Shown here piece after piece: positions 1 to 64,000 of a DNA stretch of 64,000 nucleotides; within the stretch, counting starts at the first letter, position 1, and each line of letters begins with the position of its first letter. Below the pieces are notes generated by a model. That model saw nothing but the letters and a program-made list of their open reading frames with translations. It searched no databases and had not been told where the DNA came from. The DNA comes from Brachyspira sp. SAP_772 (GTDB lineage: Bacteria; Spirochaetota; Brachyspiria; Brachyspirales; Brachyspiraceae), in the NCBI RefSeq assembly GCF_009755885.1, contig NZ_VYIX01000002.1, forward strand, positions 730,864 to 794,863, written 5' to 3'. Both the position numbers and the translations under genes were made by a program.

Positions 1-150
1 TTCTTTAATAAAGAAGCTGCATTCGGACTTGGAATATATGCAGGATACGATTTTGGTCCTTCATTTAAAGCAGATGATAGATTTAGCAAAAAGTCTTTGG
101 GTGCTTTTGATATAGGAGCACAAATAAGCCTTTATTTTGTAGATAATTAA
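1..150 (+). CDS. Outer-membrane beta-barrel protein, C-terminal fragment (gene starts before the window)
   Basis: Frame 1 is open from the first base to TAA at 148-150 and encodes 49 residues. Alternating Gly, aromatic and hydrophobic residues (GLGIYAGYDFGPS, then IGAQISLYFVDN) fit the last strands of a small outer-membrane beta-barrel. The rest of the gene lies upstream, so no family can be named. A strong terminator hairpin follows 43 bases after the stop. Confidence 0.6.
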   Translation, partial: FFNKEAAFGLGIYAGYDFGPSFKADDRFSKKSLGAFDIGAQISLYFVDN

Positions 151-193
151 TCCCCTCTATATAAAAATTTCATAAAAACAATTCAATGTTTTG

Positions 194-225
194 AGGTGTA
201 TGCAAAAAATGCATACACCTTTTTT
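194..225 (+). terminator. Rho-independent terminator
   Basis: A perfect 10-bp stem AGGTGTATGC / GCATACACCT (194-203 with 211-220) closes a 7-base A-rich loop and is followed by TTTTT. It ends the upstream outer-membrane protein transcript and lies inside the longest reading frame of the next gene, which argues for a later start of that gene. Confidence 0.85.
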
Positions 226-289
226 ATTGATATTTATTAATTTTTATATTATTATTTTTTATAATTTAATTCTACTTGGCTTTATAATA

Positions 290-1627
290 ATGAAAAATTA
301 TAATATAAATAATTTAATATATTTTGTTAATAGTTCTTTCAAAAATAATTCATATAATTTAACACTAAAATTATTAGAAGAATTAATTAAGTTAGATAAA
401 ACTTCTTATAAAGCATATTGTCTTTTAGGATATATTATTTTTATAAAGTCAGAAAATAATATAGAAAAATTAAAACAAGCTATTAAGTATTTTGATATAT
501 CTATAAAGATTCAAAAATATTATCCATTATCATACTATTATAGAATTAAGTCAAAAAAGAAACTAATTAAAATTAATGGCGAAGAAGTTCCTACAATTAA
601 AGAAGAGATAAAATCAGATATCGCTCAATTAAAAAAACTTGCAAATAATTATTTAATAAAAAATTTAATAAAAAATTTCTTAAAAAATCCATTATGCTGT
701 CAAAATAAGAAGAAATTAATTTTAAAAAATATTGAAGAGATAAAAGCCTATATGATAAAATTTAATAATCAAAAAGTAAAATATGATTATTTTGATATTA
801 TAGAAAATTATAATTATTTTATAGAAACAAACAACAATATGGAATATGATTTATATAATTTGAGAGGTTTTATTAAATTCAATTTAAATATATATGATGA
901 AGCTTTAGAAGATTTCAATATTTCAATAAGTAAATATCCGTATGGCTATTATAATAGGGCAAAGCTAAAATATAAATTAAAAAAATATGATGAAGCTTTA
1001 AAGGATTTTAAAGAAGCTAAAAAAATATTTATGAGAGAATCTTCTTCAAGTGTTGTAGATAGAATAAAATGCGATCATTATATTGCTTGGTGTAATTATG
1101 AATTAAATAATAGAGATATTGTTTTTGATGATATTGAAGTTGATTATAAAGATGATTCTTTAGCTTATTATAACATAGCAAAATTAAAACTTCAGTTTAA
1201 GAAATATGATGAGGCTTATAAATATTTTTCTAAAATAGATGAAAATTGCAAAAATTACAAAAAAGTAAAACATTATATTCCAGTGTGTAAATATAAAATT
1301 AATAATAATTATGATGATATAGACTTTTTAGAAAATATTTTAAAATTAATCTCTATTTATAAAGAAGAGAACGATTTTGGGAGCGTGAATGATATTTGCT
1401 ATAAAATTTTAGAGCATATTGAAAGGTTTGATAAGAAGTCTTTTAATTATCATTATTATAAAGCTTTGGCATTATACCATATTTATGAGATTGGTAGTTA
1501 TAATAAAAAATTAAAAAAGCAATTAGTAGATAGTTTAAAAAGTGTACTTATCATGATAAAAGATAAAAAAAGAGAATATTATATAATAAAAAAAATATTT
1601 ACGGATTTACAAATATATGGCATCTAA
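290..1627 (+). CDS. TPR-repeat protein
   Basis: The protein has 445 residues and is lysine-, asparagine- and tyrosine-rich. Tetratricopeptide-like helical pairs are visible in the middle (YDEALEDFNISISKYP, then YDEALKDFKEAKKIF, then YDEAYKYFSKID) and degenerate ones near both ends, so it is probably a cytoplasmic scaffold. No signal peptide is present when translation starts at ATG 290. The frame stays open to 191, but that stretch contains a terminator hairpin and would add an implausible leader, so 290 is preferred. The end overlaps the next gene by 11 bases, suggesting translational coupling. TPR proteins are abundant in Brachyspira; the partner is unknown. Confidence 0.8.
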   Translation: MKNYNINNLIYFVNSSFKNNSYNLTLKLLEELIKLDKTSYKAYCLLGYIIFIKSENNIEKLKQAIKYFDISIKIQKYYPLSYYYRIKSKKKLIKINGEEVPTIKEEIKSDIAQLKKLANNYLIKNLIKNFLKNPLCCQNKKKLILKNIEEIKAYMIKFNNQKVKYDYFDIIENYNYFIETNNNMEYDLYNLRGFIKFNLNIYDEALEDFNISISKYPYGYYNRAKLKYKLKKYDEALKDFKEAKKIFMRESSSSVVDRIKCDHYIAWCNYELNNRDIVFDDIEVDYKDDSLAYYNIAKLKLQFKKYDEAYKYFSKIDENCKNYKKVKHYIPVCKYKINNNYDDIDFLENILKLISIYKEENDFGSVNDICYKILEHIERFDKKSFNYHYYKALALYHIYEIGSYNKKLKKQLVDSLKSVLIMIKDKKREYYIIKKIFTDLQIYGI

Positions 1628-2909
1628 AAATAAAGATATTAGTTATAATAGTTTGAAAGACAATAAAAAAAATATTATACCTTCATTAGAGGATATAAAA
1701 AATAGCAATAAAAATATTTATATTATAGAAAGCATTTCTGGAAGGGAAAAAGAAAAAAATAAAGATTATAAGATAAGAAAAATATTATTAGAAGATATAG
1801 ATACATTTGATTATGATATAAAAAATATAAATAAAAAAGAAACTAAAATAGATAAAAAAAATATCTATAAGACTATTTCAAATATTGAAGGATTTTGTTT
1901 TTTGAGTGTAGATGCTTTTATAGAATATTATAATTATATTACAAATAAAAAGATAGAAACACAAAATGATATAAATAAAATAAAAGACAAACTTAAGCAA
2001 AAATCTTACAGAGAACAAATACTTCCTGCATATAAATTAAAGAGTAAAGAAAATGATAATTACTCTTTTTTCTATGTACTTGAAGAATTAGAAATACTTG
2101 ATTTTTTAATTGATAATCTTGAGTTTGGCACAAAAATAAGAAATATATTGAATGCTAAATATATAGATTATGTTGATTTTATAGAGAAGAAAATTAAAGC
2201 TTTAGTTAAACATATAAACAAAATTGATAAGCAGGATAATGATGAAATATATAATTATGATAAAGTATATTATGATTATAAATTGTATTATATGCCATTT
2301 TTTATTTATGATTATTTTAAACAAAAAAAGATTACTGAAAAAGACTATTGTAAACTTTTAGAGGTTTATAAAAAAGAATATGAATCTTTAATAAAAAAAG
2401 AAGATGAAAAATATGTCTACTACGGAGAGGAAGTAGAAAATAAAAGAAGTTATTATAATATAGATTTATTGAAAAGATATGATGGTTTTGTATATGATTA
2501 TGATTTTAAAGAGTATATTAATTTACATTATAAGCTTATAGATTATCAGATAGAACATAAAAGATATTTAAAAAGGTATATAGATTTTTTTAGCAGTCAA
2601 ATAATAGTATTTTTATATTTTTTAGGACATATTTCTAGGGATGATTTTTTAGGCTTAAGAGAAAAGATAAAAAAATTAGAAGAAATTAGTTTGCCTTTAA
2701 AGAAAGAGAGTATAAATTTAAAAGAAGATGAAGAAAATATAATTTTTGAAGTATCATCTAATAATGATTTTAATAGAGTTTTAGTAGATTATATAGAGCT
2801 ATATAATTTTACAAGACTTTATTATAATAAGAATATAAAACTTTCGTATGATAAAAATATAAAATTAATCTTAAAGTCCAGTGAATTTAAAAAAATTTTG
2901 AAGTATTAA
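1617..2909 (+). CDS. Hypothetical protein coupled to a TPR gene
   Basis: A 430-residue, highly charged (Lys/Asp/Glu) and Tyr-rich protein that I do not recognise. There is no signal peptide, transmembrane segment or cysteine motif. It is probably largely helical, with an N-terminal 60 residues rich in Lys and Asn that may be disordered. The ATG at 1617 lies inside the last codons of the preceding TPR gene, so the two are likely co-translated and may form a complex. Base composition matches the neighbours. Confidence 0.7.
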   Translation: MASKNKDISYNSLKDNKKNIIPSLEDIKNSNKNIYIIESISGREKEKNKDYKIRKILLEDIDTFDYDIKNINKKETKIDKKNIYKTISNIEGFCFLSVDAFIEYYNYITNKKIETQNDINKIKDKLKQKSYREQILPAYKLKSKENDNYSFFYVLEELEILDFLIDNLEFGTKIRNILNAKYIDYVDFIEKKIKALVKHINKIDKQDNDEIYNYDKVYYDYKLYYMPFFIYDYFKQKKITEKDYCKLLEVYKKEYESLIKKEDEKYVYYGEEVENKRSYYNIDLLKRYDGFVYDYDFKEYINLHYKLIDYQIEHKRYLKRYIDFFSSQIIVFLYFLGHISRDDFLGLREKIKKLEEISLPLKKESINLKEDEENIIFEVSSNNDFNRVLVDYIELYNFTRLYYNKNIKLSYDKNIKLILKSSEFKKILKY

Positions 2910-3117
2910 AATAAAAATTATACTCCAAATGCTAAATATTTAGTATTTGTTATTATCTAACCATACTGATATGTAACTGATATATAAGGGAGTATAAATA
3001 TAAAAAACATATAATTATAATTCTTACATTTCAAATACTAACAAAGCTATATAAGCATGTATGTAATTATGATGAGTTTTTAAAAAAAAATAATACATAA
3101 AAAAGAAAACATACAAA

Positions 3118-3195
3118 GTGTATTTACAAGTGTATTTCTAAATGTATTTATATGTGTATTTAATCTGTATTTAATCTGTATTTATGTATTTTGTG
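3118..3195. repeat. Degenerate tandem repeat, 11-13 bp unit
   Basis: About six successive copies of a unit close to GTGTATTTAnnn (GTGTATTTACAA, GTGTATTTCTAA, ATGTATTTATAT, GTGTATTTAATCT, GTATTTAATCT, GTATTTATG) lie upstream of the large TPR gene and its promoter. The unit length varies and there are no unique spacers, so this is not a CRISPR array. Confidence 0.65.
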
Positions 3196-3217
3196 TAAGA
3201 TTAGACGTATTTGTTTA

Positions 3218-3246
3218 TTGTTTTTTATAACTAATTTTATTATAAT
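3218..3246 (+). promoter_or_regulatory. Sigma-70-type promoter candidate for the large TPR gene
   Basis: TTGTTT (3218-3223), a 17-bp spacer and a perfect TATAAT (3241-3246) lie 31 bases before the ATG at 3278. In such AT-rich DNA the -10 alone would be weak evidence; the spacing and position support it. Confidence 0.45.
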
Positions 3247-3277
3247 GAAAATATAGAGATTAATTAAAGAGGGTTTT

Positions 3278-6200
3278 ATGATAAAGTATAATATAAATAA
3301 CAGCAGTTATTCAATGCCTGAAACAATAGAACGATTTATTACAATAGAAATGAAAAAAGGTAAAAAAGATATGTATATAGTATCTTTCAAAAATGGAACT
3401 TATAAAAAAGCCCTTTTGGATAATGAATCTTTAAAAATAAAATCAGATAAAAGTAGCGTAAATGATGAAGAGATTAAAAAAATTATACAAAATAGTTTTT
3501 TTGAACATGGTACTTTCATACGTTTAATAAAATTTAAAATTGATTTGGTAGAAGAAAAAATAGGAAAACTTTCAAACTTAAAAAAATATACTAGTAATAA
3601 GCAAGATGAAACCTTAAGAACTCAATTTCATAATGGTAAATATAAAAAAATATTAAATCCTTATAAAATGGAGGCAAAAGATTTATACTTATACTGCTAT
3701 CATCATTTTATAATTCTTGATGAAATAGCAAGATTATTAAATGAAGGTAAATCAATAGAAGAAATTGAAAATTTAAAAAAGATAGAGGAGGAAAGTAAAG
3801 AAAAGATATCATTGGCAAAGGAAAAACAATATGCTGGCAATTATGAAGCAGCTTTGGAAGATGCTGATAAAGCATTAGAACTTGATAATCAAAGTGCAGA
3901 AGCTCACTATATCAAAGGAGAATCAAATTTCAATTTAAAAAAATTTGAATCAGCATTAGAAGATTTTGGTAAAGCTTTTGAACTTGGATATGATGAAAAA
4001 AGTATTTATATTTTTAGAGGCAAATGTCTTTATTATTTAAGAAGATTTAAAGAAGCTTTTAATATTTTTAATGAAGCTTTAAAATTGAATAATGAAGATT
4101 CTGAAATATACTGCTTTATAGGTATATGTTGCTATAAATTTGGCAGTATAGAAGATGCTTTATCTAATTTAAATAAAGCAATAGAATTAAAAACAAAAAA
4201 TCCTGAAGCTTTCTATTATAGAGCATGTTATTACTATTCAAACAACAAATATATTGATGCTTTAGATGATTTATCAGAGGCTATTAGATTAGATAATAAA
4301 TATTCTAATGCATATTTAAAAATTGCTGTTATAGCATTAAATAATAATGATGAAAAATATGCTATAGATAATATAAATAACGGTTTCTTATATTATTCAG
4401 ATGATTGTCAAGTTATAGAAGAACTTATAGATATATTATTCAATGACTTTGATTTGCATAGAGTAACTTTATATCATTTATTAGGTGTTTATGGAAATCA
4501 TAATGAATCAAATATAATATATTTACTTAATAAAATGATTCTATACTTTTTGAAAATGAGTTATCTAAAAAATTATACTCCTTTATATAATAAAGATTCT
4601 AATGATTTGTTTAGTTATAATCGCAGTGATTATGATATAGAATCTAATATAAGTGATAAAATTCAAGAAATAATAGAATCGCTTGATGAAGAAGTATATG
4701 AAGACCATGAACTTCTATTTAATATATGCAGATTTTATTTTGTATATTATAAAGAGTACAATGATAAAGAAAGATTTAATAATATAAAAAAGTATTTTGA
4801 TAAAGCTTTAGATTTATTAGAAAATGATAAAGAAAAAAGCCTTATATATTATTATCTTGGAAATATAGGTTTTTATCAGTATATAGAGGCAGCAGAGTAT
4901 ATAGAAAGAGCATTAAATTTGTATAGTGATAATTCCATTTATAAATGCAGTTTATTAAATATTTTTCAATCTATATTTCCTATGCCTAAAAAATGGAGAG
5001 AAAAAATAAAAGAATACTTAAATACTGATAATCTTAGCCATAAAAACTATTTATGCTTTGTTATGGAAATTTTCTTATATAATAGACAATACAAAATTGA
5101 AAATATGGAGGATTTAAAAAATATAATTACTTCTTTGCATAATGACTACAGATCTGTAATTGATATTAATATAGATATTGATTATGTTAATTCTAATATA
5201 AAATTGTTCGGTGGTAGTAATATTATAGAAAGACATTTTATATTTTCGTATGAAGCTTTATTCATATTATCAAATGAAGACTGTAATACTTATAATATGA
5301 AAGTAAAATATTTGATAGAATCTGGAAAATTCTTTTTAAGAATTTCAAAGTACGATGAAAGCATCAAATGTTTTAGTGAAGCATCAGATAATATTGAATG
5401 TAGAATAAAAGATTATGAAAAACTTTTGAAAGATATTAAATCTGATGAAAAATATTATCATGGTGTAAAACATAAATATTATGTTGAAATTTTGGAATCT
5501 TTATTAAAACAATTAAATGATTATAAGAAGGAGGTAATATATTACTCAGCTATAATTAAATATAAAGATGATAAATATGATGAAGCTTTAAGTCTTTTTC
5601 AAAGTATTGATAATTTTCAATACAGCAGCATATATATTTCATTACTCTATTATGAAATTGGAGATAATGAGAAGTATGTTGAAAGTGTAGATAATATTCA
5701 GGAAAAAGATTATATTAAATCTTATTTAAAATATTTATACACAAACAACAATGCTTCTAAAGATGAAAGTATACATTTAATAGCTTCTTTTACAAAAATA
5801 GCTCAGTTTTTATTAGAGGATAACTTAAAGGAAAAATCTTTAAAATACTATAACTGGGCTTTGATTAAATGCGATGAGTATATAGATAAATTTACAACAA
5901 ATAGTATTTTTTACTATATGAAAGGAATGATAAAATATTTAATTTTTGAACTTGATATAAATAGAGTAGATATTTTAGAAGAAGCATTTGAGTACTTGAA
6001 AAAAGGATATAAATCTGAAGCTCAATTAGAAAGAATATTTACTGAAGCTATTTATAAATATGGATTTATAAAAAATATGTATAGAGAAAAAGCTGACAAT
6101 ATGCTTAGAGAATGTTTATATAAAGAGGCTTTAGAGTTTTATTATAAGGCACTTTATATTAAATATGAAGAAGAGATATTAATGTATATAGGTATATGTC

Positions 6201-7201
6201 AATGCTCTCTTGAAAATTATGATGAAGGATTGAGATTATTTTCAGAGGCTTTGAAAGTTAATGAAGAATCATATAAAGGCTATATTTATTTGGCTAAGTA
6301 TCAGTACAACAAATACTGCAAGACAAATGATAATAGTTTAATAGAATCTATACTTTATAATATTGATATAGCATATAGTAAAGCTAGTGATTCAGATAAA
6401 AATATATTAGATGAAATAAAGCAGTACTATAAATATGAATTGAATAATTCTGTTTCTAATACTATAGAGTATGTTGAAATGCTATGCAATATATACAGAA
6501 ATTTAACAGAGTATTATGAAAAAGAAAAGAATATTATAATGTCTGTTTTATTTATAGATATAGATTATCTGCATAAAAAAATTGTATCTCTATGTTCTAA
6601 TGAAAATTTAGGAAATGAGAGATTTTATTTTTTAGCGGTTATTGACAGCTGCTTTTATTCCTTAACAGGAGAAAAAAGAGATAATGTTATTAATAGTCTT
6701 GAAAAATTATTTGAAAATTATAATGGAGAGAATTATATAAAAAATAATATTAATTCTTTAAAAGAAATTAAAGGTTTGCCTTTATATATTATTTGTGAAA
6801 ATATATTGAATAGAAATTTCAAAGAAGGATTATATGAAAAGACTATTAAAATAGCAGATTCAATTACAGAGCTTATAAAATTAGAATCTATTAATTATAG
6901 TTATAATTTTAAAGAATATACAGCAAAGTGTTTATATGAACTTGGAAAATATGATGAGGCATTGAATTACTTTGAAAATTCAAGCAGACCTAGTGATATA
7001 TATAAATACTTATGCCATATAAGGCTTAATAATTTTTATGATGCTCAGAAAATATTTATTAATGAATTAATTGATTTTAATGAACACTGGCGTGATTATG
7101 ATTATATAAAAGAAAAATTAAGGGGTATATCAAATGATGGAAACAAAGAACAAAAAGAAGCCGTCGCAAGATTTTTAAAGAAAACTGACACTGTCATTTA
7201 A
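3278..7201 (+). CDS. Very large TPR-repeat protein (1307 aa)
   Basis: The largest gene in the window. After an N-terminal segment of about 170 residues without repeats there are five or six consecutive canonical TPR units (residues about 177-370, e.g. YAGNYEAALEDADKALELD, FESALEDFGKAFELG, FKEAFNIFNEALKLN). Scattered units recur further on (about 690-780, 940-1000 and near 1225). No signal peptide or membrane segment is seen, so it should be a cytoplasmic solenoid. The GAGGG upstream is an adequate ribosome site. The two TPR genes in this cluster share style but are not obvious duplicates. Its binding partner cannot be told from sequence. Confidence 0.85.
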   Translation: MIKYNINNSSYSMPETIERFITIEMKKGKKDMYIVSFKNGTYKKALLDNESLKIKSDKSSVNDEEIKKIIQNSFFEHGTFIRLIKFKIDLVEEKIGKLSNLKKYTSNKQDETLRTQFHNGKYKKILNPYKMEAKDLYLYCYHHFIILDEIARLLNEGKSIEEIENLKKIEEESKEKISLAKEKQYAGNYEAALEDADKALELDNQSAEAHYIKGESNFNLKKFESALEDFGKAFELGYDEKSIYIFRGKCLYYLRRFKEAFNIFNEALKLNNEDSEIYCFIGICCYKFGSIEDALSNLNKAIELKTKNPEAFYYRACYYYSNNKYIDALDDLSEAIRLDNKYSNAYLKIAVIALNNNDEKYAIDNINNGFLYYSDDCQVIEELIDILFNDFDLHRVTLYHLLGVYGNHNESNIIYLLNKMILYFLKMSYLKNYTPLYNKDSNDLFSYNRSDYDIESNISDKIQEIIESLDEEVYEDHELLFNICRFYFVYYKEYNDKERFNNIKKYFDKALDLLENDKEKSLIYYYLGNIGFYQYIEAAEYIERALNLYSDNSIYKCSLLNIFQSIFPMPKKWREKIKEYLNTDNLSHKNYLCFVMEIFLYNRQYKIENMEDLKNIITSLHNDYRSVIDINIDIDYVNSNIKLFGGSNIIERHFIFSYEALFILSNEDCNTYNMKVKYLIESGKFFLRISKYDESIKCFSEASDNIECRIKDYEKLLKDIKSDEKYYHGVKHKYYVEILESLLKQLNDYKKEVIYYSAIIKYKDDKYDEALSLFQSIDNFQYSSIYISLLYYEIGDNEKYVESVDNIQEKDYIKSYLKYLYTNNNASKDESIHLIASFTKIAQFLLEDNLKEKSLKYYNWALIKCDEYIDKFTTNSIFYYMKGMIKYLIFELDINRVDILEEAFEYLKKGYKSEAQLERIFTEAIYKYGFIKNMYREKADNMLRECLYKEALEFYYKALYIKYEEEILMYIGICQCSLENYDEGLRLFSEALKVNEESYKGYIYLAKYQYNKYCKTNDNSLIESILYNIDIAYSKASDSDKNILDEIKQYYKYELNNSVSNTIEYVEMLCNIYRNLTEYYEKEKNIIMSVLFIDIDYLHKKIVSLCSNENLGNERFYFLAVIDSCFYSLTGEKRDNVINSLEKLFENYNGENYIKNNINSLKEIKGLPLYIICENILNRNFKEGLYEKTIKIADSITELIKLESINYSYNFKEYTAKCLYELGKYDEALNYFENSSRPSDIYKYLCHIRLNNFYDAQKIFINELIDFNEHWRDYDYIKEKLRGISNDGNKEQKEAVARFLKKTDTVI

Positions 7202-7271
7202 TAAGATTTAAATCGTATAACGTATAAAAACCTATTTTTATATACATATTAATAATTAATGGAGGAAAACT

Positions 7272-7544
7272 ATGCTTAATAAATATGATTTTCATGGCAA
7301 AAGTGCCAAAGAAACAAAATTGGAATTAATAAGTATATTAGAAACATTAATTAATAATAATTTTTCTAATACTATAGAGCTTGTATTTGGAAGAGGGTTG
7401 CACAGTATAGGCAACAAACCAATTTTGAAATACGTTGTTATTAAGGTATTAAAAAAATACAAAAAAATCGGATACATAAAAAAGTATTTTTTAAGAAGGA
7501 GAACTTTAGGCGGTTCAATGATAGTTAGATTATGTAATCAGTAA
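7272..7544 (+). CDS. Small Smr-domain protein
   Basis: A 90-residue protein that is almost entirely one Smr domain. It starts with YDFHGKSAKET, close to the DxHGxxxxEA signature, carries the core VFGRGLHS near residue 43 and ends with GGSMIVRL, the usual GG-x-G-like strand. Stand-alone Smr domains are nucleic-acid-binding or nicking modules in the MutS2 and SmrA/SmrB families. This one lacks any partner domain. GGAGG lies just upstream of ATG. A paralogue lies 0.3 kb downstream at 7858. Confidence 0.8.
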   Translation: MLNKYDFHGKSAKETKLELISILETLINNNFSNTIELVFGRGLHSIGNKPILKYVVIKVLKKYKKIGYIKKYFLRRRTLGGSMIVRLCNQ

Positions 7545-7582
7545 CATAATATATATAAAAAATAATTATAAGGAGGAGCAAT

Positions 7583-7711
7583 ATGAGTAAAAAATCAAAT
7601 CATAATGCTGACATTTCAAATGCCAACAAAGGTACATCTGGAACAAACATTACCTATGACAAAAATCAGGGTAACAGAGGTAAACAGATGAACCCTAATC
7701 AGAAGAAATAA
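7583..7711 (+). CDS. 42-residue hydrophilic small protein
   Basis: ATG at 7583 is preceded at the right distance by AGGAGGAG (7571-7578), one of the strongest ribosome sites in the window. The 42 residues are rich in Asn, Lys, Gly, Thr and Gln (KGTSGTNITYDKNQGNRGK) with no hydrophobic stretch, so the protein is probably disordered and cytoplasmic. The GNRGKQ-NPNQ ending resembles, from memory, short conserved proteins of gut anaerobes that databases sometimes mislabel as alpha-amylase; that cannot be checked here. It sits between two Smr genes and is followed by a stem-loop. Confidence 0.7.
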   Translation: MSKKSNHNADISNANKGTSGTNITYDKNQGNRGKQMNPNQKK

Positions 7712-7724
7712 AATTTATTTCTTC

Positions 7725-7761
7725 AGGCTGCCTCAAATTATTTATTAGTTTGGGGCGGCTT
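7725..7761 (+). terminator. Stem-loop after the small protein gene
   Basis: AGGCTGCCTCAAA (7725-7737) pairs with TTTGGGGCGGCTT (7749-7761) over 13 positions, three of them G-U. No T tract follows, so it may be an mRNA 3'-end stabiliser or a weak terminator rather than a classic intrinsic terminator. Confidence 0.5.
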
Positions 7762-7857
7762 AAACAATTAGAAATTATTAAAGTTGTGTAAAAAGTTTAT
7801 ATGTAATGATGATTAGGTATAAAGAAAAATTAATATTTATAATAAGGAGATTGTATA

Positions 7858-8139
7858 ATGAACACTTATTTATTTGTTGATTTGCATAGAAAAAGTGCAA
7901 GAGAAGCTAAAAACTATTTCATAAATTTATTGAAGATATTATACGGATTAAAAATATTATTTGGTGATAATTTAAGTATTAATATGGAGGTGGTCTTTGG
8001 AAGGGGGCTTCATAGTGAAAATAAAATATCTGTTTTGAAATATGTTATTTTAAGACAAGCTAAAAAATATAGAGATTTTGGCTATCAATACAAATTGAAT
8101 AGAAAAACAGCTAATGGTTCTATGATTATAACTTTTTAA
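7858..8139 (+). CDS. Small Smr-domain protein (second copy)
   Basis: A 93-residue, single-domain Smr protein with VDLHRKSAREA at residues 8-18, VFGRGLHS near 47-54 and a C-terminal NGSMIITF strand. In the first motif the usual Gly after His is Arg (DLHRKS instead of DLHGKS). It is clearly homologous to the protein at 7272-7544 but diverged, so the duplication is not recent. An AAGGAG ribosome site precedes it. The next gene starts 28 bases later and may be co-transcribed. Confidence 0.8.
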   Translation: MNTYLFVDLHRKSAREAKNYFINLLKILYGLKILFGDNLSINMEVVFGRGLHSENKISVLKYVILRQAKKYRDFGYQYKLNRKTANGSMIITF

Positions 8140-8167
8140 TTTTGTACTATAATAAGGTAACTGTAAC

Positions 8168-8920
8168 ATGGCAAGAAGAGATGAAAACAACAATATAGAT
8201 AGAAATGCTAGAAGGGATATAAACGCTTTTGATGTGCATTATTTTATAAAGAATAAAAAATATGCTTTGCCGGAATATTCATTTATTTTGAGAAGCAAAA
8301 AGAGATTAATGTCCATAGGAGAATTTTTAAATCTTTTGGAAGAAAACAATATAAAAAATATGAGCATTAATTTACTTAGAGAGTGGGACAATAAAGAGCT
8401 TCTTCCTGCATATAGAGTTACGCGTGGAGCAATTAGGACAGAAAGCAGATACTATATAATGGAGCATCTTGATATTGTAAGAGAGATAGTAAAATTAAAA
8501 GCTTATGGTCTTGAAATAAGAGAAATAGAAAAGATTATTTTTGAAAATAAGTCTTTTGAAATACTTTTCTTATCAAAATTAATAAAAAATAAAGAGGCAT
8601 TTACTAAAATGAAATATATTGTAAAGAACATAAAGCATATAGAAGATGAGTTAGTAGGTTCTATATGCAATGAAGTAAAAAATATATTTAATATTAATGA
8701 TGATGATTTTAAAGAAACTTTTAATGATAAGTATTTAAATAGCATATTAAATGATTATAAAAACAGTGATTTAAATCCTGATGAATCAAGTGTATTATTA
8801 TTATCTTTAATACTTTTAAGTTTATACAATTCTTATGATAATAATTTTTTTGACAGGAAAAAATTCTCTAAACAGTTTTACAGTATTATAAGTGAGAATA
8901 AAACTAATACCTCACCATAG
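8168..8920 (+). CDS. MerR-like HTH protein
   Basis: A 250-residue protein. Residues about 48-125 read like a MerR-type winged helix: SIGEFLNLLEENN, then LREWDNKELLPAYR, a short wing, YYIMEHLDIVREIVKLKAYGLEIREIEKI. This matches the order of helix-turn-helix, 'WE..GLLxPxR', Tyr-Tyr and 'L..I..LK.lGlsl.eI' of that family. The C-terminal half is helical, with no Cys or His cluster for metal sensing. It is probably a DNA-binding regulator; the signal and targets are unknown. The downstream TTG/ATG-poor gap suggests it is the last gene of the Smr run. Confidence 0.65.
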   Translation: MARRDENNNIDRNARRDINAFDVHYFIKNKKYALPEYSFILRSKKRLMSIGEFLNLLEENNIKNMSINLLREWDNKELLPAYRVTRGAIRTESRYYIMEHLDIVREIVKLKAYGLEIREIEKIIFENKSFEILFLSKLIKNKEAFTKMKYIVKNIKHIEDELVGSICNEVKNIFNINDDDFKETFNDKYLNSILNDYKNSDLNPDESSVLLLSLILLSLYNSYDNNFFDRKKFSKQFYSIISENKTNTSP

Positions 8921-9061
8921 TGATGTATGTAGTTTACATATTGTTTGTATTGATTAAAGTATGAAACTAAATATATTATTTTGTAAAAATTATATGTTTG
9001 AATAATATAGGAAAGTATAAATTCCTACTATTATAAAATTTTATTTTAAGGAGATAAAAAG

Positions 9062-9352
9062 ATGAAAAAGTTTATTGTTCTAATGTTTGTTGTGGCATTA
9101 TTTGCAACTTCCTGTATATCACAACATAGGCACATAGTTGGTAATGGACCTCAAACTGGTGTGAAAGTTGAAAGAAAACAGTGGTATGCTTTATGGGGTT
9201 TAGTTCCTGTTGGTTTTGTAGATACTAAAGAATTAGCAGGTGATGCAAAAGATTATGAGATATACACTAGACAAAATGCTGGAGACTTTTTCTTAAATCT
9301 TTTAACAGGTATAGTTACTTTCCAAAGTAGAACAGTAACTGTTACTAAGTAA
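9062..9352 (+). CDS. Bor-like small lipoprotein
   Basis: A 96-residue protein with an N-terminal lipoprotein signal ending ATSC (Cys18). The mature part HRHIVGNGPQ, then WYALWGLVPVGFVD and FLNLLTGIVTFQSRTVTV follows the pattern of the Bor/Iss lambda-lysogeny lipoprotein family (a short His-rich start, a W-x-x-x-GL-P core, a final beta strand). The family name rests on pattern similarity only. AAGGAG lies upstream, and a hairpin with stem AGGACTAT follows the gene. Confidence 0.6.
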   Translation: MKKFIVLMFVVALFATSCISQHRHIVGNGPQTGVKVERKQWYALWGLVPVGFVDTKELAGDAKDYEIYTRQNAGDFFLNLLTGIVTFQSRTVTVTK

Positions 9353-9368
9353 ATTTAATTTATATTTA

Positions 9369-9399
9369 AGGACTATTGTAAAAGTTTTATGATAGTCCT
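9369..9399 (+). terminator. Hairpin after the Bor-like gene
   Basis: AGGACTAT (9369-9376) pairs perfectly with ATAGTCCT (9392-9399). The bases that follow are AT-rich but not a T run, so termination strength is uncertain. Confidence 0.5.
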
Positions 9400-9423
9400 A
9401 ATTATTAATTTAGGTAAGTATTG

Positions 9424-10050
9424 ATGAAAAGAAACATTTTTTATTTATTATTAATCTTCTTATTATTATTAAGCTGCAATAAAAAAGAGAATATAAATGA
9501 AGCTTATAATAATGATACAACAAATTATGCAGATTTATTTTCTAACAAAGAAATTAATTTTAAAAAATTAGAGTTAGGCAGAGATATTTCTACTAATGAA
9601 AGATATTTTATTACAAATGCTTCTGTAAGTTTTATTCCTCCAATAAACTCTATTAAATTGACAGATAAAGAGAGAGATGATATAATTTCCAAAACAGGTT
9701 ATGGAAAAGGTTATTTTGATGTTGATAGTATGTTTATAGACGAGAAAGTAAAAATAACATGTTTAGCAGGATATACTAAAAAAGATGCAAATAATCTCAA
9801 TTCTTTAATTTCTTTTATAAGAAAGATGGATAATGGAGATAATTTTACAGAAGAATATTATACTATTAATGGTATAAAAAATATTCAGTTTAAAATTAAT
9901 ATGAACAATGCTACTAGCATACTTTATACAATCTTTGAATCTAATAATGGATATTATTTTATATTAAATTACACATTTCCTGTTTCCTATTTGGAAGATT
10001 CTTTAATTAGGATAGCAAATTCTCTAAATAGTGTTAATTTCAATTTTTAA
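9424..10050 (+). CDS. Hypothetical lipoprotein
   Basis: A 208-residue lipoprotein: MKRN, a hydrophobic leucine-rich core, then LLSC and a Lys/Glu/Asn-rich linker. The mature domain is mixed alpha/beta and unrecognised. A TTG codon immediately precedes the ATG at 9424; ATG is preferred because the n-region then reads MKRN and the AGG at 9412 is correctly spaced. The next gene begins 14 bases after the stop, so the pair is probably one transcript delivering a periplasmic or outer-membrane lipoprotein and an outer-membrane protein. Confidence 0.7.
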   Translation: MKRNIFYLLLIFLLLLSCNKKENINEAYNNDTTNYADLFSNKEINFKKLELGRDISTNERYFITNASVSFIPPINSIKLTDKERDDIISKTGYGKGYFDVDSMFIDEKVKITCLAGYTKKDANNLNSLISFIRKMDNGDNFTEEYYTINGIKNIQFKINMNNATSILYTIFESNNGYYFILNYTFPVSYLEDSLIRIANSLNSVNFNF

Positions 10051-10064
10051 GAGTTATATTTTTT

Positions 10065-11048
10065 ATGAGATTAAAATTCTTTTTTTTAATATTTTTATTT
10101 CTTTCATTATCTTTGTATTCACAAAATAATGAAGTCATGGATTCTAATACAAAGGAAGTAAAATCTAAATGGTTATTTAATCCTTTTAGACTTTATGATA
10201 CTGATAAATATTTATATGGGTGGTTGGATCCTTATGTTTATAATAGTAAATATTGGATAGGGGATATATTTAATATAGAAACTATGTATAGCAATCCTAA
10301 TTACAATTTTAACAATATGGCTTTTTTTCATCAGCCTACTTTAGGGTCAGAGATTACTCCAATATGTTTTAATTATCAAGATAAACATAGATTCAAGATA
10401 GGTGTTGGTTTTCTCACTCAGTTTTTTTTATCTGTTTATAAACCTAATAGCAGTGTTTTTTATGGGGAGAGTTTATTTTTTGGCACTTATATGCAAGTAG
10501 AGTTATATTTTGATTATATATATAATGATACATTAAGATTTAGATTTACCCCTGTTCGTCATATATGTACTCATATAGGAGGGGATATACTTGGTGATGA
10601 TAAACTTTATGATAGAAATACGGAAGAGTTTAGAGATTCTAGTATAGAGCTTATGAATTTTTCTCTTAACTATAAATATGGATATTTTAGTTTTTATGGT
10701 GGATTTTCTTTTGCCATGACAGGTTTCAATGAATCTAATTTTATCAATCTATTTAGTGTATATTATGGTACAGACTTTAGATATCCTTTGTGGGGTGAGA
10801 TAAGTTTGATAACAGGTTTTTATTTGGGGCTTGATTATGATAGGATTAATACAGTTGAAAGAACAACAAATGGTTATAATATTTTAGATAGTTATGATAA
10901 ATTATATCCTGCTATAGTTTTTGGAATTGGCGTTGAAATTTATAGATTTACTATAGGAGTAAAATATGAGTATATGCGTTCTAGACAACTATATGCTTAT
11001 AGGAGCATGGAAAATAAATTAGGTGTTGAGGTTACATTGTTTTTTTAA
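10065..11048 (+). CDS. Outer-membrane protein, DUF1207-like
   Basis: A 327-residue protein with a cleavable signal peptide (MRLKFFFLIFLFLSLSLYSQ) and a mature part made of alternating aromatic/polar strands ending in VEVTLFF, a typical outer-membrane C-terminal Phe. The segment RFRFTPVRHICTHIGGDIL (about residues 167-185) resembles the conserved His-x-x-x-His-Gly-Asp region of DUF1207 proteins. Function is unknown. It follows the lipoprotein gene at 9424 closely and precedes a terminator at 11221. Confidence 0.65.
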   Translation: MRLKFFFLIFLFLSLSLYSQNNEVMDSNTKEVKSKWLFNPFRLYDTDKYLYGWLDPYVYNSKYWIGDIFNIETMYSNPNYNFNNMAFFHQPTLGSEITPICFNYQDKHRFKIGVGFLTQFFLSVYKPNSSVFYGESLFFGTYMQVELYFDYIYNDTLRFRFTPVRHICTHIGGDILGDDKLYDRNTEEFRDSSIELMNFSLNYKYGYFSFYGGFSFAMTGFNESNFINLFSVYYGTDFRYPLWGEISLITGFYLGLDYDRINTVERTTNGYNILDSYDKLYPAIVFGIGVEIYRFTIGVKYEYMRSRQLYAYRSMENKLGVEVTLFF

Positions 11049-11220
11049 GTATTATATATTTTAAATGGTAATAGAATAAACATTAGTTCATAATAAATAA
11101 GATTTACAAAAAATAGTTTCAAACTATAAATAAAGTTTCAAAAGTACAATTTTTTATTTTATTAATGTTTTGTATATTGATAAAAAATTAAAAGTTATCA
11201 TTAAAAAATTAATGATATTA

Positions 11221-11260
11221 AAAAGTCTGCTTTAATATTTTAGGGCGGGCTTTTTTATTT
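11221..11260 (+). terminator. Intrinsic terminator
   Basis: AAAAGTCTGC (11221-11230) pairs with GCGGGCTTTT (11245-11254), including two G-U pairs, and runs into TTATTTTA. It lies 170 bases after the outer-membrane protein gene. Confidence 0.65.
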
Positions 11261-11510
11261 TAACAAAGATTATTTTATCACGAGTTAAGCTAATCATCAA
11301 AACAAATTTCTAATATTACTAAATCTATTTACAACTAGTCTTTTTTGCAACTTTGACGAAGTCTGCTTTAGCATGGGCACAAAAAAGTTGATAAGATATT
11401 TTAAACACGCGTTGAATTCGCTATAAAAATAAAGCTAGTTAATAATTAAACATTTATTATAAATTTAAATTCTGCTTACCGCGTGCTGTTAAAGTTTATA
11501 AATTTAAAAA

Positions 11511-11597
11511 AACTTGGGCGGGCGTGTTTTTACTTGATAGGCAGTAAATATAAATAGGATGTTTTTTAAAATAAATTTATAATTTTAAAGGGTGGGG
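11511..11597. repeat. GGGCGGG/GATAGGCAGTA repeat, copy 1
   Basis: Begins with ACTTGGGCGGGCGTG, continues through TTTTACTTGATAGGCAGTA and ends in AAAGGGTGGGG. The same order of elements recurs 232 bases downstream with point differences. Confidence 0.7.
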
Positions 11598-11742
11598 TTT
11601 ATAAATAAATTTATAGCTTTAATAATTATCAACTTTTCCCGCCGCAAAAGTTGCAAAAGTGCAAATTTTTTACTCATTAAATGTTCATATATTAATAGAA
11701 AATTAAAGTCATAATAAAAAACAAAATTATAAATATAATTGA

Positions 11743-11830
11743 CACTTGGGCGGGTGTGCTTTTACTTGATAGGCAGTAGGTATAAAAAATCTTTGTTGCA
11801 AAATAAAATTTATAATTAAAAAGGGCGGGG
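11743..11830. repeat. GGGCGGG/GATAGGCAGTA repeat, copy 2
   Basis: Same order as copy 1: ACTTGGGCGGGTGTG, TTTTACTTGATAGGCAGTA, an AT-rich stretch with AAAATTTATAATT and a final AAAGGGCGGGG. Conservation is highest at the GC-rich ends. Confidence 0.7.
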
Positions 11831-11886
11831 AGTGTGAATAAATTTTAAATTTTTTTAAGAAAACTATTATAAACACTTATATTCTA

Positions 11887-11915
11887 TTGCTTTTTATTTT
11901 GTTGTAATATACAAT
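11887..11915 (+). promoter_or_regulatory. Promoter candidate for the alkaline phosphatase gene
   Basis: TTGCTT (11887-11892), 17-bp spacer, TACAAT (11910-11915), 57 bases before the ATG. No obvious Pho-box repeat was seen. Confidence 0.4.
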
Positions 11916-11972
11916 ATACGCGTAAAATTTGATATCAGATTTTTACCAAATTATAAAGATTGGAGAAAATCT

Positions 11973-13562
11973 ATGATTCAATTATTACCTATTCTTCTTT
12001 TATCCGCATTTTTTATCGGATGCGGTCAACAGCCTTACACTAATTTAGAAAATACCCCAAAAGCTAAAAACGTTATAGTACTAATTGCAGACGGACAAAG
12101 CTCAGATGTAATCACATATTCAAGATGGTTTAAAGGCGGAGACTCATTGGCAATAGATGAGATGTTAAGCGGAGCTATGAGAACACATAATGCAGATTCT
12201 CCTATAGCAGATTCAGCACCTGCAGGTACAGCTTTAGCTACAGGCTATAAATCATCTTATCAGCAGTTTATAGGTGTTCTTCCAGATGAAGCCATACTTC
12301 CTAATTCATCAATACCTACTGAAGCAAGAGCACCTATAGCAAATGTGTTGGAGGCAGCAAAGCTTCTTGGCAAATCTACAGGAGTAATTTCAACTTCAGA
12401 AATTATGCATGCCACTCCTGCAGCTTTTTCTGCACATGACATCACTAGAAAAGATTATGATGATTTAAGTGAACAGCAAGTGTTTCAAGATATAGATGTT
12501 ATATTAGGAGGAGGGTATAAGTTTTTTACTAAAGAGGCTAGAAAAGACGGAAAAGATTTAATATCAGAAATGACTAATTTAGGATATTCTATAATTAGAA
12601 CTTCAGATGAATTAGATTCTTTTAGGGGTGATAAAGTTGTAGGACTTTTTGCTGATGCAGATTTAGCTTATGAAATAGACAGAGAAGAGACAACTCAGCC
12701 TTCATTAGCTCAAATGACTTCAAAGGCCATAGATATACTTTCTAAAAATAATAAAGGTTTCTTCTTGATTGTGGAGGCTTCAAAAGTGGATTGGGCAGCT
12801 CATGCTAATGACCCTGTTGGGTTGGTGTCTGATACTTTGGCTTATGTTGATGCTGTAAAGGCGGCATTAGATTTTGCTAAAAAAGATAACAATACTATGG
12901 TTATAGCAGTAACTGACCATGGAAACAGCGGTTTTACTATGGGTAATTATGACACTTCTTCAGACTATCACAAAAGAAAATTAGAAAGTTTTATAGAGCC
13001 TGTAAAAAAAGCTTCACGTTCTGCTGAGTATGTGGCAAGAAAAATAGAAGCTGGAGAAGATATAAGACTTGCTATGCAAAAATATTATGCTATAGATGAT
13101 ATGACAGAAGAAGAGGTTAATTCTCTTAGAGGAAAAACAGGCGATGATTTACATTATGCTATAGGGCCAATATTAGCAAAAAGGGCTTATTTAGGTTTCA
13201 GCACACATGGGCACACTGGAGAAGATGTTCCTCTATATACATATTTACCTAATAACAAAAGAATTATAGGAGTTATAGATAATACAGATATAGCTAAAAA
13301 TGTTGCTTCTGCTATGGGAATAAATTTAGATGAAGCTACAAAAAAATTATTTATGAGTGAAGACGAAATAAAAAAAGCGGGTGTGGAATTAACATCAGAG
13401 GGAGATGTGCTTACTCTGTATATGGGTGATAAAACTTCTCAAATAATGAAAAATAGAAATATAATAATTGTAGATGGAGAGAAAAAAACTTTAGATGGTG
13501 TTGTGGTTTACAATGAATCTAAATGGTACTTTCCTTCTCAAGTGTTGGATATGTTAAAATAA
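11973..13562 (+). CDS. phoA: Alkaline phosphatase, lipoprotein form
   Basis: A 529-residue phosphomonoesterase of the PhoA superfamily. A lipoprotein signal ends in FIGC (Cys17), so the enzyme should be anchored on the periplasmic side. Visible metal and active-site motifs in order: IADG near 38-41 (first Asp ligand), DSPIADSAPAGTALATG with nucleophile Ser near 81, VEASKVDWAAHAND near 267-280, VTDHGNSGF near 313-321 and STHGHTGED near 412 (His ligand). All key residues appear intact and the length is normal. GGAG precedes the ATG. The gene has its own promoter and a strong terminator, so it is monocistronic. Confidence 0.9.
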   Translation: MIQLLPILLLSAFFIGCGQQPYTNLENTPKAKNVIVLIADGQSSDVITYSRWFKGGDSLAIDEMLSGAMRTHNADSPIADSAPAGTALATGYKSSYQQFIGVLPDEAILPNSSIPTEARAPIANVLEAAKLLGKSTGVISTSEIMHATPAAFSAHDITRKDYDDLSEQQVFQDIDVILGGGYKFFTKEARKDGKDLISEMTNLGYSIIRTSDELDSFRGDKVVGLFADADLAYEIDREETTQPSLAQMTSKAIDILSKNNKGFFLIVEASKVDWAAHANDPVGLVSDTLAYVDAVKAALDFAKKDNNTMVIAVTDHGNSGFTMGNYDTSSDYHKRKLESFIEPVKKASRSAEYVARKIEAGEDIRLAMQKYYAIDDMTEEEVNSLRGKTGDDLHYAIGPILAKRAYLGFSTHGHTGEDVPLYTYLPNNKRIIGVIDNTDIAKNVASAMGINLDEATKKLFMSEDEIKKAGVELTSEGDVLTLYMGDKTSQIMKNRNIIIVDGEKKTLDGVVVYNESKWYFPSQVLDMLK

Positions 13563-13583
13563 TATTATTTAAGGTTTTATAGG

Positions 13584-13615
13584 GCGTAAGCATTTTTTAG
13601 TGCTTACGCTTTTTT
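13584..13615 (+). terminator. Intrinsic terminator of the alkaline phosphatase gene
   Basis: A perfect 9-bp stem GCGTAAGCA / TGCTTACGC (13584-13592 with 13601-13609) is followed by TTTTTT. It abuts the stop of the convergent MATE gene; the opposite strand has no T run, so it works mainly on the plus strand. Confidence 0.9.
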
Positions 13616-13616
13616 A

Positions 13617-14927
13617 TTATATTTCATTATTTTTTAGCTTTTTCATTATTACAGCAAAATAAATTATATATATTATTATAGTTGATATTAGTATAGCCAA
13701 ACCAAATCTCAATGTTATATTTAATAAGGTTATTTCATATGCACCTTTTAAATATAAAATAAAATATGGAATGTTAAAGAAAGTATTAACTAAGAAAGAC
13801 TGCAACAGCATATATTTTATTTGACCTATTGCATATAATAAACTTGAAATTATAGTGTAGTATGCATAACATATATAAAAAGGGAAAAGTATTATAATCA
13901 AGTTCATAACCGATTCAAGATTTTGAGCATTCATTATATATTTCATAAAATATTTGTATGTTGGTATTAAAGCTATCCATATCAAAACAAATATAGTTGT
14001 TAATAATACATAAGGTTTTAAGCTTCTATTATGCTTTTTTGATAAATCAGTTTTTATGAGAGTACCTATTTGATTTATTGGTATTAATAGCCAAGCCCAG
14101 TAAAAAGAATTAGCAATCCAATAATTTCCCTGTTCTCCTACAATGTTTATCATTCTCACAAGCACTATACTATAAATTAAGTTTCTATAAAAAGATTCAA
14201 GTCCAGATACTACATTTAGAGAAGTAATTTTTTTATTCCATAGAAAAGTTAATTTTGTTTTAGAGAAAATATTGTATCCGCATTTATTCAATAAAAATAT
14301 AGCAATTATAACTGATATTAAATTAGATATTATATTATTATATGCTATACCATTAACGCCTAAGTTTAATGATATGCTATATTGAGAGACAAATAATATA
14401 TCAAGTATAATTGTTAGAAACATTTTTATTGTTGTAATTGCAAATATTGATTTATAATTTTCTAAAGAAGTATGTGCTACAATTACTAAATGAAATAACA
14501 CTATAGCAATATTAGCAAAAGATTCTAATTTTATATATGTTGTTGTTTGAGCATATAGATCTTCCTGCTGTTTCATTGCTGTAACAAGGTTTCCAGCGAA
14601 TACATTTATAATTAAAGCCATTATAATATATATAAAAGTTATTATTATAATAGAGCTTCTTAATTTATTTATAAAAATTTCTTTATGATTATTAATATCA
14701 TCATCTTTTATATTCCCGAGAAAGAAGAATAAAGGAGCTATTATTGCTTCTTCAAAGACTTCGTATATAATTCCAAGCCACATTTGCTGTGATGCTATAT
14801 TTATACCGCTTGCATCAGGGTAGCTGTCTAATAAATATATTCTAAAAGTTGAATAAATAGAAGGTATTAAAGCTTGTATGATTAGAACTATAAACAATTT
14901 AAAATTAATTTTTCTAAGTAAATTCAT
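13617..14927 (-). CDS. MATE-family transporter
   Basis: A 436-residue integral membrane protein with about twelve hydrophobic segments in two similar halves, each beginning with the Gln-rich/Ala-Pro-type motifs of MatE (IASQQMWLGIIYEV and EEAIIAPLFFFLGN near residue 60; NSFYWAWLLIPINQIGTLI in the second half). The family exports drugs or metabolites using Na+ or H+ gradients; the substrate is not predictable. Start ATG at 14927. It is convergent with the phosphatase and divergent from the EF-G-like gene, with a 274-bp shared upstream region. Confidence 0.75.
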   Translation of the reverse strand: MNLLRKINFKLFIVLIIQALIPSIYSTFRIYLLDSYPDASGINIASQQMWLGIIYEVFEEAIIAPLFFFLGNIKDDDINNHKEIFINKLRSSIIIITFIYIIMALIINVFAGNLVTAMKQQEDLYAQTTTYIKLESFANIAIVLFHLVIVAHTSLENYKSIFAITTIKMFLTIILDILFVSQYSISLNLGVNGIAYNNIISNLISVIIAIFLLNKCGYNIFSKTKLTFLWNKKITSLNVVSGLESFYRNLIYSIVLVRMINIVGEQGNYWIANSFYWAWLLIPINQIGTLIKTDLSKKHNRSLKPYVLLTTIFVLIWIALIPTYKYFMKYIMNAQNLESVMNLIIILFPFYICYAYYTIISSLLYAIGQIKYMLLQSFLVNTFFNIPYFILYLKGAYEITLLNITLRFGLAILISTIIIYIIYFAVIMKKLKNNEI

Positions 14928-15051
14928 AAATATTTAAGTCTCTGTACTCCAAAATGATACATATCATACATTGATATAAACATTTTATCAATAATTTTTC
15001 ATATGTTAATGAATAAATATTAATTTTTGTATTAAAAATGGATAATAGAAT

Positions 15052-15080
15052 TTGATTTTTGATATTTTTTTTACTATACT
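15052..15080 (+). promoter_or_regulatory. Promoter candidate for the EF-G-like gene
   Basis: TTGATT (15052-15057), 17-bp spacer, TATACT (15075-15080), leaving a 121-base 5' leader before the ATG at 15202. The long leader may carry regulation, but no known riboswitch pattern was recognised. Confidence 0.5.
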
Positions 15081-15201
15081 TGAATTAACATGCAGTATTT
15101 AACTTTCTATGAACCTGCTTATCTTCTAAGCAATCACAAGTCAATAGAAAATCATAAAACATCAATAATAAAAATAACCGCCATCATAAGGAGGAATGTT
15201 T

Positions 15202-17292
15202 ATGGGAAAAATTTATAACCCAGAAAGTATTCGTAATGTAGCCCTATTAGGGCATGTTGGAAGTGGTAAAACTTCTTTAAATGAATCACTTCTTTTTAGA
15301 GCCAAGTGTATTGACAAGAAAGGAGAAGTGGCAAGAGGTACTACAGTAAGTGATTATACAGATGAAGAAATCAAGCAGAAAATGTCTATTCGTACTTCTA
15401 TAAGCTTTATAGAGTGGAAAGACCATAAGATTAATTTGCTGGATATTCCGGGTTCGGGCGATTTTAGCGGCGATATTAACCCAGCTTTGAGAGTGGCAGA
15501 ATCATGTATTGTTGTAATAGATGCTGAGTTTGGAATACAAATAGAAACAGAAAAACATTGGCAAATGGCTAATAATTTTAAAAGGCCTAGAATTGTCTTT
15601 ATTAATAAAATTGATAAAGAGATGGTTGACCATAAGGCTTTATTAGAGAAGATAGAAAACAACTTTAAAGAGCCTCCTGTAGTGCCTATACAAATACCTA
15701 TGGGTAATGGTAAAGATTTCAAGGGTATTATAGATGTTATTTATCATAAGGCTTTCTTTAGAGATGAACAGGGTAAGATAATAGAGGCAGAGATACCAGA
15801 AGAGTATTATGATGAATATAGGGCTACAAGAGATAGACTAAAAGAGCTTGTATGTGAAGTTGATGACAGCTTAACTGAAAAGTTCTTAGATGGCGGTAAG
15901 TTTACCGATGAAGAATATATAGAAGCTTTAACAAAATCTATTCTTCAATACAAGGTAGTACCTATTCTTTTCGGTACATCCATTAGAGATATAGGAATGG
16001 GTGCTGTACTTGATACAATAATAAGATATATGCCTTCACCTTCTTATATACCTGTTACAGACGGTACTGATCTTTTAACTAATGAGCCTGCTACAAGGTC
16101 TATATTAGGTGAAAACAATCCATTTGCAGCTTTTGTATTTAAAACTACAATAGACCAATATGCAGGACGTATTTCTTTCTTTAAGGTTCGTTCTGGAAGC
16201 ATAAAAAGCGGCGATGAAATATATAATTCTAGAACAGGCAAAAAAGAAAAAGTTTCACACATATATATAGCAAGAGGAAAAAAACAAATAGAGGCAGATA
16301 CTATTACTGCAGGAGATATTGGAGTATTAGCAAAACTTTCTGATTGTAGAACTGGAGATAGTATAAGCGTACCATCTGCACCATTTCAGTTTAGTCCAAT
16401 TAAAATCCCTCAGCCAATATATTTTACAGCAATTAAAATACTTAAAAACGATGTAAAAGCATTGGAAGTATTAGATACTATTAGCCAAGAAGACTTAACA
16501 TTCCACGTAGAGTTTGATAGCGAAACAAAAGAAACTATCATAAAAGCTATGGGAGATTTACAAGTAAAATTGGCATTAGATAGAGTTATTGCCCTCACAA
16601 AGGCAGAGATAGAGCAAAGTGTTCCAAGAGTTGCATATAGAGAAACAATAAGAAAACAATCCCAAGCACAATACAGACATAAAAAACAATCAGGCGGAAG
16701 CGGACAATTTGGAGAGGTTCATTTAGAAGTTTCACCGCTTCCACGTGACGGCGGTTATGAATTTGTAAATGATATATTTGGAGGTGCTATACCTAAGCAA
16801 TATATACCCGGTGTAGAAAAGGGTATACAAGATGCTTTATCACAAGGGCCATTAGGAAGATACCCTATGGTAGATGTTAAGGTTAGAGTTTATGATGGTA
16901 AATACCATGATGTGGATTCTAATGAATTATCATTTAGAATAGCTGCATCTATGGCTGCGAAGGAGGCTTTTAAAAATGCTTCACCTGTATTGCTTGAACC
17001 TGTTATGAAGGTTACAGTTTATGTGCCTGAAGAGTTTACTGGTTCTATAATGAATGAGCTTACAGGTAAAAGAGGCAAAATTTTAGGAATGGAGGCTGCG
17101 TCAAACACTGTACAAATGATTAAGGCAGAAGTTCCGCTTTCAGAGATGCTTACTTATTCTATAGAAATGAAGGCTTCTACTTCTGGAAGAGGTACTTTTG
17201 AGATGGAACATTCTCATTATCAAGAGCTTACTGGTCCTTTGGCTGATAAGGTTATTGAAGAGCGTAAGGCTTTACTTGGTGGTGCTGAATAA
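15202..17292 (+). CDS. Elongation factor G-like translational GTPase (EF-G-2 type)
   Basis: A 696-residue protein with the complete EF-G domain order: GTPase, domain II, and the III-IV-V region. G motifs: GHVGSGKT near 17-24 (canonical EF-G has AHVDAGKT), switch RGTTVSDYTDEE, DIPGSGDF near 84 and NKID near 137. Canonical EF-G has DTPGHVDF, so the catalytic His position is Ser here. These features match the EF-G-2 paralogue group rather than the housekeeping FusA. The start is ATG 15202, seven bases after AGGAGG; the ATG at 15196 lies only one base after it. It is monocistronic, with its own promoter. Its exact role (slow GTPase, stress translation or recycling) is uncertain. Confidence 0.85.
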   Translation: MGKIYNPESIRNVALLGHVGSGKTSLNESLLFRAKCIDKKGEVARGTTVSDYTDEEIKQKMSIRTSISFIEWKDHKINLLDIPGSGDFSGDINPALRVAESCIVVIDAEFGIQIETEKHWQMANNFKRPRIVFINKIDKEMVDHKALLEKIENNFKEPPVVPIQIPMGNGKDFKGIIDVIYHKAFFRDEQGKIIEAEIPEEYYDEYRATRDRLKELVCEVDDSLTEKFLDGGKFTDEEYIEALTKSILQYKVVPILFGTSIRDIGMGAVLDTIIRYMPSPSYIPVTDGTDLLTNEPATRSILGENNPFAAFVFKTTIDQYAGRISFFKVRSGSIKSGDEIYNSRTGKKEKVSHIYIARGKKQIEADTITAGDIGVLAKLSDCRTGDSISVPSAPFQFSPIKIPQPIYFTAIKILKNDVKALEVLDTISQEDLTFHVEFDSETKETIIKAMGDLQVKLALDRVIALTKAEIEQSVPRVAYRETIRKQSQAQYRHKKQSGGSGQFGEVHLEVSPLPRDGGYEFVNDIFGGAIPKQYIPGVEKGIQDALSQGPLGRYPMVDVKVRVYDGKYHDVDSNELSFRIAASMAAKEAFKNASPVLLEPVMKVTVYVPEEFTGSIMNELTGKRGKILGMEAASNTVQMIKAEVPLSEMLTYSIEMKASTSGRGTFEMEHSHYQELTGPLADKVIEERKALLGGAE

Positions 17293-17318
17293 AGTTAAAA
17301 AATGTATATAAATATAAG

Positions 17319-17347
17319 TTGATATTTTTTATATACTATAATATAAT
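17319..17347 (+). promoter_or_regulatory. Promoter candidate for the EIIA-zinc ribbon gene
   Basis: TTGATA (17319-17324), 17-bp spacer and perfect TATAAT (17342-17347), 27 bases before the ATG, so the 5' leader would be about 20 bases. Confidence 0.55.
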
Positions 17348-17373
17348 ATTTTAATAATAAATTAGGAGATTAT

Positions 17374-18192
17374 ATGCTCAAGATTATTGACAAAATAAAA
17401 AAAGAACATGTATTTGAAGACTTAGAATCAAAAGATAAGGATTCTCTTTTCAGAGCTTTAAGTGAAAAAATAGCTTCTGTTTCTTCACTTTCTACTGATT
17501 CTATATTTGATGCTTTGAAAAAGAGAGAAGATGAGTACACAACTAATATTGGTAATGGCGTTGCAGTTCCTCATGGTAGAATTCAGGGTTATGGTAAAAC
17601 TGACATATTTGTAGGTTTCCTAAAAAATGAGATAAACTATGACTCAGATTCTGATGAAAAGAGTCCTGTTAAACTCGTATTTGCTATACTTTCTGATCTT
17701 GAAAACCCTCAAGATTATCTTTTAAATCTTTCTCAGATATTCTTTTTAGTTAACCAAAAAGAAATATTAGACAAAATAATAGCTACTAAGAATTTTGAAG
17801 AGTTAGAAACTGTATTAGAATCTTTCAAAAAATTAGATGAAAAATTCGAAGCAGAAAAACAAATTAAATTCCTTATAGAACTTGAAAGAGCTGAAATACA
17901 AATTAAAGCTTATGAGCTCTATAGTTCTACTCACTCTCAGCAAAAATCAGATTTAGTTTTAGAAGAGTACAAAAAATATAAAGACACTATTTTAAGCAAA
18001 ATTGATGTTGCTGTATTAGAAAACTATAAGAGAATTAAAGAAAATAAAGGTGAAGCTCTTGCTAAAATTGAAAATTATAAATGCAGTGCTTGTAATGTAG
18101 CTATACCTAAAATGACTGTTAATGAAGTTAGAAGACAGAATCAGATTATTATGTGCTTCCACTGCGGAAGAATATTATTCACTACTGACTAA
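17374..18192 (+). CDS. PTS EIIA (PtsN-like) domain fused to a C-terminal zinc ribbon
   Basis: Residues 1-150 form a PTS EIIA domain of the fructose/nitrogen class, with the phospho-acceptor His67 in NGVAVPHGRI. Residues about 150-230 are a charged helical coiled-coil-like linker. Residues 235-272 form a four-cysteine zinc ribbon (Cys237, Cys240, Cys261, Cys264) resembling the zf-RING_7/CT398 C-terminal domain. EIIANtr proteins normally end after the first domain, so the fusion suggests a phosphorylation-controlled regulator that binds nucleic acid or protein through the ribbon. AGGAG precedes the ATG. The lipoprotein gene 3 bases downstream is likely co-transcribed. Confidence 0.8.
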   Translation: MLKIIDKIKKEHVFEDLESKDKDSLFRALSEKIASVSSLSTDSIFDALKKREDEYTTNIGNGVAVPHGRIQGYGKTDIFVGFLKNEINYDSDSDEKSPVKLVFAILSDLENPQDYLLNLSQIFFLVNQKEILDKIIATKNFEELETVLESFKKLDEKFEAEKQIKFLIELERAEIQIKAYELYSSTHSQQKSDLVLEEYKKYKDTILSKIDVAVLENYKRIKENKGEALAKIENYKCSACNVAIPKMTVNEVRRQNQIIMCFHCGRILFTTD

Positions 18193-18195
18193 TTA

Positions 18196-18600
18196 ATGAA
18201 AAATAATATTTTTAAAAGAATAGCTAAGGTATTTTTAATAACTTCTTTAGCTATTCTTTATATATCTTGTTCCACAAATAAACCTAGCTCTAACATTAAA
18301 GAGTTTTTTAATTATCCTAATCCTTTTAATAGTAAAGAAGAAGCATATACTACTTTTAAAGTTTCTATTGGTACTGGAGAGATAATAGAAGCTAAGCTTT
18401 ATATTTATTCTCAAGAGGGTAATTTAGTAGATGAAAAAACTATGACTATATCTACCGACAAAAAAGAAGCTACAGCAATATGGTCTGCTATAGACAAAAA
18501 CGGTAATTATTTGCCTGCTTCAATATACACTTCAAAAGTTATTTTAAAAGACAATCAAGACTCCACATTTGTTAGCGAGTTCAAAACTTCTGTAATATAG
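18196..18600 (+). CDS. Lipoprotein with FlgD-Ig-like domain
   Basis: A 134-residue protein with a basic n-region, hydrophobic core and YISC lipobox (Cys25). The mature part FFNYPNPFNSKEEAYTTFKV, followed by AKLYIYSQEGNLV and AIWSAIDKNGNYLPASIY, is the typical FlgD-type immunoglobulin-like fold (Tyr-Pro-Asn-Pro-Phe start, 'W.G.d..G..lp.G.Y' end). Outside flagellar hook caps this domain serves as a C-terminal fold in surface proteins. Here it is a stand-alone lipoprotein, probably periplasmic or outer-membrane. It starts 3 bases after the EIIA fusion stop; transcription ends in the repeat region. Confidence 0.7.
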   Translation: MKNNIFKRIAKVFLITSLAILYISCSTNKPSSNIKEFFNYPNPFNSKEEAYTTFKVSIGTGEIIEAKLYIYSQEGNLVDEKTMTISTDKKEATAIWSAIDKNGNYLPASIYTSKVILKDNQDSTFVSEFKTSVI

Positions 18601-18997
18601 TTGTTGATTTACATACTAAGAAATTTTAGTTCATCAAAAAACATATTTTAGTTTTTTATTTGCAGGGCTTTGCCCCGCACCCCAGTTCTTTTACGACCGT
18701 AGGAAGTGCCTTCGGTATTGGTATAAAAGAACCTTATATCCTTCGGATACGCTTCGCGAAGAACTGCATTTTTGGCTAAAATATATAATAAATATTATTA
18801 GTATTATTCTTTTACTTGCACTTTCGCGAAGCGTGCCCGGAGGGCAAAAACTTTGACGAAGTCCGCACCGCGACCGAAGGAAGTGCCTGCGACCGTAGGA
18901 AGTACCTTTAGGTATGGGTGCGAAGGCGGGAAAAAGTTGAATAAAAAACTTATTTCTGATAAACTGAAAAAAATTTCTATATACAGCAAATATAACA
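18601..18997. other. Convergent intergenic region dominated by a dispersed repeat
   Basis: The 397 bases between a plus-strand lipoprotein and a minus-strand CbrC gene are mostly repeat (18657-18947). Short open frames on both strands are created by the GC-rich repeat and lack ribosome sites. Confidence 0.7.
18657..18947. repeat. Dispersed GC-rich intergenic repeat, long copy
   Basis: Starts TATTTGCAGGGCTTTGCCCC and runs through CGACCGTAGGAAGTGCC, ACGCTTCGCGAAG, an AT-rich core, CTTTCGCGAAGCGTGCCC, ACTTTGACGAAGTCCGCACC and ends GCGGGAAAAAGTTGAATAAA. The same modules recur, in either orientation, at 19577, 21524, 21707, 25713, 30453, 33501 and 48248. The palindrome CTTCGCGAAG can form hairpins. 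Confidence 0.85.
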
Positions 18998-19537
18998 TTA
19001 ATCGCAGTCGGTATGCAAAATTAATTGCCCGCATTTCAAGCATTCAAACAAATATCCTTGAAACCTTCCTCCTATTTCTAAATCTTCAATATATTCTCTT
19101 ACAGAATCTTCATCATTATCAGAGGATATAATTATTTTATCTAATAAATTTTTTTCTTTTAATTCTTTATAGCCTACATAAGAAATAAATTTACAAAAAT
19201 CATCACAATGATTTGGATAATATGGCTCTTGCCAAGCTGAATATTGAGGAGTTCTTTTTGTGAGTTCCTCAATTTTTTCATCTATGTTTTCTATAATATT
19301 ATCACTGTCAAAAGGTATATCAATAAAGTCACAATCAAATTTTTTAGCTGCTTTTCCATTTGCTATACATTCAGGGCATAACGGTTTTATATTGTCTTCA
19401 CAATATGGAATAGTATAATAAACCAAATCTGTTTCCTTTTCGCAGCATTTGCATAATACTTTATTATCTTTTTTTTCAAAAAAATTTTGAACAATATTAT
19501 CATCGACATATTTAAATTTAGGTATCTCGTTAGACAT
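18998..19537 (-). CDS. CbrC-family (UPF0167) protein, copy 1
   Basis: A 179-residue protein matching the CbrC family over its full length: IPKFKYVDDN at the start, CKCC near 29-32, PYCED, LCPECIANGKAAKKFDCDF near 53-71, TKRTPQYSAWQEP near 93-105, HCDDFCKFISYVG, and GYLFECLKCGQ near the end. The cysteine pairs suggest a metal-binding fold. In E. coli cbrC is a CreBC-regulated gene linked to colicin tolerance; that role cannot be assumed here. It is a close tandem duplicate (about 84% identical by eye) of the gene at 19727. Confidence 0.85.
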   Translation of the reverse strand: MSNEIPKFKYVDDNIVQNFFEKKDNKVLCKCCEKETDLVYYTIPYCEDNIKPLCPECIANGKAAKKFDCDFIDIPFDSDNIIENIDEKIEELTKRTPQYSAWQEPYYPNHCDDFCKFISYVGYKELKEKNLLDKIIISSDNDEDSVREYIEDLEIGGRFQGYLFECLKCGQLILHTDCD

Positions 19538-19576
19538 TTTATTTATACTCCTTTATCATTTATTACTTTTAATTAA

Positions 19577-19700
19577 ACCTAAACAACTACATCTTGTCAA
19601 AAATGAATTTTTAGAATTGAAATATTTGCAGGGCTTTGACCTTAACGAAGTACACACCGTGCAGCATCTAAGTTCTTTTACCAAGTATGTACCTTCAGTA
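19577..19700. repeat. Dispersed intergenic repeat, degenerate copy
   Basis: Begins CCTAAACAACTACATCTTGTC, passes TATTTGCAGGGCTTTGACC and AAGTTCTTTTACC, and is cut short. It lies between the two CbrC genes. The same opening arm is found at 21707 and, inverted, at 25841-25867. Confidence 0.7.
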
Positions 19701-19726
19701 ATTGTGTATATACATCAAATATCACG

Positions 19727-20266
19727 TTAATCAAAGTCAGTATGCAAAATTAATTGCCCGCATTTTAAGCATCCAAATAAATATCCTTGGAAATTTCCTT
19801 CCGCCTCTAAATCTTCAATATTTTTTCTTACAAAATCTTCATCATTATAAGAGGATATGATTATTTTATCTAATAAATTTCTTTCTTTTAATTCTTTATA
19901 TCCAATATAAGAAATAAATTTACAAAAATCATCGCAATGATTTGGATAATATGGCTTTTGCCAAGCTGAATATTGAGGAGTTCTTTTTGTGAGTTCCTCT
20001 ATTTTTTCATCTCTATTTTCTATAATATTATCACTGTCAAAAGGTTCGTCAATAAAATCACAATCAAATTTTTCAGCTGCTTTTCCATTTGCTATGCATT
20101 CAGGGCATAGTGGTTCTATATCATCTTCGCAATATGGAATACTACAATAAACTAAATTTGTTTCCTTTTTACAGCATTTGCATAATACTTTTTTCCTTTT
20201 CTTTATAAAAAATTTTTTAACAATATTATCATCAACATATTTAAATTTAGGCATGTCGTTAGGCAT
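19727..20266 (-). CDS. CbrC-family (UPF0167) protein, copy 2
   Basis: A 179-residue paralogue of the neighbouring gene, collinear without gaps and with all the Cys motifs kept (CKCC, PYCED, LCPECIANG, HCDDFCKF, CLKCGQ). Substitutions cluster at the N-terminus and around residues 140-157. AAAGGAG precedes the ATG. This would be the promoter-proximal copy if the pair is transcribed together; the 189-bp spacer contains a repeat copy. Confidence 0.85.
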   Translation of the reverse strand: MPNDMPKFKYVDDNIVKKFFIKKRKKVLCKCCKKETNLVYCSIPYCEDDIEPLCPECIANGKAAEKFDCDFIDEPFDSDNIIENRDEKIEELTKRTPQYSAWQKPYYPNHCDDFCKFISYIGYKELKERNLLDKIIISSYNDEDFVRKNIEDLEAEGNFQGYLFGCLKCGQLILHTDFD

Positions 20267-20404
20267 TTTACACTCCTTTATTGCTTTTTATTATTTCTAT
20301 GCTGTAAAATTTTTTTCTTTTGATTTTTTCAATAAAGCAGTCATATAACTTATAATACTTGTGTCATTTATATTATCAGTTAATTTTTTTATTCTTCTTT
20401 ATTT

Positions 20405-21436
20405 TTATATATAATTAAATTTCCCATAAGTAATATCTTTGTGAAGTTTAATAGCCTCAGAATCTGTGAGATGTGCTACATAGTCTTTTACTAATTCTTC
20501 ATCACTGTTATAAGGAATATCTGCCTTTTTAAATAATTTATCTTCTTCCACAATCTCTAAATGTTTTAATAAATATTCAAATATAGTAGATATTATTCTG
20601 TTTACTCTCTCAACATCTTCCAATATTTCTTTGCTCTCATAAACCTTTTTAAACATAAAAGCCCTTAAATCATTAATAGCTTTTAATACTTCTTTATCTA
20701 TATCTATCTCCATTTTCTCCATACTAGCATTAATAACACCCATTATCATAGTATCAGCTCTTTCGCCGTAACTTTTTCCAAGAACATTTATTATATCTTT
20801 TGGTATATCATGATAATTTAAAAGACCGTATCTTATAGCATCATCGACATCATGATTAGCATAGGCTATAGTGTCAGCAATTCTCACAATCATACCCTCA
20901 TTAGTAGAAGGTCCTGATGAGTCTGTAAGTAGTTTTCCTGTTTTCCCTTTAGTGTGTTTTAATATTCCATCTCTCACTTCAAATGTGAGGTTAAGCCCTT
21001 TGCCTTTTTCTAAATGTTCTACCACTCTTAAAGATTGCACAGAATGGTGAAAGCCTTTGAAATATTTTGATATAGCTTTCTCTCCTGCATGTCCAAATGG
21101 TGAATGCCCCAAATCATGCCCTAATGCTATAGCCTCTGTTAAATCTTCATTAAGCCTTAATGCTCTCGCTATGCTTCTTGCTATTTGCATTACTTCTAAT
21201 GTATGTGTGAGTCTTGTTCTAAAATCTCCCACAGAAAGCATTATTACTTGTGCTTTGTCTTTTAATCTTCTAAAATATTCGCTATGTATGATCCTGTCTC
21301 TGTCTTGCATATAAAGAGTTCTTATATCATCTTCTTCTCTTGGGTGTTGGCATCCTTTGCTATTTGAAGAAAATGATGCTGCAGGAGACAAAAAACTTTT
21401 TTCTCTTGTTTCTATATCTAATCTTATTGTTCTCAA
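20405..21436 (-). CDS. dgt: dGTP triphosphohydrolase (dGTPase)
   Basis: A 343-residue HD-domain enzyme that hydrolyses dNTPs (typically dGTP) to deoxynucleosides and tripolyphosphate. Diagnostic features: DRDRIIHSEYFRRLKDKAQV near residues 45-64, the metal-binding RLTHTLEVMQIAR with His, then GHDLGHSPFGHAGE near 107-120 (HD pair) and TIAYANHDVDDA near 190 (distal Asp). Length fits the short bacterial Dgt form. The start is TTG at 21436, seven bases after AAGGA; no ATG is suitably placed. It reads away from the plus-strand membrane gene across a repeat-filled gap. Confidence 0.9.
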   Translation of the reverse strand: MRTIRLDIETREKSFLSPAASFSSNSKGCQHPREEDDIRTLYMQDRDRIIHSEYFRRLKDKAQVIMLSVGDFRTRLTHTLEVMQIARSIARALRLNEDLTEAIALGHDLGHSPFGHAGEKAISKYFKGFHHSVQSLRVVEHLEKGKGLNLTFEVRDGILKHTKGKTGKLLTDSSGPSTNEGMIVRIADTIAYANHDVDDAIRYGLLNYHDIPKDIINVLGKSYGERADTMIMGVINASMEKMEIDIDKEVLKAINDLRAFMFKKVYESKEILEDVERVNRIISTIFEYLLKHLEIVEEDKLFKKADIPYNSDEELVKDYVAHLTDSEAIKLHKDITYGKFNYI

Positions 21437-21523
21437 AATAATATCCTTTTTACATATTATGTTAATATTACATTATAATAAAAAAAATACAATTATATAA
21501 AATAATTGATATGTTATGAGCTA

Positions 21524-21668
21524 ATTCTTTTGCTACCAAAGGAAGTGTCCTTTCGGCGTGACCCAAAGAATCAAAAGAACTACATTTTGACTAAATATAT
21601 AATCAATATTATTATTCTTTTGTTTGCACTTTTTGCAACTTTTTGCGGTGGGAAAAAGTTGAATAAAA
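21524..21668. repeat. Dispersed intergenic repeat copy
   Basis: Contains ACCAAAGGAAGTGTCC, a short AT-rich core like that at 18780-18815, GCACTTTTTGCAACTTTTTGC and GCGGTGGGAAAAAGTTGAATA, in the same order as the copy at 18657. Confidence 0.75.
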
Positions 21669-21706
21669 AACTAATTTCTGATAAATTTTAAAATTTTTAC
21701 TATATA

Positions 21707-21868
21707 CCTAAACAACTATATTTTGTCAAAAATGAATTTTTAAAATTGAGTATTTGCAGGGCTTTGCCCCCTGCGAAGCGTGCCCGTAGGGTAGCCCCCC
21801 ACTTCTTTTGGCGACCGTAGGAAGTACCTGAGGGTATGACCCAAAGAAGCAAAAGGACTGCATTTTTT
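21707..21868. repeat. Dispersed intergenic repeat copy
   Basis: Begins CCTAAACAACTATATTTTGTC and continues TATTTGCAGGGCTTTGCCCC, TGCGAAGCGTGCCCGTAGGG and GCGACCGTAGGAAGTACC. Confidence 0.8.
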
Positions 21869-21933
21869 AATCCACAAAAAACTATTGTATTATATATATT
21901 CCCATTATATAAAATTAAAATACTTCATTTTTC

Positions 21934-22320
21934 ATGAAGCATACATGTATGCAAAAAATTGATAACATCTCTATAAAAAGACAACCATATAAAATATTTG
22001 ACATAATACATATATATATTATAATTTTAGCTATGAGTAAATATATTGTTATACATAAGATAATTAATGCTTCTATATTTATGCTTTTTCCTATAGCAGC
22101 ATTTATAATAATGGCACATAAGAATCTTACTTCTGGATTTAATTTAGTAATGCTAATTTTATTAAATGTTATAGAGATAGGTATTTTTATTTCTTTTATA
22201 GCTGTATCTGCAAGATGCGATTGGGGTACTAGAAAACAGCATGCATTAGTAAAGGCTTTAATTTCTTTATCCATATATGTTTTAATAATATTATTTACAT
22301 TAATGATCATTATTTTCTAA
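21934..22320 (+). CDS. Hypothetical small membrane protein
   Basis: A 128-residue frame with three hydrophobic segments (around residues 40-60, 70-92 and 108-128), ending one base before the TTG-rich start of waaA, which suggests co-transcription. No family is recognised. The start is unsure: ATG 21934 overlaps a GCATACATGTATGC palindrome and has no clear ribosome site, and ATG 22033 is an alternative. A similar-length open frame on the opposite strand is also hydrophobic but is less well placed. Confidence 0.5.
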   Translation: MKHTCMQKIDNISIKRQPYKIFDIIHIYIIILAMSKYIVIHKIINASIFMLFPIAAFIIMAHKNLTSGFNLVMLILLNVIEIGIFISFIAVSARCDWGTRKQHALVKALISLSIYVLIILFTLMIIIF

Positions 22321-22338
22321 TTGTTGGAAAGTTTTATA

Positions 22339-23604
22339 ATGCAGTTATTTCTTCTTTATATATATTTTATTTTTGGATATATTGCTTATCCTTTTATTTT
22401 TATAGCTTTTTCTATTATGATGTTTTTTAATAAACCTATAAGAAAAGGTGCTTTATCGAGATTAGGTTTTATTTACCCTAAAGAAAATAAAAAGAATGCT
22501 GTGTGGATTCATGCTGTGAGTGTGGGGGAGATAGTTGCTGTTAGAGAGATGGTGTTTACTTTAATTGAGAGGGGATATACTGTTTATTTATCTACAACTA
22601 CTGTCGGAGGATATGATATTGCTAAAAAAAATTATGGCGACAAAGTAGAGCTTTTTTATTTAACTTTAGATTATCCTCATATGATTAACAAGCTTATAAA
22701 TTTAATATCTCCAGAATATGTGATGATAGCTGAAATTGAGATATGGCCTACTATGATATATATGCTTCATAAGAGGCTCATACCTATATTTTTAATCAAT
22801 GGAAGAATTGGCAAAAAAGAGCTTAAAGGATATAAAAACTTTCAATTTTTCTTTAAGCCTTATTTTAATATGTATGCCAAAATACTTGCACAAAGCAATA
22901 TTGATATGCAAAACATGATTACTATAGGTATGCCTAAAAAATTAATATCTGTTACTGGTAATTTAAAATATGATATTAATTATAGTGTAGATGAAAAAAA
23001 GATAGACAGTTTAGAGAGTATGATACCTGTAAATAAATTTGTAATAGTTGCAGGAAGTACGCATAGTAATGAAGAAGAAATTATATTAAGAGCTATAGAT
23101 AAAATAGGTATAAAAGATAATGTATATATTGTAATAGTGCCAAGAAACATAGAGAGAGGAGAAGATATTAAAAACACAGCTTCAAAGTTAGGATATAATT
23201 TACCTCTTTATACTGATTATGATAGAAGTTCTGAAGACGGTATTATTATAAACACAATAGGGGAACTTCTTAATTGGTATAAACTTTCTGACCTTGTTAT
23301 AATGGGAGGCACTTTTATTGGTAATATGGGCGGGCATAATATACTTGAAGCTATTTATTTTAAAAAGGCTGTGATAGTTGGAAGGTATATGTATAACTTT
23401 ATAGAGATTTACGAATATATGAAAGAGAGTGTTTTTAATTGTAAAGATAAAGAAAATCTTCCAGAAGTTATAAAACTTGCATACGAAAATAAAGAGCTTA
23501 GAGAAAAATTAGCAAATAATGCCTATGAACTTCTAATACAAAATAACGGTGCTAGTAAAAAAACTATGGAGTTTATAGATAAATATAACGGCATAGTTTA
23601 TTAA
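22339..23604 (+). CDS. waaA: 3-deoxy-D-manno-octulosonic acid (Kdo) transferase
   Basis: A 421-residue GT30-type glycosyltransferase that adds Kdo to the lipid A precursor at the inner-membrane cytoplasmic face. An N-terminal membrane anchor is followed by WIHAVSVGE near 55-63 (catalytic Glu region), STTTVGGYDIAKK, AEIEIWPTM near 134, NGRIGKK, AGSTHSNEEE, and the donor-binding MGGHNILEA near 330. GGAAAG lies seven bases before ATG 22339, so this start is preferred over the upstream TTG codons. With the heptosyltransferase at 38550 it indicates a Kdo/heptose lipo-oligosaccharide core. Confidence 0.9.
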   Translation: MQLFLLYIYFIFGYIAYPFIFIAFSIMMFFNKPIRKGALSRLGFIYPKENKKNAVWIHAVSVGEIVAVREMVFTLIERGYTVYLSTTTVGGYDIAKKNYGDKVELFYLTLDYPHMINKLINLISPEYVMIAEIEIWPTMIYMLHKRLIPIFLINGRIGKKELKGYKNFQFFFKPYFNMYAKILAQSNIDMQNMITIGMPKKLISVTGNLKYDINYSVDEKKIDSLESMIPVNKFVIVAGSTHSNEEEIILRAIDKIGIKDNVYIVIVPRNIERGEDIKNTASKLGYNLPLYTDYDRSSEDGIIINTIGELLNWYKLSDLVIMGGTFIGNMGGHNILEAIYFKKAVIVGRYMYNFIEIYEYMKESVFNCKDKENLPEVIKLAYENKELREKLANNAYELLIQNNGASKKTMEFIDKYNGIVY

Positions 23605-24737
23605 TTTGTTTTTACTTTCCTATAATATAATAAAGCTACAAATGCACATATTACAGCACTAGCAGTTAAAAATATATATGCTATCTCTATAGAATACATT
23701 TCCACTATTTTACCTGTTATGATAGGGTAAATAAATATTCCTATTGAATAAGCCGTTTGATAAAAACCCATAGCAGAAGATTTTTTATCTCTATCTACTT
23801 CTATAAGTGCCTCGCTTGTAAGATATGATGCGAGCATTCCTATTGATAATCCTGAGAGTATTTGAGAAGCTACTATTACAAATATATTTTTTGTGAGTAT
23901 TACAGATACACAATATAAACCTAAAAGTACAAAAGAAGATGGAACATAAAATTTAGAGCCTCTTTTGCTTGCAAATGAAGTGCTTGCTATATATGCACTC
24001 ACTATTGCAAAAAACATGTTAAGCAGTGATGCTATTCCAACAAGGTATGATGCACCTCCCAGTTCTTTTATTCTGTTTAGAGTAAATGACACAGATGCAG
24101 CCATATGTATGCCTTGCTCTATTATGCTTAACACTGAGAAAAATAATAATCTCTTGTTTTTTATAACTAATATTAAATCTTTTATATTGCTTTTTTTCTC
24201 TCTTTTATCTTCTTTTAAGAATAGTGCCAATATAGTTGCAGCAAAACCAGCGAAAGCTGCAGCAATAAGCATAAGGTTCATTCCAAACTTTTGATAAAAT
24301 ATAGTGGCAAACAAAAATCCTAAAAACATTCCTATAACATTAGCAACCAAACATTTACTAGCAGCCATATGTTCTTTGCTTCTGTCAAAATAAGAATAAT
24401 ACAAAACCATATACATAAGCCAAGTAGAAGCAGCAACGCCTGTTAATATATTACCAATCAAAAAACCATTAGCACTAGGATAAACTATTTTTATAATACA
24501 AGAAATAGCAGATAGTAATGAACCGAGTACTATAAAAATTTTATACTTGCCAAAATAATCACTTATTATACCGAAAGGAAATCTAAGTATCATCTGTGAA
24601 GCACCATAAAGCCCAAGTATTATACCTACTATAGATGGTGTTACATTTAGAGCATATAAATATGGTACTTGAAAAGGTATGTAAGTATATAAAGAAAACC
24701 AGTATAGTATCATTATTATAAAAAGAGTATTAGGCAT
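23601..24737 (-). CDS. MFS transporter
   Basis: A 378-residue protein with about eleven or twelve hydrophobic segments. The loop after segments two and three reads GASQMILRFPFGIISDYFGKYK, the motif-A-like signature of the major facilitator superfamily, and a weaker counterpart lies in the second half (ASKRGSKFYVP). Substrate is unknown. The end overlaps the convergent waaA by 4 bases. The gene starts 15 bases after ruvA, so HMA protein, ruvA and this gene probably form one operon. Confidence 0.8.
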   Translation of the reverse strand: MPNTLFIIMILYWFSLYTYIPFQVPYLYALNVTPSIVGIILGLYGASQMILRFPFGIISDYFGKYKIFIVLGSLLSAISCIIKIVYPSANGFLIGNILTGVAASTWLMYMVLYYSYFDRSKEHMAASKCLVANVIGMFLGFLFATIFYQKFGMNLMLIAAAFAGFAATILALFLKEDKREKKSNIKDLILVIKNKRLLFFSVLSIIEQGIHMAASVSFTLNRIKELGGASYLVGIASLLNMFFAIVSAYIASTSFASKRGSKFYVPSSFVLLGLYCVSVILTKNIFVIVASQILSGLSIGMLASYLTSEALIEVDRDKKSSAMGFYQTAYSIGIFIYPIITGKIVEMYSIEIAYIFLTASAVICAFVALLYYRKVKTN

Positions 24738-24752
24738 TTTTGAAAATCCTTT

Positions 24753-25337
24753 TTATATGCTGCTTAAGTTTCTTAATGCTAAGCTAATTAAATCTTCTGT
24801 TGTTTTATTTTCTTTGTTTTCTATGTTTGACAATGCTTTTACAGCTTCATTATTTGAAAAGCCTAATGATATAAGAGCTTTTATTACATCGCTTTCATTT
24901 TCATTATATGATATTTTAGAAGAAGAAATATTTATGTCTATCTTTTCTATTTTATCTCTAATTTCAAACAAAAGTTTTTCAGCCTTTTTTACACCCATTC
25001 CCTGAACTTTTTTAAGCATATTAATATCTTTATTAAATAGTATATGCATTATTTCATCTATTGAATATGTAGAGAGAACTTCCATTGCAAGTTTTGCCCC
25101 AACACCAGAGGCAGACATTAAAGTATTAAACATCTTTTTCTCTTCTCTTGTTTTAAAACCATAAAGCGTCATAGAATCTTCTTTATGTATTAATTGAGTG
25201 TATAGCCTTATATTATCATCATTATTAACGTTTAGTTTTTTTGATACTATAATCTCATAAGCCACCCCATTAGAACATAAAAGAGCAATGATTCCCTCTG
25301 ATATCGTGCAAACTTTACCTTCTATAAAAGCAAACAT
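24753..25337 (-). CDS. ruvA: Holliday junction branch migration protein RuvA
   Basis: A 194-residue protein with the full RuvA layout: OB-fold (MFAFIEGKVCTISEG through YTQLIHKEDSMTLYGF, residues 1-65), two helix-hairpin-helix motifs (MSASGVGAKLAMEVL near 73-87 and VQGMGVKKAEKLLFEI near 108-123) and a C-terminal UBA-like RuvB-binding domain (VIKALISLGFSNNEAVKAL). It forms the tetramer that holds four-way junctions for the RuvB motor. ruvB and ruvC are not adjacent. It starts 4 bases after the metal-binding gene stop, with no clear ribosome site, implying translational coupling. Confidence 0.93.
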   Translation of the reverse strand: MFAFIEGKVCTISEGIIALLCSNGVAYEIIVSKKLNVNNDDNIRLYTQLIHKEDSMTLYGFKTREEKKMFNTLMSASGVGAKLAMEVLSTYSIDEIMHILFNKDINMLKKVQGMGVKKAEKLLFEIRDKIEKIDINISSSKISYNENESDVIKALISLGFSNNEAVKALSNIENKENKTTEDLISLALRNLSSI

Positions 25338-25341
25338 ATTA

Positions 25342-25551
25342 TTATAAACTAGGCTCGTATTCTAATTCTTTAATTACTTCAAGCATTTTATCTGTAGTAA
25401 CTTTGCTTTCATCATATTCTACTTCAGCACAAGCATTTTCTAAACTCACATTAACTTTGTTTATACCGTCTAAAGCAGTAAGCTCTTCAGTAACAGCCTT
25501 AACGCAATTTTGACAGCCCATTCCTTTAATTTTAATAGTAATATTTTTCAT
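25342..25551 (-). CDS. Heavy-metal-associated (HMA) domain protein, CopZ-like
   Basis: A single 69-residue HMA domain: KGMGCQNCVKAVTEEL contains the Cys-x-x-Cys metal site (Cys13, Cys16), followed by VNVSLENACAEVEYD and the last beta strand. Such proteins shuttle Cu(I) or similar metals in the cytoplasm. No copper ATPase or regulator is adjacent. The motif reads GMGCQNC rather than the common GMTCxxC. AAGGAG precedes the ATG; it is the first gene of the run leading to ruvA. Confidence 0.85.
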   Translation of the reverse strand: MKNITIKIKGMGCQNCVKAVTEELTALDGINKVNVSLENACAEVEYDESKVTTDKMLEVIKELEYEPSL

Positions 25552-25931
25552 TTAAGTCTCCTTAATAAAAATGTTTTAGTATTATAACAAATATTATATA
25601 CTAATTGGGAGTATTTTTCAATAATGAATATTCTATAAAAAGGCATTAAATTATTTAAAATATTTTAAGGCTTATATATTGAAACAAATGCATTTTGTCA
25701 TAAATTTTTTTCTTCAACTTTTCCCGCCTTCGCACCCATACCTAAAGGTACTTCCTACGGTCGCCCTGAAGGACTCCTTTCGGCCGTAAAAGAACTGGGA
25801 TGAAAGCCCTGCAAATATTTTAAATTTAAAAAATTTATTTTTGACAAAATGTAGTTGTTTAGGTATATACTTAAATATGCATATCTATAGAAAGAGAAGC
25901 AAAGAAATTATCAAAATATATATGACTTAAA
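25552..25931. other. Intergenic region with inverted repeat copy
   Basis: The 380 bases between two minus-strand genes contain one dispersed repeat copy (25713-25867). The first 160 bases are AT-rich, with no gene seen. Confidence 0.6.
25713..25867. repeat. Dispersed intergenic repeat copy (inverted)
   Basis: Reads TTCAACTTTTCCCGCCTTCG, ACCTAAAGGTACTTCCTACGG, AAGCCCTGCAAATA and TTGACAAAATGTAGTTGTTTA: the reverse complement of the order seen at 18657-18947 and 21707-21868. Confidence 0.85.
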
Positions 25932-26204
25932 TTAAACTGAGAATATCCATAAAATCAAGCTGCATATTATCATTATAAATCCTGAAATACCTGTAATTAT
26001 TCTAACTCCCATTTCTCCAAACATCTCATATATACAAACCTTAAAATTTTTACCATTTGGATTTAAAAGCCACTTCCAATTAAAAATTGCAGCTAAAACA
26101 AATAATAGTCCTGCTAATATTAGAAATAAATAAGGAAATTTTTTTATATAAGGCTCTACGGACTCCATAAATTTTATATATAAATCGCTTATAGGATTAT
26201 TCAT
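25932..26204 (-). CDS. Imm17-like small membrane protein
   Basis: A 90-residue protein with two hydrophobic segments (YLFLILAGLLFVLAAIFNWKW near 26-45 and VRIITGISGFIMIICSLILWI near the C-terminus). The FNWKWLLNPN turn and the GxxGxRI-x-GI-x-G second segment resemble the immunity protein 17 family of polymorphic-toxin systems. That name is a pattern match only; no toxin gene is next to it. The ATG at 26204 is chosen over a TTG five codons upstream; neither has a convincing ribosome site. Confidence 0.55.
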   Translation of the reverse strand: MNNPISDLYIKFMESVEPYIKKFPYLFLILAGLLFVLAAIFNWKWLLNPNGKNFKVCIYEMFGEMGVRIITGISGFIMIICSLILWIFSV

Positions 26205-26278
26205 AATTAATGAAACCAATCATTATCAATAATGTAAAAAATTAATTATTTAATTTATCAATAGAATCCAATAATATA

Positions 26279-26395
26279 TTAGCAAGATATTTGAAGCCCG
26301 AATCCTATATATAAATCATTCAAAGTAGGGTAGTCTCCTATAACATTTTTGTCTAAACTTGTAGGACTACTCTCAAAGTTAGTAATAAATAAGGT
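26279..26395 (-). pseudogene. Remnant of an outer-membrane-type protein gene (C-terminal 38 codons)
   Basis: On the minus strand an open frame without a start reads NFESSPTSLDKNVIGDY, then PTLNDLYIGFGLQISC and TAA. The alternating LYIGFGLQIS ending resembles a beta-barrel last strand. An in-frame TGA lies just upstream (26396-26398) and further upstream sequence is not coding. It is probably the leftover 3' end of a deleted gene. Confidence 0.45.
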
Positions 26396-26481
26396 TCACC
26401 TGTTGCAACATTTTGCAATCTTGATAAAAGCATAATTTTGACAAAACGTAAAATTTTTGGTATATAATTACTATAATAGGA

Positions 26482-27897
26482 TTAAATTTTACTAATACCC
26501 ACAGCGAATTTCGGGAGCGTGAGCATATAGATAAATGATATACCTATGCTTATTAAATTAAAAAACGAATAAGGCATATATTCTAAAGTGTGTACTCCAA
26601 GTATGGTAGTCATATAAACACCCGTGATTGTCCATGGAAGTAAAACCTCTGTAAGTGTTCCACCTTCTTCCATAGTTCTTGAGAGTACACCTCTATTTAT
26701 ATTATATTTATCGTATACTGTTTGAAGCACATTTCCCAAAGTTAAGAAAGTAAATTGTAAACTGCTTAATGCTGAGTTTATAGTGAATGTTGTAAGCCAT
26801 GTGATAAATATTACACTTCTTCTTCCTCTGGTTATTTTTATTAATAATGTTATTAAAGTTTGAAAAGTACCCAAAAGTTCAAGCATAGCTCCGTAGGTTA
26901 GTGCTAATATTAAAAACAATACACTAGGCATAGTGCTAATCATACCGCCTCTGTTTAATAAACTATGAAGGTTTTGAGGCACACTTTCAGGATTAACTGT
27001 AGGAGACATTGATATATTAAACCCTGTTACAAATGATTTCATAGCATTAATAAAACCAAAGTTTTGAATAAAAGAGCCTAATATTATTGCAAGCAAACTT
27101 CCTATAAACATTGTTATTACAGGATTAACACCTTTTACACTTGCAGCAAGTACAAATATTGGAGGAATAAGCAGTAATATATTGAAATTATAAATATTTT
27201 CTAATGAAGTTAATATTTCGCTAGCTTCTTTTAGGTTTAGAATATCAGAATTAATTGGAGCTGCATTAAAACCCAACACTGTAAAAACTACAGCAGCAAG
27301 TATTGCAGAAGGAATAGTGTTTACAAGCATAGTTTTTATGTGATTTTGTAAAGTGGTTCCCGCTCCAAGAGCAGCCAAAACAGTAGTGTCAGATATAGGA
27401 GAGTTTTTATCGCCAAGATATGCCCCGCTTATAACAGCACCAGCAACCAATGGAAGAGGTGTATTTGTAGCCTGAGCGATACCAATGAATGCAACTCCTG
27501 CAGTAGAAGCAGAACCCCAAGAAGTACCAGTAAATATAGAAAGAAATGATGTTACAATAAAAGCCATTACAGGTATAAAAGAAGGGTGAATAAATTTTAT
27601 GCCGTAATATATTAACATAGGCACTGTTCCAGAATATACCCAAGAGCCTACTACTATACCTATTAATATAAATATTAAAACACCAAGCCAAGTATCAACA
27701 ATTTTTTTTATGAAGGCATTTTCCATGTCTTTCCATTTATATCCTGCAAAATATGCTGTTATGCATGCTATTAATGTTCCTATTGTAAGCAAAAACTCTA
27801 TTGGAACTCCATATTTTACAGTAAATATTAAAACAGTGATAAGTATAAAAATAAGAGGAAATAGTTTGAAGAATGTATTTATTTTTTTTGTATGCAT
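26482..27897 (-). CDS. nhaC: Na+/H+ antiporter, NhaC family
   Basis: A 471-residue transporter with about eleven hydrophobic segments. Signature stretches of the NhaC/MleN group are clear: TGTSWGSASTAGVAFIGIA near 125-143, GAVISGAYLGDKNSPISDTT near 155-174 and, in the second half, NRGGMISTMPSVLFLILALTYG and EGGTLTEVLLPWT. It should exchange cytoplasmic H+ or organic anions against Na+; ion specificity is not certain. The fifth codon of the longest frame, ATG 27897, has GGAG six bases upstream and is preferred over ATG 27909. Confidence 0.88.
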   Translation of the reverse strand: MHTKKINTFFKLFPLIFILITVLIFTVKYGVPIEFLLTIGTLIACITAYFAGYKWKDMENAFIKKIVDTWLGVLIFILIGIVVGSWVYSGTVPMLIYYGIKFIHPSFIPVMAFIVTSFLSIFTGTSWGSASTAGVAFIGIAQATNTPLPLVAGAVISGAYLGDKNSPISDTTVLAALGAGTTLQNHIKTMLVNTIPSAILAAVVFTVLGFNAAPINSDILNLKEASEILTSLENIYNFNILLLIPPIFVLAASVKGVNPVITMFIGSLLAIILGSFIQNFGFINAMKSFVTGFNISMSPTVNPESVPQNLHSLLNRGGMISTMPSVLFLILALTYGAMLELLGTFQTLITLLIKITRGRRSVIFITWLTTFTINSALSSLQFTFLTLGNVLQTVYDKYNINRGVLSRTMEEGGTLTEVLLPWTITGVYMTTILGVHTLEYMPYSFFNLISIGISFIYMLTLPKFAVGISKI

Positions 27898-28053
27898 AAA
27901 TGGCTCCATAATTAAATATGTTCTTTAAGTATTTTAAATATTGTAATAATTGATATTACAACAATATATAACATATTTTCATTATGATGTCAATATTTAT
28001 AGTAAAATTTTTTATTATAGGAATATGTATATAAAAAATAGCTTTTATGTTTT

Positions 28054-28398
28054 TTATATATTGATTGTTATTTTTATATCATCTATACAACCTTTATTCT
28101 CGTACATTGTATCAAATATTATTTCTTTTAAATAATAATCTCCGCATATTGCATCACATTTAGGACAACCAAAAGAAATATATTTTTCATTTCTTGTGTT
28201 ACTGTATCTTTCTTTGATATCACCAAATATAAGATTATTTTTCTTGATGAATTCTTTTACTTTTGATATTACTTCATTATTAAATATCAAATTATTATTA
28301 AATTTTTTTTCATCTGGCATAACATAATATATATTATATTTTTCATTACATTTCCAGCATTCAACTTCAATAAACCTTATTACTATTTCTTTTTGCAT
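28054..28398 (-). CDS. Hypothetical zinc-binding protein
   Basis: A 114-residue protein. Two Cys-x-x-Cys pairs (VECWKCNEKYNIYYV near 13-27 and FGCPKCDAICGDYYL near 77-91) frame a helical middle with ERYSNTRNEKYISF. The pattern resembles a zinc-ribbon-type domain often found at the end of larger nucleic-acid-associated proteins; here it stands alone. AAGGAAAAG precedes the ATG. It lies between nhaC and a divergent lipoprotein gene; no operon partner is evident. Confidence 0.65.
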   Translation of the reverse strand: MQKEIVIRFIEVECWKCNEKYNIYYVMPDEKKFNNNLIFNNEVISKVKEFIKKNNLIFGDIKERYSNTRNEKYISFGCPKCDAICGDYYLKEIIFDTMYENKGCIDDIKITINI

Positions 28399-28602
28399 TT
28401 TCTTTTCCTTAATAATAAATATAATAAATATAATTAATAGTTTATCAATTTATAAAAAATTGCAATGAATTATAGTTGGTTTTTATGTTAAAATTTTATT
28501 ATTTAATAATTATAATGTCTAAATCTTTAAAAATATTATCGCTTGAAAAAATAAGGCTTTAATTATAATATATATACATATTAAAAAATATTTTTTAGGT
28601 TT

Positions 28603-29835
28603 ATGAGTTTTATGAAGAGATTATATAAATTATTTTTAGCAATGTTTTTAATGATATTTTTTATATCATGTGCAACTACTTCAAAGAGTACACAAAGCGG
28701 AGTTCTTATAGGAGAAGATACTGGTGAGATAGGAGTTGTTAATAATTGGAAGAACCCAGATTTTAAAGGCGGCAAAACTACAAAGATAGTAGCCGAAGGT
28801 TTTGCTTCTTCAGATAATAGAGGCGAGGCTAATGCTATAGAGAGGGCTTTAGAAAGTGCTAAGAGAAATGCAGTTGAACAGGCTGTTGGTTCTATAGTTA
28901 ATGGTACTACTTTAGTTGAAAACAATAAACTCATAAGCTCTAAAATATATGATAACACTACTGGATATATTTCTTCTTATAAGGTGCTTTCTATTACAAA
29001 AAGTTCATCTGTATGGTATGCAAAAATTGAGGCGGTTGTTGGAGTTGATATGCTTCAGGACAATTTGCAGGCTATGGGTATATTGTTAGACAGAAAAAAT
29101 ATGCCTTTAATAGTTGTGCTTGTTACTGATGATAATGGCGAATTAAGCGATGCATTTAATGTGGAACTTGAAAAAAATATGAGCGATAAGGGTTTTAAAT
29201 TTGTAAGTGCTAGTTCTTTAAGAAATGTTGTAAGAAGTGAAAATATTAGCTATTCTGATAATTCATCTTCTACTGTAAAAAAAATAGCAGATGCAACAGG
29301 AGCTCAAATTGCTATACTTGGCAAGGCTGATGCTGCATATTTTACCACTATACAGGGAACTGCTTTAAAAAGTTATAGAAGCGATGTTGCTATTACTGCT
29401 GTGAATGTATCTGATTATAGTACTATAGCTCGTGCTACTCATCAGGCTGGAGGTGTAGGCGGAAGCGAAAAAGATGCTCATTCTATTGCTTTGGTGAAAT
29501 CAGCTGATTCTATTTCTGAAGATTTTATTAATCAGATAGTTACTAAATGGCAGAGTGAAGTTCAAAATGGCACTGAATATACTATATATGTAAGCGGGCT
29601 TGATTTTAATGATTCTATAGGTTTTGAGGAAGCTCTTAAGAAAAATATAGAAAATCTTAAAAGCGTTTATAACAGAGGAATAAGCGGAGATTCATCAAGA
29701 TACGTTGTGCAGTATGTTGGAAGCAGCAGAGATTTAGCTGTTGATATTAATGCTAAGGCGAAAAATATGGGCTATCAAATAATTATAAACAGTTTTGATG
29801 ACAAGACTATTAATTTAAAAGCCAACAAAAGATAA
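28603..29835 (+). CDS. Lipoprotein with FlgT/LPP20-like N-terminal domain
   Basis: A 410-residue lipoprotein (FFISC lipobox, Cys23). Residues about 50-150 (AEGFASSDNRGEANAIERALESAKRNAVEQAVGS, then LISSKIYDNTTGYISSYKVL and VWYAKIEAVV) match the N-terminal domain shared by FlgT, a flagellar basal-body H-ring protein, and LPP20-like lipoproteins. The remainder (LIVVLVTDDNGE onward) resembles the CsgG/TolB-like middle part seen in related proteins. Spirochaetes lack the Vibrio H-ring, so the flagellar link is only by homology. ATG 28612, nine bases later, is an alternative start giving an MKRL n-region. Confidence 0.72.
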   Translation: MSFMKRLYKLFLAMFLMIFFISCATTSKSTQSGVLIGEDTGEIGVVNNWKNPDFKGGKTTKIVAEGFASSDNRGEANAIERALESAKRNAVEQAVGSIVNGTTLVENNKLISSKIYDNTTGYISSYKVLSITKSSSVWYAKIEAVVGVDMLQDNLQAMGILLDRKNMPLIVVLVTDDNGELSDAFNVELEKNMSDKGFKFVSASSLRNVVRSENISYSDNSSSTVKKIADATGAQIAILGKADAAYFTTIQGTALKSYRSDVAITAVNVSDYSTIARATHQAGGVGGSEKDAHSIALVKSADSISEDFINQIVTKWQSEVQNGTEYTIYVSGLDFNDSIGFEEALKKNIENLKSVYNRGISGDSSRYVVQYVGSSRDLAVDINAKAKNMGYQIIINSFDDKTINLKANKR

Positions 29836-29881
29836 AAATAAAGAAATAATCATAATAAAAAAATAATTGGTGCTATTAAAA

Positions 29882-30424
29882 ATGAAAGAGAAATTAGTTG
29901 TTCATACATGCTGTGCTGTTTGTATGTGTTATCCTAGAACTTTACTTGAAGATTATGACACTATTTTTTATTTTTATAATCCTAATATTTATCCTATAGA
30001 AGAGTATAACAGACGTAGAGATGAGTTTATAAAGTTTACTAAGGATAATAATATAGACATACATATAGAAGAAAATGAAGCGTATGTAAAAGATTGGTAT
30101 AATGATATAAAGGGTTTTGAGAATGAACCTGAAAAGGGGGCTAGGTGCAATATTTGTTTTAAGCATAGAATAGCTAAGGCTTTTGAATATGCTCATACTA
30201 TTAATGCAAAATATGTTACTACCGTTATGAGTGTAAGTCCGCATAAAAACAGCAAGGCTATAGAGATGATAGGAAACAGTATTGCTTCTAAATATGATAA
30301 TATAGAATATTTGCATATAGATTTCAAGAAAAAAGACGGCTTTAAAAAGACTAATATAATAGCTAATGAGGCAGGGCTTTATAGACAGCACTACTGCGGA
30401 TGCGAGTTTAGCATAAGGAATTAA
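29882..30424 (+). CDS. queH: Epoxyqueuosine reductase QueH
   Basis: A 180-residue protein that reduces epoxyqueuosine to queuosine in tRNA, the last step of queuosine synthesis, in a cobalamin-independent way unlike QueG. Signature: HTCCAVC (Cys10, Cys11, Cys14) at the N-terminus, YNPNIYPIEEYNRR, KGARCNICFKHR and RQHYCGCEFS at the C-terminus, giving the conserved cysteines for Fe-S and redox use. The ATG at 29882 is preferred over a TTG five codons earlier. It follows the FlgT-like lipoprotein by 46 bases. Confidence 0.9.
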   Translation: MKEKLVVHTCCAVCMCYPRTLLEDYDTIFYFYNPNIYPIEEYNRRRDEFIKFTKDNNIDIHIEENEAYVKDWYNDIKGFENEPEKGARCNICFKHRIAKAFEYAHTINAKYVTTVMSVSPHKNSKAIEMIGNSIASKYDNIEYLHIDFKKKDGFKKTNIIANEAGLYRQHYCGCEFSIRN

Positions 30425-30452
30425 AATTTATTAATATATTTTTTTTATTTTA

Positions 30453-30536
30453 TTCAACTTTTTCCCGCCTTACACGGTGTGGACTTCGTCAAAGTTTTTG
30501 CCCTTCAGGACGCTTCGCAGGGAGCTAGTCCCCACA
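30453..30536. repeat. Dispersed intergenic repeat copy
   Basis: TTCAACTTTTTCCCGCCTT, ACTTCGTCAAAGTTTTTGCCC and ACGCTTCGCAGGGAGCTAGTC lie between the convergent queH and methyltransferase genes. Confidence 0.85.
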
Positions 30537-30559
30537 AAAATTAAAAATTTCACTATAAA

Positions 30560-32251
30560 TTATAATTTTACTAATATGTTGTTTTTATTCTCTTCTGATA
30601 TCTCTGAATGTGATATATTATAAACTATTCTCTTTTTTATTTTGTCTATATATATTATATCATCAATTTTATAGTAGGATATGATGTTTAATATTTCATT
30701 TGTAATATCAACTATATATTCATTAGACCTCTTTGAGCATAATCTAGTATATATTGTTAGTATATAATTTGAAAAATATTTTATTAATTTTTTATCGTTT
30801 ATTAGTATGGCGTTTTTTAAGTGCGATAAATATATTTTTAATGCTTCTATATTATCTTCTTTTATATGCTTATTCAAAAACTCTGAAAACAATTTTATAT
30901 ATTCCAATGATTTATTTTTTAATATTTGGCATATTTCTTCTTGATTTATTATATGCGTTGTATATTTTAATTTTAATATAATATTTCCTTCTTTTTTATT
31001 TTCAAATACCAAATTATCTTTTATAGTGTTTATGGGGTTATTTAATTTTAATCTTATATTTTCAATGTATTTTATATTATTATTTTTGCTGCTTGTATTA
31101 TTTTTTTTAGTGTCAACTATAAATAAATATTCTACATTTTTAGTTTTATTTATTACAGAGCGTTTTGCCCCTCTATATTTTGTATACTCTGATGTTACTA
31201 TTTTTAATTTTCCTTTGCTTTCTAATATTGAAATTAAATCATCATAGTCTATTATACCGTCCGTAGAATAACTCAATACTATATGACTTGCATTTATATT
31301 ATCTATTAAGTTTTTAAATGCATCTTTTGCTGTTTTTTTATAGCAGTAATCTGATTTTGTTTTAACCCAATCTTTTCTTATACCGCCTTTATCTGTTTTT
31401 TTGCCGTTTATATATATTTCTCTATTTATTGTAGGTTTATCCCATAATGCTATTGTGTTTAATAAATGATAATTGCTTCCATATTGATGCTGATTATAAG
31501 GAGGATCTAAATACACCAAATCAAAATGCTTATCTTTATTTTTTAATACATATTCATTTGCATCAAGCATGCTTACTTCGCCGTTTATTCCATCGTATAG
31601 AGAAAGCTCTTTCAATGATATTGGTGAAAGTATTCTTTTTAAAGCGTCTTTGTTTCTTCCCCCAAAACCAGAGTGAAAAGCTTTAAATACGCCAGATGTG
31701 TTTGTATGTGTTGCCCCTTCATATATTATAGAAGCTAATAAATAATAATATTCTTTTTTATTTATTGCTTTATTTTTGTAAAGTTCTTCTATGTTGTGTC
31801 TTATTATGTCTATTCTTGTGGCATTATATTGAGTGTAGAATAATCTTTCATTTTTTAAATCTGGATTGTTATCATCTAACGGAGCATAATATTTTGAAAT
31901 GTATCTGTCTTTATCATCAATAGTTTTGATGTTGTTTATTATATTAATAGTGTTTTCTACACCTCCAGTATGCTTAAACATATTATTTACATCTTTTTGG
32001 TTTATGCATATATGTGCGTAGTTTAATATATATGAATAATACTCCCAATCATTTGAATATACTTTTAAATTAAGAGTTTTTAAAAGTCTTGACACACTTC
32101 CGCTTCCAGCAAATAAATCTAATGCCGTTTTTATATTTTTATCTTCTTCTAAAATATTTAGAAAGGCATTTTCTATAAAAGGCAGAAGTCTTCTTTTATT
32201 ACCGATATAGGCTATCAGGTTATTTTTGAGGTAGTTATCTTTAGTTATCAT
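30560..32251 (-). CDS. D12-class DNA adenine N6-methyltransferase
   Basis: A 563-residue protein. The N-terminal YIGNKRRLLPFI (near 15-26) is the family's motif X, DLFAGSGSVS (45-54) binds S-adenosylmethionine, and YLDPPYNQHQYGSN (about 245-258) carries the catalytic DPPY. So it should methylate adenine. About 170 C-terminal residues after position 390 are Asn/Lys-rich, helical and unrecognised; most Dam-like enzymes are only about 270-300 residues. No restriction endonuclease gene lies next to it (neighbours are queH and galM), so it may be solitary. No clear ribosome site precedes the ATG. Confidence 0.85.
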   Translation of the reverse strand: MITKDNYLKNNLIAYIGNKRRLLPFIENAFLNILEEDKNIKTALDLFAGSGSVSRLLKTLNLKVYSNDWEYYSYILNYAHICINQKDVNNMFKHTGGVENTINIINNIKTIDDKDRYISKYYAPLDDNNPDLKNERLFYTQYNATRIDIIRHNIEELYKNKAINKKEYYYLLASIIYEGATHTNTSGVFKAFHSGFGGRNKDALKRILSPISLKELSLYDGINGEVSMLDANEYVLKNKDKHFDLVYLDPPYNQHQYGSNYHLLNTIALWDKPTINREIYINGKKTDKGGIRKDWVKTKSDYCYKKTAKDAFKNLIDNINASHIVLSYSTDGIIDYDDLISILESKGKLKIVTSEYTKYRGAKRSVINKTKNVEYLFIVDTKKNNTSSKNNNIKYIENIRLKLNNPINTIKDNLVFENKKEGNIILKLKYTTHIINQEEICQILKNKSLEYIKLFSEFLNKHIKEDNIEALKIYLSHLKNAILINDKKLIKYFSNYILTIYTRLCSKRSNEYIVDITNEILNIISYYKIDDIIYIDKIKKRIVYNISHSEISEENKNNILVKL

Positions 32252-32425
32252 AATTATATTAACATAATCATATTAACATAATATAGATAAATAATCAATA
32301 ACTATTTTTGCAGTTTTATTTTGTTGATATATAATAAATATGAATAAGATGTTAGAATATAATTATTAAAACTTATATACTTAATTTTGGCAAGATTATA
32401 TTTATAATATTTAGGAGAATTTTTT

Positions 32426-33424
32426 ATGACAAAAGAAAAGTTTGGAGAAAACGTGTTTTTATATACATTAGAAAACAGTAATGGATTAAAATTAAAGTTA
32501 GCAGATGTTGGAGCTTCTATAACAGGTATATTTTTTAAGAACAAAAAAGGAGATAATATTGAAGTAGCTTTTGGTTCTGACGATGTTAGCTTTTATAGTG
32601 CTAAAGCAAAAAATGGTCATATGGGGGCTACTGTTGGAAGGGTTGCTGGTAAAACTTTGAACGCTGCTTTTAAAATAGGAGATAAAGAATATAAACTAAA
32701 TCCAAACAAAGCACCTCATCATACGCATGGAGGAGTAGATGGTCTTTCTTATGTATTTTTTACTTCAAAAGAAATAGCTGATAACAAAATAGAGTTTCAT
32801 TATTTATCAAAAGACGGTGAAGAAGGTTATCCGGGTAATTTAGATTTAACTGTTACATATACGCTTACAGAAGATAATGAAGTTATAATAGATTATAAAG
32901 CAACCACTGATAAACAAACTCCAGTAAACATAATGAACCATTCTTATTTTAATTTGAATGGAAAAGGTAAAATTAATAATCATAAAATATCAATAGATTC
33001 TAATTATTATTTGCCGGAAAATGAAAACGGAGACAGTTCTGGAGAAATTATTAAAGTTGATAATACTCCTTATGACTTTAGAAATATGAAAGAGATTGAC
33101 ACTATAATAAAATCCAAAGGCGGATGCGATAACTGTTTTGTATTTGATGATAATGACATAAAAAAATCTAGAGTAAAAGTTGTTTCAGAAGAGAGTTTAA
33201 TATCTTTAGAAGTATTTACAGATATGCCTTCTGTTTTGTTTTACACTGCTAATTCTTTGAACAATTTACAAGTGAGAGGGCAAGTATTAAATAAACATGA
33301 GGCTTTTTGTTTGGAGACACAATATTTTACTTTATCACTAAATTATAATCATTTTCCAAGTATAATACTTTATCCAGACAGGGAGTTTAAGCATAGAACT
33401 ATTTATAAGTTTACTGCTTTGTAA
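32426..33424 (+). CDS. galM: Aldose 1-epimerase
   Basis: A 332-residue mutarotase that interconverts alpha and beta anomers of galactose and other aldoses. Family signatures: GATVGRVAGK near 69, HHTHGGVDGLSY near 91-102, NHSYFNLNG near 171-179 with the catalytic His, and LETQYF near 293 with the catalytic Glu. AGGAG lies before the ATG. It is not in a gal operon here; the neighbours are a methyltransferase and an intergenic repeat. Confidence 0.93.
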   Translation: MTKEKFGENVFLYTLENSNGLKLKLADVGASITGIFFKNKKGDNIEVAFGSDDVSFYSAKAKNGHMGATVGRVAGKTLNAAFKIGDKEYKLNPNKAPHHTHGGVDGLSYVFFTSKEIADNKIEFHYLSKDGEEGYPGNLDLTVTYTLTEDNEVIIDYKATTDKQTPVNIMNHSYFNLNGKGKINNHKISIDSNYYLPENENGDSSGEIIKVDNTPYDFRNMKEIDTIIKSKGGCDNCFVFDDNDIKKSRVKVVSEESLISLEVFTDMPSVLFYTANSLNNLQVRGQVLNKHEAFCLETQYFTLSLNYNHFPSIILYPDREFKHRTIYKFTAL

Positions 33425-33500
33425 TGTATTTGTTTAAAAATTAAATTGATAAGTATTTATAGTATTTTTAATTTTATTGTTTATATATATGAGTTTTTTA

Positions 33501-33579
33501 TTCAACTTTTCCCGCATCTACGCGGTGCGGACTTCGTCAAAGTTTTTACCCTACGGGTACGCTTCGCGAAAAGTGCAAG
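33501..33579. repeat. Dispersed intergenic repeat copy
   Basis: TTCAACTTTTCCCGCATC, CGCGGTGCGGACTTCGTC, ACCCTACGGGTACGCTTCGCG and AAAGTGCAAG lie between convergent galM and the Gx-transporter gene. Confidence 0.85.
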
Positions 33580-33653
33580 TATTTAAGTTCTTTATTTATG
33601 TTTAGTGAAAGTGCAAATATTTCAGTTTTATATGAAATATGTAAAATTATTTT

Positions 33654-34163
33654 TTATTCTCTGTTAAAAATAATAGTGAATATTCCTATTATGCTCCCTG
33701 TTATTAATGATATTATTAAAACAGGAAGTATTAAAAATTTTATATCTGGTAAATTAAAAAGATATTGTGAGAGTATCGCTTGTGATAAATTGCTTACTAA
33801 TGCTCCAACAATACTTACACCCAAAAGAGAAAAAATATTTTTAAAGTTTCTCATAGCTTTCATTACTATAACCGACATAATCCCACCAGTTATTCCAAGA
33901 TAAAATGGAGGGGTGAGAATATAGGCAAACACTATAGCAACAGATATGTTTTTTATAGCTATCATAAGAAGAAGCTCTTTTAAATTAAATGAATCTAAAA
34001 CCATTAATATAATAATAAAAGAAAAACCTATCCTAAAATATGGTATAGGCCTCGGAAACATATTCTCTATTGCTGCAATAAACGAAGATAAAAAAGCAAA
34101 AAATATTATATCATAAACTCTTCTTTTTCCAGTATGTGTTTTAATCTCTTCAAAAAGTGTCAT
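33654..34163 (-). CDS. Gx transporter family protein (heptaprenyl diphosphate synthase component I-like)
   Basis: A 169-residue protein with five hydrophobic segments. AFLSSFIAAIENMFPRPIPYFRIGFSFIIIL near the N-terminus and PPFYLGITGGIMSVIVMKA in the middle match the family named after heptaprenyl diphosphate synthase component I, now regarded as an ECF-S-like Gx transporter. It lies directly downstream of the NusG-domain-II gene, a pairing common in anaerobes. The substrate is unknown. Confidence 0.75.
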   Translation of the reverse strand: MTLFEEIKTHTGKRRVYDIIFFAFLSSFIAAIENMFPRPIPYFRIGFSFIIILMVLDSFNLKELLLMIAIKNISVAIVFAYILTPPFYLGITGGIMSVIVMKAMRNFKNIFSLLGVSIVGALVSNLSQAILSQYLFNLPDIKFLILPVLIISLITGSIIGIFTIIFNRE

Positions 34164-34194
34164 ATATTAAAAAACCTTTATTTATTGTATAATA

Positions 34195-34572
34195 TTATTG
34201 TACAACAGAATCTATTGTTATATCATTTTCAGTATTTTTTTCAAATCTTATTAACACTCCATTGGGCATGCATATTATAGGAGCATTTTTTAATTCGCCT
34301 GCTTTTATGCAAAGCTTATCTCGGCATGGAGAATGTTCAAATTTTACTTTTTTGTCTTTTATAATAATTGTAGTCTCTCCAATAAGCCCTTCTGCTTTTA
34401 TTTCTCTGTCAGTGTTTAAATCATATCTTAAAGATTTTGAAGGAGTATCTATGATAATTTTACTTCCTTTGTTTTCTATTAGGTTTTTTGCATAATAAAA
34501 AATAGATATTACTATAATTAAAATAATAATAATATCTCCAAACCTAATATTTTTTATTATTGATTTGTCCAT
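34195..34572 (-). CDS. NusG domain II-containing membrane-anchored protein
   Basis: A 125-residue protein: one N-terminal membrane helix (about 12-30) followed by a beta domain with HSPCRDKLCIKAGEL near 80-94 and IICMPNGVLIRF near 99-110. The SPC-x-x-x-xC and C-x-PN motifs are characteristic of stand-alone NusG-II domains. Transcription factor NusG itself is not implied. The gene overlaps the ybbR stop by 16 bases and precedes the Gx transporter, so it belongs to the cdaA operon. Confidence 0.78.
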   Translation of the reverse strand: MDKSIIKNIRFGDIIIILIIVISIFYYAKNLIENKGSKIIIDTPSKSLRYDLNTDREIKAEGLIGETTIIIKDKKVKFEHSPCRDKLCIKAGELKNAPIICMPNGVLIRFEKNTENDITIDSVVQ

Positions 34573-35525
34573 ATTTTTTCTACTTCTATATCAAAAAATG
34601 AAGGCTCTATATATGATAATTTAGCATAATCTGGAATATTTGCTTCTATTGACATATTTGAATATATACCTTCATTTGTAATGTTTATTAAATTTAATGA
34701 AAGTGATATATCCTCTTTTTTTAAGTTTTCTATTAAGTTTTTATTCATTTCTAATACAATTTTTTTCACAATTAAAGGTTCGCTGTATTTTATATTGAAT
34801 CTGCTATTTAAATTATTTATATTCAATTCTATATTTTCAAAAGTTACTATTTCTATATCTTTATTAAAAATTATACTAGCATCTACTCTAGCAGTATCAG
34901 ATTTCACATTTGGCGGTATGTTTAAACTAAGTTTAGTATTATAATCCAAATATTTATTATCAAGGTCTATGGTTCTGGTATATAATCTATCAATTTGAGA
35001 TATTAAAGTTTTAGGTCCTGATATTATAGTATTTGAAGGGTTAATGATTATATTTTCAATCTCAAGACCCAATGATGCTTTTCCTACAGTTTGTACTTCT
35101 ATAGGAACAGTTTTGTATGCTAATTGATCTAACACTACAGGTATTTTGTTTGGAGTTATATTTATATTAAGTGATGAATAATCAGCATCATTTTCTAAAT
35201 ATACTCTATACATATTGCTTCCAATTTGTGCATTAGTTAAATCTATATAAGCAGAAAAATCTCTCGGAAGTTCATATATATTATCTTTAAATCCCTTTAC
35301 ACTAACAGTTATAGTTTCTTTGATGTTATTTGCAATTAATAGTTTTGCGGGAAGATTTTTTATATTTAGTTTTGTAGTATATTCTTTGTTATATTCCTGC
35401 TGATATCTTACATACAAAAAAAGCATAAAAGACATTACTAAACATAAAGCTTTAATCCAAAATCTATTTGTTATATAGGATAACAATTTTTTATGTTTAA
35501 ATCTTTTTATTATAATATCTTTCAT
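34557..35525 (-). CDS. YbbR-domain protein (CdaR-like)
   Basis: A 322-residue protein with an N-terminal cytoplasmic tail, one membrane helix (about 23-41) and several successive YbbR beta modules (ETITVSVKGFKDNIYELP, then IPVEVQ-type PIEVQTVGKASLGLE with TIISGPKTLISQID). In Firmicutes the cognate protein CdaR binds and modulates CdaA. The gene lies 1 base after the cdaA stop, which strongly supports the same role here. Confidence 0.85.
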   Translation of the reverse strand: MKDIIIKRFKHKKLLSYITNRFWIKALCLVMSFMLFLYVRYQQEYNKEYTTKLNIKNLPAKLLIANNIKETITVSVKGFKDNIYELPRDFSAYIDLTNAQIGSNMYRVYLENDADYSSLNINITPNKIPVVLDQLAYKTVPIEVQTVGKASLGLEIENIIINPSNTIISGPKTLISQIDRLYTRTIDLDNKYLDYNTKLSLNIPPNVKSDTARVDASIIFNKDIEIVTFENIELNINNLNSRFNIKYSEPLIVKKIVLEMNKNLIENLKKEDISLSLNLINITNEGIYSNMSIEANIPDYAKLSYIEPSFFDIEVEKIWTNQ

Positions 35526-35526
35526 A

Positions 35527-36312
35527 TTAATCTACTTTTACCTCTAAAAGCTCTCCAAGCCTTTTATATAATTCGTCCCTACTTAAATTATATTCTAATA
35601 TTCCGCCATGAACAATAGAAACGCATTGAGTCTCTTCTGAGACTACCACTACAACAGCATCAGTTTGCTCAGATATACCAAGTGCAGCTCTGTGTCTAGT
35701 ACCTAGTCTTCTATTTTTTATTTGCGGTTCTGTTTCTGTGAGGGGTAAATATGCACTTGCAGCCGCTATTCTATTTTCCATTATAATTGCAGCACCATCA
35801 TGTATGGGGTTATTTTTAAAAAATATAGATTCTAATAATTCTATGGATATATCAGCGTTAATCTTTACTGCCTTGTCTACAAGAGAGTGTAAAGATATAT
35901 TTCTTTGAAACACTATTAAAGCACCATAACCTTTGTAGGATAAATTAAAAGTTGCACTCATGATTTTTTGTATTTGATCTTCGTTGTATCCGAAAGATTT
36001 TTTAAATAACGCTCTTCCGCCTAATATTCTTAGACCATGTTTAATTTCTGCCTGAAACAGCACCACTATTGCAATAAGACCTACTTGGAAAAACTTATCA
36101 AATAACCATGATAGGGTAGTGAGTCCGAAGATTTTAGCTATTAATGTGATAAAGAAAAGTATTATAAAACCTAGGGCTATGCTATATGCTCTAGTATTAT
36201 ACATAAGCATGTAGAAAATGTAGAATAATATCGCTACTAAAATTATATCAAGACTATAAAAAAGATAACGCCAATTTGAAGTTGATATAAAATTATTGAT
36301 ATTATACAGCAT
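35527..36312 (-). CDS. cdaA: Diadenylate cyclase CdaA
   Basis: A 261-residue membrane enzyme that joins two ATP into cyclic di-AMP. Three N-terminal hydrophobic segments (about 20-90) precede the DAC domain, with catalytic motifs NPIHDGAA (DGA at 172-174) and GTRHRAA (RHR at 206-208). All active-site residues look intact. It is first in the operon cdaA-ybbR-NusG-II-Gx transporter, reading away from an outer-membrane gene. Confidence 0.93.
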   Translation of the reverse strand: MLYNINNFISTSNWRYLFYSLDIILVAILFYIFYMLMYNTRAYSIALGFIILFFITLIAKIFGLTTLSWLFDKFFQVGLIAIVVLFQAEIKHGLRILGGRALFKKSFGYNEDQIQKIMSATFNLSYKGYGALIVFQRNISLHSLVDKAVKINADISIELLESIFFKNNPIHDGAAIIMENRIAAASAYLPLTETEPQIKNRRLGTRHRAALGISEQTDAVVVVVSEETQCVSIVHGGILEYNLSRDELYKRLGELLEVKVD

Positions 36313-36388
36313 ATGATTATTATATCATATATATGTATATTTGCAAATAATAAAAAATATTATAATATTAAAACTGAGGTATTTTTTG

Positions 36389-37057
36389 ATGTATTTTTTT
36401 AAAAGGCTATTTTTAATAATAATTTTTATTTTTACTTTGAGTTTTAATGTATTTGCACAAAAAAATAGATTTGAAGTATTGTTAAATGTGCCTTTTGGAA
36501 TGAGCATTGGTTTTTCAGATTCTAAGCTTATTAATAATCCTACGGTTTTAAGTATGAAGAGTTTTGTAGATTTTGAAATAGGGGCTTCTTTACAATTTGG
36601 ATATATGTATTTTCTATCTGATAGAATGGCTTTGAGCATATTAGCAGAGTTTGGATATAGCCATGATAGTTATTCTTATAGGTCTAAAGATTTAAAAAAC
36701 ACTTATTCTTATTATTTTGAAAATATTCTTGTTGGGGTTTTGCCTAAGTTTAGTATAGATAATTTTTCTATTGGTTTTGGAATAGGTGTAAAGATGCCTA
36801 CTACGGTAAATTATATAGAGAAAGTTAATAATAAAAATGTTTACAATACAAGCTTATATTATAGCGAAGCTGCTCCCATTACTTTTATTAAACTAACTTT
36901 TGATTATTCATTTCCTATCAATAGATATTTAAATATTAATCTTGGAAGCTATATTCTTTATGATGTGTTTGTACGTGTTAATAATCCTAATTATCAATAT
37001 CATAATATAAGTGCCCTTAGTGTGGGGATGCAATTAGCTTTAAGATTTATTATATAA
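36389..37057 (+). CDS. Outer-membrane beta-barrel protein
   Basis: A 222-residue secreted protein with signal peptide MYFFKRLFLIIIFIFTLSFNVFAQ and alternating beta strands (VLLNVPFGMSIGFSD, ASLQFGYMYF, SIGFGIGVKMP, SVGMQLALRFII). The frame can be read from TTG 36341, but GAGGT eight bases before ATG 36389 and the signal peptide fix the start. Family not named. The YjbQ gene starts 21 bases after the stop and may be co-transcribed. Confidence 0.72.
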   Translation: MYFFKRLFLIIIFIFTLSFNVFAQKNRFEVLLNVPFGMSIGFSDSKLINNPTVLSMKSFVDFEIGASLQFGYMYFLSDRMALSILAEFGYSHDSYSYRSKDLKNTYSYYFENILVGVLPKFSIDNFSIGFGIGVKMPTTVNYIEKVNNKNVYNTSLYYSEAAPITFIKLTFDYSFPINRYLNINLGSYILYDVFVRVNNPNYQYHNISALSVGMQLALRFII

Positions 37058-37078
37058 TAAAAAATAAGGAGTGTACTT

Positions 37079-37474
37079 ATGCATACTATTAATGTAAAAA
37101 CTAACTCAAGATTTGACATTATAGACATAACAGAAGAGGTTAGAAGATGTGTTTTAGAAGAGAGGGTAGAATCAGGCATAGCTGTTATATTTACCCCTCA
37201 CACCACTGCAGGTGTCGGCATCAATGAAAATGCCGATAGTAATGTTTTATTTGATATGAAAAATGCTTTTAATAAGGTAGTTGCTCAGCATGATAATTAT
37301 AGACACTCTGAAGGCAATTCACAGGCGCATGTTTTGTCATCTTTGGTTTCGCCTAGTTTAACGGTTATAATAGAAAATAGAGATATAGTTTTAGGTGTTT
37401 GGCAGGATATATATTTCTTTGAGTTTGATGGGGCGAGAAACAGAAAAGTTTATGTACAAGTAATGAAAAAATAA
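37079..37474 (+). CDS. yjbQ: YjbQ family protein (UPF0047)
   Basis: A 131-residue compact protein covering the whole UPF0047 family: ITEEVRRCV near 20, GIAVIFTPHTTAGVGINEN near 33-51, WHDN-type HDNYRHSEGNSQAHVLSSL near 80-98 and GVWQDIYFFEFDGARNRKV near the end. The conserved His residues suggest metal binding. Some members have secondary thiamine-phosphate synthase activity, but the physiological role is unsettled. AAGGAG precedes the ATG. Confidence 0.88.
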   Translation: MHTINVKTNSRFDIIDITEEVRRCVLEERVESGIAVIFTPHTTAGVGINENADSNVLFDMKNAFNKVVAQHDNYRHSEGNSQAHVLSSLVSPSLTVIIENRDIVLGVWQDIYFFEFDGARNRKVYVQVMKK

Positions 37475-37478
37475 TTAG

Positions 37479-37518
37479 TATTATTGCACTTGGGAGGAGT
37501 AGCCCTTGTGCAATAATA
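37479..37518 (+). terminator. Stem-loop downstream of yjbQ
   Basis: TATTATTGCAC (37479-37489) pairs perfectly with GTGCAATAATA (37508-37518); inside the loop GGG and CCC can pair too. Only TTT follows, so it may be a modest terminator usable in either direction. Confidence 0.6.
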
Positions 37519-37670
37519 TTTAGGTTAATGTTTGTCTATTTTTGAAGTTTCTTTTTTATAAAGTTTATAATTGAACCAATTAAGTCTATTAATATTCACA
37601 TATATGTACCTTTTATAATAAATAGTATATACAAAAAAAGTTATTTGTCAATATACATATACGAGGTATT

Positions 37671-38141
37671 TTAAAAAATCATTGGGTGAAAATGAACGCC
37701 GTTTTCTACTTTTATATTGTCGTAAATGGCAACAAAGCCCAATTTCTTATAGAAGTCTACAGCATAATCGCTAGAATTAACAGAATATTTATCGCTTGGC
37801 ATTATATCTTTAACTTTTTCAAATAGACTCTTTCCTAAACCTAGTCTAAAATACTCATCATCAATAAATAAAAGTGATATATGATTATAATTTCTTATTT
37901 CTATAAAGCCTATAATAATATTTTTTTTTATATCTTTTGCTTTAAGAATTAGAGAGCCGTCAATATATGTTCTCATTAATAAGTTATCATAATTAATAAA
38001 TGTTAATATATTATTTATCCCTTCATCTGTATCTAATGATGAATTGTATTTAAGATATATTCTTTTAGCTAAATTGCTAATTTCTTCTAAATCTTCTAAT
38101 TGAGCTTTTTCTATTTCAAAATCATTATTGCTGAAACACAT
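37671..38141 (-). CDS. GNAT-family N-acetyltransferase
   Basis: A 156-residue protein with the GNAT fold order: FEIEKAQLEDLEEISNLAKR at the N-terminus, IGFIEIRNYNHISLLFIDDEYFRLGLGKSLFEKV near 91-120 (acetyl-CoA-binding motif A, Arg-x-x-Gly-x-Gly) and SSDYAVDFYKKLGFV near 130. The acceptor is unknown. The start overlaps the end of the upstream thioredoxin-like gene by 17 bases, so the two are probably translated together. Confidence 0.82.
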   Translation of the reverse strand: MCFSNNDFEIEKAQLEDLEEISNLAKRIYLKYNSSLDTDEGINNILTFINYDNLLMRTYIDGSLILKAKDIKKNIIIGFIEIRNYNHISLLFIDDEYFRLGLGKSLFEKVKDIMPSDKYSVNSSDYAVDFYKKLGFVAIYDNIKVENGVHFHPMIF

Positions 38142-38487
38142 TCATAATTCTTTGAAATGGCAAATGATTAGTGTCTTTAATAAAATTGCCGTTTTTATAA
38201 TATCTCAAATAAGGAATAAGGTCATTTTTCCATTCATTTTCTTTGAAGTTCATAAACTCTTCATAAAGACCGCTTTCATTATATATACATATAAATACAG
38301 TTAAATCTACTTCACTATTTTGTTCATTAGCATTTAATTCTCTTTTTAATCCTTTCCAATCTCCGCACCAATTTTGTGTAAATACAGCAAGCACATTCTC
38401 TGAAGCATTTTTTATATTGCTGCTTACTTCTTTATTTTCTATAATGTATTTCATTTCATTATCATCTATGTTTTTAAAAGTTATCAT
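38125..38487 (-). CDS. Thioredoxin-like protein with a single active-site Cys
   Basis: A 120-residue protein with a thioredoxin-like pattern: VLAVFTQNWCGDWKGLKREL near 32-51 places WCGDW where thioredoxins have WCGxC, so only the first Cys is kept. A later LIPYLRYYKNGNFI strand corresponds to the cis-Pro region. It may bind or monitor thiols rather than act as a full dithiol reductase. It is the first gene of the pair with the GNAT gene. Confidence 0.62.
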   Translation of the reverse strand: MITFKNIDDNEMKYIIENKEVSSNIKNASENVLAVFTQNWCGDWKGLKRELNANEQNSEVDLTVFICIYNESGLYEEFMNFKENEWKNDLIPYLRYYKNGNFIKDTNHLPFQRIMNVFQQ

Positions 38488-38549
38488 AATATCTCCATTT
38501 ATTATTTAATTATTTTATTATGAAATAATATAGCATATAACATTTTTTA

Positions 38550-39533
38550 TCAATATATTATGCTTTCAAATTTTTCTATTACTTCATTTGGTTTTATCAC
38601 TTCTCGGCATTCAAAAGTGTTAAGGGAGCATTTTCTGCCGCCGCAGATGCAAGCTTTATTATCTGGTTTTTTTTCTATTATATGGCTGTTAACACCTATT
38701 GGGAGGTTTATACCGGCGGGTGTGGCAAAATATAAAGCCAAAGTAGGTATGCCAACTATAGAAGCAACATGCATAGCTCCGGAATCATTTCCTATAAATC
38801 CATCGCATAGGCTAAGTATGGCAGCTATATTATCTAATGAAGTATATGGTATAATAGGCTCTTTGTTTAGCATTGCAGATATTTTATCAGATATTTCTTT
38901 TTCGCTTGGAGTGGTTATAAATAAAGCCAAAGCATTATGTTTATGAGATAAATAATTTATAACTTCAGCAAAATATTCTTCTTTCCAGATTTTACCAAAA
39001 CTATTAGTAGCTCCTATTCCATATGCAAATATTTTTTTGTTTTCAGGGTTTATAGTTTTAATATATTCTTTGGCATTATTTAGAATATCTTCTTTTATAT
39101 TTAGTTTTATAGTTGGTCGAGATTTTTTTATATTTAAAGTTTTAAGTAAATTAACATAATAATCTGAAGTATGCCACCACCTAACAGGCTCTCTTTCTAC
39201 TATATCCGTAAGCATAAAACTCCTATAATCAGCCCTATATCCTATGCGTCTTTTTATGCCATGCCCAAATATCCTAAAAGCACTTTCAAAAGAATTAGGA
39301 AAAAGTAAAGCAGCATCAAAATTATATTTTCTCAAAGCAGGAAATCTTTTTAATTCTATTACATCATCAACTAATCCGCTTACAGTAAGTATTCCAAACA
39401 TAGATTTTTTTGCTAATGCAGTTATTTTAATATCTTTATATTCTTCTTTTATTAAATGTATCGCAGGTAAAGACATCACTATATCACCAAGCCAATTTGG
39501 AGCATGTATTAATAAGTTTTTTATTTCGTTCAT
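38550..39533 (-). CDS. waaF: Lipopolysaccharide heptosyltransferase (GT9)
   Basis: A 327-residue GT9-family enzyme. IHAPNWLGDIVMSLPAIHLIK near 9-29 and DGFIGNDSGAMHVASIVGIPTLALY near 245-269 are the acceptor and donor-binding signatures of WaaF/WaaC. It should add heptose to the inner core of lipo-oligosaccharide at the cytoplasmic membrane. Whether the position is I or II cannot be fixed. The ATG overlaps the stop of the preceding hypothetical gene (TAATG), indicating tight coupling with the ATPase-hypothetical pair upstream. Confidence 0.83.
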   Translation of the reverse strand: MNEIKNLLIHAPNWLGDIVMSLPAIHLIKEEYKDIKITALAKKSMFGILTVSGLVDDVIELKRFPALRKYNFDAALLFPNSFESAFRIFGHGIKRRIGYRADYRSFMLTDIVEREPVRWWHTSDYYVNLLKTLNIKKSRPTIKLNIKEDILNNAKEYIKTINPENKKIFAYGIGATNSFGKIWKEEYFAEVINYLSHKHNALALFITTPSEKEISDKISAMLNKEPIIPYTSLDNIAAILSLCDGFIGNDSGAMHVASIVGIPTLALYFATPAGINLPIGVNSHIIEKKPDNKACICGGRKCSLNTFECREVIKPNEVIEKFESIIY

Positions 39534-40300
39534 TAAGATATATCCAGCTGAGAAATGAACTCTTCATATTTAGCTATAATGCCAATACAAACATTTCTAT
39601 TCATAACAAGTTTATTAGTCTTTCTAGTATTAATAAAATAATCATAAAGCATAGCAAAATCATTTCCATAAAAAGTGCTAAGCCAAGTGTCTCTCGCTTC
39701 ATCTACAATAGAAGTATTTTTAGATTTTATTATATAATAACTTAATTTCTCTTCTTTATCTTGAAGAGATATAACAATCTCTATTTCATTATCATTTATT
39801 AAAGTAATTTGATCTTGTATATATGTTTTTTCTATTATATTGTCATTATTTTTTATAATTGATTCTTCTTTATCTATGATGTTGTTAGAAAAACAGTAAA
39901 CATTTTCAAATATTATTTTTACTATAAATGGTTTTATATCCAAATTAATAGCTTTTGTTTCTATTAAAGTTTTAGCTAATTTATTTACTCCTGTATCAAT
40001 AAGAGTTAATACAAGTTTATTATTGTTATCATCTATTTCTAAATTATCAATAATACATCCATGCATCTGATTAAGCCCCAAATAGTTTAAAGATTTTCCA
40101 AGTCTATTTGAGTTTGATAAAATAAAATTTCTATATATTTTTTCTTCTATAAAAACATCATCAAATACTTTATCATCTAATATAATAGCATTTTTATCAG
40201 CCCTTATTTCGTATTGATTATAAAATATAGTTTCGTATATGCTAGGTGAAAGCAAAGGTGCTAGCTCATATAATTTTTTATTACTATAATAACATTCCAT
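39533..40300 (-). CDS. Hypothetical protein in the heptosyltransferase operon
   Basis: A 255-residue protein I do not recognise. It has no signal peptide or membrane helix, a mixed alpha/beta sequence and repeated short beta stretches (NKLVLTLIDTGVN, NEIEIVISLQDKEE). It lies 6 bases after the ATPase gene stop and overlaps the next start, so the three genes form one transcriptional unit. Confidence 0.68.
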   Translation of the reverse strand: MECYYSNKKLYELAPLLSPSIYETIFYNQYEIRADKNAIILDDKVFDDVFIEEKIYRNFILSNSNRLGKSLNYLGLNQMHGCIIDNLEIDDNNNKLVLTLIDTGVNKLAKTLIETKAINLDIKPFIVKIIFENVYCFSNNIIDKEESIIKNNDNIIEKTYIQDQITLINDNEIEIVISLQDKEEKLSYYIIKSKNTSIVDEARDTWLSTFYGNDFAMLYDYFINTRKTNKLVMNRNVCIGIIAKYEEFISQLDIS

Positions 40301-40306
40301 ACTAAC

Positions 40307-40987
40307 TTATATAACGTTTCCTATATTTTTTATATCATATTCCATATTAAATAATTGATATTTTGTTTTTATATTTTGTTTAATTAAATTACTATTAACG
40401 CAACTGCATATCACATCTATATTTTTTTCTTTAGAGATTTGTTCTGCTATCTCTTCGCCTTTTATAATATCTTCTAAAGTAGTATCATTCATAAGATGAG
40501 TATTATTTACTATCCCTGTAACCTTTAATGCAAGTGTAGCTTCTATAGAGATGAGATGACCTAAAGCAAGTTCAAAAGTGGAGTTTTCTTTTCTGTTGGC
40601 ATTTAAAACAAAAAATACATCAGTTTCATCTGTTTGAACACACTCTCTAAAAGTGGCAAAAGATAAGCTTCCAACAGAGTTTCCTCCCATATCTATTATT
40701 CCTACAATATCTTTATTATTAAATATAGAATAAACTTCAGCAGACACAGCAGGCAAATCTGAACCAGATTGAGGCAAGTAGCTTCCTATTATTTTTATAT
40801 CTTTATCTTTTAAGTTTTGAGCATGTTCTCTTGAGCGAAAATAAGGATTTACAACATCCAAGTCTGCTATATATATTTGTTTGTCTGTTTTGTTTCTTAA
40901 ATAGATGGCATAATTAATGGAGAATGTTGTTTTCCCTGATCCATAATGCCCGCATATTATAGTTACTCTATTATTTTTTATATTCAT
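40307..40987 (-). CDS. P-loop ATPase of the ParA/MinD-like class
   Basis: A 226-residue protein with a P-loop near the N-terminus (IICGHYGSGKTTFSINYA, Gly13 to Thr20 region), LDVVNPYFRSREH near 42-54 and IIDMGGNSVG near 97-106. It has the SIMIBI-type layout, but its P-loop lacks the deviant Lys of true ParA/MinD. Related proteins are annotated CobQ/CobB/MinD/ParA nucleotide-binding. The frame opens at GTG 40993; ATG 40987 with AGG five bases before is preferred. It is the first gene of the operon with waaF. Confidence 0.72.
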   Translation of the reverse strand: MNIKNNRVTIICGHYGSGKTTFSINYAIYLRNKTDKQIYIADLDVVNPYFRSREHAQNLKDKDIKIIGSYLPQSGSDLPAVSAEVYSIFNNKDIVGIIDMGGNSVGSLSFATFRECVQTDETDVFFVLNANRKENSTFELALGHLISIEATLALKVTGIVNNTHLMNDTTLEDIIKGEEIAEQISKEKNIDVICSCVNSNLIKQNIKTKYQLFNMEYDIKNIGNVI

Positions 40988-41260
40988 ATCCACCTACATT
41001 AAAAAACTTTCTTATAGAATATTTCATATTATAATATAATATATTTTAGAATATTTTCAAATTTTAGTATACATAATTATTATGTAATTATTATAATAGT
41101 ATGTTTTTTATAAAAAAAATAATTTTATAATAAATAATTTTATAAGTTTTATATATTATATATGTAAGTTATAAATATATATTTTAAGTATATGTAAAAA
41201 AAATAATTAAATTAAAAATATAGTCGATACTATATTATAGTTTAAAGTAGGTAAAATATT

Positions 41261-41914
41261 ATGAGATATATATTAATAATGATGTTTTTGTTTTGTTTAA
41301 ATTTGTTTAGTCAGAATGCAACTAATGACGCTTATACTCCGCCTCAAAATAATAACAACAATACAACAACAGAAGAAGAAAGTTATATCACAAATGATTC
41401 TATAGTTGGAAGAAAACCAGCAATAATTAATGTACCTATTACTGGATTTAAAAATATAAGATTAGGCTCTACTAGAGAAGATACGATTAGAGCCATATTG
41501 GAAGATAATACTATGATGCTTCCTAAAGAATATATGCTTAATACTAATGGAGTAGATTTAGCTTCAGAAGAGAGTGATACTTTTTTGTCTTTAGAAGAGA
41601 ATAAGTTTTATAAGAGCGGATATTTTATTTTTAAAGATGATTCATTATATTCTATTACTATATATTTTCAGCCCGATCAGGTGGATTTTTTAGAGTTACT
41701 TTCTTCTTTATCTGTAAAATACGGCAAGGGAGCTTTTTTGGATGCAGAAACTGTTTCTTGGCAGAATGGGGATAATAGAATTATATTAGAGCGTCCTAGT
41801 ATTGTTAAATATCTCAATATGAATAATATTACAACTACTTCGCAAACTAGAATAAGAGAGAAAGAATCTATACCTCCTCAAAACAATAGAAAAGAGATAT
41901 TGGAAGGGCTTTAA
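41261..41914 (+). CDS. Hypothetical secreted protein
   Basis: A 217-residue protein with a signal peptide (MRYILIMMFLFCLNLFSQ), an Asn/Thr/Gln-rich low-complexity linker (about 20-45) and a globular part with VPITGFKNIRLGSTREDTIRAI near 71-92, a segment reminiscent of periplasmic domains that match small substrates. I cannot name the family. The next lipoprotein gene starts 6 bases after its stop, and ftsA follows 125 bases later. Confidence 0.65.
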   Translation: MRYILIMMFLFCLNLFSQNATNDAYTPPQNNNNNTTTEEESYITNDSIVGRKPAIINVPITGFKNIRLGSTREDTIRAILEDNTMMLPKEYMLNTNGVDLASEESDTFLSLEENKFYKSGYFIFKDDSLYSITIYFQPDQVDFLELLSSLSVKYGKGAFLDAETVSWQNGDNRIILERPSIVKYLNMNNITTTSQTRIREKESIPPQNNRKEILEGL

Positions 41915-41920
41915 TTTTTT

Positions 41921-42406
41921 ATGAATAATATTTTAACAATTTTTTTATTTGTTTTATTTAGTTTATTTGTTTCTTGCGGGAGCGGCAGCGAGAAAGTAGA
42001 AATTATTTTAAGCGATGATGAAAACAAAGAGGCTATTGAAGTAAAAAATTATGATGAAGATGCATTAAAAACATCGGCTTTAAAATCTTTAGAAGAGTTT
42101 TTGTCTTTACCGTATGATGAAGAGAGCGTGAAGTTAGCTTATAATAATTTTTATTCATCTAGCTATAAAGAAGTTTTAGCTAAGACCCGTAATGTAAAAA
42201 ATGCAGATGAATATGCTGCATCGAACCCTTCATTAGATTTTGAGTTTGAAACAAAGATAGATAAAGTTTACAGCATAAAGCTTGAGGGGAAAAATGCTTA
42301 TATAGATGTTGGTACTTCAGTTTATGATAGGGTAAATAAATCTACAGCAAATATGAGACAAACATTTATTATGGCTCAGGAAGGCGATAAGTGGGTTATT
42401 GATTAA
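41921..42406 (+). CDS. Hypothetical lipoprotein upstream of ftsA
   Basis: A 161-residue lipoprotein (FVSC lipobox, Cys19, then GSGSEKVE). The mature part has helices (EDALKTSALKSLEEFLSLP) and a beta sheet ending MRQTFIMAQEGDKWVID, a pattern typical of NTF2-like/DUF4878 domains that measure small ligands. That fold assignment is tentative. It is coupled to the preceding secreted protein gene. Confidence 0.62.
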   Translation: MNNILTIFLFVLFSLFVSCGSGSEKVEIILSDDENKEAIEVKNYDEDALKTSALKSLEEFLSLPYDEESVKLAYNNFYSSSYKEVLAKTRNVKNADEYAASNPSLDFEFETKIDKVYSIKLEGKNAYIDVGTSVYDRVNKSTANMRQTFIMAQEGDKWVID

Positions 42407-42531
42407 TAATTATGTAAATCTTATAAAAATATAAAAAATCTATACAAAAGAATATTAATAACAAAAAAATATTAATGAAAATAATAATATACCGACAATA
42501 TTAACATAATACTTTATTTAGGAGTTTAACC

Positions 42532-43782
42532 TTGAAAGAGCCAATAATAGCTGGTGTAGATATCGGCACTTCATCAATAAAAACTGTAATAGCAAGGGTT
42601 AATGAGGATAAACTTGATATTATAGGGATAGGGGAGAGTGAGAGTGACGGCATTAGAAAGGGTATTATAGTAAATATAGATGCTGCTGCTGATGCTATAG
42701 AGAAATCTATCAACAAAGCGGAAGATATGGCAGGACTTCAGGCTCCTGATGTTATAGCTACTATAGGCGGCGACCATATAAGCGGAATGAATAGTAAAGG
42801 GGTTATTGGTGTTAATACAAAAGATAAAGAAATAACTCCATTAGAAATAGAGAGAGTATTAGAAAGTGCTAAAAATGTTCGTTTGCCTTCAGATGTAGAG
42901 ATTATAGAAACAATAGAACAGGAATATTCTTTAGACGGTCAAGATGAGATAAAAAACCCTATAGGAATGTCTGGAACAAGATTAGAAACAAAGGTTCATC
43001 TTATCACTGGGCTTAAATATGTAAGTGAGAACTTAAGAAGAACTTTAAATAAAATGAAGTTTAGCGGCAAAGATTTTATAGTGAGTGTACGCGGAAGTGC
43101 TGAGGCTTGTCTTACAGAAGATGAAAAAGAGCTTGGGGTAGTTGTGTTTGATATAGGGCATTCTACTACATCGCTCATGGTATTTTTGGAAGGCTCTGTT
43201 TGGCATACTGCTGTTATACCTATAGGAAGTCAGCATATTACTAATGATATAGCTGAATGTTTAAGAGTAACTATTCCTACAGCAGAAAAATTGAAATGTG
43301 AATATGGCTGTGCTTTTGTGGATATGGTAGGCGACAGAGAGATAGTTGAAGTTCCTACTGCAAGCGGCGAAAGTAAAGCCATACTTAAAAAGTCTTTAAC
43401 AGAAATTATACAGGCTAGGGTAGAAGAGATACTTAGCTTATGCGGTAAAGAATTATCAAAGATGAAGTATATAGATTCTTTATCTGCTGGTATGGTATTT
43501 ACGGGAGGAGGTGCATTACTTCCCGGTTTGGTTGAATTAGCTAAGGCATATCAAAGAACAGTAAAAGGAGCTATGCCTATTACAGCGAGAATAGGTGTTC
43601 CTAATAATATTTACGGCATTAGAGATATTGCTAATAATCCTTCTTATTCTGCTGTTATTGGCATACTTATGATGAGCTTAGATGAGGCTACTAAAGTTAA
43701 TATACCTAATGCTAAAAAAACAGGCGATAAGAAAAAGTTTAAGTTTAATATAAAAAAGTCATTTATGGAGTTTTTTAAATAA
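42532..43782 (+). CDS. ftsA: Cell division protein FtsA
   Basis: A 416-residue actin-like ATPase that anchors FtsZ to the membrane. Signature regions: AGVDIGTSSIKTVIA near 5-19 (phosphate 1), VVVFDIGHSTTSLMV near 203-217 (phosphate 2), VFTGGGALLPGLVELA near 320-335 (adenosine) and a C-terminal KKFKFNIKKSFMEFFK amphipathic membrane-targeting helix. The start is TTG at 42532, seven bases after GGAG; no ATG fits. No ftsZ or ftsQ gene is adjacent, unlike the dcw cluster of most bacteria. Confidence 0.93.
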   Translation: MKEPIIAGVDIGTSSIKTVIARVNEDKLDIIGIGESESDGIRKGIIVNIDAAADAIEKSINKAEDMAGLQAPDVIATIGGDHISGMNSKGVIGVNTKDKEITPLEIERVLESAKNVRLPSDVEIIETIEQEYSLDGQDEIKNPIGMSGTRLETKVHLITGLKYVSENLRRTLNKMKFSGKDFIVSVRGSAEACLTEDEKELGVVVFDIGHSTTSLMVFLEGSVWHTAVIPIGSQHITNDIAECLRVTIPTAEKLKCEYGCAFVDMVGDREIVEVPTASGESKAILKKSLTEIIQARVEEILSLCGKELSKMKYIDSLSAGMVFTGGGALLPGLVELAKAYQRTVKGAMPITARIGVPNNIYGIRDIANNPSYSAVIGILMMSLDEATKVNIPNAKKTGDKKKFKFNIKKSFMEFFK

Positions 43783-43915
43783 TAAATATTTTTAATAAAA
43801 TTATAATAAAAACTATACTCATCAAATAAGTTCCATTTTGTATTTTAATTTAAACATTATGTCAACTAAAATTACATATTATTTTTGTAGATTTAGTTAT
43901 TTTTATTAAATCTAC

Positions 43916-43944
43916 TTGACAAATTGGGTAATTTAGTGTATAAA
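43916..43944 (+). promoter_or_regulatory. Strong sigma-70-type promoter of flaA
   Basis: Consensus -35 TTGACA (43916-43921), 17-bp spacer and TATAAA (43939-43944), 46 bases before the ATG. It is the best match to consensus seen in the window and fits an abundant structural protein. Confidence 0.8.
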
Positions 43945-43990
43945 ATACTATTATTATGCTTATTAATTAGTACAAGGAGTGCAATAAATT

Positions 43991-44956
43991 ATGAAAAAGT
44001 TATTCGCAGTATTAGCTTCTATTTTTGTTGCTGCATCTGCTTACGGTGTAACAAATTCAACTTTAATTGATTTTGCTATAACAGGTAATGCTGATAACTT
44101 GCAGCCTGCAGGAGATGATACAAATGAAGTAGTTTCTGTTCAGCAAAATCTTTACAACGATAACTGGGTAGTATGGTTGAATGAATCTGCTAGATTAACA
44201 GAAAACCGCAGGAATTCATATGTTACTAACGTAGATAGTAAAGGTAATAACGGAGCTTGGGAAGCTGGTAAAGTTCTTGGTGTAAGAGTACATTTCCCTC
44301 TACAAGCTTGGAATAGCTATGCTTTAGTAAAACCTGCTTTTCAACTTGAAATGTACGGCGGAACTGACGGTACAAAATATACAGACGGTAAAGGTGTAGT
44401 ACACAATGTTGGCGAAATTAAATCTATTAGCTCTTGGGTATATGGACGTAATTATTTAGTTACTTATTTTGTAAACTTACAAAATGAATTAGGTGAATTA
44501 AAATCTTATCCTATGGGTGCTCTTTACTTCAGCGGTTGGAGACAATTAAGATGGGAAAACAGAGAGTATTTAGCTAATGTTCGCGACAGAGTATTAGTAA
44601 GAAAACCTCTTTATCCTAGAATGATCCCTTCTGTAAAATTAGACTCTTTAGGTTTCTATAGAACTAAAGATACTCAAGGTGGTGATTTCATTACTTATGT
44701 TAAAGATATAACTATGGAATATGATGTAGTAGTTGTTGATTTCGAAGAAGATATCGATGATGAAGCTACTTGGCAGTTATTAAAAACTGAAAACGAAAGA
44801 AAACAAGCTATTGAAAATGCTAGAGTTCGTGAAGCTGCTGAGTTACAAGAATTAGAACAAAGACGTATTAATGGTGGCGGTGATGCTCAGCAACAACAAG
44901 ATACTGGTGCTGCAGCAACTGAAACTACACAAACTGAAGAAACTGCTGCTCAATAA
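43991..44956 (+). CDS. flaA: Flagellar filament outer layer (sheath) protein FlaA
   Basis: A 321-residue protein with signal peptide [19 protein letters not shown] and a long beta-rich mature domain. SIQQN-type [26 protein letters not shown] near 48-73, [19 protein letters not shown] near 97-115 and [17 protein letters not shown] near 238-254 are hallmark stretches of spirochaete FlaA. It sheathes the FlaB core of periplasmic flagella and helps set filament stiffness. The acidic, Gln/Glu-rich tail ([17 protein letters not shown]) is low-complexity. Strong promoter, AAGGAG site and terminator make it a monocistronic, highly expressed gene. Confidence 0.95.
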
Positions 44957-44984
44957 TAATTAAGTGAGTTTTTGAAAGTTTTTT

Positions 44985-45030
44985 AAGGGGAAGCAAATAT
45001 TTATGTTGTTTCCCCTTATTTATGTTTTTT
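44985..45030 (+). terminator. Intrinsic terminator of flaA
   Basis: AAGGGGAA with GCAA (44985-44996) pairs with the TTGT/TTCCCCTT arm (45006-45017), followed by ATTTATGTTTTTT. Confidence 0.88.
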
Positions 45031-45071
45031 GTATTCTTTGATATTTATATAGTGCTTTTAAGGATTTGTTT

Positions 45072-45632
45072 ATGAAACTTATGAATGAACCTATTTTGGA
45101 TAAAAATAATTCTTTATATATTTGTATAGATTTGCAAGCTAAACTTATGCCTTCTATGGATAATTTAGATACTCTTATAAAAAAGTCTAATATATTACTT
45201 AAAACTTCTGAGATATATGATATACCTGTTTTGGTCACTGAGCAGTATCCTAAAGGTTTAGGAGCTACTGATGAGAGAGTAATGCTTCCTAAACATCATA
45301 AATTATTTTCTAAGGATCATTTTAGTGTATTTGCTACTGAAGATTTTGTTGAGGAGTTTAATAATTTAAATAAAAAGAATATTATAGTATTTGGAGCTGA
45401 GACACATGTATGCGTATATTATAGTGTGTATCATTTGCTTCAAAATGGATATAATGTTTATGTGGTTGCTGATGCTTGTGCTTCTAGAACTGACAATGAT
45501 AAGCAAATTGGTTTAGAACAGATGAGGAAATTGGGGGCTAATATTATAAGTACAGAGATGGTTCTTTTTGGATTTATAGAAGGTTCAAAAGTACCTAATT
45601 TTAAAGATTTAAGTAATTTATTAAAAAATTAA
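45072..45632 (+). CDS. Isochorismatase-family cysteine hydrolase
   Basis: A 186-residue hydrolase. YICIDLQAKLM near 17-27 (Asp), VTEQYPKGLGAT near 59-70 (with the family's conserved Gln-x-x-x-x-Gly-Thr-type loop) and VFGAETHVCVYYSVYHLL near 108-125 (nucleophilic Cys) give the Asp-Lys-Cys triad layout. Members include nicotinamidase and N-carbamoylsarcosine amidase; substrate is unknown here. ATG 45072 with AGGA eight bases upstream is preferred over TTG 45066. tpiA follows 33 bases after the stop. Confidence 0.82.
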   Translation: MKLMNEPILDKNNSLYICIDLQAKLMPSMDNLDTLIKKSNILLKTSEIYDIPVLVTEQYPKGLGATDERVMLPKHHKLFSKDHFSVFATEDFVEEFNNLNKKNIIVFGAETHVCVYYSVYHLLQNGYNVYVVADACASRTDNDKQIGLEQMRKLGANIISTEMVLFGFIEGSKVPNFKDLSNLLKN

Positions 45633-45665
45633 GTATAATATTTTATAATAAGGAGAATAATTATT

Positions 45666-46424
45666 ATGAGAAGAAAACTTATAGCTGGTAACTGGAAAAT
45701 GAATAATACTAATAAAGAGGCTTTAGAGTTAGTAAATCAGTTAAAAGATTTAGTAAAAGATGCTAAAGACAGAGACATTATGATAGCACCTACTTTTACT
45801 TGTTTAAGTGATGTTTGTAATGCTATTAAGGGAAGCAATATAAAATTAGGAGCACAGAATTTATATTATGAAGAGAAGGGTGCTTTTACAGGACAGATTT
45901 CTGCTGATATGCTTTTGGCTGTAGGATGTGAGTATGTTATAATTGGTCACTCTGAATGCCGTGACATATTTGGTGAAAAAGATGAGCTTATAAACAAAAA
46001 AGTAAAAAGAGCTTTAGATAAAAATTTAGTACCTGTTTTATGTGTAGGTGAACATTTAGAAGAGAGAGAGAAGGGAATTACTTCTGATATAGTAAGCAGT
46101 CAAGTAAAAGAGGCTTTTAAGGGTTTAAGTGAAGCTGAGGCTAAAAAAGTAGTTATAGCTTATGAACCTGTATGGGCTATTGGTACTGGTAAAACTGCTA
46201 CTCCTCAAGATGCTGATGATGTACATAAAACTATAAGAGATACATTAAAGTCTATTTATAATGACAGTGTTGCTGAGGGTATGATTATACTTTATGGCGG
46301 AAGCGTTAATGAAAAAAATGCTGATGATTTACTTAATATGCCTAATATAGATGGTGCTTTGGTTGGCGGTGCTTCTTTAGTTGCTGATAAGTTTGCTAGA
46401 ATAGTTAATTATATAGCTAAGTAA
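45666..46424 (+). CDS. tpiA: Triosephosphate isomerase
   Basis: A 252-residue TIM-barrel enzyme interconverting glyceraldehyde-3-phosphate and dihydroxyacetone phosphate in glycolysis. AGNWKMN near 6-12 (Asn, Lys), IGHSECRDIFGE near 93-104 (His95), VIAYEPVWAIGTGKTA near 162-177 (Glu catalytic and loop 6) and LYGGSVNEKNA near 208-218 are all intact. AAGGAG site; a perfect terminator follows. Confidence 0.95.
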   Translation: MRRKLIAGNWKMNNTNKEALELVNQLKDLVKDAKDRDIMIAPTFTCLSDVCNAIKGSNIKLGAQNLYYEEKGAFTGQISADMLLAVGCEYVIIGHSECRDIFGEKDELINKKVKRALDKNLVPVLCVGEHLEEREKGITSDIVSSQVKEAFKGLSEAEAKKVVIAYEPVWAIGTGKTATPQDADDVHKTIRDTLKSIYNDSVAEGMIILYGGSVNEKNADDLLNMPNIDGALVGGASLVADKFARIVNYIAK

Positions 46425-46447
46425 GTTATTAAATAATTTTTATTTGT

Positions 46448-46483
46448 AAGGGGGGATATAAATCCCCCCTTGTTTTATTTTTT
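46448..46483 (+). terminator. Intrinsic terminator of tpiA
   Basis: A perfect 10-bp stem AAGGGGGGAT / ATCCCCCCTT (46448-46457 with 46462-46471), 4-base loop, then GTTTTATTTTTT. Confidence 0.92.
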
Positions 46484-46526
46484 CATTTATATTATTATAG
46501 TTAAAATATAATTTATGGGTTTTTAA

Positions 46527-47561
46527 ATGAAAAAAGTTGTTTATATTTTTTTGTTATTTTCTTCTTTGCTGTTTTGTCAAAATATAGATATATCAAAAAA
46601 AGATTTTTATTTTCTTAAAGGAAACATTGGCAGTACTCCTATAAGTATGTATTTATATATAGATAATAATAATCTATCAGGTAAATATTATTATGACACT
46701 ATAAAGCAGATTATTGATATAAAGGGTAGTATAAATGGAAATACATTTCGTCTTAATGAGAGCATTAATGATAGGGTAATAGGTTCTTTAGAAGGTGAAA
46801 TTAGTGATGATATGATTTTTACTGGTAATTGGATTTCGGCTGACAAAAATAACACTTTCAACTTTTCTTTTTCTCTAGACAATAATTATCCTATAAATAA
46901 AATTAGGATTATAAATGCTAAATTAGATATTAAAGATGATAATGGAAGTTTTGAATCGAGTAGAGATGCTGTTGTTATAGAAAATGACAAAAACATAAAA
47001 GCTATAAATAGAATATCTTTAGACATTGATGATACTAAATCTATAGATGAAGAAAAAGTTATAGATACACTTAATAATTTAATTTCATCGCAATACAATA
47101 CTTGGAAAGAAACTATAGAAGAAAATGATAAGTTTAATATGCAAAGAAGTATTGAGGTGTCATTTATAGATGAGAATATAATATCATTTTCTATATATAA
47201 TTATTCTTATGCAGGCGGAGTTCATGGCATATACAATGTTCAGCCTAATATATATTTAATATCCACAGGAAAGAGAATTGGTTTAAGTGTATCAGAGCTT
47301 ATAGATGATGTTGCTGATATTGATTTAATTAATTTGATGCGTTCAAAACTTACAAAAACTATGTCAGAATCTGATTTCTTTGATTTTGAGAGTATTACAT
47401 TAAGCGATACATTTGACATTACTCCCACAGGTATCAAGTTTATATGGCCTGCTTATAAAATATCCGATTATGCACATGGTATTATTGAAATAGAGTTTAG
47501 ATATTCTGAATTAAAGCCTTTTGTAAAACAAGATTCTGTATTTATGTATTTATTTGAATAG
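46527..47561 (+). CDS. Secreted protein with DUF3298 (RsiV-like) domain
   Basis: A 344-residue protein with signal peptide ([19 protein letters not shown]). The N-terminal part ([20 protein letters not shown]) is beta-rich. From about residue 150 the order of [11 protein letters not shown]-like DUF4163 then [28 protein letters not shown] (about 230-257) and [24 protein letters not shown] near the end match DUF3298, known from anti-sigma factor RsiV and PdaC. RsiV binds lysozyme; a role in envelope sensing is plausible only. It precedes nth by 11 bases. Confidence 0.7.
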
Positions 47562-47572
47562 GTGAGTTTTTT

Positions 47573-48226
47573 ATGAATGATAAAGATATACACCCTATAA
47601 TGAAAGAACTTATAAAAGTTACTAAGTCTATGCCTATGCCTGTGGTAACAGAGATAAAACTAATCACAAATAGAGATGCTTATAAAATATTAATTTCTAC
47701 TATGCTTTCTCTTAGAACAAAAGACCCTACAACAAGAGATGCTTCTATGAGGCTGTTTGAAAAGGCAGGAAGTGCAAAAGAGATGATAAAGCTTACAGAA
47801 GAAGAGATTGCTAAACTTATTTACCCTGTTGGTTTTTATAATGTGAAAGCAAAAAATATACTTGAAGTTTCTCATATGATTATTAATGATTATAATGGTG
47901 AAGTACCTGATGAGATAGATGAGCTTTTAAAACTCAAAGGGGTAGGGAGAAAGGTTGCGAATTTAGTAGTTACAGAGGCTTTTGATAAAGACGGCATATG
48001 TGTTGACACGCATGTACATAGAATATCAAATAGATTCGGTTACGTTCACACAAAGACACCTGAAGAGACAGAGTTTGCCTTGAGGAAGAAATTGCCTAAA
48101 GAATATTGGCGGGTTTATAATGACACATTAGTTGTTTATGGGCAGAACCTATGTAAGCCCATTAGCCCTTTATGCAGTGAATGTACAGTTTCACAGTATT
48201 GCGACTATTTCAAGAACAAGAAATAA
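47573..48226 (+). CDS. nth: Endonuclease III
   Basis: A 217-residue base-excision repair enzyme that removes oxidised pyrimidines and cuts the AP site. The helix-hairpin-helix [17 protein letters not shown] near 121-137 holds the catalytic Lys, [13 protein letters not shown] near 144-156 the catalytic Asp, and the C-terminal Cys-x6-Cys-x2-Cys-x5-Cys ([17 protein letters not shown]) binds a [4Fe-4S] cluster. All residues intact. It ends next to the dispersed repeat region. Confidence 0.94.
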
Positions 48227-48247
48227 AATTTTATGTTTTTATTTTTA

Positions 48248-48480
48248 TTCAACTTTTTCCCGCCTTCGCACCGCAGGCACTTCCTTCGGTCGCTGTGCGG
48301 ACTTTGTCAAAGTTTTTGCCCTCAGGGCACGCTTCGCGAAAGTGCAAATAAGAGAATAATACTAAATAATATTAATTATATATTTTAGCTAAAAAATGCA
48401 GTCTTTTTGCTTCTTTGGGTCACCAAAAGAAGTGGGGGTGTGTACCCTAAGGGCACGCTTCGCAGGGGGCTAGTCCCCAC
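48248..48480. repeat. Dispersed intergenic repeat, long copy
   Basis: TTCAACTTTTTCCCGCCTTCG, GGCACTTCCTTCGGTCGC, ACTTTGTCAAAGTTTTTGCCC, ACGCTTCGCGAAAGTGC, an AT-rich core with ATTTTAGCTAAAAAATGCAG, then GGGCACGCTTCGCAGGGGGC. This is the inverse of the 18657 copy. Confidence 0.88.
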
Positions 48481-48507
48481 AAACAAAAAAAGACAAAAAA
48501 TTTATTA

Positions 48508-48676
48508 TTCTTTTTCCCGCAGCAAAAAGAACCAAAAAGTGCGAGTAAGAGAATAATACTAAATAATATTAATTATATATTTTAGCTAAAAAATGCAGCC
48601 TTTTTGGTTCTTTGTGGCAATAAAAGAACTGGGGGGTTCTACCCTACGGGCACGCTTCGCAGGGGGGCTAGTCCCC
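48508..48676. repeat. Dispersed intergenic repeat, second adjacent copy
   Basis: TTCTTTTTCCCGCAGCAAAAAG, then the AT-rich core (48539-48612) nearly identical to 48342-48415, then CTACGGGCACGCTTCGCAGG and GGGCTAGTCCCC. Confidence 0.85.
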
Positions 48677-48709
48677 GAAAACAATAAAAAATAATTCTCC
48701 AAATATAAA

Positions 48710-50659
48710 CTAAAAATTATACCCAACTTCAAATTCAAAAGTAAATGGCTTTGCTACTGAATAGGTTGATAACATAGGGGTTCTATTCAATATGTTCTTA
48801 AAATGCATAGAAAATATTAAATGCTTAAACCATATAGAATAAAATGATATATTCAAATTATGAAACTCTTCTGAATAATATACGGGCTTATTTGATGTCA
48901 TCGCTCTTGGGCTTGAATATATATAATAAATATTAAAAGATAATGAGCTTAATATTTTACCATCTGAAACAAAATCATATCCAAGCAGTGCCGTTACAAC
49001 ATTATTAGGCAAACCTATTTTTGGAAGTTTTTCTGCGTTAAGATATGCTAGCTGATAAGAATATTCTATTTTTGCTTTTATTTTATTGTAGGTTAAAAAG
49101 TAAATATCATATCCTATGCTTGAAGAAAATACATGAGCTATAGCACTGTCTGCATTTTCTGGAATACTGCTGTACCATATTATTTTATTTGTGTAGGTGG
49201 TGTATGTGTATGCGGATTCTATTTTTAAGTTTGTTATTGGTTCTAATGATATTTTAGTGAGTATTTGATTATAGGTTTCTGGTTTTAAGTTTGGGTTGCT
49301 GAAGTTGCCGTAATACAAATCATTAAATGTTGGGCTTGTATAATCGCTCATATAGGCAAAATACAAACTATAGCCTTTATAAAAGTTTAAATTAAATCCT
49401 GCATTATATGCTAAATAATTATTATGTTTTTGATTTGTAAAAAGTTCATTTTGATATTCATATTTTATACTTGGCATAAGTGTGAATATTGGAGTATTAT
49501 TATCCCAGTATCCGAACGAAAGCTGAAAATCATATTTTATATTTAGTGAATGTCTTTGAGGGTTATATTTAAAATTAGTTTCTAAGGCATTTTTTTCTTC
49601 TGTAAGTATATCGTATCTATATTCGGGAGTTAGTTGGTTATATAATGTAATAGTGTTTGGTATAAGTTCATCCATTCTTTTTAATGTTGTATTTATAGCT
49701 AATCCATGTGATTTATAATCTGATACAAATTTTCCGTTTTGAAGATATGGTCTGTCTACAAATGAATCAAACAAGTATGAGAGATTTATATTATAATCCA
49801 GCACATCAGAAAAGCCGTTGTATGATATAGATGAAGCTAGAGTTGTAAAATTAAACCATGAATCAGTATAGATTATTGGAGGAATTTGATATTGTGATGC
49901 TGAACTTGAATATGATATATTTGCAAATGCATTTATATAGTCTTTATTTTTAAATATATATTTATAGTTAGCAGAAGAGTTTATTATAAATTGTCTGTTG
50001 TCTTCAATGTTTCCTTCAACCCATTTGCCTGCTAGGTTTGTGAAGTTATAATAATAATTAGCGTCGCTGTAATAAGAATCTGCTGTAAAGGTGAATATTT
50101 GATTATCGTCTATATTTTTTGAAAACAGTATTGAAGGGGCTATTGTATTGTATGAGCCATATGATAATGATAAAAGTATAATATCTTCTTTTGGAGTTTT
50201 TGTTGTGATGTAAATTGAAGAGCCTATTATCTCTATTTTTTCTATGAGGTTTGAAGGTATTCTTCTTAAGTCCACACCTGCATCAGCATTACCTTTAGCA
50301 GTATTCATCAAAACGCCGTTAATATATATTTTTATATTGTCAGCATTTCCAAAAGCAGGGTCAACCACTTCATTACCCATATAGCTTCCCTTGTTTACAA
50401 AGCCAGCCTGATTTTCTAATACTTCTTTAGCATTGTTGTAGCCCATTCTCTCTATTTCTTCAGAGGTGATAGTTTTGTTATTTACATTTATAGGGCTTTT
50501 GTATGATGAGTTTGAAGAGTTATTATTTGTTTGAGTATTATTGGTTGTTTCTACCTGTGAAGTAACCCATATACCTCCTTTAAGCTCTCTTATAAGGTAA
50601 GTTTGCGAATACAATAAATTTATAGAAGCAAAAAAGAAGTATATGATAAAACGTTTCAT
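48710..50659 (-). CDS. btuB: TonB-dependent outer-membrane receptor, probable cobalamin receptor
   Basis: A 649-residue protein: signal peptide (MKRFIIYFFFASINLLYSQ), Asn/Thr-rich linker, plug domain (TSEEIERMGYNNAKEVLENQ near 64-83, NIKIYINGVLMNT near 109-121, VDLRRIPSNLIEKIEII near 130-146) and a 22-strand-like barrel with FNDLYYGNFSNPNLKPETYNQ near 461-481 and a final Phe. No clear TonB box is visible. The upstream cobalamin riboswitch (51291-51412) and the lipoprotein between them suggest uptake of vitamin B12 or a related corrinoid. The symbol rests on riboswitch context, not on specific residues. Confidence 0.8.
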   Translation of the reverse strand: MKRFIIYFFFASINLLYSQTYLIRELKGGIWVTSQVETTNNTQTNNNSSNSSYKSPINVNNKTITSEEIERMGYNNAKEVLENQAGFVNKGSYMGNEVVDPAFGNADNIKIYINGVLMNTAKGNADAGVDLRRIPSNLIEKIEIIGSSIYITTKTPKEDIILLSLSYGSYNTIAPSILFSKNIDDNQIFTFTADSYYSDANYYYNFTNLAGKWVEGNIEDNRQFIINSSANYKYIFKNKDYINAFANISYSSSASQYQIPPIIYTDSWFNFTTLASSISYNGFSDVLDYNINLSYLFDSFVDRPYLQNGKFVSDYKSHGLAINTTLKRMDELIPNTITLYNQLTPEYRYDILTEEKNALETNFKYNPQRHSLNIKYDFQLSFGYWDNNTPIFTLMPSIKYEYQNELFTNQKHNNYLAYNAGFNLNFYKGYSLYFAYMSDYTSPTFNDLYYGNFSNPNLKPETYNQILTKISLEPITNLKIESAYTYTTYTNKIIWYSSIPENADSAIAHVFSSSIGYDIYFLTYNKIKAKIEYSYQLAYLNAEKLPKIGLPNNVVTALLGYDFVSDGKILSSLSFNIYYIYSSPRAMTSNKPVYYSEEFHNLNISFYSIWFKHLIFSMHFKNILNRTPMLSTYSVAKPFTFEFEVGYNF

Positions 50660-50665
50660 AATTAT

Positions 50666-51217
50666 TTATTGTTGTTGATTATAATTAAAGTCTTTTATTA
50701 TACCTGTAATATATGAACCCCAGCTAGACATTATTTTTTTCCAATCTTCTTCTGTTGGAGGCTCTGCACCTGTAGCACCTGTATCAAATCCTGAAGCAAG
50801 CATAAAGTTTCCATCTGTATCTATATGAAATAACATCCATTTACTATCATATTCTGGTCTTCTTGGGTCTTCATATAATGCACCTATCCAGTTTGTGCCT
50901 TTCCATTCTATATTTGTAGCATATATAAAATTACCTAACACTTCGCCGTTTTCTAAATATGTGCCTTTTTCATCTGTTTCTCTTGTGGCAGTTGTTACGC
51001 CTGCGGGTATTATTGCTTGATTTGTGAATGTATTTAGCCAGTTGGTGCGGAAATATTCTTGCTTATTTTTATCAGTCCAGCTTAGGCTTAAAATACTTTC
51101 ATCTGTGAGAAGTTTATATTCTCCTCTTTGTGATTGTGTGGTATTAGGTTGGTTTGGGTTAGTACAAGATAAAAAAGAAAAAATTATTAATGTTGAAACA
51201 AATATTGTTTTAAACAT
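50666..51217 (-). CDS. Lipoprotein in the cobalamin-riboswitch operon
   Basis: A 183-residue lipoprotein (FLSC lipobox, Cys18). The mature part is beta-rich with many Trp and Tyr (LSLSWTDKNKQEYFRTNWLN, TNIEWKGTNWIGALYED, KWMLFHIDTDGNFMLASGF) and ends in a helix EEDWKKIMSSWGSYITGI. I know no such family. It is the first gene after the riboswitch and ends 6 bases before the TonB receptor, so it may be a surface or periplasmic corrinoid-binding partner, by inference only. AAGGAG precedes the ATG. Confidence 0.72.
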   Translation of the reverse strand: MFKTIFVSTLIIFSFLSCTNPNQPNTTQSQRGEYKLLTDESILSLSWTDKNKQEYFRTNWLNTFTNQAIIPAGVTTATRETDEKGTYLENGEVLGNFIYATNIEWKGTNWIGALYEDPRRPEYDSKWMLFHIDTDGNFMLASGFDTGATGAEPPTEEDWKKIMSSWGSYITGIIKDFNYNQQQ

Positions 51218-51560
51218 AAAAAAACTCCTTTAAAATTAGGAGCGAATACATAAAAAGTTTATAAGTTTAAAAAAGAATAAAACTCATAATATAGTGCACT
51301 CGACTCGATTATTTTACAATAAGGCATTCCGACTTCGTTAGTTTTTTAGAACTAAGCTTTACGGTTGCGGGCCAGCGTGGGATTTTCACCCTCATTCCCC
51401 CTATTGCACAAAAGAGTATACAGCAAAAAAAATCTATGTCAAGAAATATTATTTTTTTTATCTTATTTCATATTAATATTATGCTTGACATAGAGCCGTT
51501 TTTTTATTATTATATCACAAATATTTTTTATGCTTACTAGTTTTATGGAGAGAGAGTATT
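51218..51560. other. Divergent upstream region holding a riboswitch
   Basis: The 343 bases between the B12 operon and the gene at 51561 contain the cobalamin riboswitch (51291-51412, minus strand); the remaining 148 bases towards 51560 are AT-rich and should hold promoters for both directions. No gene is seen. Confidence 0.75.
51291..51412 (-). promoter_or_regulatory. Cobalamin (B12) riboswitch
   Basis: On the minus strand, in order: GGGGGAATGAGGGTGAAAATCC (51380-51401 region), GCCCGCAACCGTAA (51359-51372) and GTCGGAATGCC (51323-51333). These are the conserved core elements of the cobalamin riboswitch, with possible closing pairs GTGCA / TGCAC at the ends. It ends about 74 bases before the lipoprotein ATG. 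High cobalamin should repress the downstream genes. The mode, transcription stop or ribosome-site masking, is not clear from the sequence. Confidence 0.9.
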
Positions 51561-52607
51561 GTGATTAGCTATTTTCAAAAAAACAAGAAAAGAAAAAGTA
51601 TATTAAATAAAATTAAAGAAAAAAGAATAATTATAAATGATTTTTATGTGCCTTTGGGAATAGTTCCTATAGAATCTTCCAAACCTAAAGAGGGCGTGAG
51701 TATAGAATTAAAAACTTCTGAGGACAGTGCTGATATGTATTCCTACAGCATTTCAATATCAGCAAATAGGCTTTCAGATTTGTTTCTAAAATTAATAAAA
51801 TTACTTCCATATTATGCTACTATGGTGATAGAGAGAAAAAGTGAGGATATAAACAGAGACTTTGATGTGCTTATGAGCGACCCTGATATATCTTTAAGCG
51901 AGATTAGAAGGGTGTTTAAAAAATATAATGAGCTTTGGGTAGAATGCGGATTTGTTGGCTTTGGGGTTGTTGATGAGTATAATGATTTTGAGATTTTTAT
52001 TAATTTGGATAAAGAAATTATTATAAATACTCCTTTTAAAAATATTAAAAAAATCAATAGAATATTAGATTCTTTTAATCTATTAGACGAAACTCCTGTT
52101 TTTATTAGTGCGGACATTCACTGGCATTATTCTTTATCTTCTATAGTATCCTATGAGAGCTATAGCGAGACTTATGAATATATATTTGATTATTATGATA
52201 TTATTAACAATTTAAAGCATAGTTTTGGCTTTGTGATGATTAATGATGATGAGAAAATATATAGAGAGCCTAAATGGTGGAATGTTACTGTCCGCTGTCT
52301 TGGAAAGTGTAAGACGGTATCTTTTGTTTCTTCATATTATATAGTGGCAAACACAATAGAAGAGATGGAAACTGTAATAGAAGAAAAGATGAAAGATATT
52401 GGTATAGAATATTATTATATATATGATTATTATAATGTTGACCCTAATAATTATCATTATAAGAGTGTAAACTTATCAAACAAAGATAATTTATTTTTTA
52501 ATAAGGCACCTTTTGGTATATGGGCGGAGTCTGACATATTTATAAGCAAGGTAAAAGATATTAGTTTATTTTATATAAATAATAGAAGTTATGAAAGAGC
52601 ATATTAA
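51561..52607 (+). CDS. Hypothetical protein
   Basis: A 348-residue cytoplasmic-looking protein I do not recognise. It has no signal peptide, is acidic and Tyr-rich, and shows alternating alpha/beta segments (VECGFVGFGVVDEYNDFEIFINLD, SFGFVMINDDEKIYREPKWWNVTVRCLG). The start is GTG 51561 with GGAGAGAGAG about eight bases before. Its end overlaps the Nudix gene by 17 bases, indicating coupling. Confidence 0.68.
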   Translation: MISYFQKNKKRKSILNKIKEKRIIINDFYVPLGIVPIESSKPKEGVSIELKTSEDSADMYSYSISISANRLSDLFLKLIKLLPYYATMVIERKSEDINRDFDVLMSDPDISLSEIRRVFKKYNELWVECGFVGFGVVDEYNDFEIFINLDKEIIINTPFKNIKKINRILDSFNLLDETPVFISADIHWHYSLSSIVSYESYSETYEYIFDYYDIINNLKHSFGFVMINDDEKIYREPKWWNVTVRCLGKCKTVSFVSSYYIVANTIEEMETVIEEKMKDIGIEYYYIYDYYNVDPNNYHYKSVNLSNKDNLFFNKAPFGIWAESDIFISKVKDISLFYINNRSYERAY

Positions 52608-53118
52608 AAATCAATTTAAATACTGTCCTTACTGCGGAGAGAAAGATTCTTTTATATATAATGGAGTCAAGATATTTAATTGTTCAAAGTGCGGTAGGAA
52701 TTATTTTATCAATCCTGCATGTGCGGGCGGGATGGTTGTCGAAACACCTAAGGGCATAGTATTTGTTGAGAGGAAGTTTGAGCCTAAGAAGGGTTATATT
52801 GATTTGCCGGGCGGGTTTTGCGAGCCTTATGAAAAAATAGAAGATGCTGTTAGAAGAGAGCTTTTTGAAGAGACTAATATAAAAGTAGATAATATACATT
52901 TTCTTATAAGCGGAAGTAATGAATATATTTATGAGGGTATGATGTATGTTACTACTGATATGTTTTTTTATGCTAAGATAGATTATGTGCCTGATGTTAA
53001 ACCTGCTGATGATGCCTCTGAGGTGGTATTTATAAAAAAAGAGAATATTGATTTTGACAGATTGGCTTTCAAGTCATCAAAAGAAGCTTTAAGAGAATAT
53101 ATAAAAATAACTCAATAA
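52591..53118 (+). CDS. Nudix hydrolase with N-terminal zinc ribbon
   Basis: A 175-residue protein. Zinc ribbon: Cys12, Cys15, Cys31, Cys34 (CPYC and CSKC). The Nudix box GGFCEPYEKIEDAVRRELFEET (about 76-97) has the canonical Gly-x5-Glu-x7-Arg-Glu-x2-Glu-Glu order. This NudC-like layout points to a hydrolase of a nucleoside diphosphate derivative such as NADH or a sugar nucleotide; substrate uncertain. It starts inside the preceding gene and the DUF1848 gene follows 4 bases after its stop. Confidence 0.85.
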   Translation: MKEHIKNQFKYCPYCGEKDSFIYNGVKIFNCSKCGRNYFINPACAGGMVVETPKGIVFVERKFEPKKGYIDLPGGFCEPYEKIEDAVRRELFEETNIKVDNIHFLISGSNEYIYEGMMYVTTDMFFYAKIDYVPDVKPADDASEVVFIKKENIDFDRLAFKSSKEALREYIKITQ

Positions 53119-53122
53119 TTAT

Positions 53123-53995
53123 ATGATAATAAGTGCAAGCAGAAGAACGGACATTCCTTGTTATTATTCTGATTGGTTTTTTGATAGAATAAAAGAAGGG
53201 TATTGTTTGGTAAAAAATCCTTTTAATAGTCATCAGGTAAGTAAGATAGATTTGTCTGTTGATGCGGTTGATTGCATAGTGTTTTGGACTAAAGATGTTT
53301 CTCCTATGATAGATAAATTACATTTGCTTAAAAGTTATAAATATTATTTTCAATTTACAATTAACTCATACGGCGAAGATATAGAGAATGTTATTTCAAA
53401 GAGAAAAGAAAAAATAATAAATTCGTTTAAAAGGCTTTCAGAGAAAATAGGCAGAGAAAAAGTTTTGTGGCGATATGACCCTATTATTTTAAGCGATAAA
53501 TATAATATTGATTATCATAAAAAACATTTTGAATATTTAATAAAAGAATTACATAACTATACAAATAAATGCATAATAAGTTTCGTTGATATTTACAAAA
53601 AGATAGAAAATAAAATAAAATATATAAATATTAAAAAAGATGATGAGCATATTTTTGAGATGTGTTCGTTTATTAATGATATTGCTAAATATTATAATAT
53701 AACTGTAGAGGCTTGCTGCGAGGATTTGCCTAATATTAATAAAGCTAAATGCATTGATGCTGAGCTTATATCAAAAATAGTAGGCTATAGTATTAAAGCA
53801 AAGAAAGACAAAAATCAAAGGCTTAATTGCGGGTGCGTTGAAAGTATTGACATAGGGGCTTACAACACTTGCTTATCTGATTGTATTTACTGTTATGCTA
53901 ATAAAAAAAATAATATTAAAGACTCTTCTATATTTTTGAAGCAATATAAACAATTAAGCGATTTGTATACTATAAAAAATAAAGAGTTATTTTAA
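53123..53995 (+). CDS. DUF1848 family protein
   Basis: A 290-residue protein matching DUF1848 over its full length: SASRRTDIPCYYSDWFFDRI at the start, VDAVDCIVFWTKDVSPM near 48-64, YYFQFTINSYGEDIE, LWRYDPIILSDKY near 113-125 and the C-terminal CGCVESIDIGAYNTC-LSDCIYCYAN cysteine cluster (near 230-256), which looks like a radical-type or Fe-S binding site. Function is unknown. It ends the three-gene run with the Nudix hydrolase. Confidence 0.85.
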   Translation: MIISASRRTDIPCYYSDWFFDRIKEGYCLVKNPFNSHQVSKIDLSVDAVDCIVFWTKDVSPMIDKLHLLKSYKYYFQFTINSYGEDIENVISKRKEKIINSFKRLSEKIGREKVLWRYDPIILSDKYNIDYHKKHFEYLIKELHNYTNKCIISFVDIYKKIENKIKYINIKKDDEHIFEMCSFINDIAKYYNITVEACCEDLPNINKAKCIDAELISKIVGYSIKAKKDKNQRLNCGCVESIDIGAYNTCLSDCIYCYANKKNNIKDSSIFLKQYKQLSDLYTIKNKELF

Positions 53996-54041
53996 AAACA
54001 ATTAAAACAACTCTTTAACTCTTTATAAAAAATAAAAATAT

Positions 54042-55304
54042 TTATATTTTATCAATATTAGAATATTCGTTTACAATTTTTTCTACTTTTTCTATATTGT
54101 CGATATTATCTTTATTTACTAAAAACTCTCTTCCTATGTTTAGGCATATCCAATCTAATCTTGCCCTTTCATTTAAATCTTCAATTCCTGATATATCTTT
54201 ATTTTTAGCAAGACCTAATGTTCTTCTTATAAGCACGCATCCTGCAAAACCAACAGTATCTCTAAATATTCTATTTAATACGGTTTTTATATATTCTTCT
54301 GAATGTTTTTTTCCTTCTTCGTATTGCCAATATAAGGGTTTAGTTTTTTCTAAATGACTTTTCCATAGAGCTTCAAATTTAGTTAAAGTTCCACTAAGCA
54401 TATATTTAGCAGTATCAAAAAGCCATTTTCTATATTCTTTTGAATTAGTGCCTAGTCTTTTTTGATGATATTCATGCGAAACATAAGCCATAAAGAAATT
54501 AGCCATAGCCTTTCCAATATCAAAACCAATAGGGCCGTAGAATGCAAACTCTGGGTCTATTACATAAGTCTCTTCTTCATTTACCATAAAGCTTCCTAAA
54601 TGAAAATCACCATGAAGAAGTGCTTCTGCTTTAGTCATAAAAGCATATTTCATTTCAGCTGCGGCTGTTTTTAATTTTGAATCTCTTTGGAATTTTTTTA
54701 CTTTATCTATATTTAATTCATCATAAAACACATTAGTATCATTATCTTCAAAAGGATAAGTAAAAATAAAATCTTCTGTAAGGCTGCATAATTCTGCATT
54801 CATATATTCAGCAACAAGAGCTTTTTTTGTTTTTGAATTCAAATAATAATCAGAAGTGTAGAATAAAGTTTTTGAAAGGAAGTCTGTTAAATCTTCAGCT
54901 AGTTTAGGGAATCTTTTACCTTCTATAATTTCTCCTCTTAAAACTTTATGTTTATTTAAGTTTTGCATTATAACAACGCACATATCTTCAGAGTCATAAT
55001 ATATTTTAGGCACTAAATTAGGACATAATTTATATTCTTCTTTAAGCGTTTTTATCTCTATTTTCATTCTGTCTTTTTCTAATGGATAGCTTTCTCCTAT
55101 GCATCTTAAAAAAGGCACAGATTGTTTTAATATTACAGTTTCTTTATCATTATTTTTATTTGTGATGCTGTATACAAAATTTAAATTTCCATCTCCAATT
55201 TCTTTTATGATTAAATCATCAAAGCTTGAGAATATATTTTTCATTTCATCTATAGTTTTTAAATAATCTATGATTGTATTTATATTTAATTGTTTATAAG
55301 CCAT
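54042..55304 (-). CDS. mtnK: 5-methylthioribose kinase
   Basis: A 420-residue kinase that phosphorylates 5-methylthioribose (and in some bacteria 5-deoxyribose) at C1. Features: IKEIGDGNLNFVYSITNK near 29-46 (nucleotide loop), LLHGDFHLGSFMV near 232-244 (catalytic loop), VIDPEFAFYGPIGFDIGKAMANF near 250-272 (metal and substrate site). AAGGAG precedes the ATG. It follows mtnA by 36 bases in the same transcript as the ArsS-like gene. Confidence 0.9.
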   Translation of the reverse strand: MAYKQLNINTIIDYLKTIDEMKNIFSSFDDLIIKEIGDGNLNFVYSITNKNNDKETVILKQSVPFLRCIGESYPLEKDRMKIEIKTLKEEYKLCPNLVPKIYYDSEDMCVVIMQNLNKHKVLRGEIIEGKRFPKLAEDLTDFLSKTLFYTSDYYLNSKTKKALVAEYMNAELCSLTEDFIFTYPFEDNDTNVFYDELNIDKVKKFQRDSKLKTAAAEMKYAFMTKAEALLHGDFHLGSFMVNEEETYVIDPEFAFYGPIGFDIGKAMANFFMAYVSHEYHQKRLGTNSKEYRKWLFDTAKYMLSGTLTKFEALWKSHLEKTKPLYWQYEEGKKHSEEYIKTVLNRIFRDTVGFAGCVLIRRTLGLAKNKDISGIEDLNERARLDWICLNIGREFLVNKDNIDNIEKVEKIVNEYSNIDKI

Positions 55305-55340
55305 ATGTAAAAAACTCCTTTTATTTATTAGTTTAAATAG

Positions 55341-56387
55341 TTAGTTTAAATCAAAAGCCTTTTTCAAACTTTTTTGATATGGAGGCTTTATTATTCCTTT
55401 TTCTGTGATAAAACCTGTTATAAGTTCATTTGGAGTAACATCGAATGCAGGATTTCTCACTTTAATATTTGAAGGAGCAGTTTGAACACCTGCGAAATTT
55501 ATCACTTCTTTAGCCTCTCTCTCTTCTATTACTATGCTGCTGCCTGTTTTTGTATTTAAATCGAAAGTAGTAGAAGGACAAGCAATATAAAAAGGTATAT
55601 TAAAATGTTTAGCTAAAATAGCCACTCCCATAGTACCTATTTTGTTAGCGGCATCCCCATTCTCAGCAACCCTGTCGCATCCTACTATCACCAAATCAAT
55701 AAGCCCCTTAGACATTATAAAAGCAGCCATATTATCGCATATCAAAGTAACATCTATTCCAGCCTCCTGCAGCTCAAAACTTGTTAGTCTTGCTCCTTGA
55801 AGAAGCGGTCTAGTTTCGTCAGCGTATACTCTTATATTTATTCCTCTTTGATGTGCCGTATACATTGGTGCAAGTGCTGTTCCTATTCCGCTTACTGCTA
55901 ATCTTCCTGCATTACAATGGGTTAATATTCCAGAGTTTTCTTTTAAAAGTGTTGCCCCATATTCGCCTATTTTTTGACATATATCAATATCTTCAGAATG
56001 TATATTTTTAGCTTCACTTTCAAGCAAATCATATAGCTCTAAAGAAGTTTTGTCTTTCTTATTATTTATAGCATTAAACATTCTGTTTAGAGCATAACTT
56101 AAATTAACAGCCGTAGGTCTTGAAGAGTTTAAATATTTAGCTCTCTTTTCTATTAGGCCAATAAAATCATTGCTTGATAAATTAGTTTCTTTTTTTAAAT
56201 CTATTAGCAAAGAATAAGCAGCAGCTACTCCAATAGCAGGAGCACCTCTTACCTTTAACTCTTTTATAGCGTTATAAGAATCTTCAATACTTGATAACTT
56301 TATTTCTTTAACAGTTGCAGGCAATAATGTTTGATCAAGTATAAATAATTCATCTTCGCTCCATCTTACTGTAGGTATATTTGGCAT
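55341..56387 (-). CDS. mtnA: Methylthioribose-1-phosphate isomerase
   Basis: A 348-residue isomerase of the eIF2B-like family that opens the sugar-1-phosphate made by MtnK to the ribulose form. RGAPAIGVAAAYSL near 48-61, LTHCNAGRLA near 156-165 (catalytic Cys), ADETRPLLQGARLTSFEL near 190-207 and GCDRVAENGDAANKIGT near 236-252 (catalytic Asp) are intact. Later methionine-salvage genes (mtnB, C, D) are not in the window, so the pathway may be the truncated dihydroxyacetone-phosphate shunt. Confidence 0.93.
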   Translation of the reverse strand: MPNIPTVRWSEDELFILDQTLLPATVKEIKLSSIEDSYNAIKELKVRGAPAIGVAAAYSLLIDLKKETNLSSNDFIGLIEKRAKYLNSSRPTAVNLSYALNRMFNAINNKKDKTSLELYDLLESEAKNIHSEDIDICQKIGEYGATLLKENSGILTHCNAGRLAVSGIGTALAPMYTAHQRGINIRVYADETRPLLQGARLTSFELQEAGIDVTLICDNMAAFIMSKGLIDLVIVGCDRVAENGDAANKIGTMGVAILAKHFNIPFYIACPSTTFDLNTKTGSSIVIEEREAKEVINFAGVQTAPSNIKVRNPAFDVTPNELITGFITEKGIIKPPYQKSLKKAFDLN

Positions 56388-56466
56388 TAGTACTCTCCTA
56401 ATTTTTTATAAAACTTAACAGAACAATTATTAAATTATTATTTTTTTTATAAATTTAATAATAATA

Positions 56467-57414
56467 TTATTGCAAATTTCCCTGACAGCTGCTTCCTTCT
56501 CCCGCAGTACATCCATAACAATAATCTTCCACTACAATAGAGTTTTCTTCTAAATCATCAATAGTTAAATCTCCTATATATTTATTGTGTACAGATGCTA
56601 ATTTTTTCATTTGATTAAAATCACAGTCATACACCTTACCATCATAACCAACATTGATTGTATTTAAACACATAACCTTATAAGCGTTTGATGCATTAAA
56701 ATTATCTTCAAGAAGCTGCATATATTTGTCGTACTTATTATTTTTTTTAAGCTTCTCTTCAAATCTTCCTATAGGTATATTAGTGATAGTATATAAATTA
56801 TTAAATACTATTTTATGTTCATTTTTTAAATGTTCTTTATAATCTTTTTCTAATTCAGCCTGAGAGCCGGGTAAATAATCATCTAGTGGATTATAAACTA
56901 AATTGATAATCAAATCTTTATCAACACCATAACCTACAGAGTTTAGATATTTAAGCATATTTATACATTTTTCATAAGTGCCGTTTCCTCTCTGTTCATC
57001 TACATTTTCTTTAGTATAGCAGGGAAGTGATGCTACTAATTCTACTTTGTTATTTTTAAAAACTTCTATAAGTTCTTTTTTATCTTCTAAAATAGTTAAA
57101 TTGCTTCTTAATATAATTCTATTTACATTTTTTAATTTTCTTGCATCTTCTATAAACTTAGATAGAAACATACAATTTTCAGGAGCACCTCCTGTTATAT
57201 CAACATCTATTTTTTTGTTGTAATTTTTTATGAATTTTAAACAATCATCTAACACCTCTTTGCTTATAGATTCATTTCTGTTTATTCCAGCATCCACATG
57301 ACAATGACTGCAATGCAAATTACAATTATACCCAACATTAATTTGTAAAGTTTCTATTTCTTTCTTTTTTAATTCTATATTATGTTTTTTTAAAGTTTCA
57401 GAAAAATGTGCCAT
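56467..57414 (-). CDS. arsS: ArsS-type radical SAM protein (rSAM/Cys-rich family)
   Basis: A 315-residue radical SAM enzyme. The cluster motif is Cys31-x3-Cys35-x2-Cys38 (YNCNLHCSHC), with VDITGGAPE near 63-71 binding SAM. The C-terminal part has VMCLNTINVGYDGKVYDCDFNQM near 247-269 and EDYCYGCTAGEGSSCQGN near 296-313, the Cys-rich ending of the ArsS family (TIGR04167). ArsS makes deoxyadenosyl-arsenic compounds together with ArsM; no arsM is seen here, so the substrate may differ. AAGGAG precedes the ATG. It lies 79 bases upstream of mtnA, with the same direction. Confidence 0.87.
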   Translation of the reverse strand: MAHFSETLKKHNIELKKKEIETLQINVGYNCNLHCSHCHVDAGINRNESISKEVLDDCLKFIKNYNKKIDVDITGGAPENCMFLSKFIEDARKLKNVNRIILRSNLTILEDKKELIEVFKNNKVELVASLPCYTKENVDEQRGNGTYEKCINMLKYLNSVGYGVDKDLIINLVYNPLDDYLPGSQAELEKDYKEHLKNEHKIVFNNLYTITNIPIGRFEEKLKKNNKYDKYMQLLEDNFNASNAYKVMCLNTINVGYDGKVYDCDFNQMKKLASVHNKYIGDLTIDDLEENSIVVEDYCYGCTAGEGSSCQGNLQ

Positions 57415-57692
57415 TTTTGTATACTCCTTAATTTATTACAACCTATTGTTTTATAATCTAATTTTTGAAATACAGTCTTTAAAACAAATTTAAACTACAA
57501 TAAAATTTCTTATAAACTTAATTATAGAAATCTATATTATATAAATATTATTTGTTAAAATTATTTTATTAAATTATTTTTTATTGAATATGATTATTTA
57601 GATTCACGATCTAATTTGATTAGAAAATAAGAGGGATTTTATTTTTGTAATAAATTGAAAGACTGTATTTCATAATTAAATGCTGTTTTTTA
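57415..57692. other. Intergenic region with a 15-bp inverted repeat
   Basis: The 278 bases between the rhodanese and arsS genes are AT-rich and contain no gene. They hold the inverted repeat 57466-57480 / 57658-57672. Confidence 0.6.
57466..57672. repeat. Possible small inverted-repeat-bounded element
   Basis: TGAAATACAGTCTTT (57466-57480) and its exact complement AAAGACTGTATTTCA (57658-57672) enclose 177 bases without coding capacity. This is the layout of a MITE-like element, though no target-site duplication was recognised. Confidence 0.4.
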
Positions 57693-58094
57693 TTATTTAG
57701 CTAAAGCCTTAGATAAATCATCATAACCAGCATTATTAAGGTTATTCACATTAGAAAAACCTAAATCAGCCATTATTTTAGAAGCCTGTCCAGAGCGGTT
57801 TCCAGTTCTGCAGAATAATATATATTCTTTGCTTTTGTCTAATGATGAAACTTTTTCTTTGAAATCTGCTGCTTTGAAGTCTATATTAGTAGAACCTTCT
57901 ATAGCACCTATTTCAGCAATCTCTTCCGGAGTTCTAACATCAATCACTATAATGTCAGGATTTGATTGCCATAGAGTGATAACTTCATCTACAGTTAGAT
58001 TATTATAATTTACTGCATCTTCTGAAGTTTGTGATGAATTGCTGCAGCTTATTAATAATAATAATGCAAAAGAAATTATAATGCTTTTTCTCAT
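57693..58094 (-). CDS. Rhodanese-domain lipoprotein
   Basis: A 133-residue lipoprotein (LISC lipobox, Cys17) with one rhodanese domain: VDEVITLWQSNPDIIVIDVRTPEEIAE near 36-62, the active-site Cys95 in FCRTGNRSG and a final LNNAGYDDL. Rhodaneses transfer sulphane sulphur or bind reactive anions. A periplasmic single-domain rhodanese next to an rSAM/VTT cluster is typical of those loci. It is divergent from the VTT operon and the first gene upstream of arsS, 278 bases away. Confidence 0.88.
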   Translation of the reverse strand: MRKSIIISFALLLLISCSNSSQTSEDAVNYNNLTVDEVITLWQSNPDIIVIDVRTPEEIAEIGAIEGSTNIDFKAADFKEKVSSLDKSKEYILFCRTGNRSGQASKIMADLGFSNVNNLNNAGYDDLSKALAK

Positions 58095-58458
58095 AATAAA
58101 AACTCTCCTTTTGTTTATAAAAATTTCAAATATGATAACATATAGATGATTATAGTCAATAAATAAATTATCTTTTAAGAATATATAATAATTTGTATGA
58201 AAAATTAATAATTATTTTTTATAGTCTACTTGATATTTTTACTTTTTTTGGTTAATATTTTATGTATTAATTTATTGGAGCTTATATGCTAAAAGTATAT
58301 TCCAAAATAAAATTTAGCACATTTTTTAACAAGCACAAATTCCCTCTTCAATAATAATCTATCATAGTCCGTGAGACTTATATTTATCAAATTCAAATAA
58401 TTATTAAAAAAAATAAAAGTTTTTGTATACTTTTGTATATATTTAGGAGTTTAGACCT
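58095..58458. other. Divergent intergenic region
   Basis: The 364 bases between the rhodanese gene and the VTT operon are AT-rich and should carry both promoters. No gene, riboswitch or strong hairpin was recognised, apart from a short TTGTATACTTTTGTATATA stretch just before the AGGAG site. Confidence 0.5.
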
Positions 58459-59193
58459 ATGTCTGAAAATAAGAAATCATTAATAAAAAAAATTATTTTA
58501 CTGCTAATAATAGTAATTTGTGTGTTAGCATACTTTTTTATACCAGTAGTAAACAGCAATATTAATGCAATATTTAAAATGTTTGCTACAGGAGATTTTA
58601 ATGTTGTAAAAGAGTTTGTAGCTTCTTATGGACATTATGCTATGGCTGTTTCATTTATGCTTATGGTTTTTCAATCTATAGCAGCTCCTTTACCAGCATT
58701 TTTGATTACATTTGCAAATGCTAATTTATTTGGATGGAAGGCGGGGGCTTTATTATCTTGGTCTAGTGCTATGGCGGGTGCTGCTGTATGTTTTTATATA
58801 GCAAGAATATTGGGAAGAGATTTTGTTGAGAAACTTACAAGTAAAACGGGGCTTAAACAGATAGATGACTTCTTTGCTAAATATGGAAGGCAAAGCATTC
58901 TTATAGCAAGACTACTTCCTTTTATTTCTTTTGATATAGTAAGTTATGCTGCTGGGCTTACCTCAATGAATTTTTTAAGCTTTTTTATAGCAACTGGTAT
59001 AGGTCAGCTTCCTGCTACAATAGTTTATTCTTATGTGGGAGGAATGCTTACTGGCGGAGCTAAATTGTTTGTTACAGGGCTTTTAATATTATTTGCTTTA
59101 TCTGCATTAATAATTCTATTAAGACAAATATATAAAAACAAAAAAGATAAAACTGAAAATAATAATTTAAAAAAAAATGAAAATGAAATCTAA
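58459..59193 (+). CDS. VTT-domain membrane protein (TVP38/TMEM64 family), first
   Basis: A 244-residue membrane protein with about six hydrophobic segments. The core LPAFLITFANANLFGWKAGALLSW near 76-99 and RQSILIARLLPFISFDIVSYAAGLTSMN near 139-166 match the VTT/SNARE-associated DedA-like superfamily (re-entrant loop, conserved Arg-x-x-P-x). Members are implicated in lipid flipping or membrane homeostasis, and TVP38 genes often sit in ArsS/selenium loci. AGGAG precedes the ATG. The next VTT gene overlaps its end by 17 bases. Confidence 0.82.
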   Translation: MSENKKSLIKKIILLLIIVICVLAYFFIPVVNSNINAIFKMFATGDFNVVKEFVASYGHYAMAVSFMLMVFQSIAAPLPAFLITFANANLFGWKAGALLSWSSAMAGAAVCFYIARILGRDFVEKLTSKTGLKQIDDFFAKYGRQSILIARLLPFISFDIVSYAAGLTSMNFLSFFIATGIGQLPATIVYSYVGGMLTGGAKLFVTGLLILFALSALIILLRQIYKNKKDKTENNNLKKNENEI

Positions 59194-59851
59194 ATATATA
59201 AAATTAGCAATATTTATATTAGCGGTAATTGTAATCGTTATTGTTAATCATCATTATAAATTGCATGAGAGGTTTCATAATTTTGATGATTTTAAATATA
59301 TGATAGGCGACAATATTATTAAAGCATCTATAATATATATTATAGCAACTGCTGTTGGAAGTTCTGTATTAGCATTGCCCGGAGTTACATTTGCATTATT
59401 TTCTGGAATATTATTTGGGCCTGTGCTTGGTATTATATTATGTTCTTTATCTTCTACTTTGGCTGCTGTAATTTCTTTTTTGATTTCAAGATTTTTTCTT
59501 AAGGATGCTGTAAAACCGCTTGTAGAGAAAAATAAGTGCTTGAATAAACTTTTATTTGAAGATGGAAATAAAAATGCTATGCTTCTTTTAATGATTACTA
59601 GGTTAGTGCCTTTGTTTCCATATAATATACAAAATTTTGCTTATGGCATTACTGATGTAAGTTTTATAAAATATTCTCTATACACATTTTTGTTTATGCT
59701 TCCCGGAATATCTTTATTTACCATAGCATCTGTAGGCATAGTTTCACAGGATAATAAATATTTATATTTTTTAATATCTGCGGCTATATTGATATTTGTG
59801 CTTATTATATCATTTTTGCTTAAGAAGAAATATTTAAATAAATGTACTTAA
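59177..59851 (+). CDS. VTT-domain membrane protein (TVP38/TMEM64 family), second
   Basis: A 224-residue protein with about six hydrophobic segments, homologous in layout to the preceding one: LALPGVTFALFSGILFGPVLGI near 64-85 and LLLMITRLVPLFPYNIQNFAYGITDVSF near 134-161. It begins 17 bases before the first gene's stop, so the two are translationally coupled. The pair is too diverged to be a recent duplicate. Confidence 0.82.
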   Translation: MKMKSKYIKLAIFILAVIVIVIVNHHYKLHERFHNFDDFKYMIGDNIIKASIIYIIATAVGSSVLALPGVTFALFSGILFGPVLGIILCSLSSTLAAVISFLISRFFLKDAVKPLVEKNKCLNKLLFEDGNKNAMLLLMITRLVPLFPYNIQNFAYGITDVSFIKYSLYTFLFMLPGISLFTIASVGIVSQDNKYLYFLISAAILIFVLIISFLLKKKYLNKCT

Positions 59852-59876
59852 AAAAAATTAAAAAAGGAGCAATAAA

Positions 59877-60557
59877 ATGTATAAAAAAATTATTTTATTT
59901 GCATGTTTATCAGTAATGCTGATATCATGCGGCAATCAAGCATCAAATGCATCTTCTAATTCTCAATTAACTAATTCTATTGGGAGTGCTATATTAAGAG
60001 ACAATGGTGCTGAGCCTGTTATTATTAATGCTGACAAAAAAGAGATAATAATAGAAGCTATAGTAAACGGCAAATATTTTACTAATCCTTCAAGACATCA
60101 TGGCATAGTGTTTGAAGGCGGAAAATATGGAGATAGGGCAGTTTTAATAGGCTTATCAGATGAAAGAGAAGTTTATCAGGCTTTAATTGATATAGGAGCT
60201 ATAGCTGGAAATAATCTAAAATTAGAAGAATATACAAAGGTGAGTAAGAATGTAGACGGACAGCAATTAGATGTATATGTTACTTGGGACGGTTTGGGTA
60301 AAGAGATTCCTTTTGCTGAGATAATAAAGTCAGATGATGTAAGGGATATGGATATTAGATTTGGAGGAAACTTCGAGGCTGCTAAAGACAATAGAACAGG
60401 ATGCATACTTTGTCTTGACAGCTGTCCTATAGCTATAACAAGTGATGCAGCTTATGCTACTGCTGAATTAGAAAATAAAAAGATAGACAAGTTTATAAGA
60501 GAAGATATATTGCCAAAAGACGGAGAGAGAGTTTCTGTTATATTTAGAATAAAATAA
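59877..60557 (+). CDS. YdjY-domain lipoprotein, copy 1
   Basis: A 226-residue lipoprotein (LISC lipobox, Cys18). The mature domain follows the YdjY family: VNGKYFTNPSRHHGIVFEGG near 63-82, ALIDIGAIAGNN near 102-113, LDVYVTWDGLGKEIPFAEII near 131-150 and a Cys176-x2-Cys179-x3-Cys183 motif (TGCILCLDSCP). The three cysteines may bind a cluster or react with thiols. It is 26 bases after the VTT stop and 42 before its paralogue. Confidence 0.82.
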   Translation: MYKKIILFACLSVMLISCGNQASNASSNSQLTNSIGSAILRDNGAEPVIINADKKEIIIEAIVNGKYFTNPSRHHGIVFEGGKYGDRAVLIGLSDEREVYQALIDIGAIAGNNLKLEEYTKVSKNVDGQQLDVYVTWDGLGKEIPFAEIIKSDDVRDMDIRFGGNFEAAKDNRTGCILCLDSCPIAITSDAAYATAELENKKIDKFIREDILPKDGERVSVIFRIK

Positions 60558-60598
60558 TTAAATATTTTATATAAAAAATTTAAAAAGGAGATAGTAGT

Positions 60599-61291
60599 AT
60601 GAATAAAAAAATTATTATTATTTTGTCTGCATGTTTATCACTAATGTTTATATCATGCGGAAATCAATCATCACAAAATGCATCTGAAGGTGTTCAATTA
60701 ACTAATTCTATGGGAAGCGTTATATTAAGAGATGAGGGAGCAGAGCCTGTTATAATAGATGTAGAAAAGAAAGAAGTTATAATTCCTGCAGAAGTAAACG
60801 GCAAATATTTTAATTCGCCGACAAGACATGGTGTTGTATTTGATAGGGGTTCAAACGGGGATAAATCTGTTTTAAGGGGATTAGCAGATGAGAGAGAATT
60901 TTATCAGGCTTTGATTGATATAGGAGCTGTAGCTGGCAATAATCTCACTATGGATGACATGAAATTAGGAAAAACAGTTGATGGACAAAAATTAGATGTA
61001 TTTGTTACTTGGGACGGTTTGGGCAAAGAGATTCCTTTTGCTGAAATAATAAGATCAGATGAAGAAAGACCTATGGATATAAGATTCGGCGGAAATATAG
61101 AAAATGCTAAAGCAAAAAGAACAGGATGTATACTTTGTCTTGATAGCTGTGCTGTTGGTATAACAAGCGACGCTGCTTATGAAACTGGTGCTGTTGAAAT
61201 GAAAAAAATAGGAAGATACGGCAGAGAAGATGTATTGCCTGCAGATGGCACAAGAGTTTCTGTTATATTTAGAATAGCTCAAGATAAATAA
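60599..61291 (+). CDS. YdjY-domain lipoprotein, copy 2
   Basis: A 230-residue paralogue of the preceding gene (roughly two thirds identical by eye), lipobox FISC (Cys20), with the same Cys177-x2-Cys180-x3-Cys184 motif and VNGKYFNSPTRHGVVFDRG, VTWDGLGKEIPFAEII and DIRFGGN blocks. The first copy has an extra His in SRHHG. The pair points to a local duplication kept by selection. AAGGAG precedes the ATG. Confidence 0.82.
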   Translation: MNKKIIIILSACLSLMFISCGNQSSQNASEGVQLTNSMGSVILRDEGAEPVIIDVEKKEVIIPAEVNGKYFNSPTRHGVVFDRGSNGDKSVLRGLADEREFYQALIDIGAVAGNNLTMDDMKLGKTVDGQKLDVFVTWDGLGKEIPFAEIIRSDEERPMDIRFGGNIENAKAKRTGCILCLDSCAVGITSDAAYETGAVEMKKIGRYGREDVLPADGTRVSVIFRIAQDK

Positions 61292-61314
61292 TTAAATTAT
61301 AAAAGGATTGATAG

Positions 61315-61722
61315 GTGAAATATTTTATTGTGCTGTATAATACTTTTTTATGGGCTATGATTATTTCTTTTATTATGTTTAAAAATCTATGGCTTGAAAT
61401 GCGTATGAATATAGGTTTATGCTTTTTTATAATATGGGCTTTACTTTTTATTATATTTATTTTTATTAATAACAAAAAACATATTTTTGAAAAACATTCA
61501 ATATTCTCGCTTATCAATCTTATTGTATGTTTTATAATTGCTTTAATTATATTATCGCCTTCTGCTATATTATATACTCCTTCTTCTATTATAAGAGATG
61601 GTTTGTATGCTAAGAGATTATTAAAATTAAACACTATTAATATAGCTTTGTTTATATTTATGTTTGGCGGTATTTTAATTATATTAATTTCATCTTTAAA
61701 TAAAAAATTTAATAAAAAATAA
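61315..61722 (+). CDS. Hypothetical small membrane protein
   Basis: A 135-residue protein with four hydrophobic segments (about 2-20, 32-51, 64-85 and 110-130) and short charged loops. No family is recognised. The start is GTG at 61315 with AAGGA about nine bases upstream. It lies between the YdjY genes and transferase 1, in the same operon. Confidence 0.68.
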   Translation: MKYFIVLYNTFLWAMIISFIMFKNLWLEMRMNIGLCFFIIWALLFIIFIFINNKKHIFEKHSIFSLINLIVCFIIALIILSPSAILYTPSSIIRDGLYAKRLLKLNTINIALFIFMFGGILIILISSLNKKFNKK

Positions 61723-61736
61723 AGAAGTGCGGCTAA

Positions 61737-62396
61737 ATGAAATCTAATGCTTTAATAATATTTACTAGAATACCTATCGCAGGCAAAACAAAAACTAGAC
61801 TTCAGAAAAAATTATCAGCTGAGGAATGCTGCAATCTTCATAAATGTTTTTTAAAAGATATTTATAAAAAAATTATAAGCTTAAAACAAAATAATATTGA
61901 TATTATAATAGCATATAATCCGGATGGGGATTTAAATATACTAAAAGAAATATTTTATGATGAGGAAAAATATATAAAACAAGAGATAAACTCTCCTAAT
62001 GAAAATGAAAAAATATATAATTCTATGAAAGAAGTATTTTCTCTTGGATATAAGAAGTGCATATTAATAGGAACTGATATACCGGAGATAGATGAAAAAG
62101 ACATTATTGATTCTTTTGAGTTATTGGATAATAATGATTTTGTATTTGGGCCTAGCTATGATGGTGGGTATTATTTAGTAGGAATGAAAGAGTATAATGA
62201 TATAATAGTGAAAGTTAATAGCGGCACTCTTAATAATATTTTAGCTGCTATAGAAAATATTAATTTGAAATATTTTCTTATAGAGAAAAGACATGATATT
62301 GATGAATATGATGATTTATTGGCTTTAAATAGCAGGATAAATAATGATAAAAAAATAATAAACACAAGTAATTTTTTAAAAAGCATTAATTTATAA
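61737..62396 (+). CDS. rSAM/selenodomain-associated transferase 1 (TIGR04282-type)
   Basis: A 219-residue nucleotidyl/glycosyl-transferase-like protein. LIIFTRIPIAGKTKTRL near 6-22, CILIGTDIPEIDE near 103-115 and FGPSYDGGYYLVGM near 134-147 are the signatures of the family named rSAM/selenodomain-associated transferase 1 (DUF2064-like). The product is unknown, but the family co-occurs with ArsS-type radical SAM genes, as here. It is 14 bases after the membrane protein gene. Confidence 0.87.
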   Translation: MKSNALIIFTRIPIAGKTKTRLQKKLSAEECCNLHKCFLKDIYKKIISLKQNNIDIIIAYNPDGDLNILKEIFYDEEKYIKQEINSPNENEKIYNSMKEVFSLGYKKCILIGTDIPEIDEKDIIDSFELLDNNDFVFGPSYDGGYYLVGMKEYNDIIVKVNSGTLNNILAAIENINLKYFLIEKRHDIDEYDDLLALNSRINNDKKIINTSNFLKSINL

Positions 62397-62414
62397 TAAT
62401 TAGGATTTTTTTAA

Positions 62415-63098
62415 GTGTCTGTTTCTATAATCATACCAATTTTAAATGAAGAAAATACAATAGAAAAATTGATAAGCAATTTAAATGAGCTTGAAGGGGA
62501 GTTTGAAGTTATATTCTCTGACGGTGGAAGCAGCGATAAAACATTAAGCATATTAAACAGTGTAATAAAAAATAATTATAAAATAGTTCATTCTCAAAAG
62601 GGAAGGGCTAAGCAATTAAATAATGGAGCTAAAGAGAGCAGATACAACATTCTTTTGTTTTTGCATTCTGACAGCATTTTAGAAAAAGATGTTTTAATAA
62701 AAATAGAAAACTTTATTAAAACTAATAAAGCAGGGTGCTTAAAAATAAAATTTGACAGCAGAAAAATATTAATGCATATATGCGGATTTTTTTCTAATTT
62801 GAGAGTTTCATTAAGGCATATAGCTTTTGGAGATCAGGGTATATTTATAAAGAAAGAATTATTTTATGATATAGGAATGTTTGATGATATAGCTCTTATG
62901 GAAGATTATAAATTGTCTATAAAATTAAAAAAGGTTTGTCCAATAAAGGCTATTGATTCATATATAATTTCATCTGCTAGAAGGTTTGAAAAAAATGGCA
63001 TTATAAAGACTATGATTTGTATGCAGAAGCTTCAGTATATGTTTAGAAGCGGTGAAGATATAGAAAAGATAGCTAATATATATAACAATATGAAATGA
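62415..63098 (+). CDS. rSAM/selenodomain-associated transferase 2 (TIGR04283-type GT2)
   Basis: A 227-residue family-2 glycosyltransferase. SIIIPILNEENTIEKLI near 3-19, VIFSDGGSSDKTL near 33-45, GRAKQLNNGAKES near 63-75, LFLHSDSILEKD near 80-91 (the DxD-like metal site is His-Ser-Asp-Ser) and FGDQGIFIKKELF near 139-151 match the family. The start is GTG at 62415. It follows transferase 1 by 18 bases and the Fe-S protein starts 10 bases after. Confidence 0.87.
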   Translation: MSVSIIIPILNEENTIEKLISNLNELEGEFEVIFSDGGSSDKTLSILNSVIKNNYKIVHSQKGRAKQLNNGAKESRYNILLFLHSDSILEKDVLIKIENFIKTNKAGCLKIKFDSRKILMHICGFFSNLRVSLRHIAFGDQGIFIKKELFYDIGMFDDIALMEDYKLSIKLKKVCPIKAIDSYIISSARRFEKNGIIKTMICMQKLQYMFRSGEDIEKIANIYNNMK

Positions 63099-63108
63099 GG
63101 ATTTTTTT

Positions 63109-64000
63109 ATGAAGATGCCAGATAATGTAAAAGACTGTATTCATTGTAACAAGTGCATAAAAAAATGCAGTTTTTTAACTAAATATAACATGGATTTGGA
63201 AGAGTTTTCTAAAAGAGGATATTTGGCATATCATTGTTTTTTATGTAATGATTGTAAGATAGTATGCCCTAAGGATATAGACGGCTCTAAGATATCTTTA
63301 GCTTTGAGGCATAGTAAAGTAGAATCATCTAAAGATAACAAAAAGGAAATAGAAAAAAAATATAGAGCTTTATTGTTTGAGAAAAAAGATTATATATTTA
63401 AAAACTATAGTAATGTGATAAGTGAGTCTGTAATTTTTCCGGGATGCAATTTTTCATCATTTTATCCTGATGCTTTAAAAGATATATTACACAAATTTAA
63501 AAAAGAATATAATATTGGAGTGGTATTTGACTGCTGCGGGAAACCTATAGCTGAGTTGGGAATAGAAGAATATGAAGCAAATATAATAAAAAAATTAGAA
63601 GAGAATATGCTTTCAAGGGGAGTTAAGGAGATAATAACTTTATGTCCTAATTGTTATTATTTTTTAAAGCCTAGAATTAATATAAAAATTATCACTATAT
63701 ATGAGAAGATGAATGAGCTTGGATTAAAATTTAATTTAAATAAAAAAGAAGAGATAAATCTTTTTGTACCTTGCCCAGATAAAGAGACAAAATATATAAA
63801 AGATTCTATATTAAAGATTATTGATTTGGATAAAGATAAAATAAAAGAGATAAATGATGTTAATTGCTGCGGGTTAGGGGGATGTGCTATTTCTAATGAA
63901 AGAGAATTGGCGGAAGGATTTATAGATAAACTTAAAGAGAAGAATATTGAAGAGTTATATGTTTACTGTGCTACTTGTGCGGGTAATTTTAATAGGCATA
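63109..64000 (+). CDS. (Fe-S)-binding CCG-domain protein, cut by the window end
   Basis: The frame is open from ATG 63109 to the window edge (297 codons). Two ferredoxin-type motifs at the N-terminus (CIHCNKCIKKC and CFLCNDCKIVCP) precede two cysteine-rich CCG segments (FPGCNF with CCGKP; PCPDKET with CCGLGG), then YCATCAGNF. The layout is that of heterodisulfide-reductase D/glycolate oxidase-type iron-sulphur subunits. It is the last visible gene of the rSAM-associated operon; no flavin or membrane domain is seen within the window. Confidence 0.85.
   Translation, partial: MKMPDNVKDCIHCNKCIKKCSFLTKYNMDLEEFSKRGYLAYHCFLCNDCKIVCPKDIDGSKISLALRHSKVESSKDNKKEIEKKYRALLFEKKDYIFKNYSNVISESVIFPGCNFSSFYPDALKDILHKFKKEYNIGVVFDCCGKPIAELGIEEYEANIIKKLEENMLSRGVKEIITLCPNCYYFLKPRINIKIITIYEKMNELGLKFNLNKKEEINLFVPCPDKETKYIKDSILKIIDLDKDKIKEINDVNCCGLGGCAISNERELAEGFIDKLKEKNIEELYVYCATCAGNFNRH

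Follow-up and report, generated by a model that had tools for sequence, protein, structure and literature searches.

A cobalamin riboswitch ahead of a lipoprotein and receptor operon in Brachyspira and its predicted role in corrinoid import

In this study, we analysed a 64-kb stretch of the genome of Brachyspira sp. SAP_772 (64,000 nucleotides; hereafter the window), in which a lipoprotein gene and a TonB-dependent receptor gene follow a cobalamin riboswitch aptamer on the minus strand (Table 1). A gap of 6 nt separates the lipoprotein gene from the start of the receptor gene that follows it, and a signal peptide with a lipobox cysteine is predicted from its sequence. Promoter-like sites numbered 28 in the region against 21.1 expected, and the consensus match of the promoter in Table 1 is weak on its own.

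Table 1. Coordinates of the features discussed in the text
Feature	Position	Strand	Remarks
TonB-dependent receptor, 649 aa	48710..50659	minus	Plug domain, BtuB-related
Receptor N-terminal stretch			YLIRELKGGIWVTS
Lipoprotein gene, 183 aa	50666..51217	minus	Lipobox FLSC (Cys18); Pfam/NCBIfam-free
Shine-Dalgarno AAGGAG	51225..51230	minus	
Sequestering hairpin GCTCCTAATTTTAAAGGAGT, then T run	51224..51243	minus	Terminator-like too
Element B ATGTATTCGCTCC, candidate anti-Shine-Dalgarno strand	51239..51251	minus	Pairs with A or with Shine-Dalgarno
Element A, P13/L13 candidate CGAGTCGAGTGCACT	51293..51307	minus	Pairs with element B; 3/4 possible pairs with L5
Cobalamin riboswitch aptamer, AdoCbl-II-like	51314..51409	minus	RF01689 32.8 bits; covariation; two orthologues above gathering
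B12-box-like stretch AAGTCGGAATGCC	51323..51335	minus	3′ side of P6, J6/3, P2
L5 loop letters GCCC	51369..51372	minus	GCAC or GCAT in most relatives
Sigma-70-like promoter TTGACA-16-TATACT	51415..51442	minus	11/12 matches; consensus match only
Orphan riboswitch loci	L086-L093, L095, L096, L122-L133		G005-G010, G015, G016, G022-G025

At the Rfam gathering thresholds, no match was found in the whole 64-kb window. A permissive scan of positions 51150-51600 returned the AdoCbl-II model RF01689 at 51409-51314 on the minus strand, with a score of 32.8 bits (E 5.4e-6; gathering cut-off 36.5) and an alignment over the full length of the model (positions 1-81). The core riboswitch motifs that the preliminary description had read on the minus strand upstream of both genes are indeed present at that place. 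The RF00174 covariance search that it had proposed gave a match where one was expected, but the score of 22.2 bits lay below the cut-off of 31.5, and RF01689 is the nearer family; this was the single RF00174 match in the entire 3.04-Mb assembly (E 0.0017). The fact that two of the 17 loci submitted to the gathering scan contain an orthologous copy above the RF01689 cut-off (L006 from B. alvinipulli with 41.4 bits and L005 with 40.0 bits) shows that the window copy, although sub-threshold, is homologous to copies that pass. The riboswitch belongs to a known kind, the cobalamin class in the wide sense, and the stretch at 51323..51335 is what we take to be its 'B12 box'. Because the Rfam threshold hides the switch in the window genome, annotation misses the regulon. 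No report of a B12 riboswitch in Brachyspira came up in a search of the open-licence literature.

Unguided folding of 19 distinct Brachyspira copies by RNAalifold recovered the cobalamin helices, and for six of the 16 pairs at least one sequence differs at both positions. When the full P3 was included (18 pairs), 97.7% of the cells were paired compared with 88.4% in shuffles, seven pairs showed changes on both sides, and the covariation score was 0.294 against 0.119 in shuffles, a value equalled by none of 500 shuffles. Shifting the pairing partners along the alignment abolished the covariation signal. The aptamer core is nearly invariant among the 19 copies, so that the conserved core and the covarying helices that mark the cobalamin class are both found. 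A covariance model built from these copies (R1) scores the window copy at 105 bits, although that copy was part of the training set. Decay of the riboswitch to a functionless remnant in this species would fit its scores below the Rfam cut-offs and its single mismatches in P3 and in L5-L13, but the R1 score, the core letters kept across the 19 copies and the quite different look of real decay (e.g., the deleted core in G010) make such a loss extremely improbable.

R1 gave strong matches in 25 of the 26 Brachyspira genomes and none in the remaining one (G019). Among the five other genomes of the order, one had a weak match, and the weak match of G030 (27.8 bits) was read by eye. In a sample of the phylum, 98 of 392 genomes had a match at E <= 1e-4, of which 25 are Brachyspira genomes and the other 73, with scores of about 31-60 bits, lie outside the genus. 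Eight of the outside-genus regions were examined together with their genes and 20 more as short stretches. In L202 and L198, SBP-, permease- and ATPase-like genes (named by eye, with one SBP of L198 tested by profile) come after the R1 match and a receptor, and in L199 and L203 the match precedes a receptor. In L197, it precedes a lipoprotein with a DUF4465 domain (PF14717, E 2.5e-51), a family that includes B12-binding proteins according to the part of the literature consulted (PMC13398666).

Past the aptamer, the Brachyspira leaders contain CGAG in an element A, then a strand B in which CTCC is usual, and finally the Shine-Dalgarno sequence; in the window, this part of the leader with its Shine-Dalgarno hairpin spans 51307-51218. 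Pairing was tested in 30 distinct leaders (L106 and L115, which have no start codon by the rule of the script, were excluded). In the window, the pairing of A with B was calculated at -13.6 kcal/mol (p 0.003) and that of B with the Shine-Dalgarno sequence (B:C) at -6.5 kcal/mol (p 0.28, no better than shuffles). Pairing stronger than in shuffles (p<0.05) was found in 23 of the 30 leaders for A:B and in 21 for B:Shine-Dalgarno. In each of the 30, these pairings overlap, which is partly built in because A and the Shine-Dalgarno sequence both contain GAG, so that A imitates the latter. Element A is located where L13 is expected, and its loop is able to pair with L5. The P13 hairpin has all three pairs in 26 of 40 copies, the window copy included. 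For L5-L13, 30 of the 40 distinct copies can form four of four pairs, and the other 10, among them the window copy with its central mismatch, can form three of four. Variation at this central position is never compensated in the 40 copies, and the L5-L13 pairing was rejected as proof of the mechanism. Such L5-L13 kissing is described as established for the cobalamin riboswitch class in the portion of the literature seen (PMC9600662), and it may also occur in the Brachyspira copies.

Taken together, these features make it highly probable that the leader acts on corrinoid import as an OFF switch at the level of translation. Transcription on the minus strand would begin just upstream of the aptamer. 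When cobalamin is absent, A (51307-51293) would pair with B (51251-51239), AAGGAG would stay free, and the lipoprotein and the receptor would be made. With cobalamin in the aptamer, L5 would dock on the L13 part of A and free B, which would then pair with the Shine-Dalgarno sequence in the GCTCC/GGAGT hairpin and stop translation of the lipoprotein and of the closely linked receptor. The receptor, a diverged BtuB, would hand the corrinoid to BtuFCD, encoded elsewhere in the window genome, while the surface lipoprotein would probably capture the corrinoid or cap the receptor, like BtuG/BtuH of Bacteroides.

The same riboswitch might instead control transcription, with the GCTCC/GGAGT hairpin and the T run (51243-51218) acting as an intrinsic terminator when cobalamin is bound. 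This hairpin is the sole terminator-like site in 48200-51600, but region shuffles average 1.8 such sites, the hairpin includes the Shine-Dalgarno sequence, and the T run stops at the ATG. A terminator is possible in the window species because the T run follows the hairpin directly, and less so in most relatives: apart from the pilosicoli and alvinipulli groups, the majority of leaders have GGAGCATT in place of the T run but keep the B:C pairing. Transcriptional control is in our view unlikely.

The ligand is probably cobalamin or a related corrinoid, since five lines drawn from the genomes agree on it. The first is the aptamer architecture itself; more than one corrinoid elicits a response from the cobalamin riboswitches that have been tested in other bacteria, as stated in the part of the literature available to us (PMC9600662). 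Secondly, in G001 (L094, G001:C1:1155314-1163415), the same riboswitch class stands directly before metE, whose product scores above its cut-off. The metE gene encodes the B12-independent methionine synthase and is a classical B12-repressed gene. Thirdly, the receptor gene in G001 and G003 is followed by genes for an SBP, a FecCD permease and an ATPase (btuFCD). Fourthly, the window genome has a btuFCD-like set away from the receptor locus (L150; Pfam Peripla_BP_2, FecCD and ABC_tran) as well as MetH with a separate activation domain (L151). Finally, the riboswitch, the receptor, the FecCD permease and the MetH-type long B12-binding match are all absent from G019, a genome that is 99% complete; the last of these was found in 24 of the 26 genus genomes and is missing from G019 and G023 (85% complete).

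It could be argued that the RNA senses cobalamin while the receptor and the lipoprotein import another cargo, such as haem or an iron chelate, under indirect B12 control. TonB-dependent iron transport appears in the portion seen of a B. pilosicoli comparison (PMC3532143), an entry that we infer to refer to this receptor, and the SBP of the window genome is closest to the haem model IsdE (93 bits, with 43 bits for BtuF, both below cut-off). However, at E <= 0.001 in NCBIfam, all 11 receptor orthologues examined match nothing but TIGR01779 (TonB-dependent vitamin B12 receptor) and the BtuB models, although far below their equivalog cut-offs, and the best match of the FecCD permease is BtuC (again below the equivalog cut-off). 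In those Brachyspira loci that were read, the receptor operon is also headed by the riboswitch, and in G019 the absence of riboswitch and receptor coincides with that of MetH. Import of a different cargo is thus very unlikely. The B12-repressed corrinoid import that had been predicted from the window remains the best reading, given the covarying aptamer, the B12-receptor models, metE, btuFCD and the absences in G019.

The receptor was found in 24 of the 26 Brachyspira genomes, in each of which it is the sole plug-domain protein detected; G019 and G023 have none. The window receptor is 94% identical to that of Brachyspira pilosicoli T010. The Plug domain PF07715 is above cut-off in the window copy and in 11 of 11 orthologues, whereas the barrel domain PF00593 was detected in seven of the 11. 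All 11 orthologues carry YLI(R/K)EL..(G/N)IW(V/I)TS just past the signal peptide, a stretch that we take to resemble a TonB box. A search of the PDB with the receptor sequence profile gave no match at E 0.1, and the predicted structure had a mean pLDDT of 37.6.

The locus had been described at the outset as a lipoprotein-TonB receptor pair. The Plug-domain receptor and the lipoprotein are both conserved, but a TonB partner was not found: no protein above the cut-off of PF03544 or TIGR01352 was found in any of the 26 genus genomes, whereas TonB was present by the same models in all five genomes outside the genus. Inspection by eye of the listed ORFs beside ExbD, or after btuD in G001 and G003, revealed no TonB gene. 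ExbD was present in 25 of the 26 genus genomes, G019 included, and since this genome has no receptor, ExbD is no evidence that the receptor is energised. Either TonB has diverged beyond the reach of PF03544 and TIGR01352 or another protein does its work.

Neither Pfam nor NCBIfam gave a match for the window lipoprotein. Nine further lipoproteins, taken from related operons, likewise had no Pfam match above cut-off, and a known B12-binding domain such as DUF4465 was found neither in these nine nor in the window protein. Homologues of the window lipoprotein at E <= 0.001 are present in 14 of the 31 genomes; no relative was detectable outside the genus, and no confident fold was obtained. The predicted structure (mean pLDDT 54.8, pTM 0.47) was too uncertain to place the fold, its best match to the PDB being at Z 3.4 with none at Z 5 or more. 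Against the PDB, positions 3-61 of the lipoprotein profile weakly matched the N-terminal region of a glycoside hydrolase entry (E 0.0017), and the only other match had E 1.1; both were attributed to the signal and linker part and set aside.

Between riboswitch and receptor, 64 ORFs were found in 25 loci, with zero to six lipoprotein genes per operon, and several operons contain two riboswitches, each ahead of a lipoprotein gene. After removal of five ORFs (the fused L118_0, L097_3, which is ferritin-like by eye, and L109_0 to L109_2, near-copies of L108), the remaining 59 lipoprotein ORFs separated into one sequence group of 37 and another of 22, and the alignment between the two group profiles covers no more than 12 columns. 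The single family obtained when all lipoproteins were clustered by single linkage was not accepted, since the fused ORF had probably created it. A 309-aa ORF in G012 (L118:2197-3126) is an apparent fusion of two array lipoproteins. In L103, L106 and L018/L026 (G021, G018), the window-type lipoprotein is present in copies that are shortened or contain a stop, a sign of turnover within the arrays.

Ten genomes have an extra R1 riboswitch (57 bits or more) with no gene close downstream on the same strand. A 26-base stretch lies 100-200 nt past these orphan riboswitches and is followed in most cases by a hairpin. Of the 12 genomes with the stretch, 11 share exactly the same letters and the twelfth has two mismatches, and the stretch remains although the aptamer core is deleted in G010 and partly deleted in G006. 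The orphan units occupy two distinct gene neighbourhoods, and neither the orphan riboswitch nor the 26-base stretch is present in the window genome. Judged by this arrangement, the units are probably B12-riboswitch-led small RNAs. Rli55 of Listeria and EutX of Enterococcus are precedents for small RNAs led by a riboswitch. A canonical RF00174 riboswitch (50.1 bits) was also found in G017 (L098:1958-2138, G017:C112), where it precedes microcompartment and propanediol dehydratase-like genes (named by eye).

What is new here are the lipoprotein arrays, the missing TonB and the candidate small RNA. It is tempting to join them into one picture, in which Brachyspira has its own family of corrinoid-capture lipoproteins in shuffled, riboswitch-led arrays, a single receptor without a canonical TonB and, in relatives, a duplicated riboswitch that controls a small RNA; as a whole, this picture is tentative and rather doubtful. 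Corrinoid import through the receptor predicts that Brachyspira compete for colonic B12 through the only plug-domain receptor detected in them, and that MetH needs the B12 brought in by this receptor to make methionine. New B12-binding proteins may be found among the array lipoproteins, and with no recognisable TonB, how outer-membrane uptake is powered in these spirochaetes becomes a testable question.

In comparison with known RNAs, the window copy shares its helices and the 3′ conserved core with AdoCbl-II (RF01689, clan CL00101), but its L5 departs from the consensus, and P1 of the Brachyspira copies is short and poorly conserved outside the pilosicoli group. It has the core motifs in common with the cobalamin riboswitch RF00174, while a peripheral extension of the P8-P12 type, which RF00174 has, was not seen in the window aptamer. 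E. coli BtuB and TIGR01779 are the sole NCBIfam relatives of the Brachyspira receptor, but the window receptor reaches 39.2 bits against an equivalog cut-off of 599.7, and the barrel PF00593 is undetected in it. The closest parallel in gene content is found in Bacteroides, where B12 riboswitches, BtuB and the surface lipoproteins BtuG/BtuH share loci, according to the parts of three reports consulted (PMC10404256, PMC8941943, PMC6143338). Riboswitch, BtuB receptor and surface lipoproteins stand together there as in Brachyspira, although the Brachyspira lipoproteins differ in belonging to no Pfam family above cut-off and in forming variable arrays of zero to six genes. By analogy with BtuG/BtuH, the Brachyspira lipoproteins are likely to be corrinoid-capture or lid proteins.

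Follow-up and report, generated by a model that had tools for sequence, protein, structure and literature searches.

An arsS-type radical SAM gene beside a ydj-type envelope block in Brachyspira: a possible ArsM-less arsenosugar-type locus

In Brachyspira sp. SAP_772, an arsS-family radical SAM gene is found next to mtnA and mtnK and close to a block of genes that includes both arsenosugar-type transferases and relatives of the E. coli ydj genes. Our tentative reading, to which we give somewhat less than an even chance, is that the locus encodes a form of the bacterial arsenosugar pathway that lacks ArsM and works with an anaerobic ydj-type envelope module. We infer all of its chemical steps, the element involved, and the product. 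The locus connects ArsS to the ydj-type module of E. coli. It spans positions 54042-64000 of the window, the 64,000-nt stretch of DNA that was analyzed (GCF_009755885.1, NZ_VYIX01000002.1, 730,864-794,863, forward strand); sequence beyond 64000 was also read. The features are as follows.

54042..55304, minus strand: mtnK (TIGR01767, 508.7 bits)
55341..56387, minus strand: mtnA, 5-methylthioribose-1-phosphate isomerase (TIGR00512, 444.9 bits)
56467..57414, minus strand: arsS-family radical SAM gene, Cys form (TIGR04167, 396.9 bits; DUF3641 C-terminal domain)
57693..58094, minus strand: single-domain rhodanese lipoprotein (PF00581; lipobox LISC in the sequence)
58095..58458, no strand: divergent intergenic region of 364 nt between the two transcription directions (computed gap)
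58459..59193, plus strand: VTT1, relative of E. coli YdjZ (PF09335)
59177..59851, plus strand: VTT2, relative of E. coli YdjX (PF09335)
59877..60557, plus strand: YdjY lipoprotein 1, motif GCxxCLDSC (NF040466, 122 bits, cut-off 50)
60599..61291, plus strand: YdjY lipoprotein 2, motif GCxxCLDSC (NF040466, 150 bits, cut-off 50)
61315..61722, plus strand: small membrane protein, no family (no Pfam match)
61737..62396, plus strand: TIGR04282, nucleotidyltransferase-fold transferase (147.5 bits, cut-off 134)
62415..63098, plus strand: TIGR04283, GT2 glycosyltransferase (246.7 bits, cut-off 182)
63109..64000, running on to about 64113, plus strand: CCG-domain 4Fe-4S protein (PF02754; full ORF L002:11973-12977)

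Past the window end, 3' of the CCG gene, lie genes for a small membrane protein and for another rhodanese lipoprotein of a divergent, tandem type related to E. coli YnjE. The genes named in the first-pass annotation are all intact open reading frames at the place given and match known families; its list omitted mtnK and mtnA, although both lie inside the same range. Rfam and tRNA scans gave no matches, and in a promoter scan of the 364-nt divergent region promoter-like matches were no commoner than in shuffled sequences.

ArsS belongs to TIGR04167: it scores well over the curated cut-off of 300 bits and has both the CX3CX2C motif and the C-terminal Cys motif. All of its iron-sulfur cysteines are retained (C31, C35, C38, C249, C264, C299, C302, and C310). 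It differs, however, at four positions that are near-invariant elsewhere (G178D, S254N, L270K, and H298Y), and a quick tree places it on a long isolated branch. The TIGR04282 protein, which has a solved structural relative (3cgx), lacks a Gly and a Trp that are otherwise near-invariant, and the TIGR04283 protein retains all conserved residues. Judging from these substitutions, the substrates of ArsS and TIGR04282 may differ from those used elsewhere. The predicted structure of ArsS is a radical SAM fold (AlphaFold pLDDT 91.6). A fold search with this model gave general radical SAM/SPASM-type matches (e.g., SkfB, Z 19.4, rmsd 3.1, 239 residues aligned), and such modeled similarity does not tell the substrate. 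No open-access paper on a spirochete ArsS was found, which is weak evidence given the limited paper collection.

The remaining proteins resemble E. coli ydj and ynj products. VTT1 is 54.5% identical to YdjZ (58% to an Acetoanaerobium protein), VTT2 is 30.5% identical to YdjX, the second YdjY lipoprotein is 43% identical to YdjY, and the YnjE-like lipoprotein just past the window is 39% identical to YnjE. The CCG protein shares about 25% identity with CCG proteins beside ydj-type modules. For YdjY, the predicted structure was unusable (pLDDT 32) and no PDB relative was found by sequence. The first reading had proposed a link to the envelope, and the presence of lipoproteins and VTT proteins supports it.

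Among 26 genomes of the genus, the plus-strand block VTT-VTT-YdjY-membrane-TIGR04282-TIGR04283-CCG is found in nine. Its order is constant, it lies in at least three different genomic neighborhoods, and YdjY is confined to these nine genomes. The small membrane protein was detected by tblastn in the block of all nine. The search of relatives for conserved order, which had been suggested as a check, was thus borne out for the block. ArsS is present in seven of the nine block genomes and in none of the other 17. Of the remaining two, G013 has its contig breaks precisely at the expected position of arsS, so that the site for this gene probably lies within a gap of the assembly, and G001 has a complete block but no ArsS. 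The block and the arsS unit lie 15 kb apart in G008 and far apart in G010 and G016. The first-pass annotation had taken the stretch as one joint locus. The co-occurrence holds even at a distance on the chromosome, but the stretch is not a single conserved cluster and its units are separable. A rhodanese lipoprotein is beside arsS in most ArsS genomes; in G002 and G018 two further genes lie between. Symporter and phosphoesterase-like genes were noted in G002 and G018. Nearly all genes compared have dN/dS of about 0.09-0.2 (0.43, from few sites, for the 135-aa membrane protein) and are under purifying selection. Since the block order is kept in nine genomes, YdjY occurs only there, and dN/dS is low, the locus is more than a chance arrangement.

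The absence of arsM, noted earlier for the stretch, extends to the organism's own genome, where no match was found, and to the genus, where 0/26 genomes have one over the cut-off. The best candidate for a distant ArsM in the genus scored 50 bits and consisted of fragments only, and an OvoA-type methyltransferase proved a wrong first guess. The genome showed no arsenic gene besides arsS. MTA phosphorylase (MtnP) is likewise found in 0/26 genomes. Note that, at a threshold of 100 bits, 21 of 53 other ArsS genomes also lack ArsM (16/33 other spirochetes and 5/20 other bacteria). Since ArsM-less ArsS is this common, the role of ArsS without ArsM is a testable question. ArsL, a related arsenic radical SAM enzyme, accepts As(III) alone as substrate (PMC8552651). 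Selenium, which had been put forward as a candidate element, was not singled out and is rejected: ArsS has Cys rather than Sec, and SelD is present in 25/26 genomes with or without the block.

Directly downstream of arsS are mtnA and then mtnK. The gap between arsS and mtnA is 79 nt here and 6 nt in G018, where mtnA and mtnK are separated by only 3 nt. mtnK adjoins arsS in five of the seven ArsS genomes. It is not an ArsS-specific gene, as mtnK of this type is found in 17/26 genomes and stands alone in most. MtnN has been reported in Brachyspira hyodysenteriae (PMC2650404), and MtnP is described as a substitute for nucleosidase plus kinase (PMC10986504). No open-access paper linking MtnP to ArsS was found, again weak evidence from a limited paper collection.

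In the pathway that we favor, ArsS would take the 5'-deoxyadenosyl group from SAM and join it to a trivalent metalloid not methylated by the cell itself; this could be inorganic As(III), or arsenic that other gut microbes have methylated. MtnN would then take off adenine and MtnK would phosphorylate carbon 1, and the result would be a 5-substituted ribose-1-phosphate. Where other bacteria have an MtnP-type phosphorylase next to arsS, this one enzyme would do both steps. The locus suggests that the 5-substituted ribose-1-phosphate, made by MtnP elsewhere and by MtnN and MtnK here, is the intermediate feeding both 'arsenosugar' transferases. TIGR04282 would activate or transfer the sugar, and TIGR04283 would load it onto a lipid or small acceptor. 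The VTT pair, the YdjY pair, the rhodanese lipoproteins, and the CCG Fe-S protein could carry the product or a precursor through the membrane and contribute reduction or sulfur transfer. Several of the findings above weigh against this pathway: the lack of any further arsenic gene in the genome, the divergence of ArsS and TIGR04282, the mtnA-mtnK pairing with its hint of breakdown, the block in G001 that has no ArsS, and the separated units in G008, G010, and G016. An envelope glycoconjugate containing As, Se, or S had been proposed earlier. The co-occurrence of ArsS with the block and the envelope-type proteins fit that proposal, selenium does not stand out, and the glycoconjugate itself is still conjecture. 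Its fullest form we consider unlikely: a gut spirochete building an envelope glycoconjugate of 5-deoxy-5-metalloid-ribose without methylation of its own, with MtnN and MtnK replacing MtnP and the ydj-type sulfur/redox module serving export or thiolation. If true, the ydjXYZ-ynjE module, which is widespread, would thereby gain its first assigned function.

The separability of the units could also mean that an ArsS-mtnA-mtnK salvage or organoarsenic unit and an anaerobic ydjXYZ-ynjE-type envelope module often adjoin and share no product, with the transferase pair standing in for the ynjBCD transporter and ynjF. The distances in G008, G010, and G016 and the block without ArsS in G001 argue for this explanation. 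So do E. coli and Acetoanaerobium, which carry the ydj-type module without ArsS, and the FNR activation of E. coli ydjXYZ-ynjABCD and ynjE (PMC3688515), indicating an anaerobic function of its own. However, ArsS in the genus is always accompanied by the block (7/7), TIGR04282 and TIGR04283 in mid-block are the usual ArsS neighbors elsewhere, and rhodanese lipoproteins flank both units. We regard it as somewhat unlikely.

The same architecture might instead serve an element other than arsenic, with ArsS adenosylating a sulfur or selenium species and the rhodaneses acting as carriers. The two rhodanese lipoproteins, the lack of ArsM throughout the genus, and the divergence of ArsS at near-invariant positions are consistent with this idea, as is the weak similarity (40 bits against a cut-off of 200) between the YnjE-like protein and a selenite/tellurite-operon rhodanese family. 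It is rather unlikely given that the iron-sulfur residues of ArsS are all conserved and SelD occurs irrespective of the block; moreover, we know of no characterized ArsS with a sulfur or selenium substrate. Improbable, too, is a purely catabolic unit, in which 5'-deoxyadenosine, as by-product or adduct, would be converted by MtnN, MtnK, and MtnA to a ribulose-1-phosphate and split by an aldolase as in the DHAP shunt (PMC10986504, PMC12632272), giving no sugar conjugate. MtnA beside MtnK does point to breakdown as well as synthesis, and the tight spacing in G018 agrees with it. In G001, G002, and G014, mtnA-mtnK is flanked by what appear from the sequences to be sugar-ABC-transporter genes and reads as a scavenging operon. 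Yet no aldolase gene accompanies mtnK-mtnA in the window locus or in the flanks of the six relatives read, and catabolism leaves the tracking of TIGR04282/TIGR04283 by ArsS without explanation.

Compared with known systems, the locus shares ArsS and both transferases, all over curated cut-offs, with the arsenosugar pathway (Synechocystis ArsM-ArsS; the NCBIfam families TIGR04167, TIGR04282, and TIGR04283, labeled arsenosugar biosynthesis). Unlike that pathway, it has no ArsM, MtnP, or AhpD-type TIGR04169 gene, and its ArsS and TIGR04282 carry lineage-specific changes. Around ArsS elsewhere (80 loci), the neighbors are TIGR04282 (41), TIGR04283 (26), ArsM (16), and MTA phosphorylase (16). A plasmid cluster has the order arsS-VTT/FAD-DUF547-4283-4282-methyltransferase-PiT-mtnP, and in another spirochete, G339, arsS is surrounded by genes for TIGR04282, AhpD, and two rhodanese lipoproteins, one of them YnjE-like. 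From methionine salvage and the DHAP shunt, in which mtnK and mtnA are also closely paired, the locus differs in that the pair is directly 3' of arsS with no adjacent aldolase gene. With E. coli ydjXYZ-ynjE it has in common two VTT proteins, YdjY with GCxxCLDSC, and a YnjE-like rhodanese, the membership of such a module. While ynjBCD transporter ORFs and the CDP-alcohol phosphatidyltransferase of the E. coli ydj/ynj operons are absent from the locus, the transferase pair is inside the block and YdjY is duplicated. The CCG protein is beside the module in the Acetoanaerobium version, as it is here; in Ilyobacter it forms a fusion with an FAD protein.

The first-pass annotation read this locus as an ArsS-type radical SAM gene accompanied by genes for VTT, YdjY, rhodanese, two transferases and an Fe-S protein. 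All of the named genes are intact ORFs that match their stated families, most above curated cut-offs, in the following stretch:

G000:C2:730864-794863, forward strand, the window in the source genome

mtnK and mtnA also lie in the annotated range, unmentioned in the annotation. Beyond the window end the CCG gene is completed, followed by a small membrane protein gene and a divergent tandem-rhodanese lipoprotein gene, whose product shares 39% identity with E. coli YnjE. Lipoboxes are read directly in the sequences of the YdjY and rhodanese lipoproteins. At 48710-51217 of the window (minus strand) there is a TonB-dependent-receptor-like gene with a lipoprotein gene before it.

Gene content and the literature point to Brachyspira as the genus. 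Among 26 of its genomes, TIGR04283 is found above cut-off in nine, and YdjY is present in precisely these nine. Conserved gene order in related genomes had been proposed as a check, and the order VTT-VTT-YdjY-membrane-TIGR04282-TIGR04283-CCG (the block) is identical in 9/9 block genomes, being divided between two contigs in G020. The block occurs in at least three different genomic neighbourhoods with intergenic gaps mostly <50 nt, indicating that the block relocates as a whole and stays together. Mapping on an rpoB tree gives five changes for the block and three for ArsS, i.e., the block was repeatedly gained or lost, with ArsS following it. dN/dS is ~0.09-0.2 for nearly all genes compared. 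This gene set is real, conserved, and selected. Note that the CCG gene of G016 (L136:10660-11650) is apparently broken into two frames, by a frameshift or assembly error, and that a third YdjY copy in G002 (L126:14488-15183), whose profile match contains numerous stops, is apparently decaying.

ArsS is found in seven of the nine block genomes; the 17 genomes without the block all lack it. In G013, one contig stops just beyond the rhodanese gene and another starts at mtnA; arsS is therefore probably in the assembly gap. In G001 the block is present and ArsS is truly missing. Compared with 106 homologues, ArsS of the genus keeps all invariant cysteines and other invariant residues except proline P44; further, near-invariant positions are altered in all seven ArsS genomes (e.g., G178D, S254N, L270K, and H298Y). 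In the tree, the ArsS sequences of the genus group as a single long-branched clade (1.53 changes per column), remote from almost every other spirochaete ArsS; the join with their one spirochaete neighbour is unsure because that neighbour is itself a long branch. The high-confidence structural model (pLDDT 91.6) has a radical SAM fold. These features support an active enzyme, possibly with an altered substrate.

The reported absence of arsM extends across the 26 genomes of the genus, 0/26 having a match above cut-off. It is not peculiar to this organism, since 21 of 53 other ArsS genomes, some incomplete, have no ArsM match of at least 100 bits. An outside source of arsenic or a different substrate must thus be considered. 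ArsL is a radical SAM enzyme that acts on As(III) without ArsM (PMC8552651). In three spirochaete genomes (G139, G140, and G180; loci L226, L225, and L224), ArsM and ArsS matches share one ORF of ~680-706 aa, which suggests natural ArsM-ArsS fusions.

In 80 diverse ArsS loci, the neighbours of ArsS include TIGR04282 (41), an AhpD-like protein (33), TIGR04283 (26), MTA phosphorylase (16), and ArsM (16). An Acinetobacter plasmid clusters arsS, VTT/FAD, DUF547, TIGR04283, TIGR04282, a methyltransferase, a phosphate transporter, and mtnP. In the complete spirochaete genome G339 (L205), arsS is grouped with genes for AhpD, a YnjE-like rhodanese lipoprotein, a symporter, and a phosphoesterase-like protein, with TIGR04282 and another rhodanese lipoprotein nearby, all within 10 kb. 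In G002 and G018 (L126:8935-11222 and L133:9125-11430), arsS and the rhodanese gene are separated by the same two genes, one sodium:solute symporter-like and the other phosphoesterase-like, the latter lacking a family match. Their relatives occur close to arsS in another spirochaete, a betaproteobacterium, and flavobacteria.

MtnK of the genus is of two types. The window's type occurs in 17/26 genomes, mostly in a lone mtnA-mtnK pair; in G001, G002, and G014 the pair lies between genes reading as sugar ABC transporter parts. mtnA-mtnK is directly downstream of arsS in five of the seven ArsS genomes, with smallest gaps of 6 and 3 nt. MtnP, described as a substitute for the nucleosidase and kinase (PMC10986504), is absent from the genus, from which we infer that both arrangements would give 5-substituted ribose-1-phosphate. 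MtnA is out of place in a purely biosynthetic route, and mainly for this reason we keep the alternative that ArsS-mtnA-mtnK is a breakdown route with no sugar conjugate made from it.

The most fitting description of the locus is an arsenosugar-type pathway variant that lacks ArsM and is linked to a ydj-type envelope module; its element, acceptor, and product we would name by inference. Identity to the E. coli proteins is 54.5% for VTT1 (YdjZ), 43% for YdjY2 (YdjY), and 30.5% for VTT2 (YdjX). In E. coli, the ydjX/Y/Z genes are accompanied by ynjABCD and ynjE, and are FNR-activated with them (PMC3688515). Acetoanaerobium has consecutive genes for CCG, an ABC transporter, a CDP-alcohol phosphatidyltransferase, YdjY, and two VTT proteins (the record leaves these genes unannotated, and their names are assigned from sequence), and the Ilyobacter version comprises VTT, rhodaneses, a FAD-CCG fusion, an ABC transporter, and a CDP-alcohol phosphatidyltransferase. 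By its likeness to these three systems, the block is a ydj-type module with the transferase pair inside.
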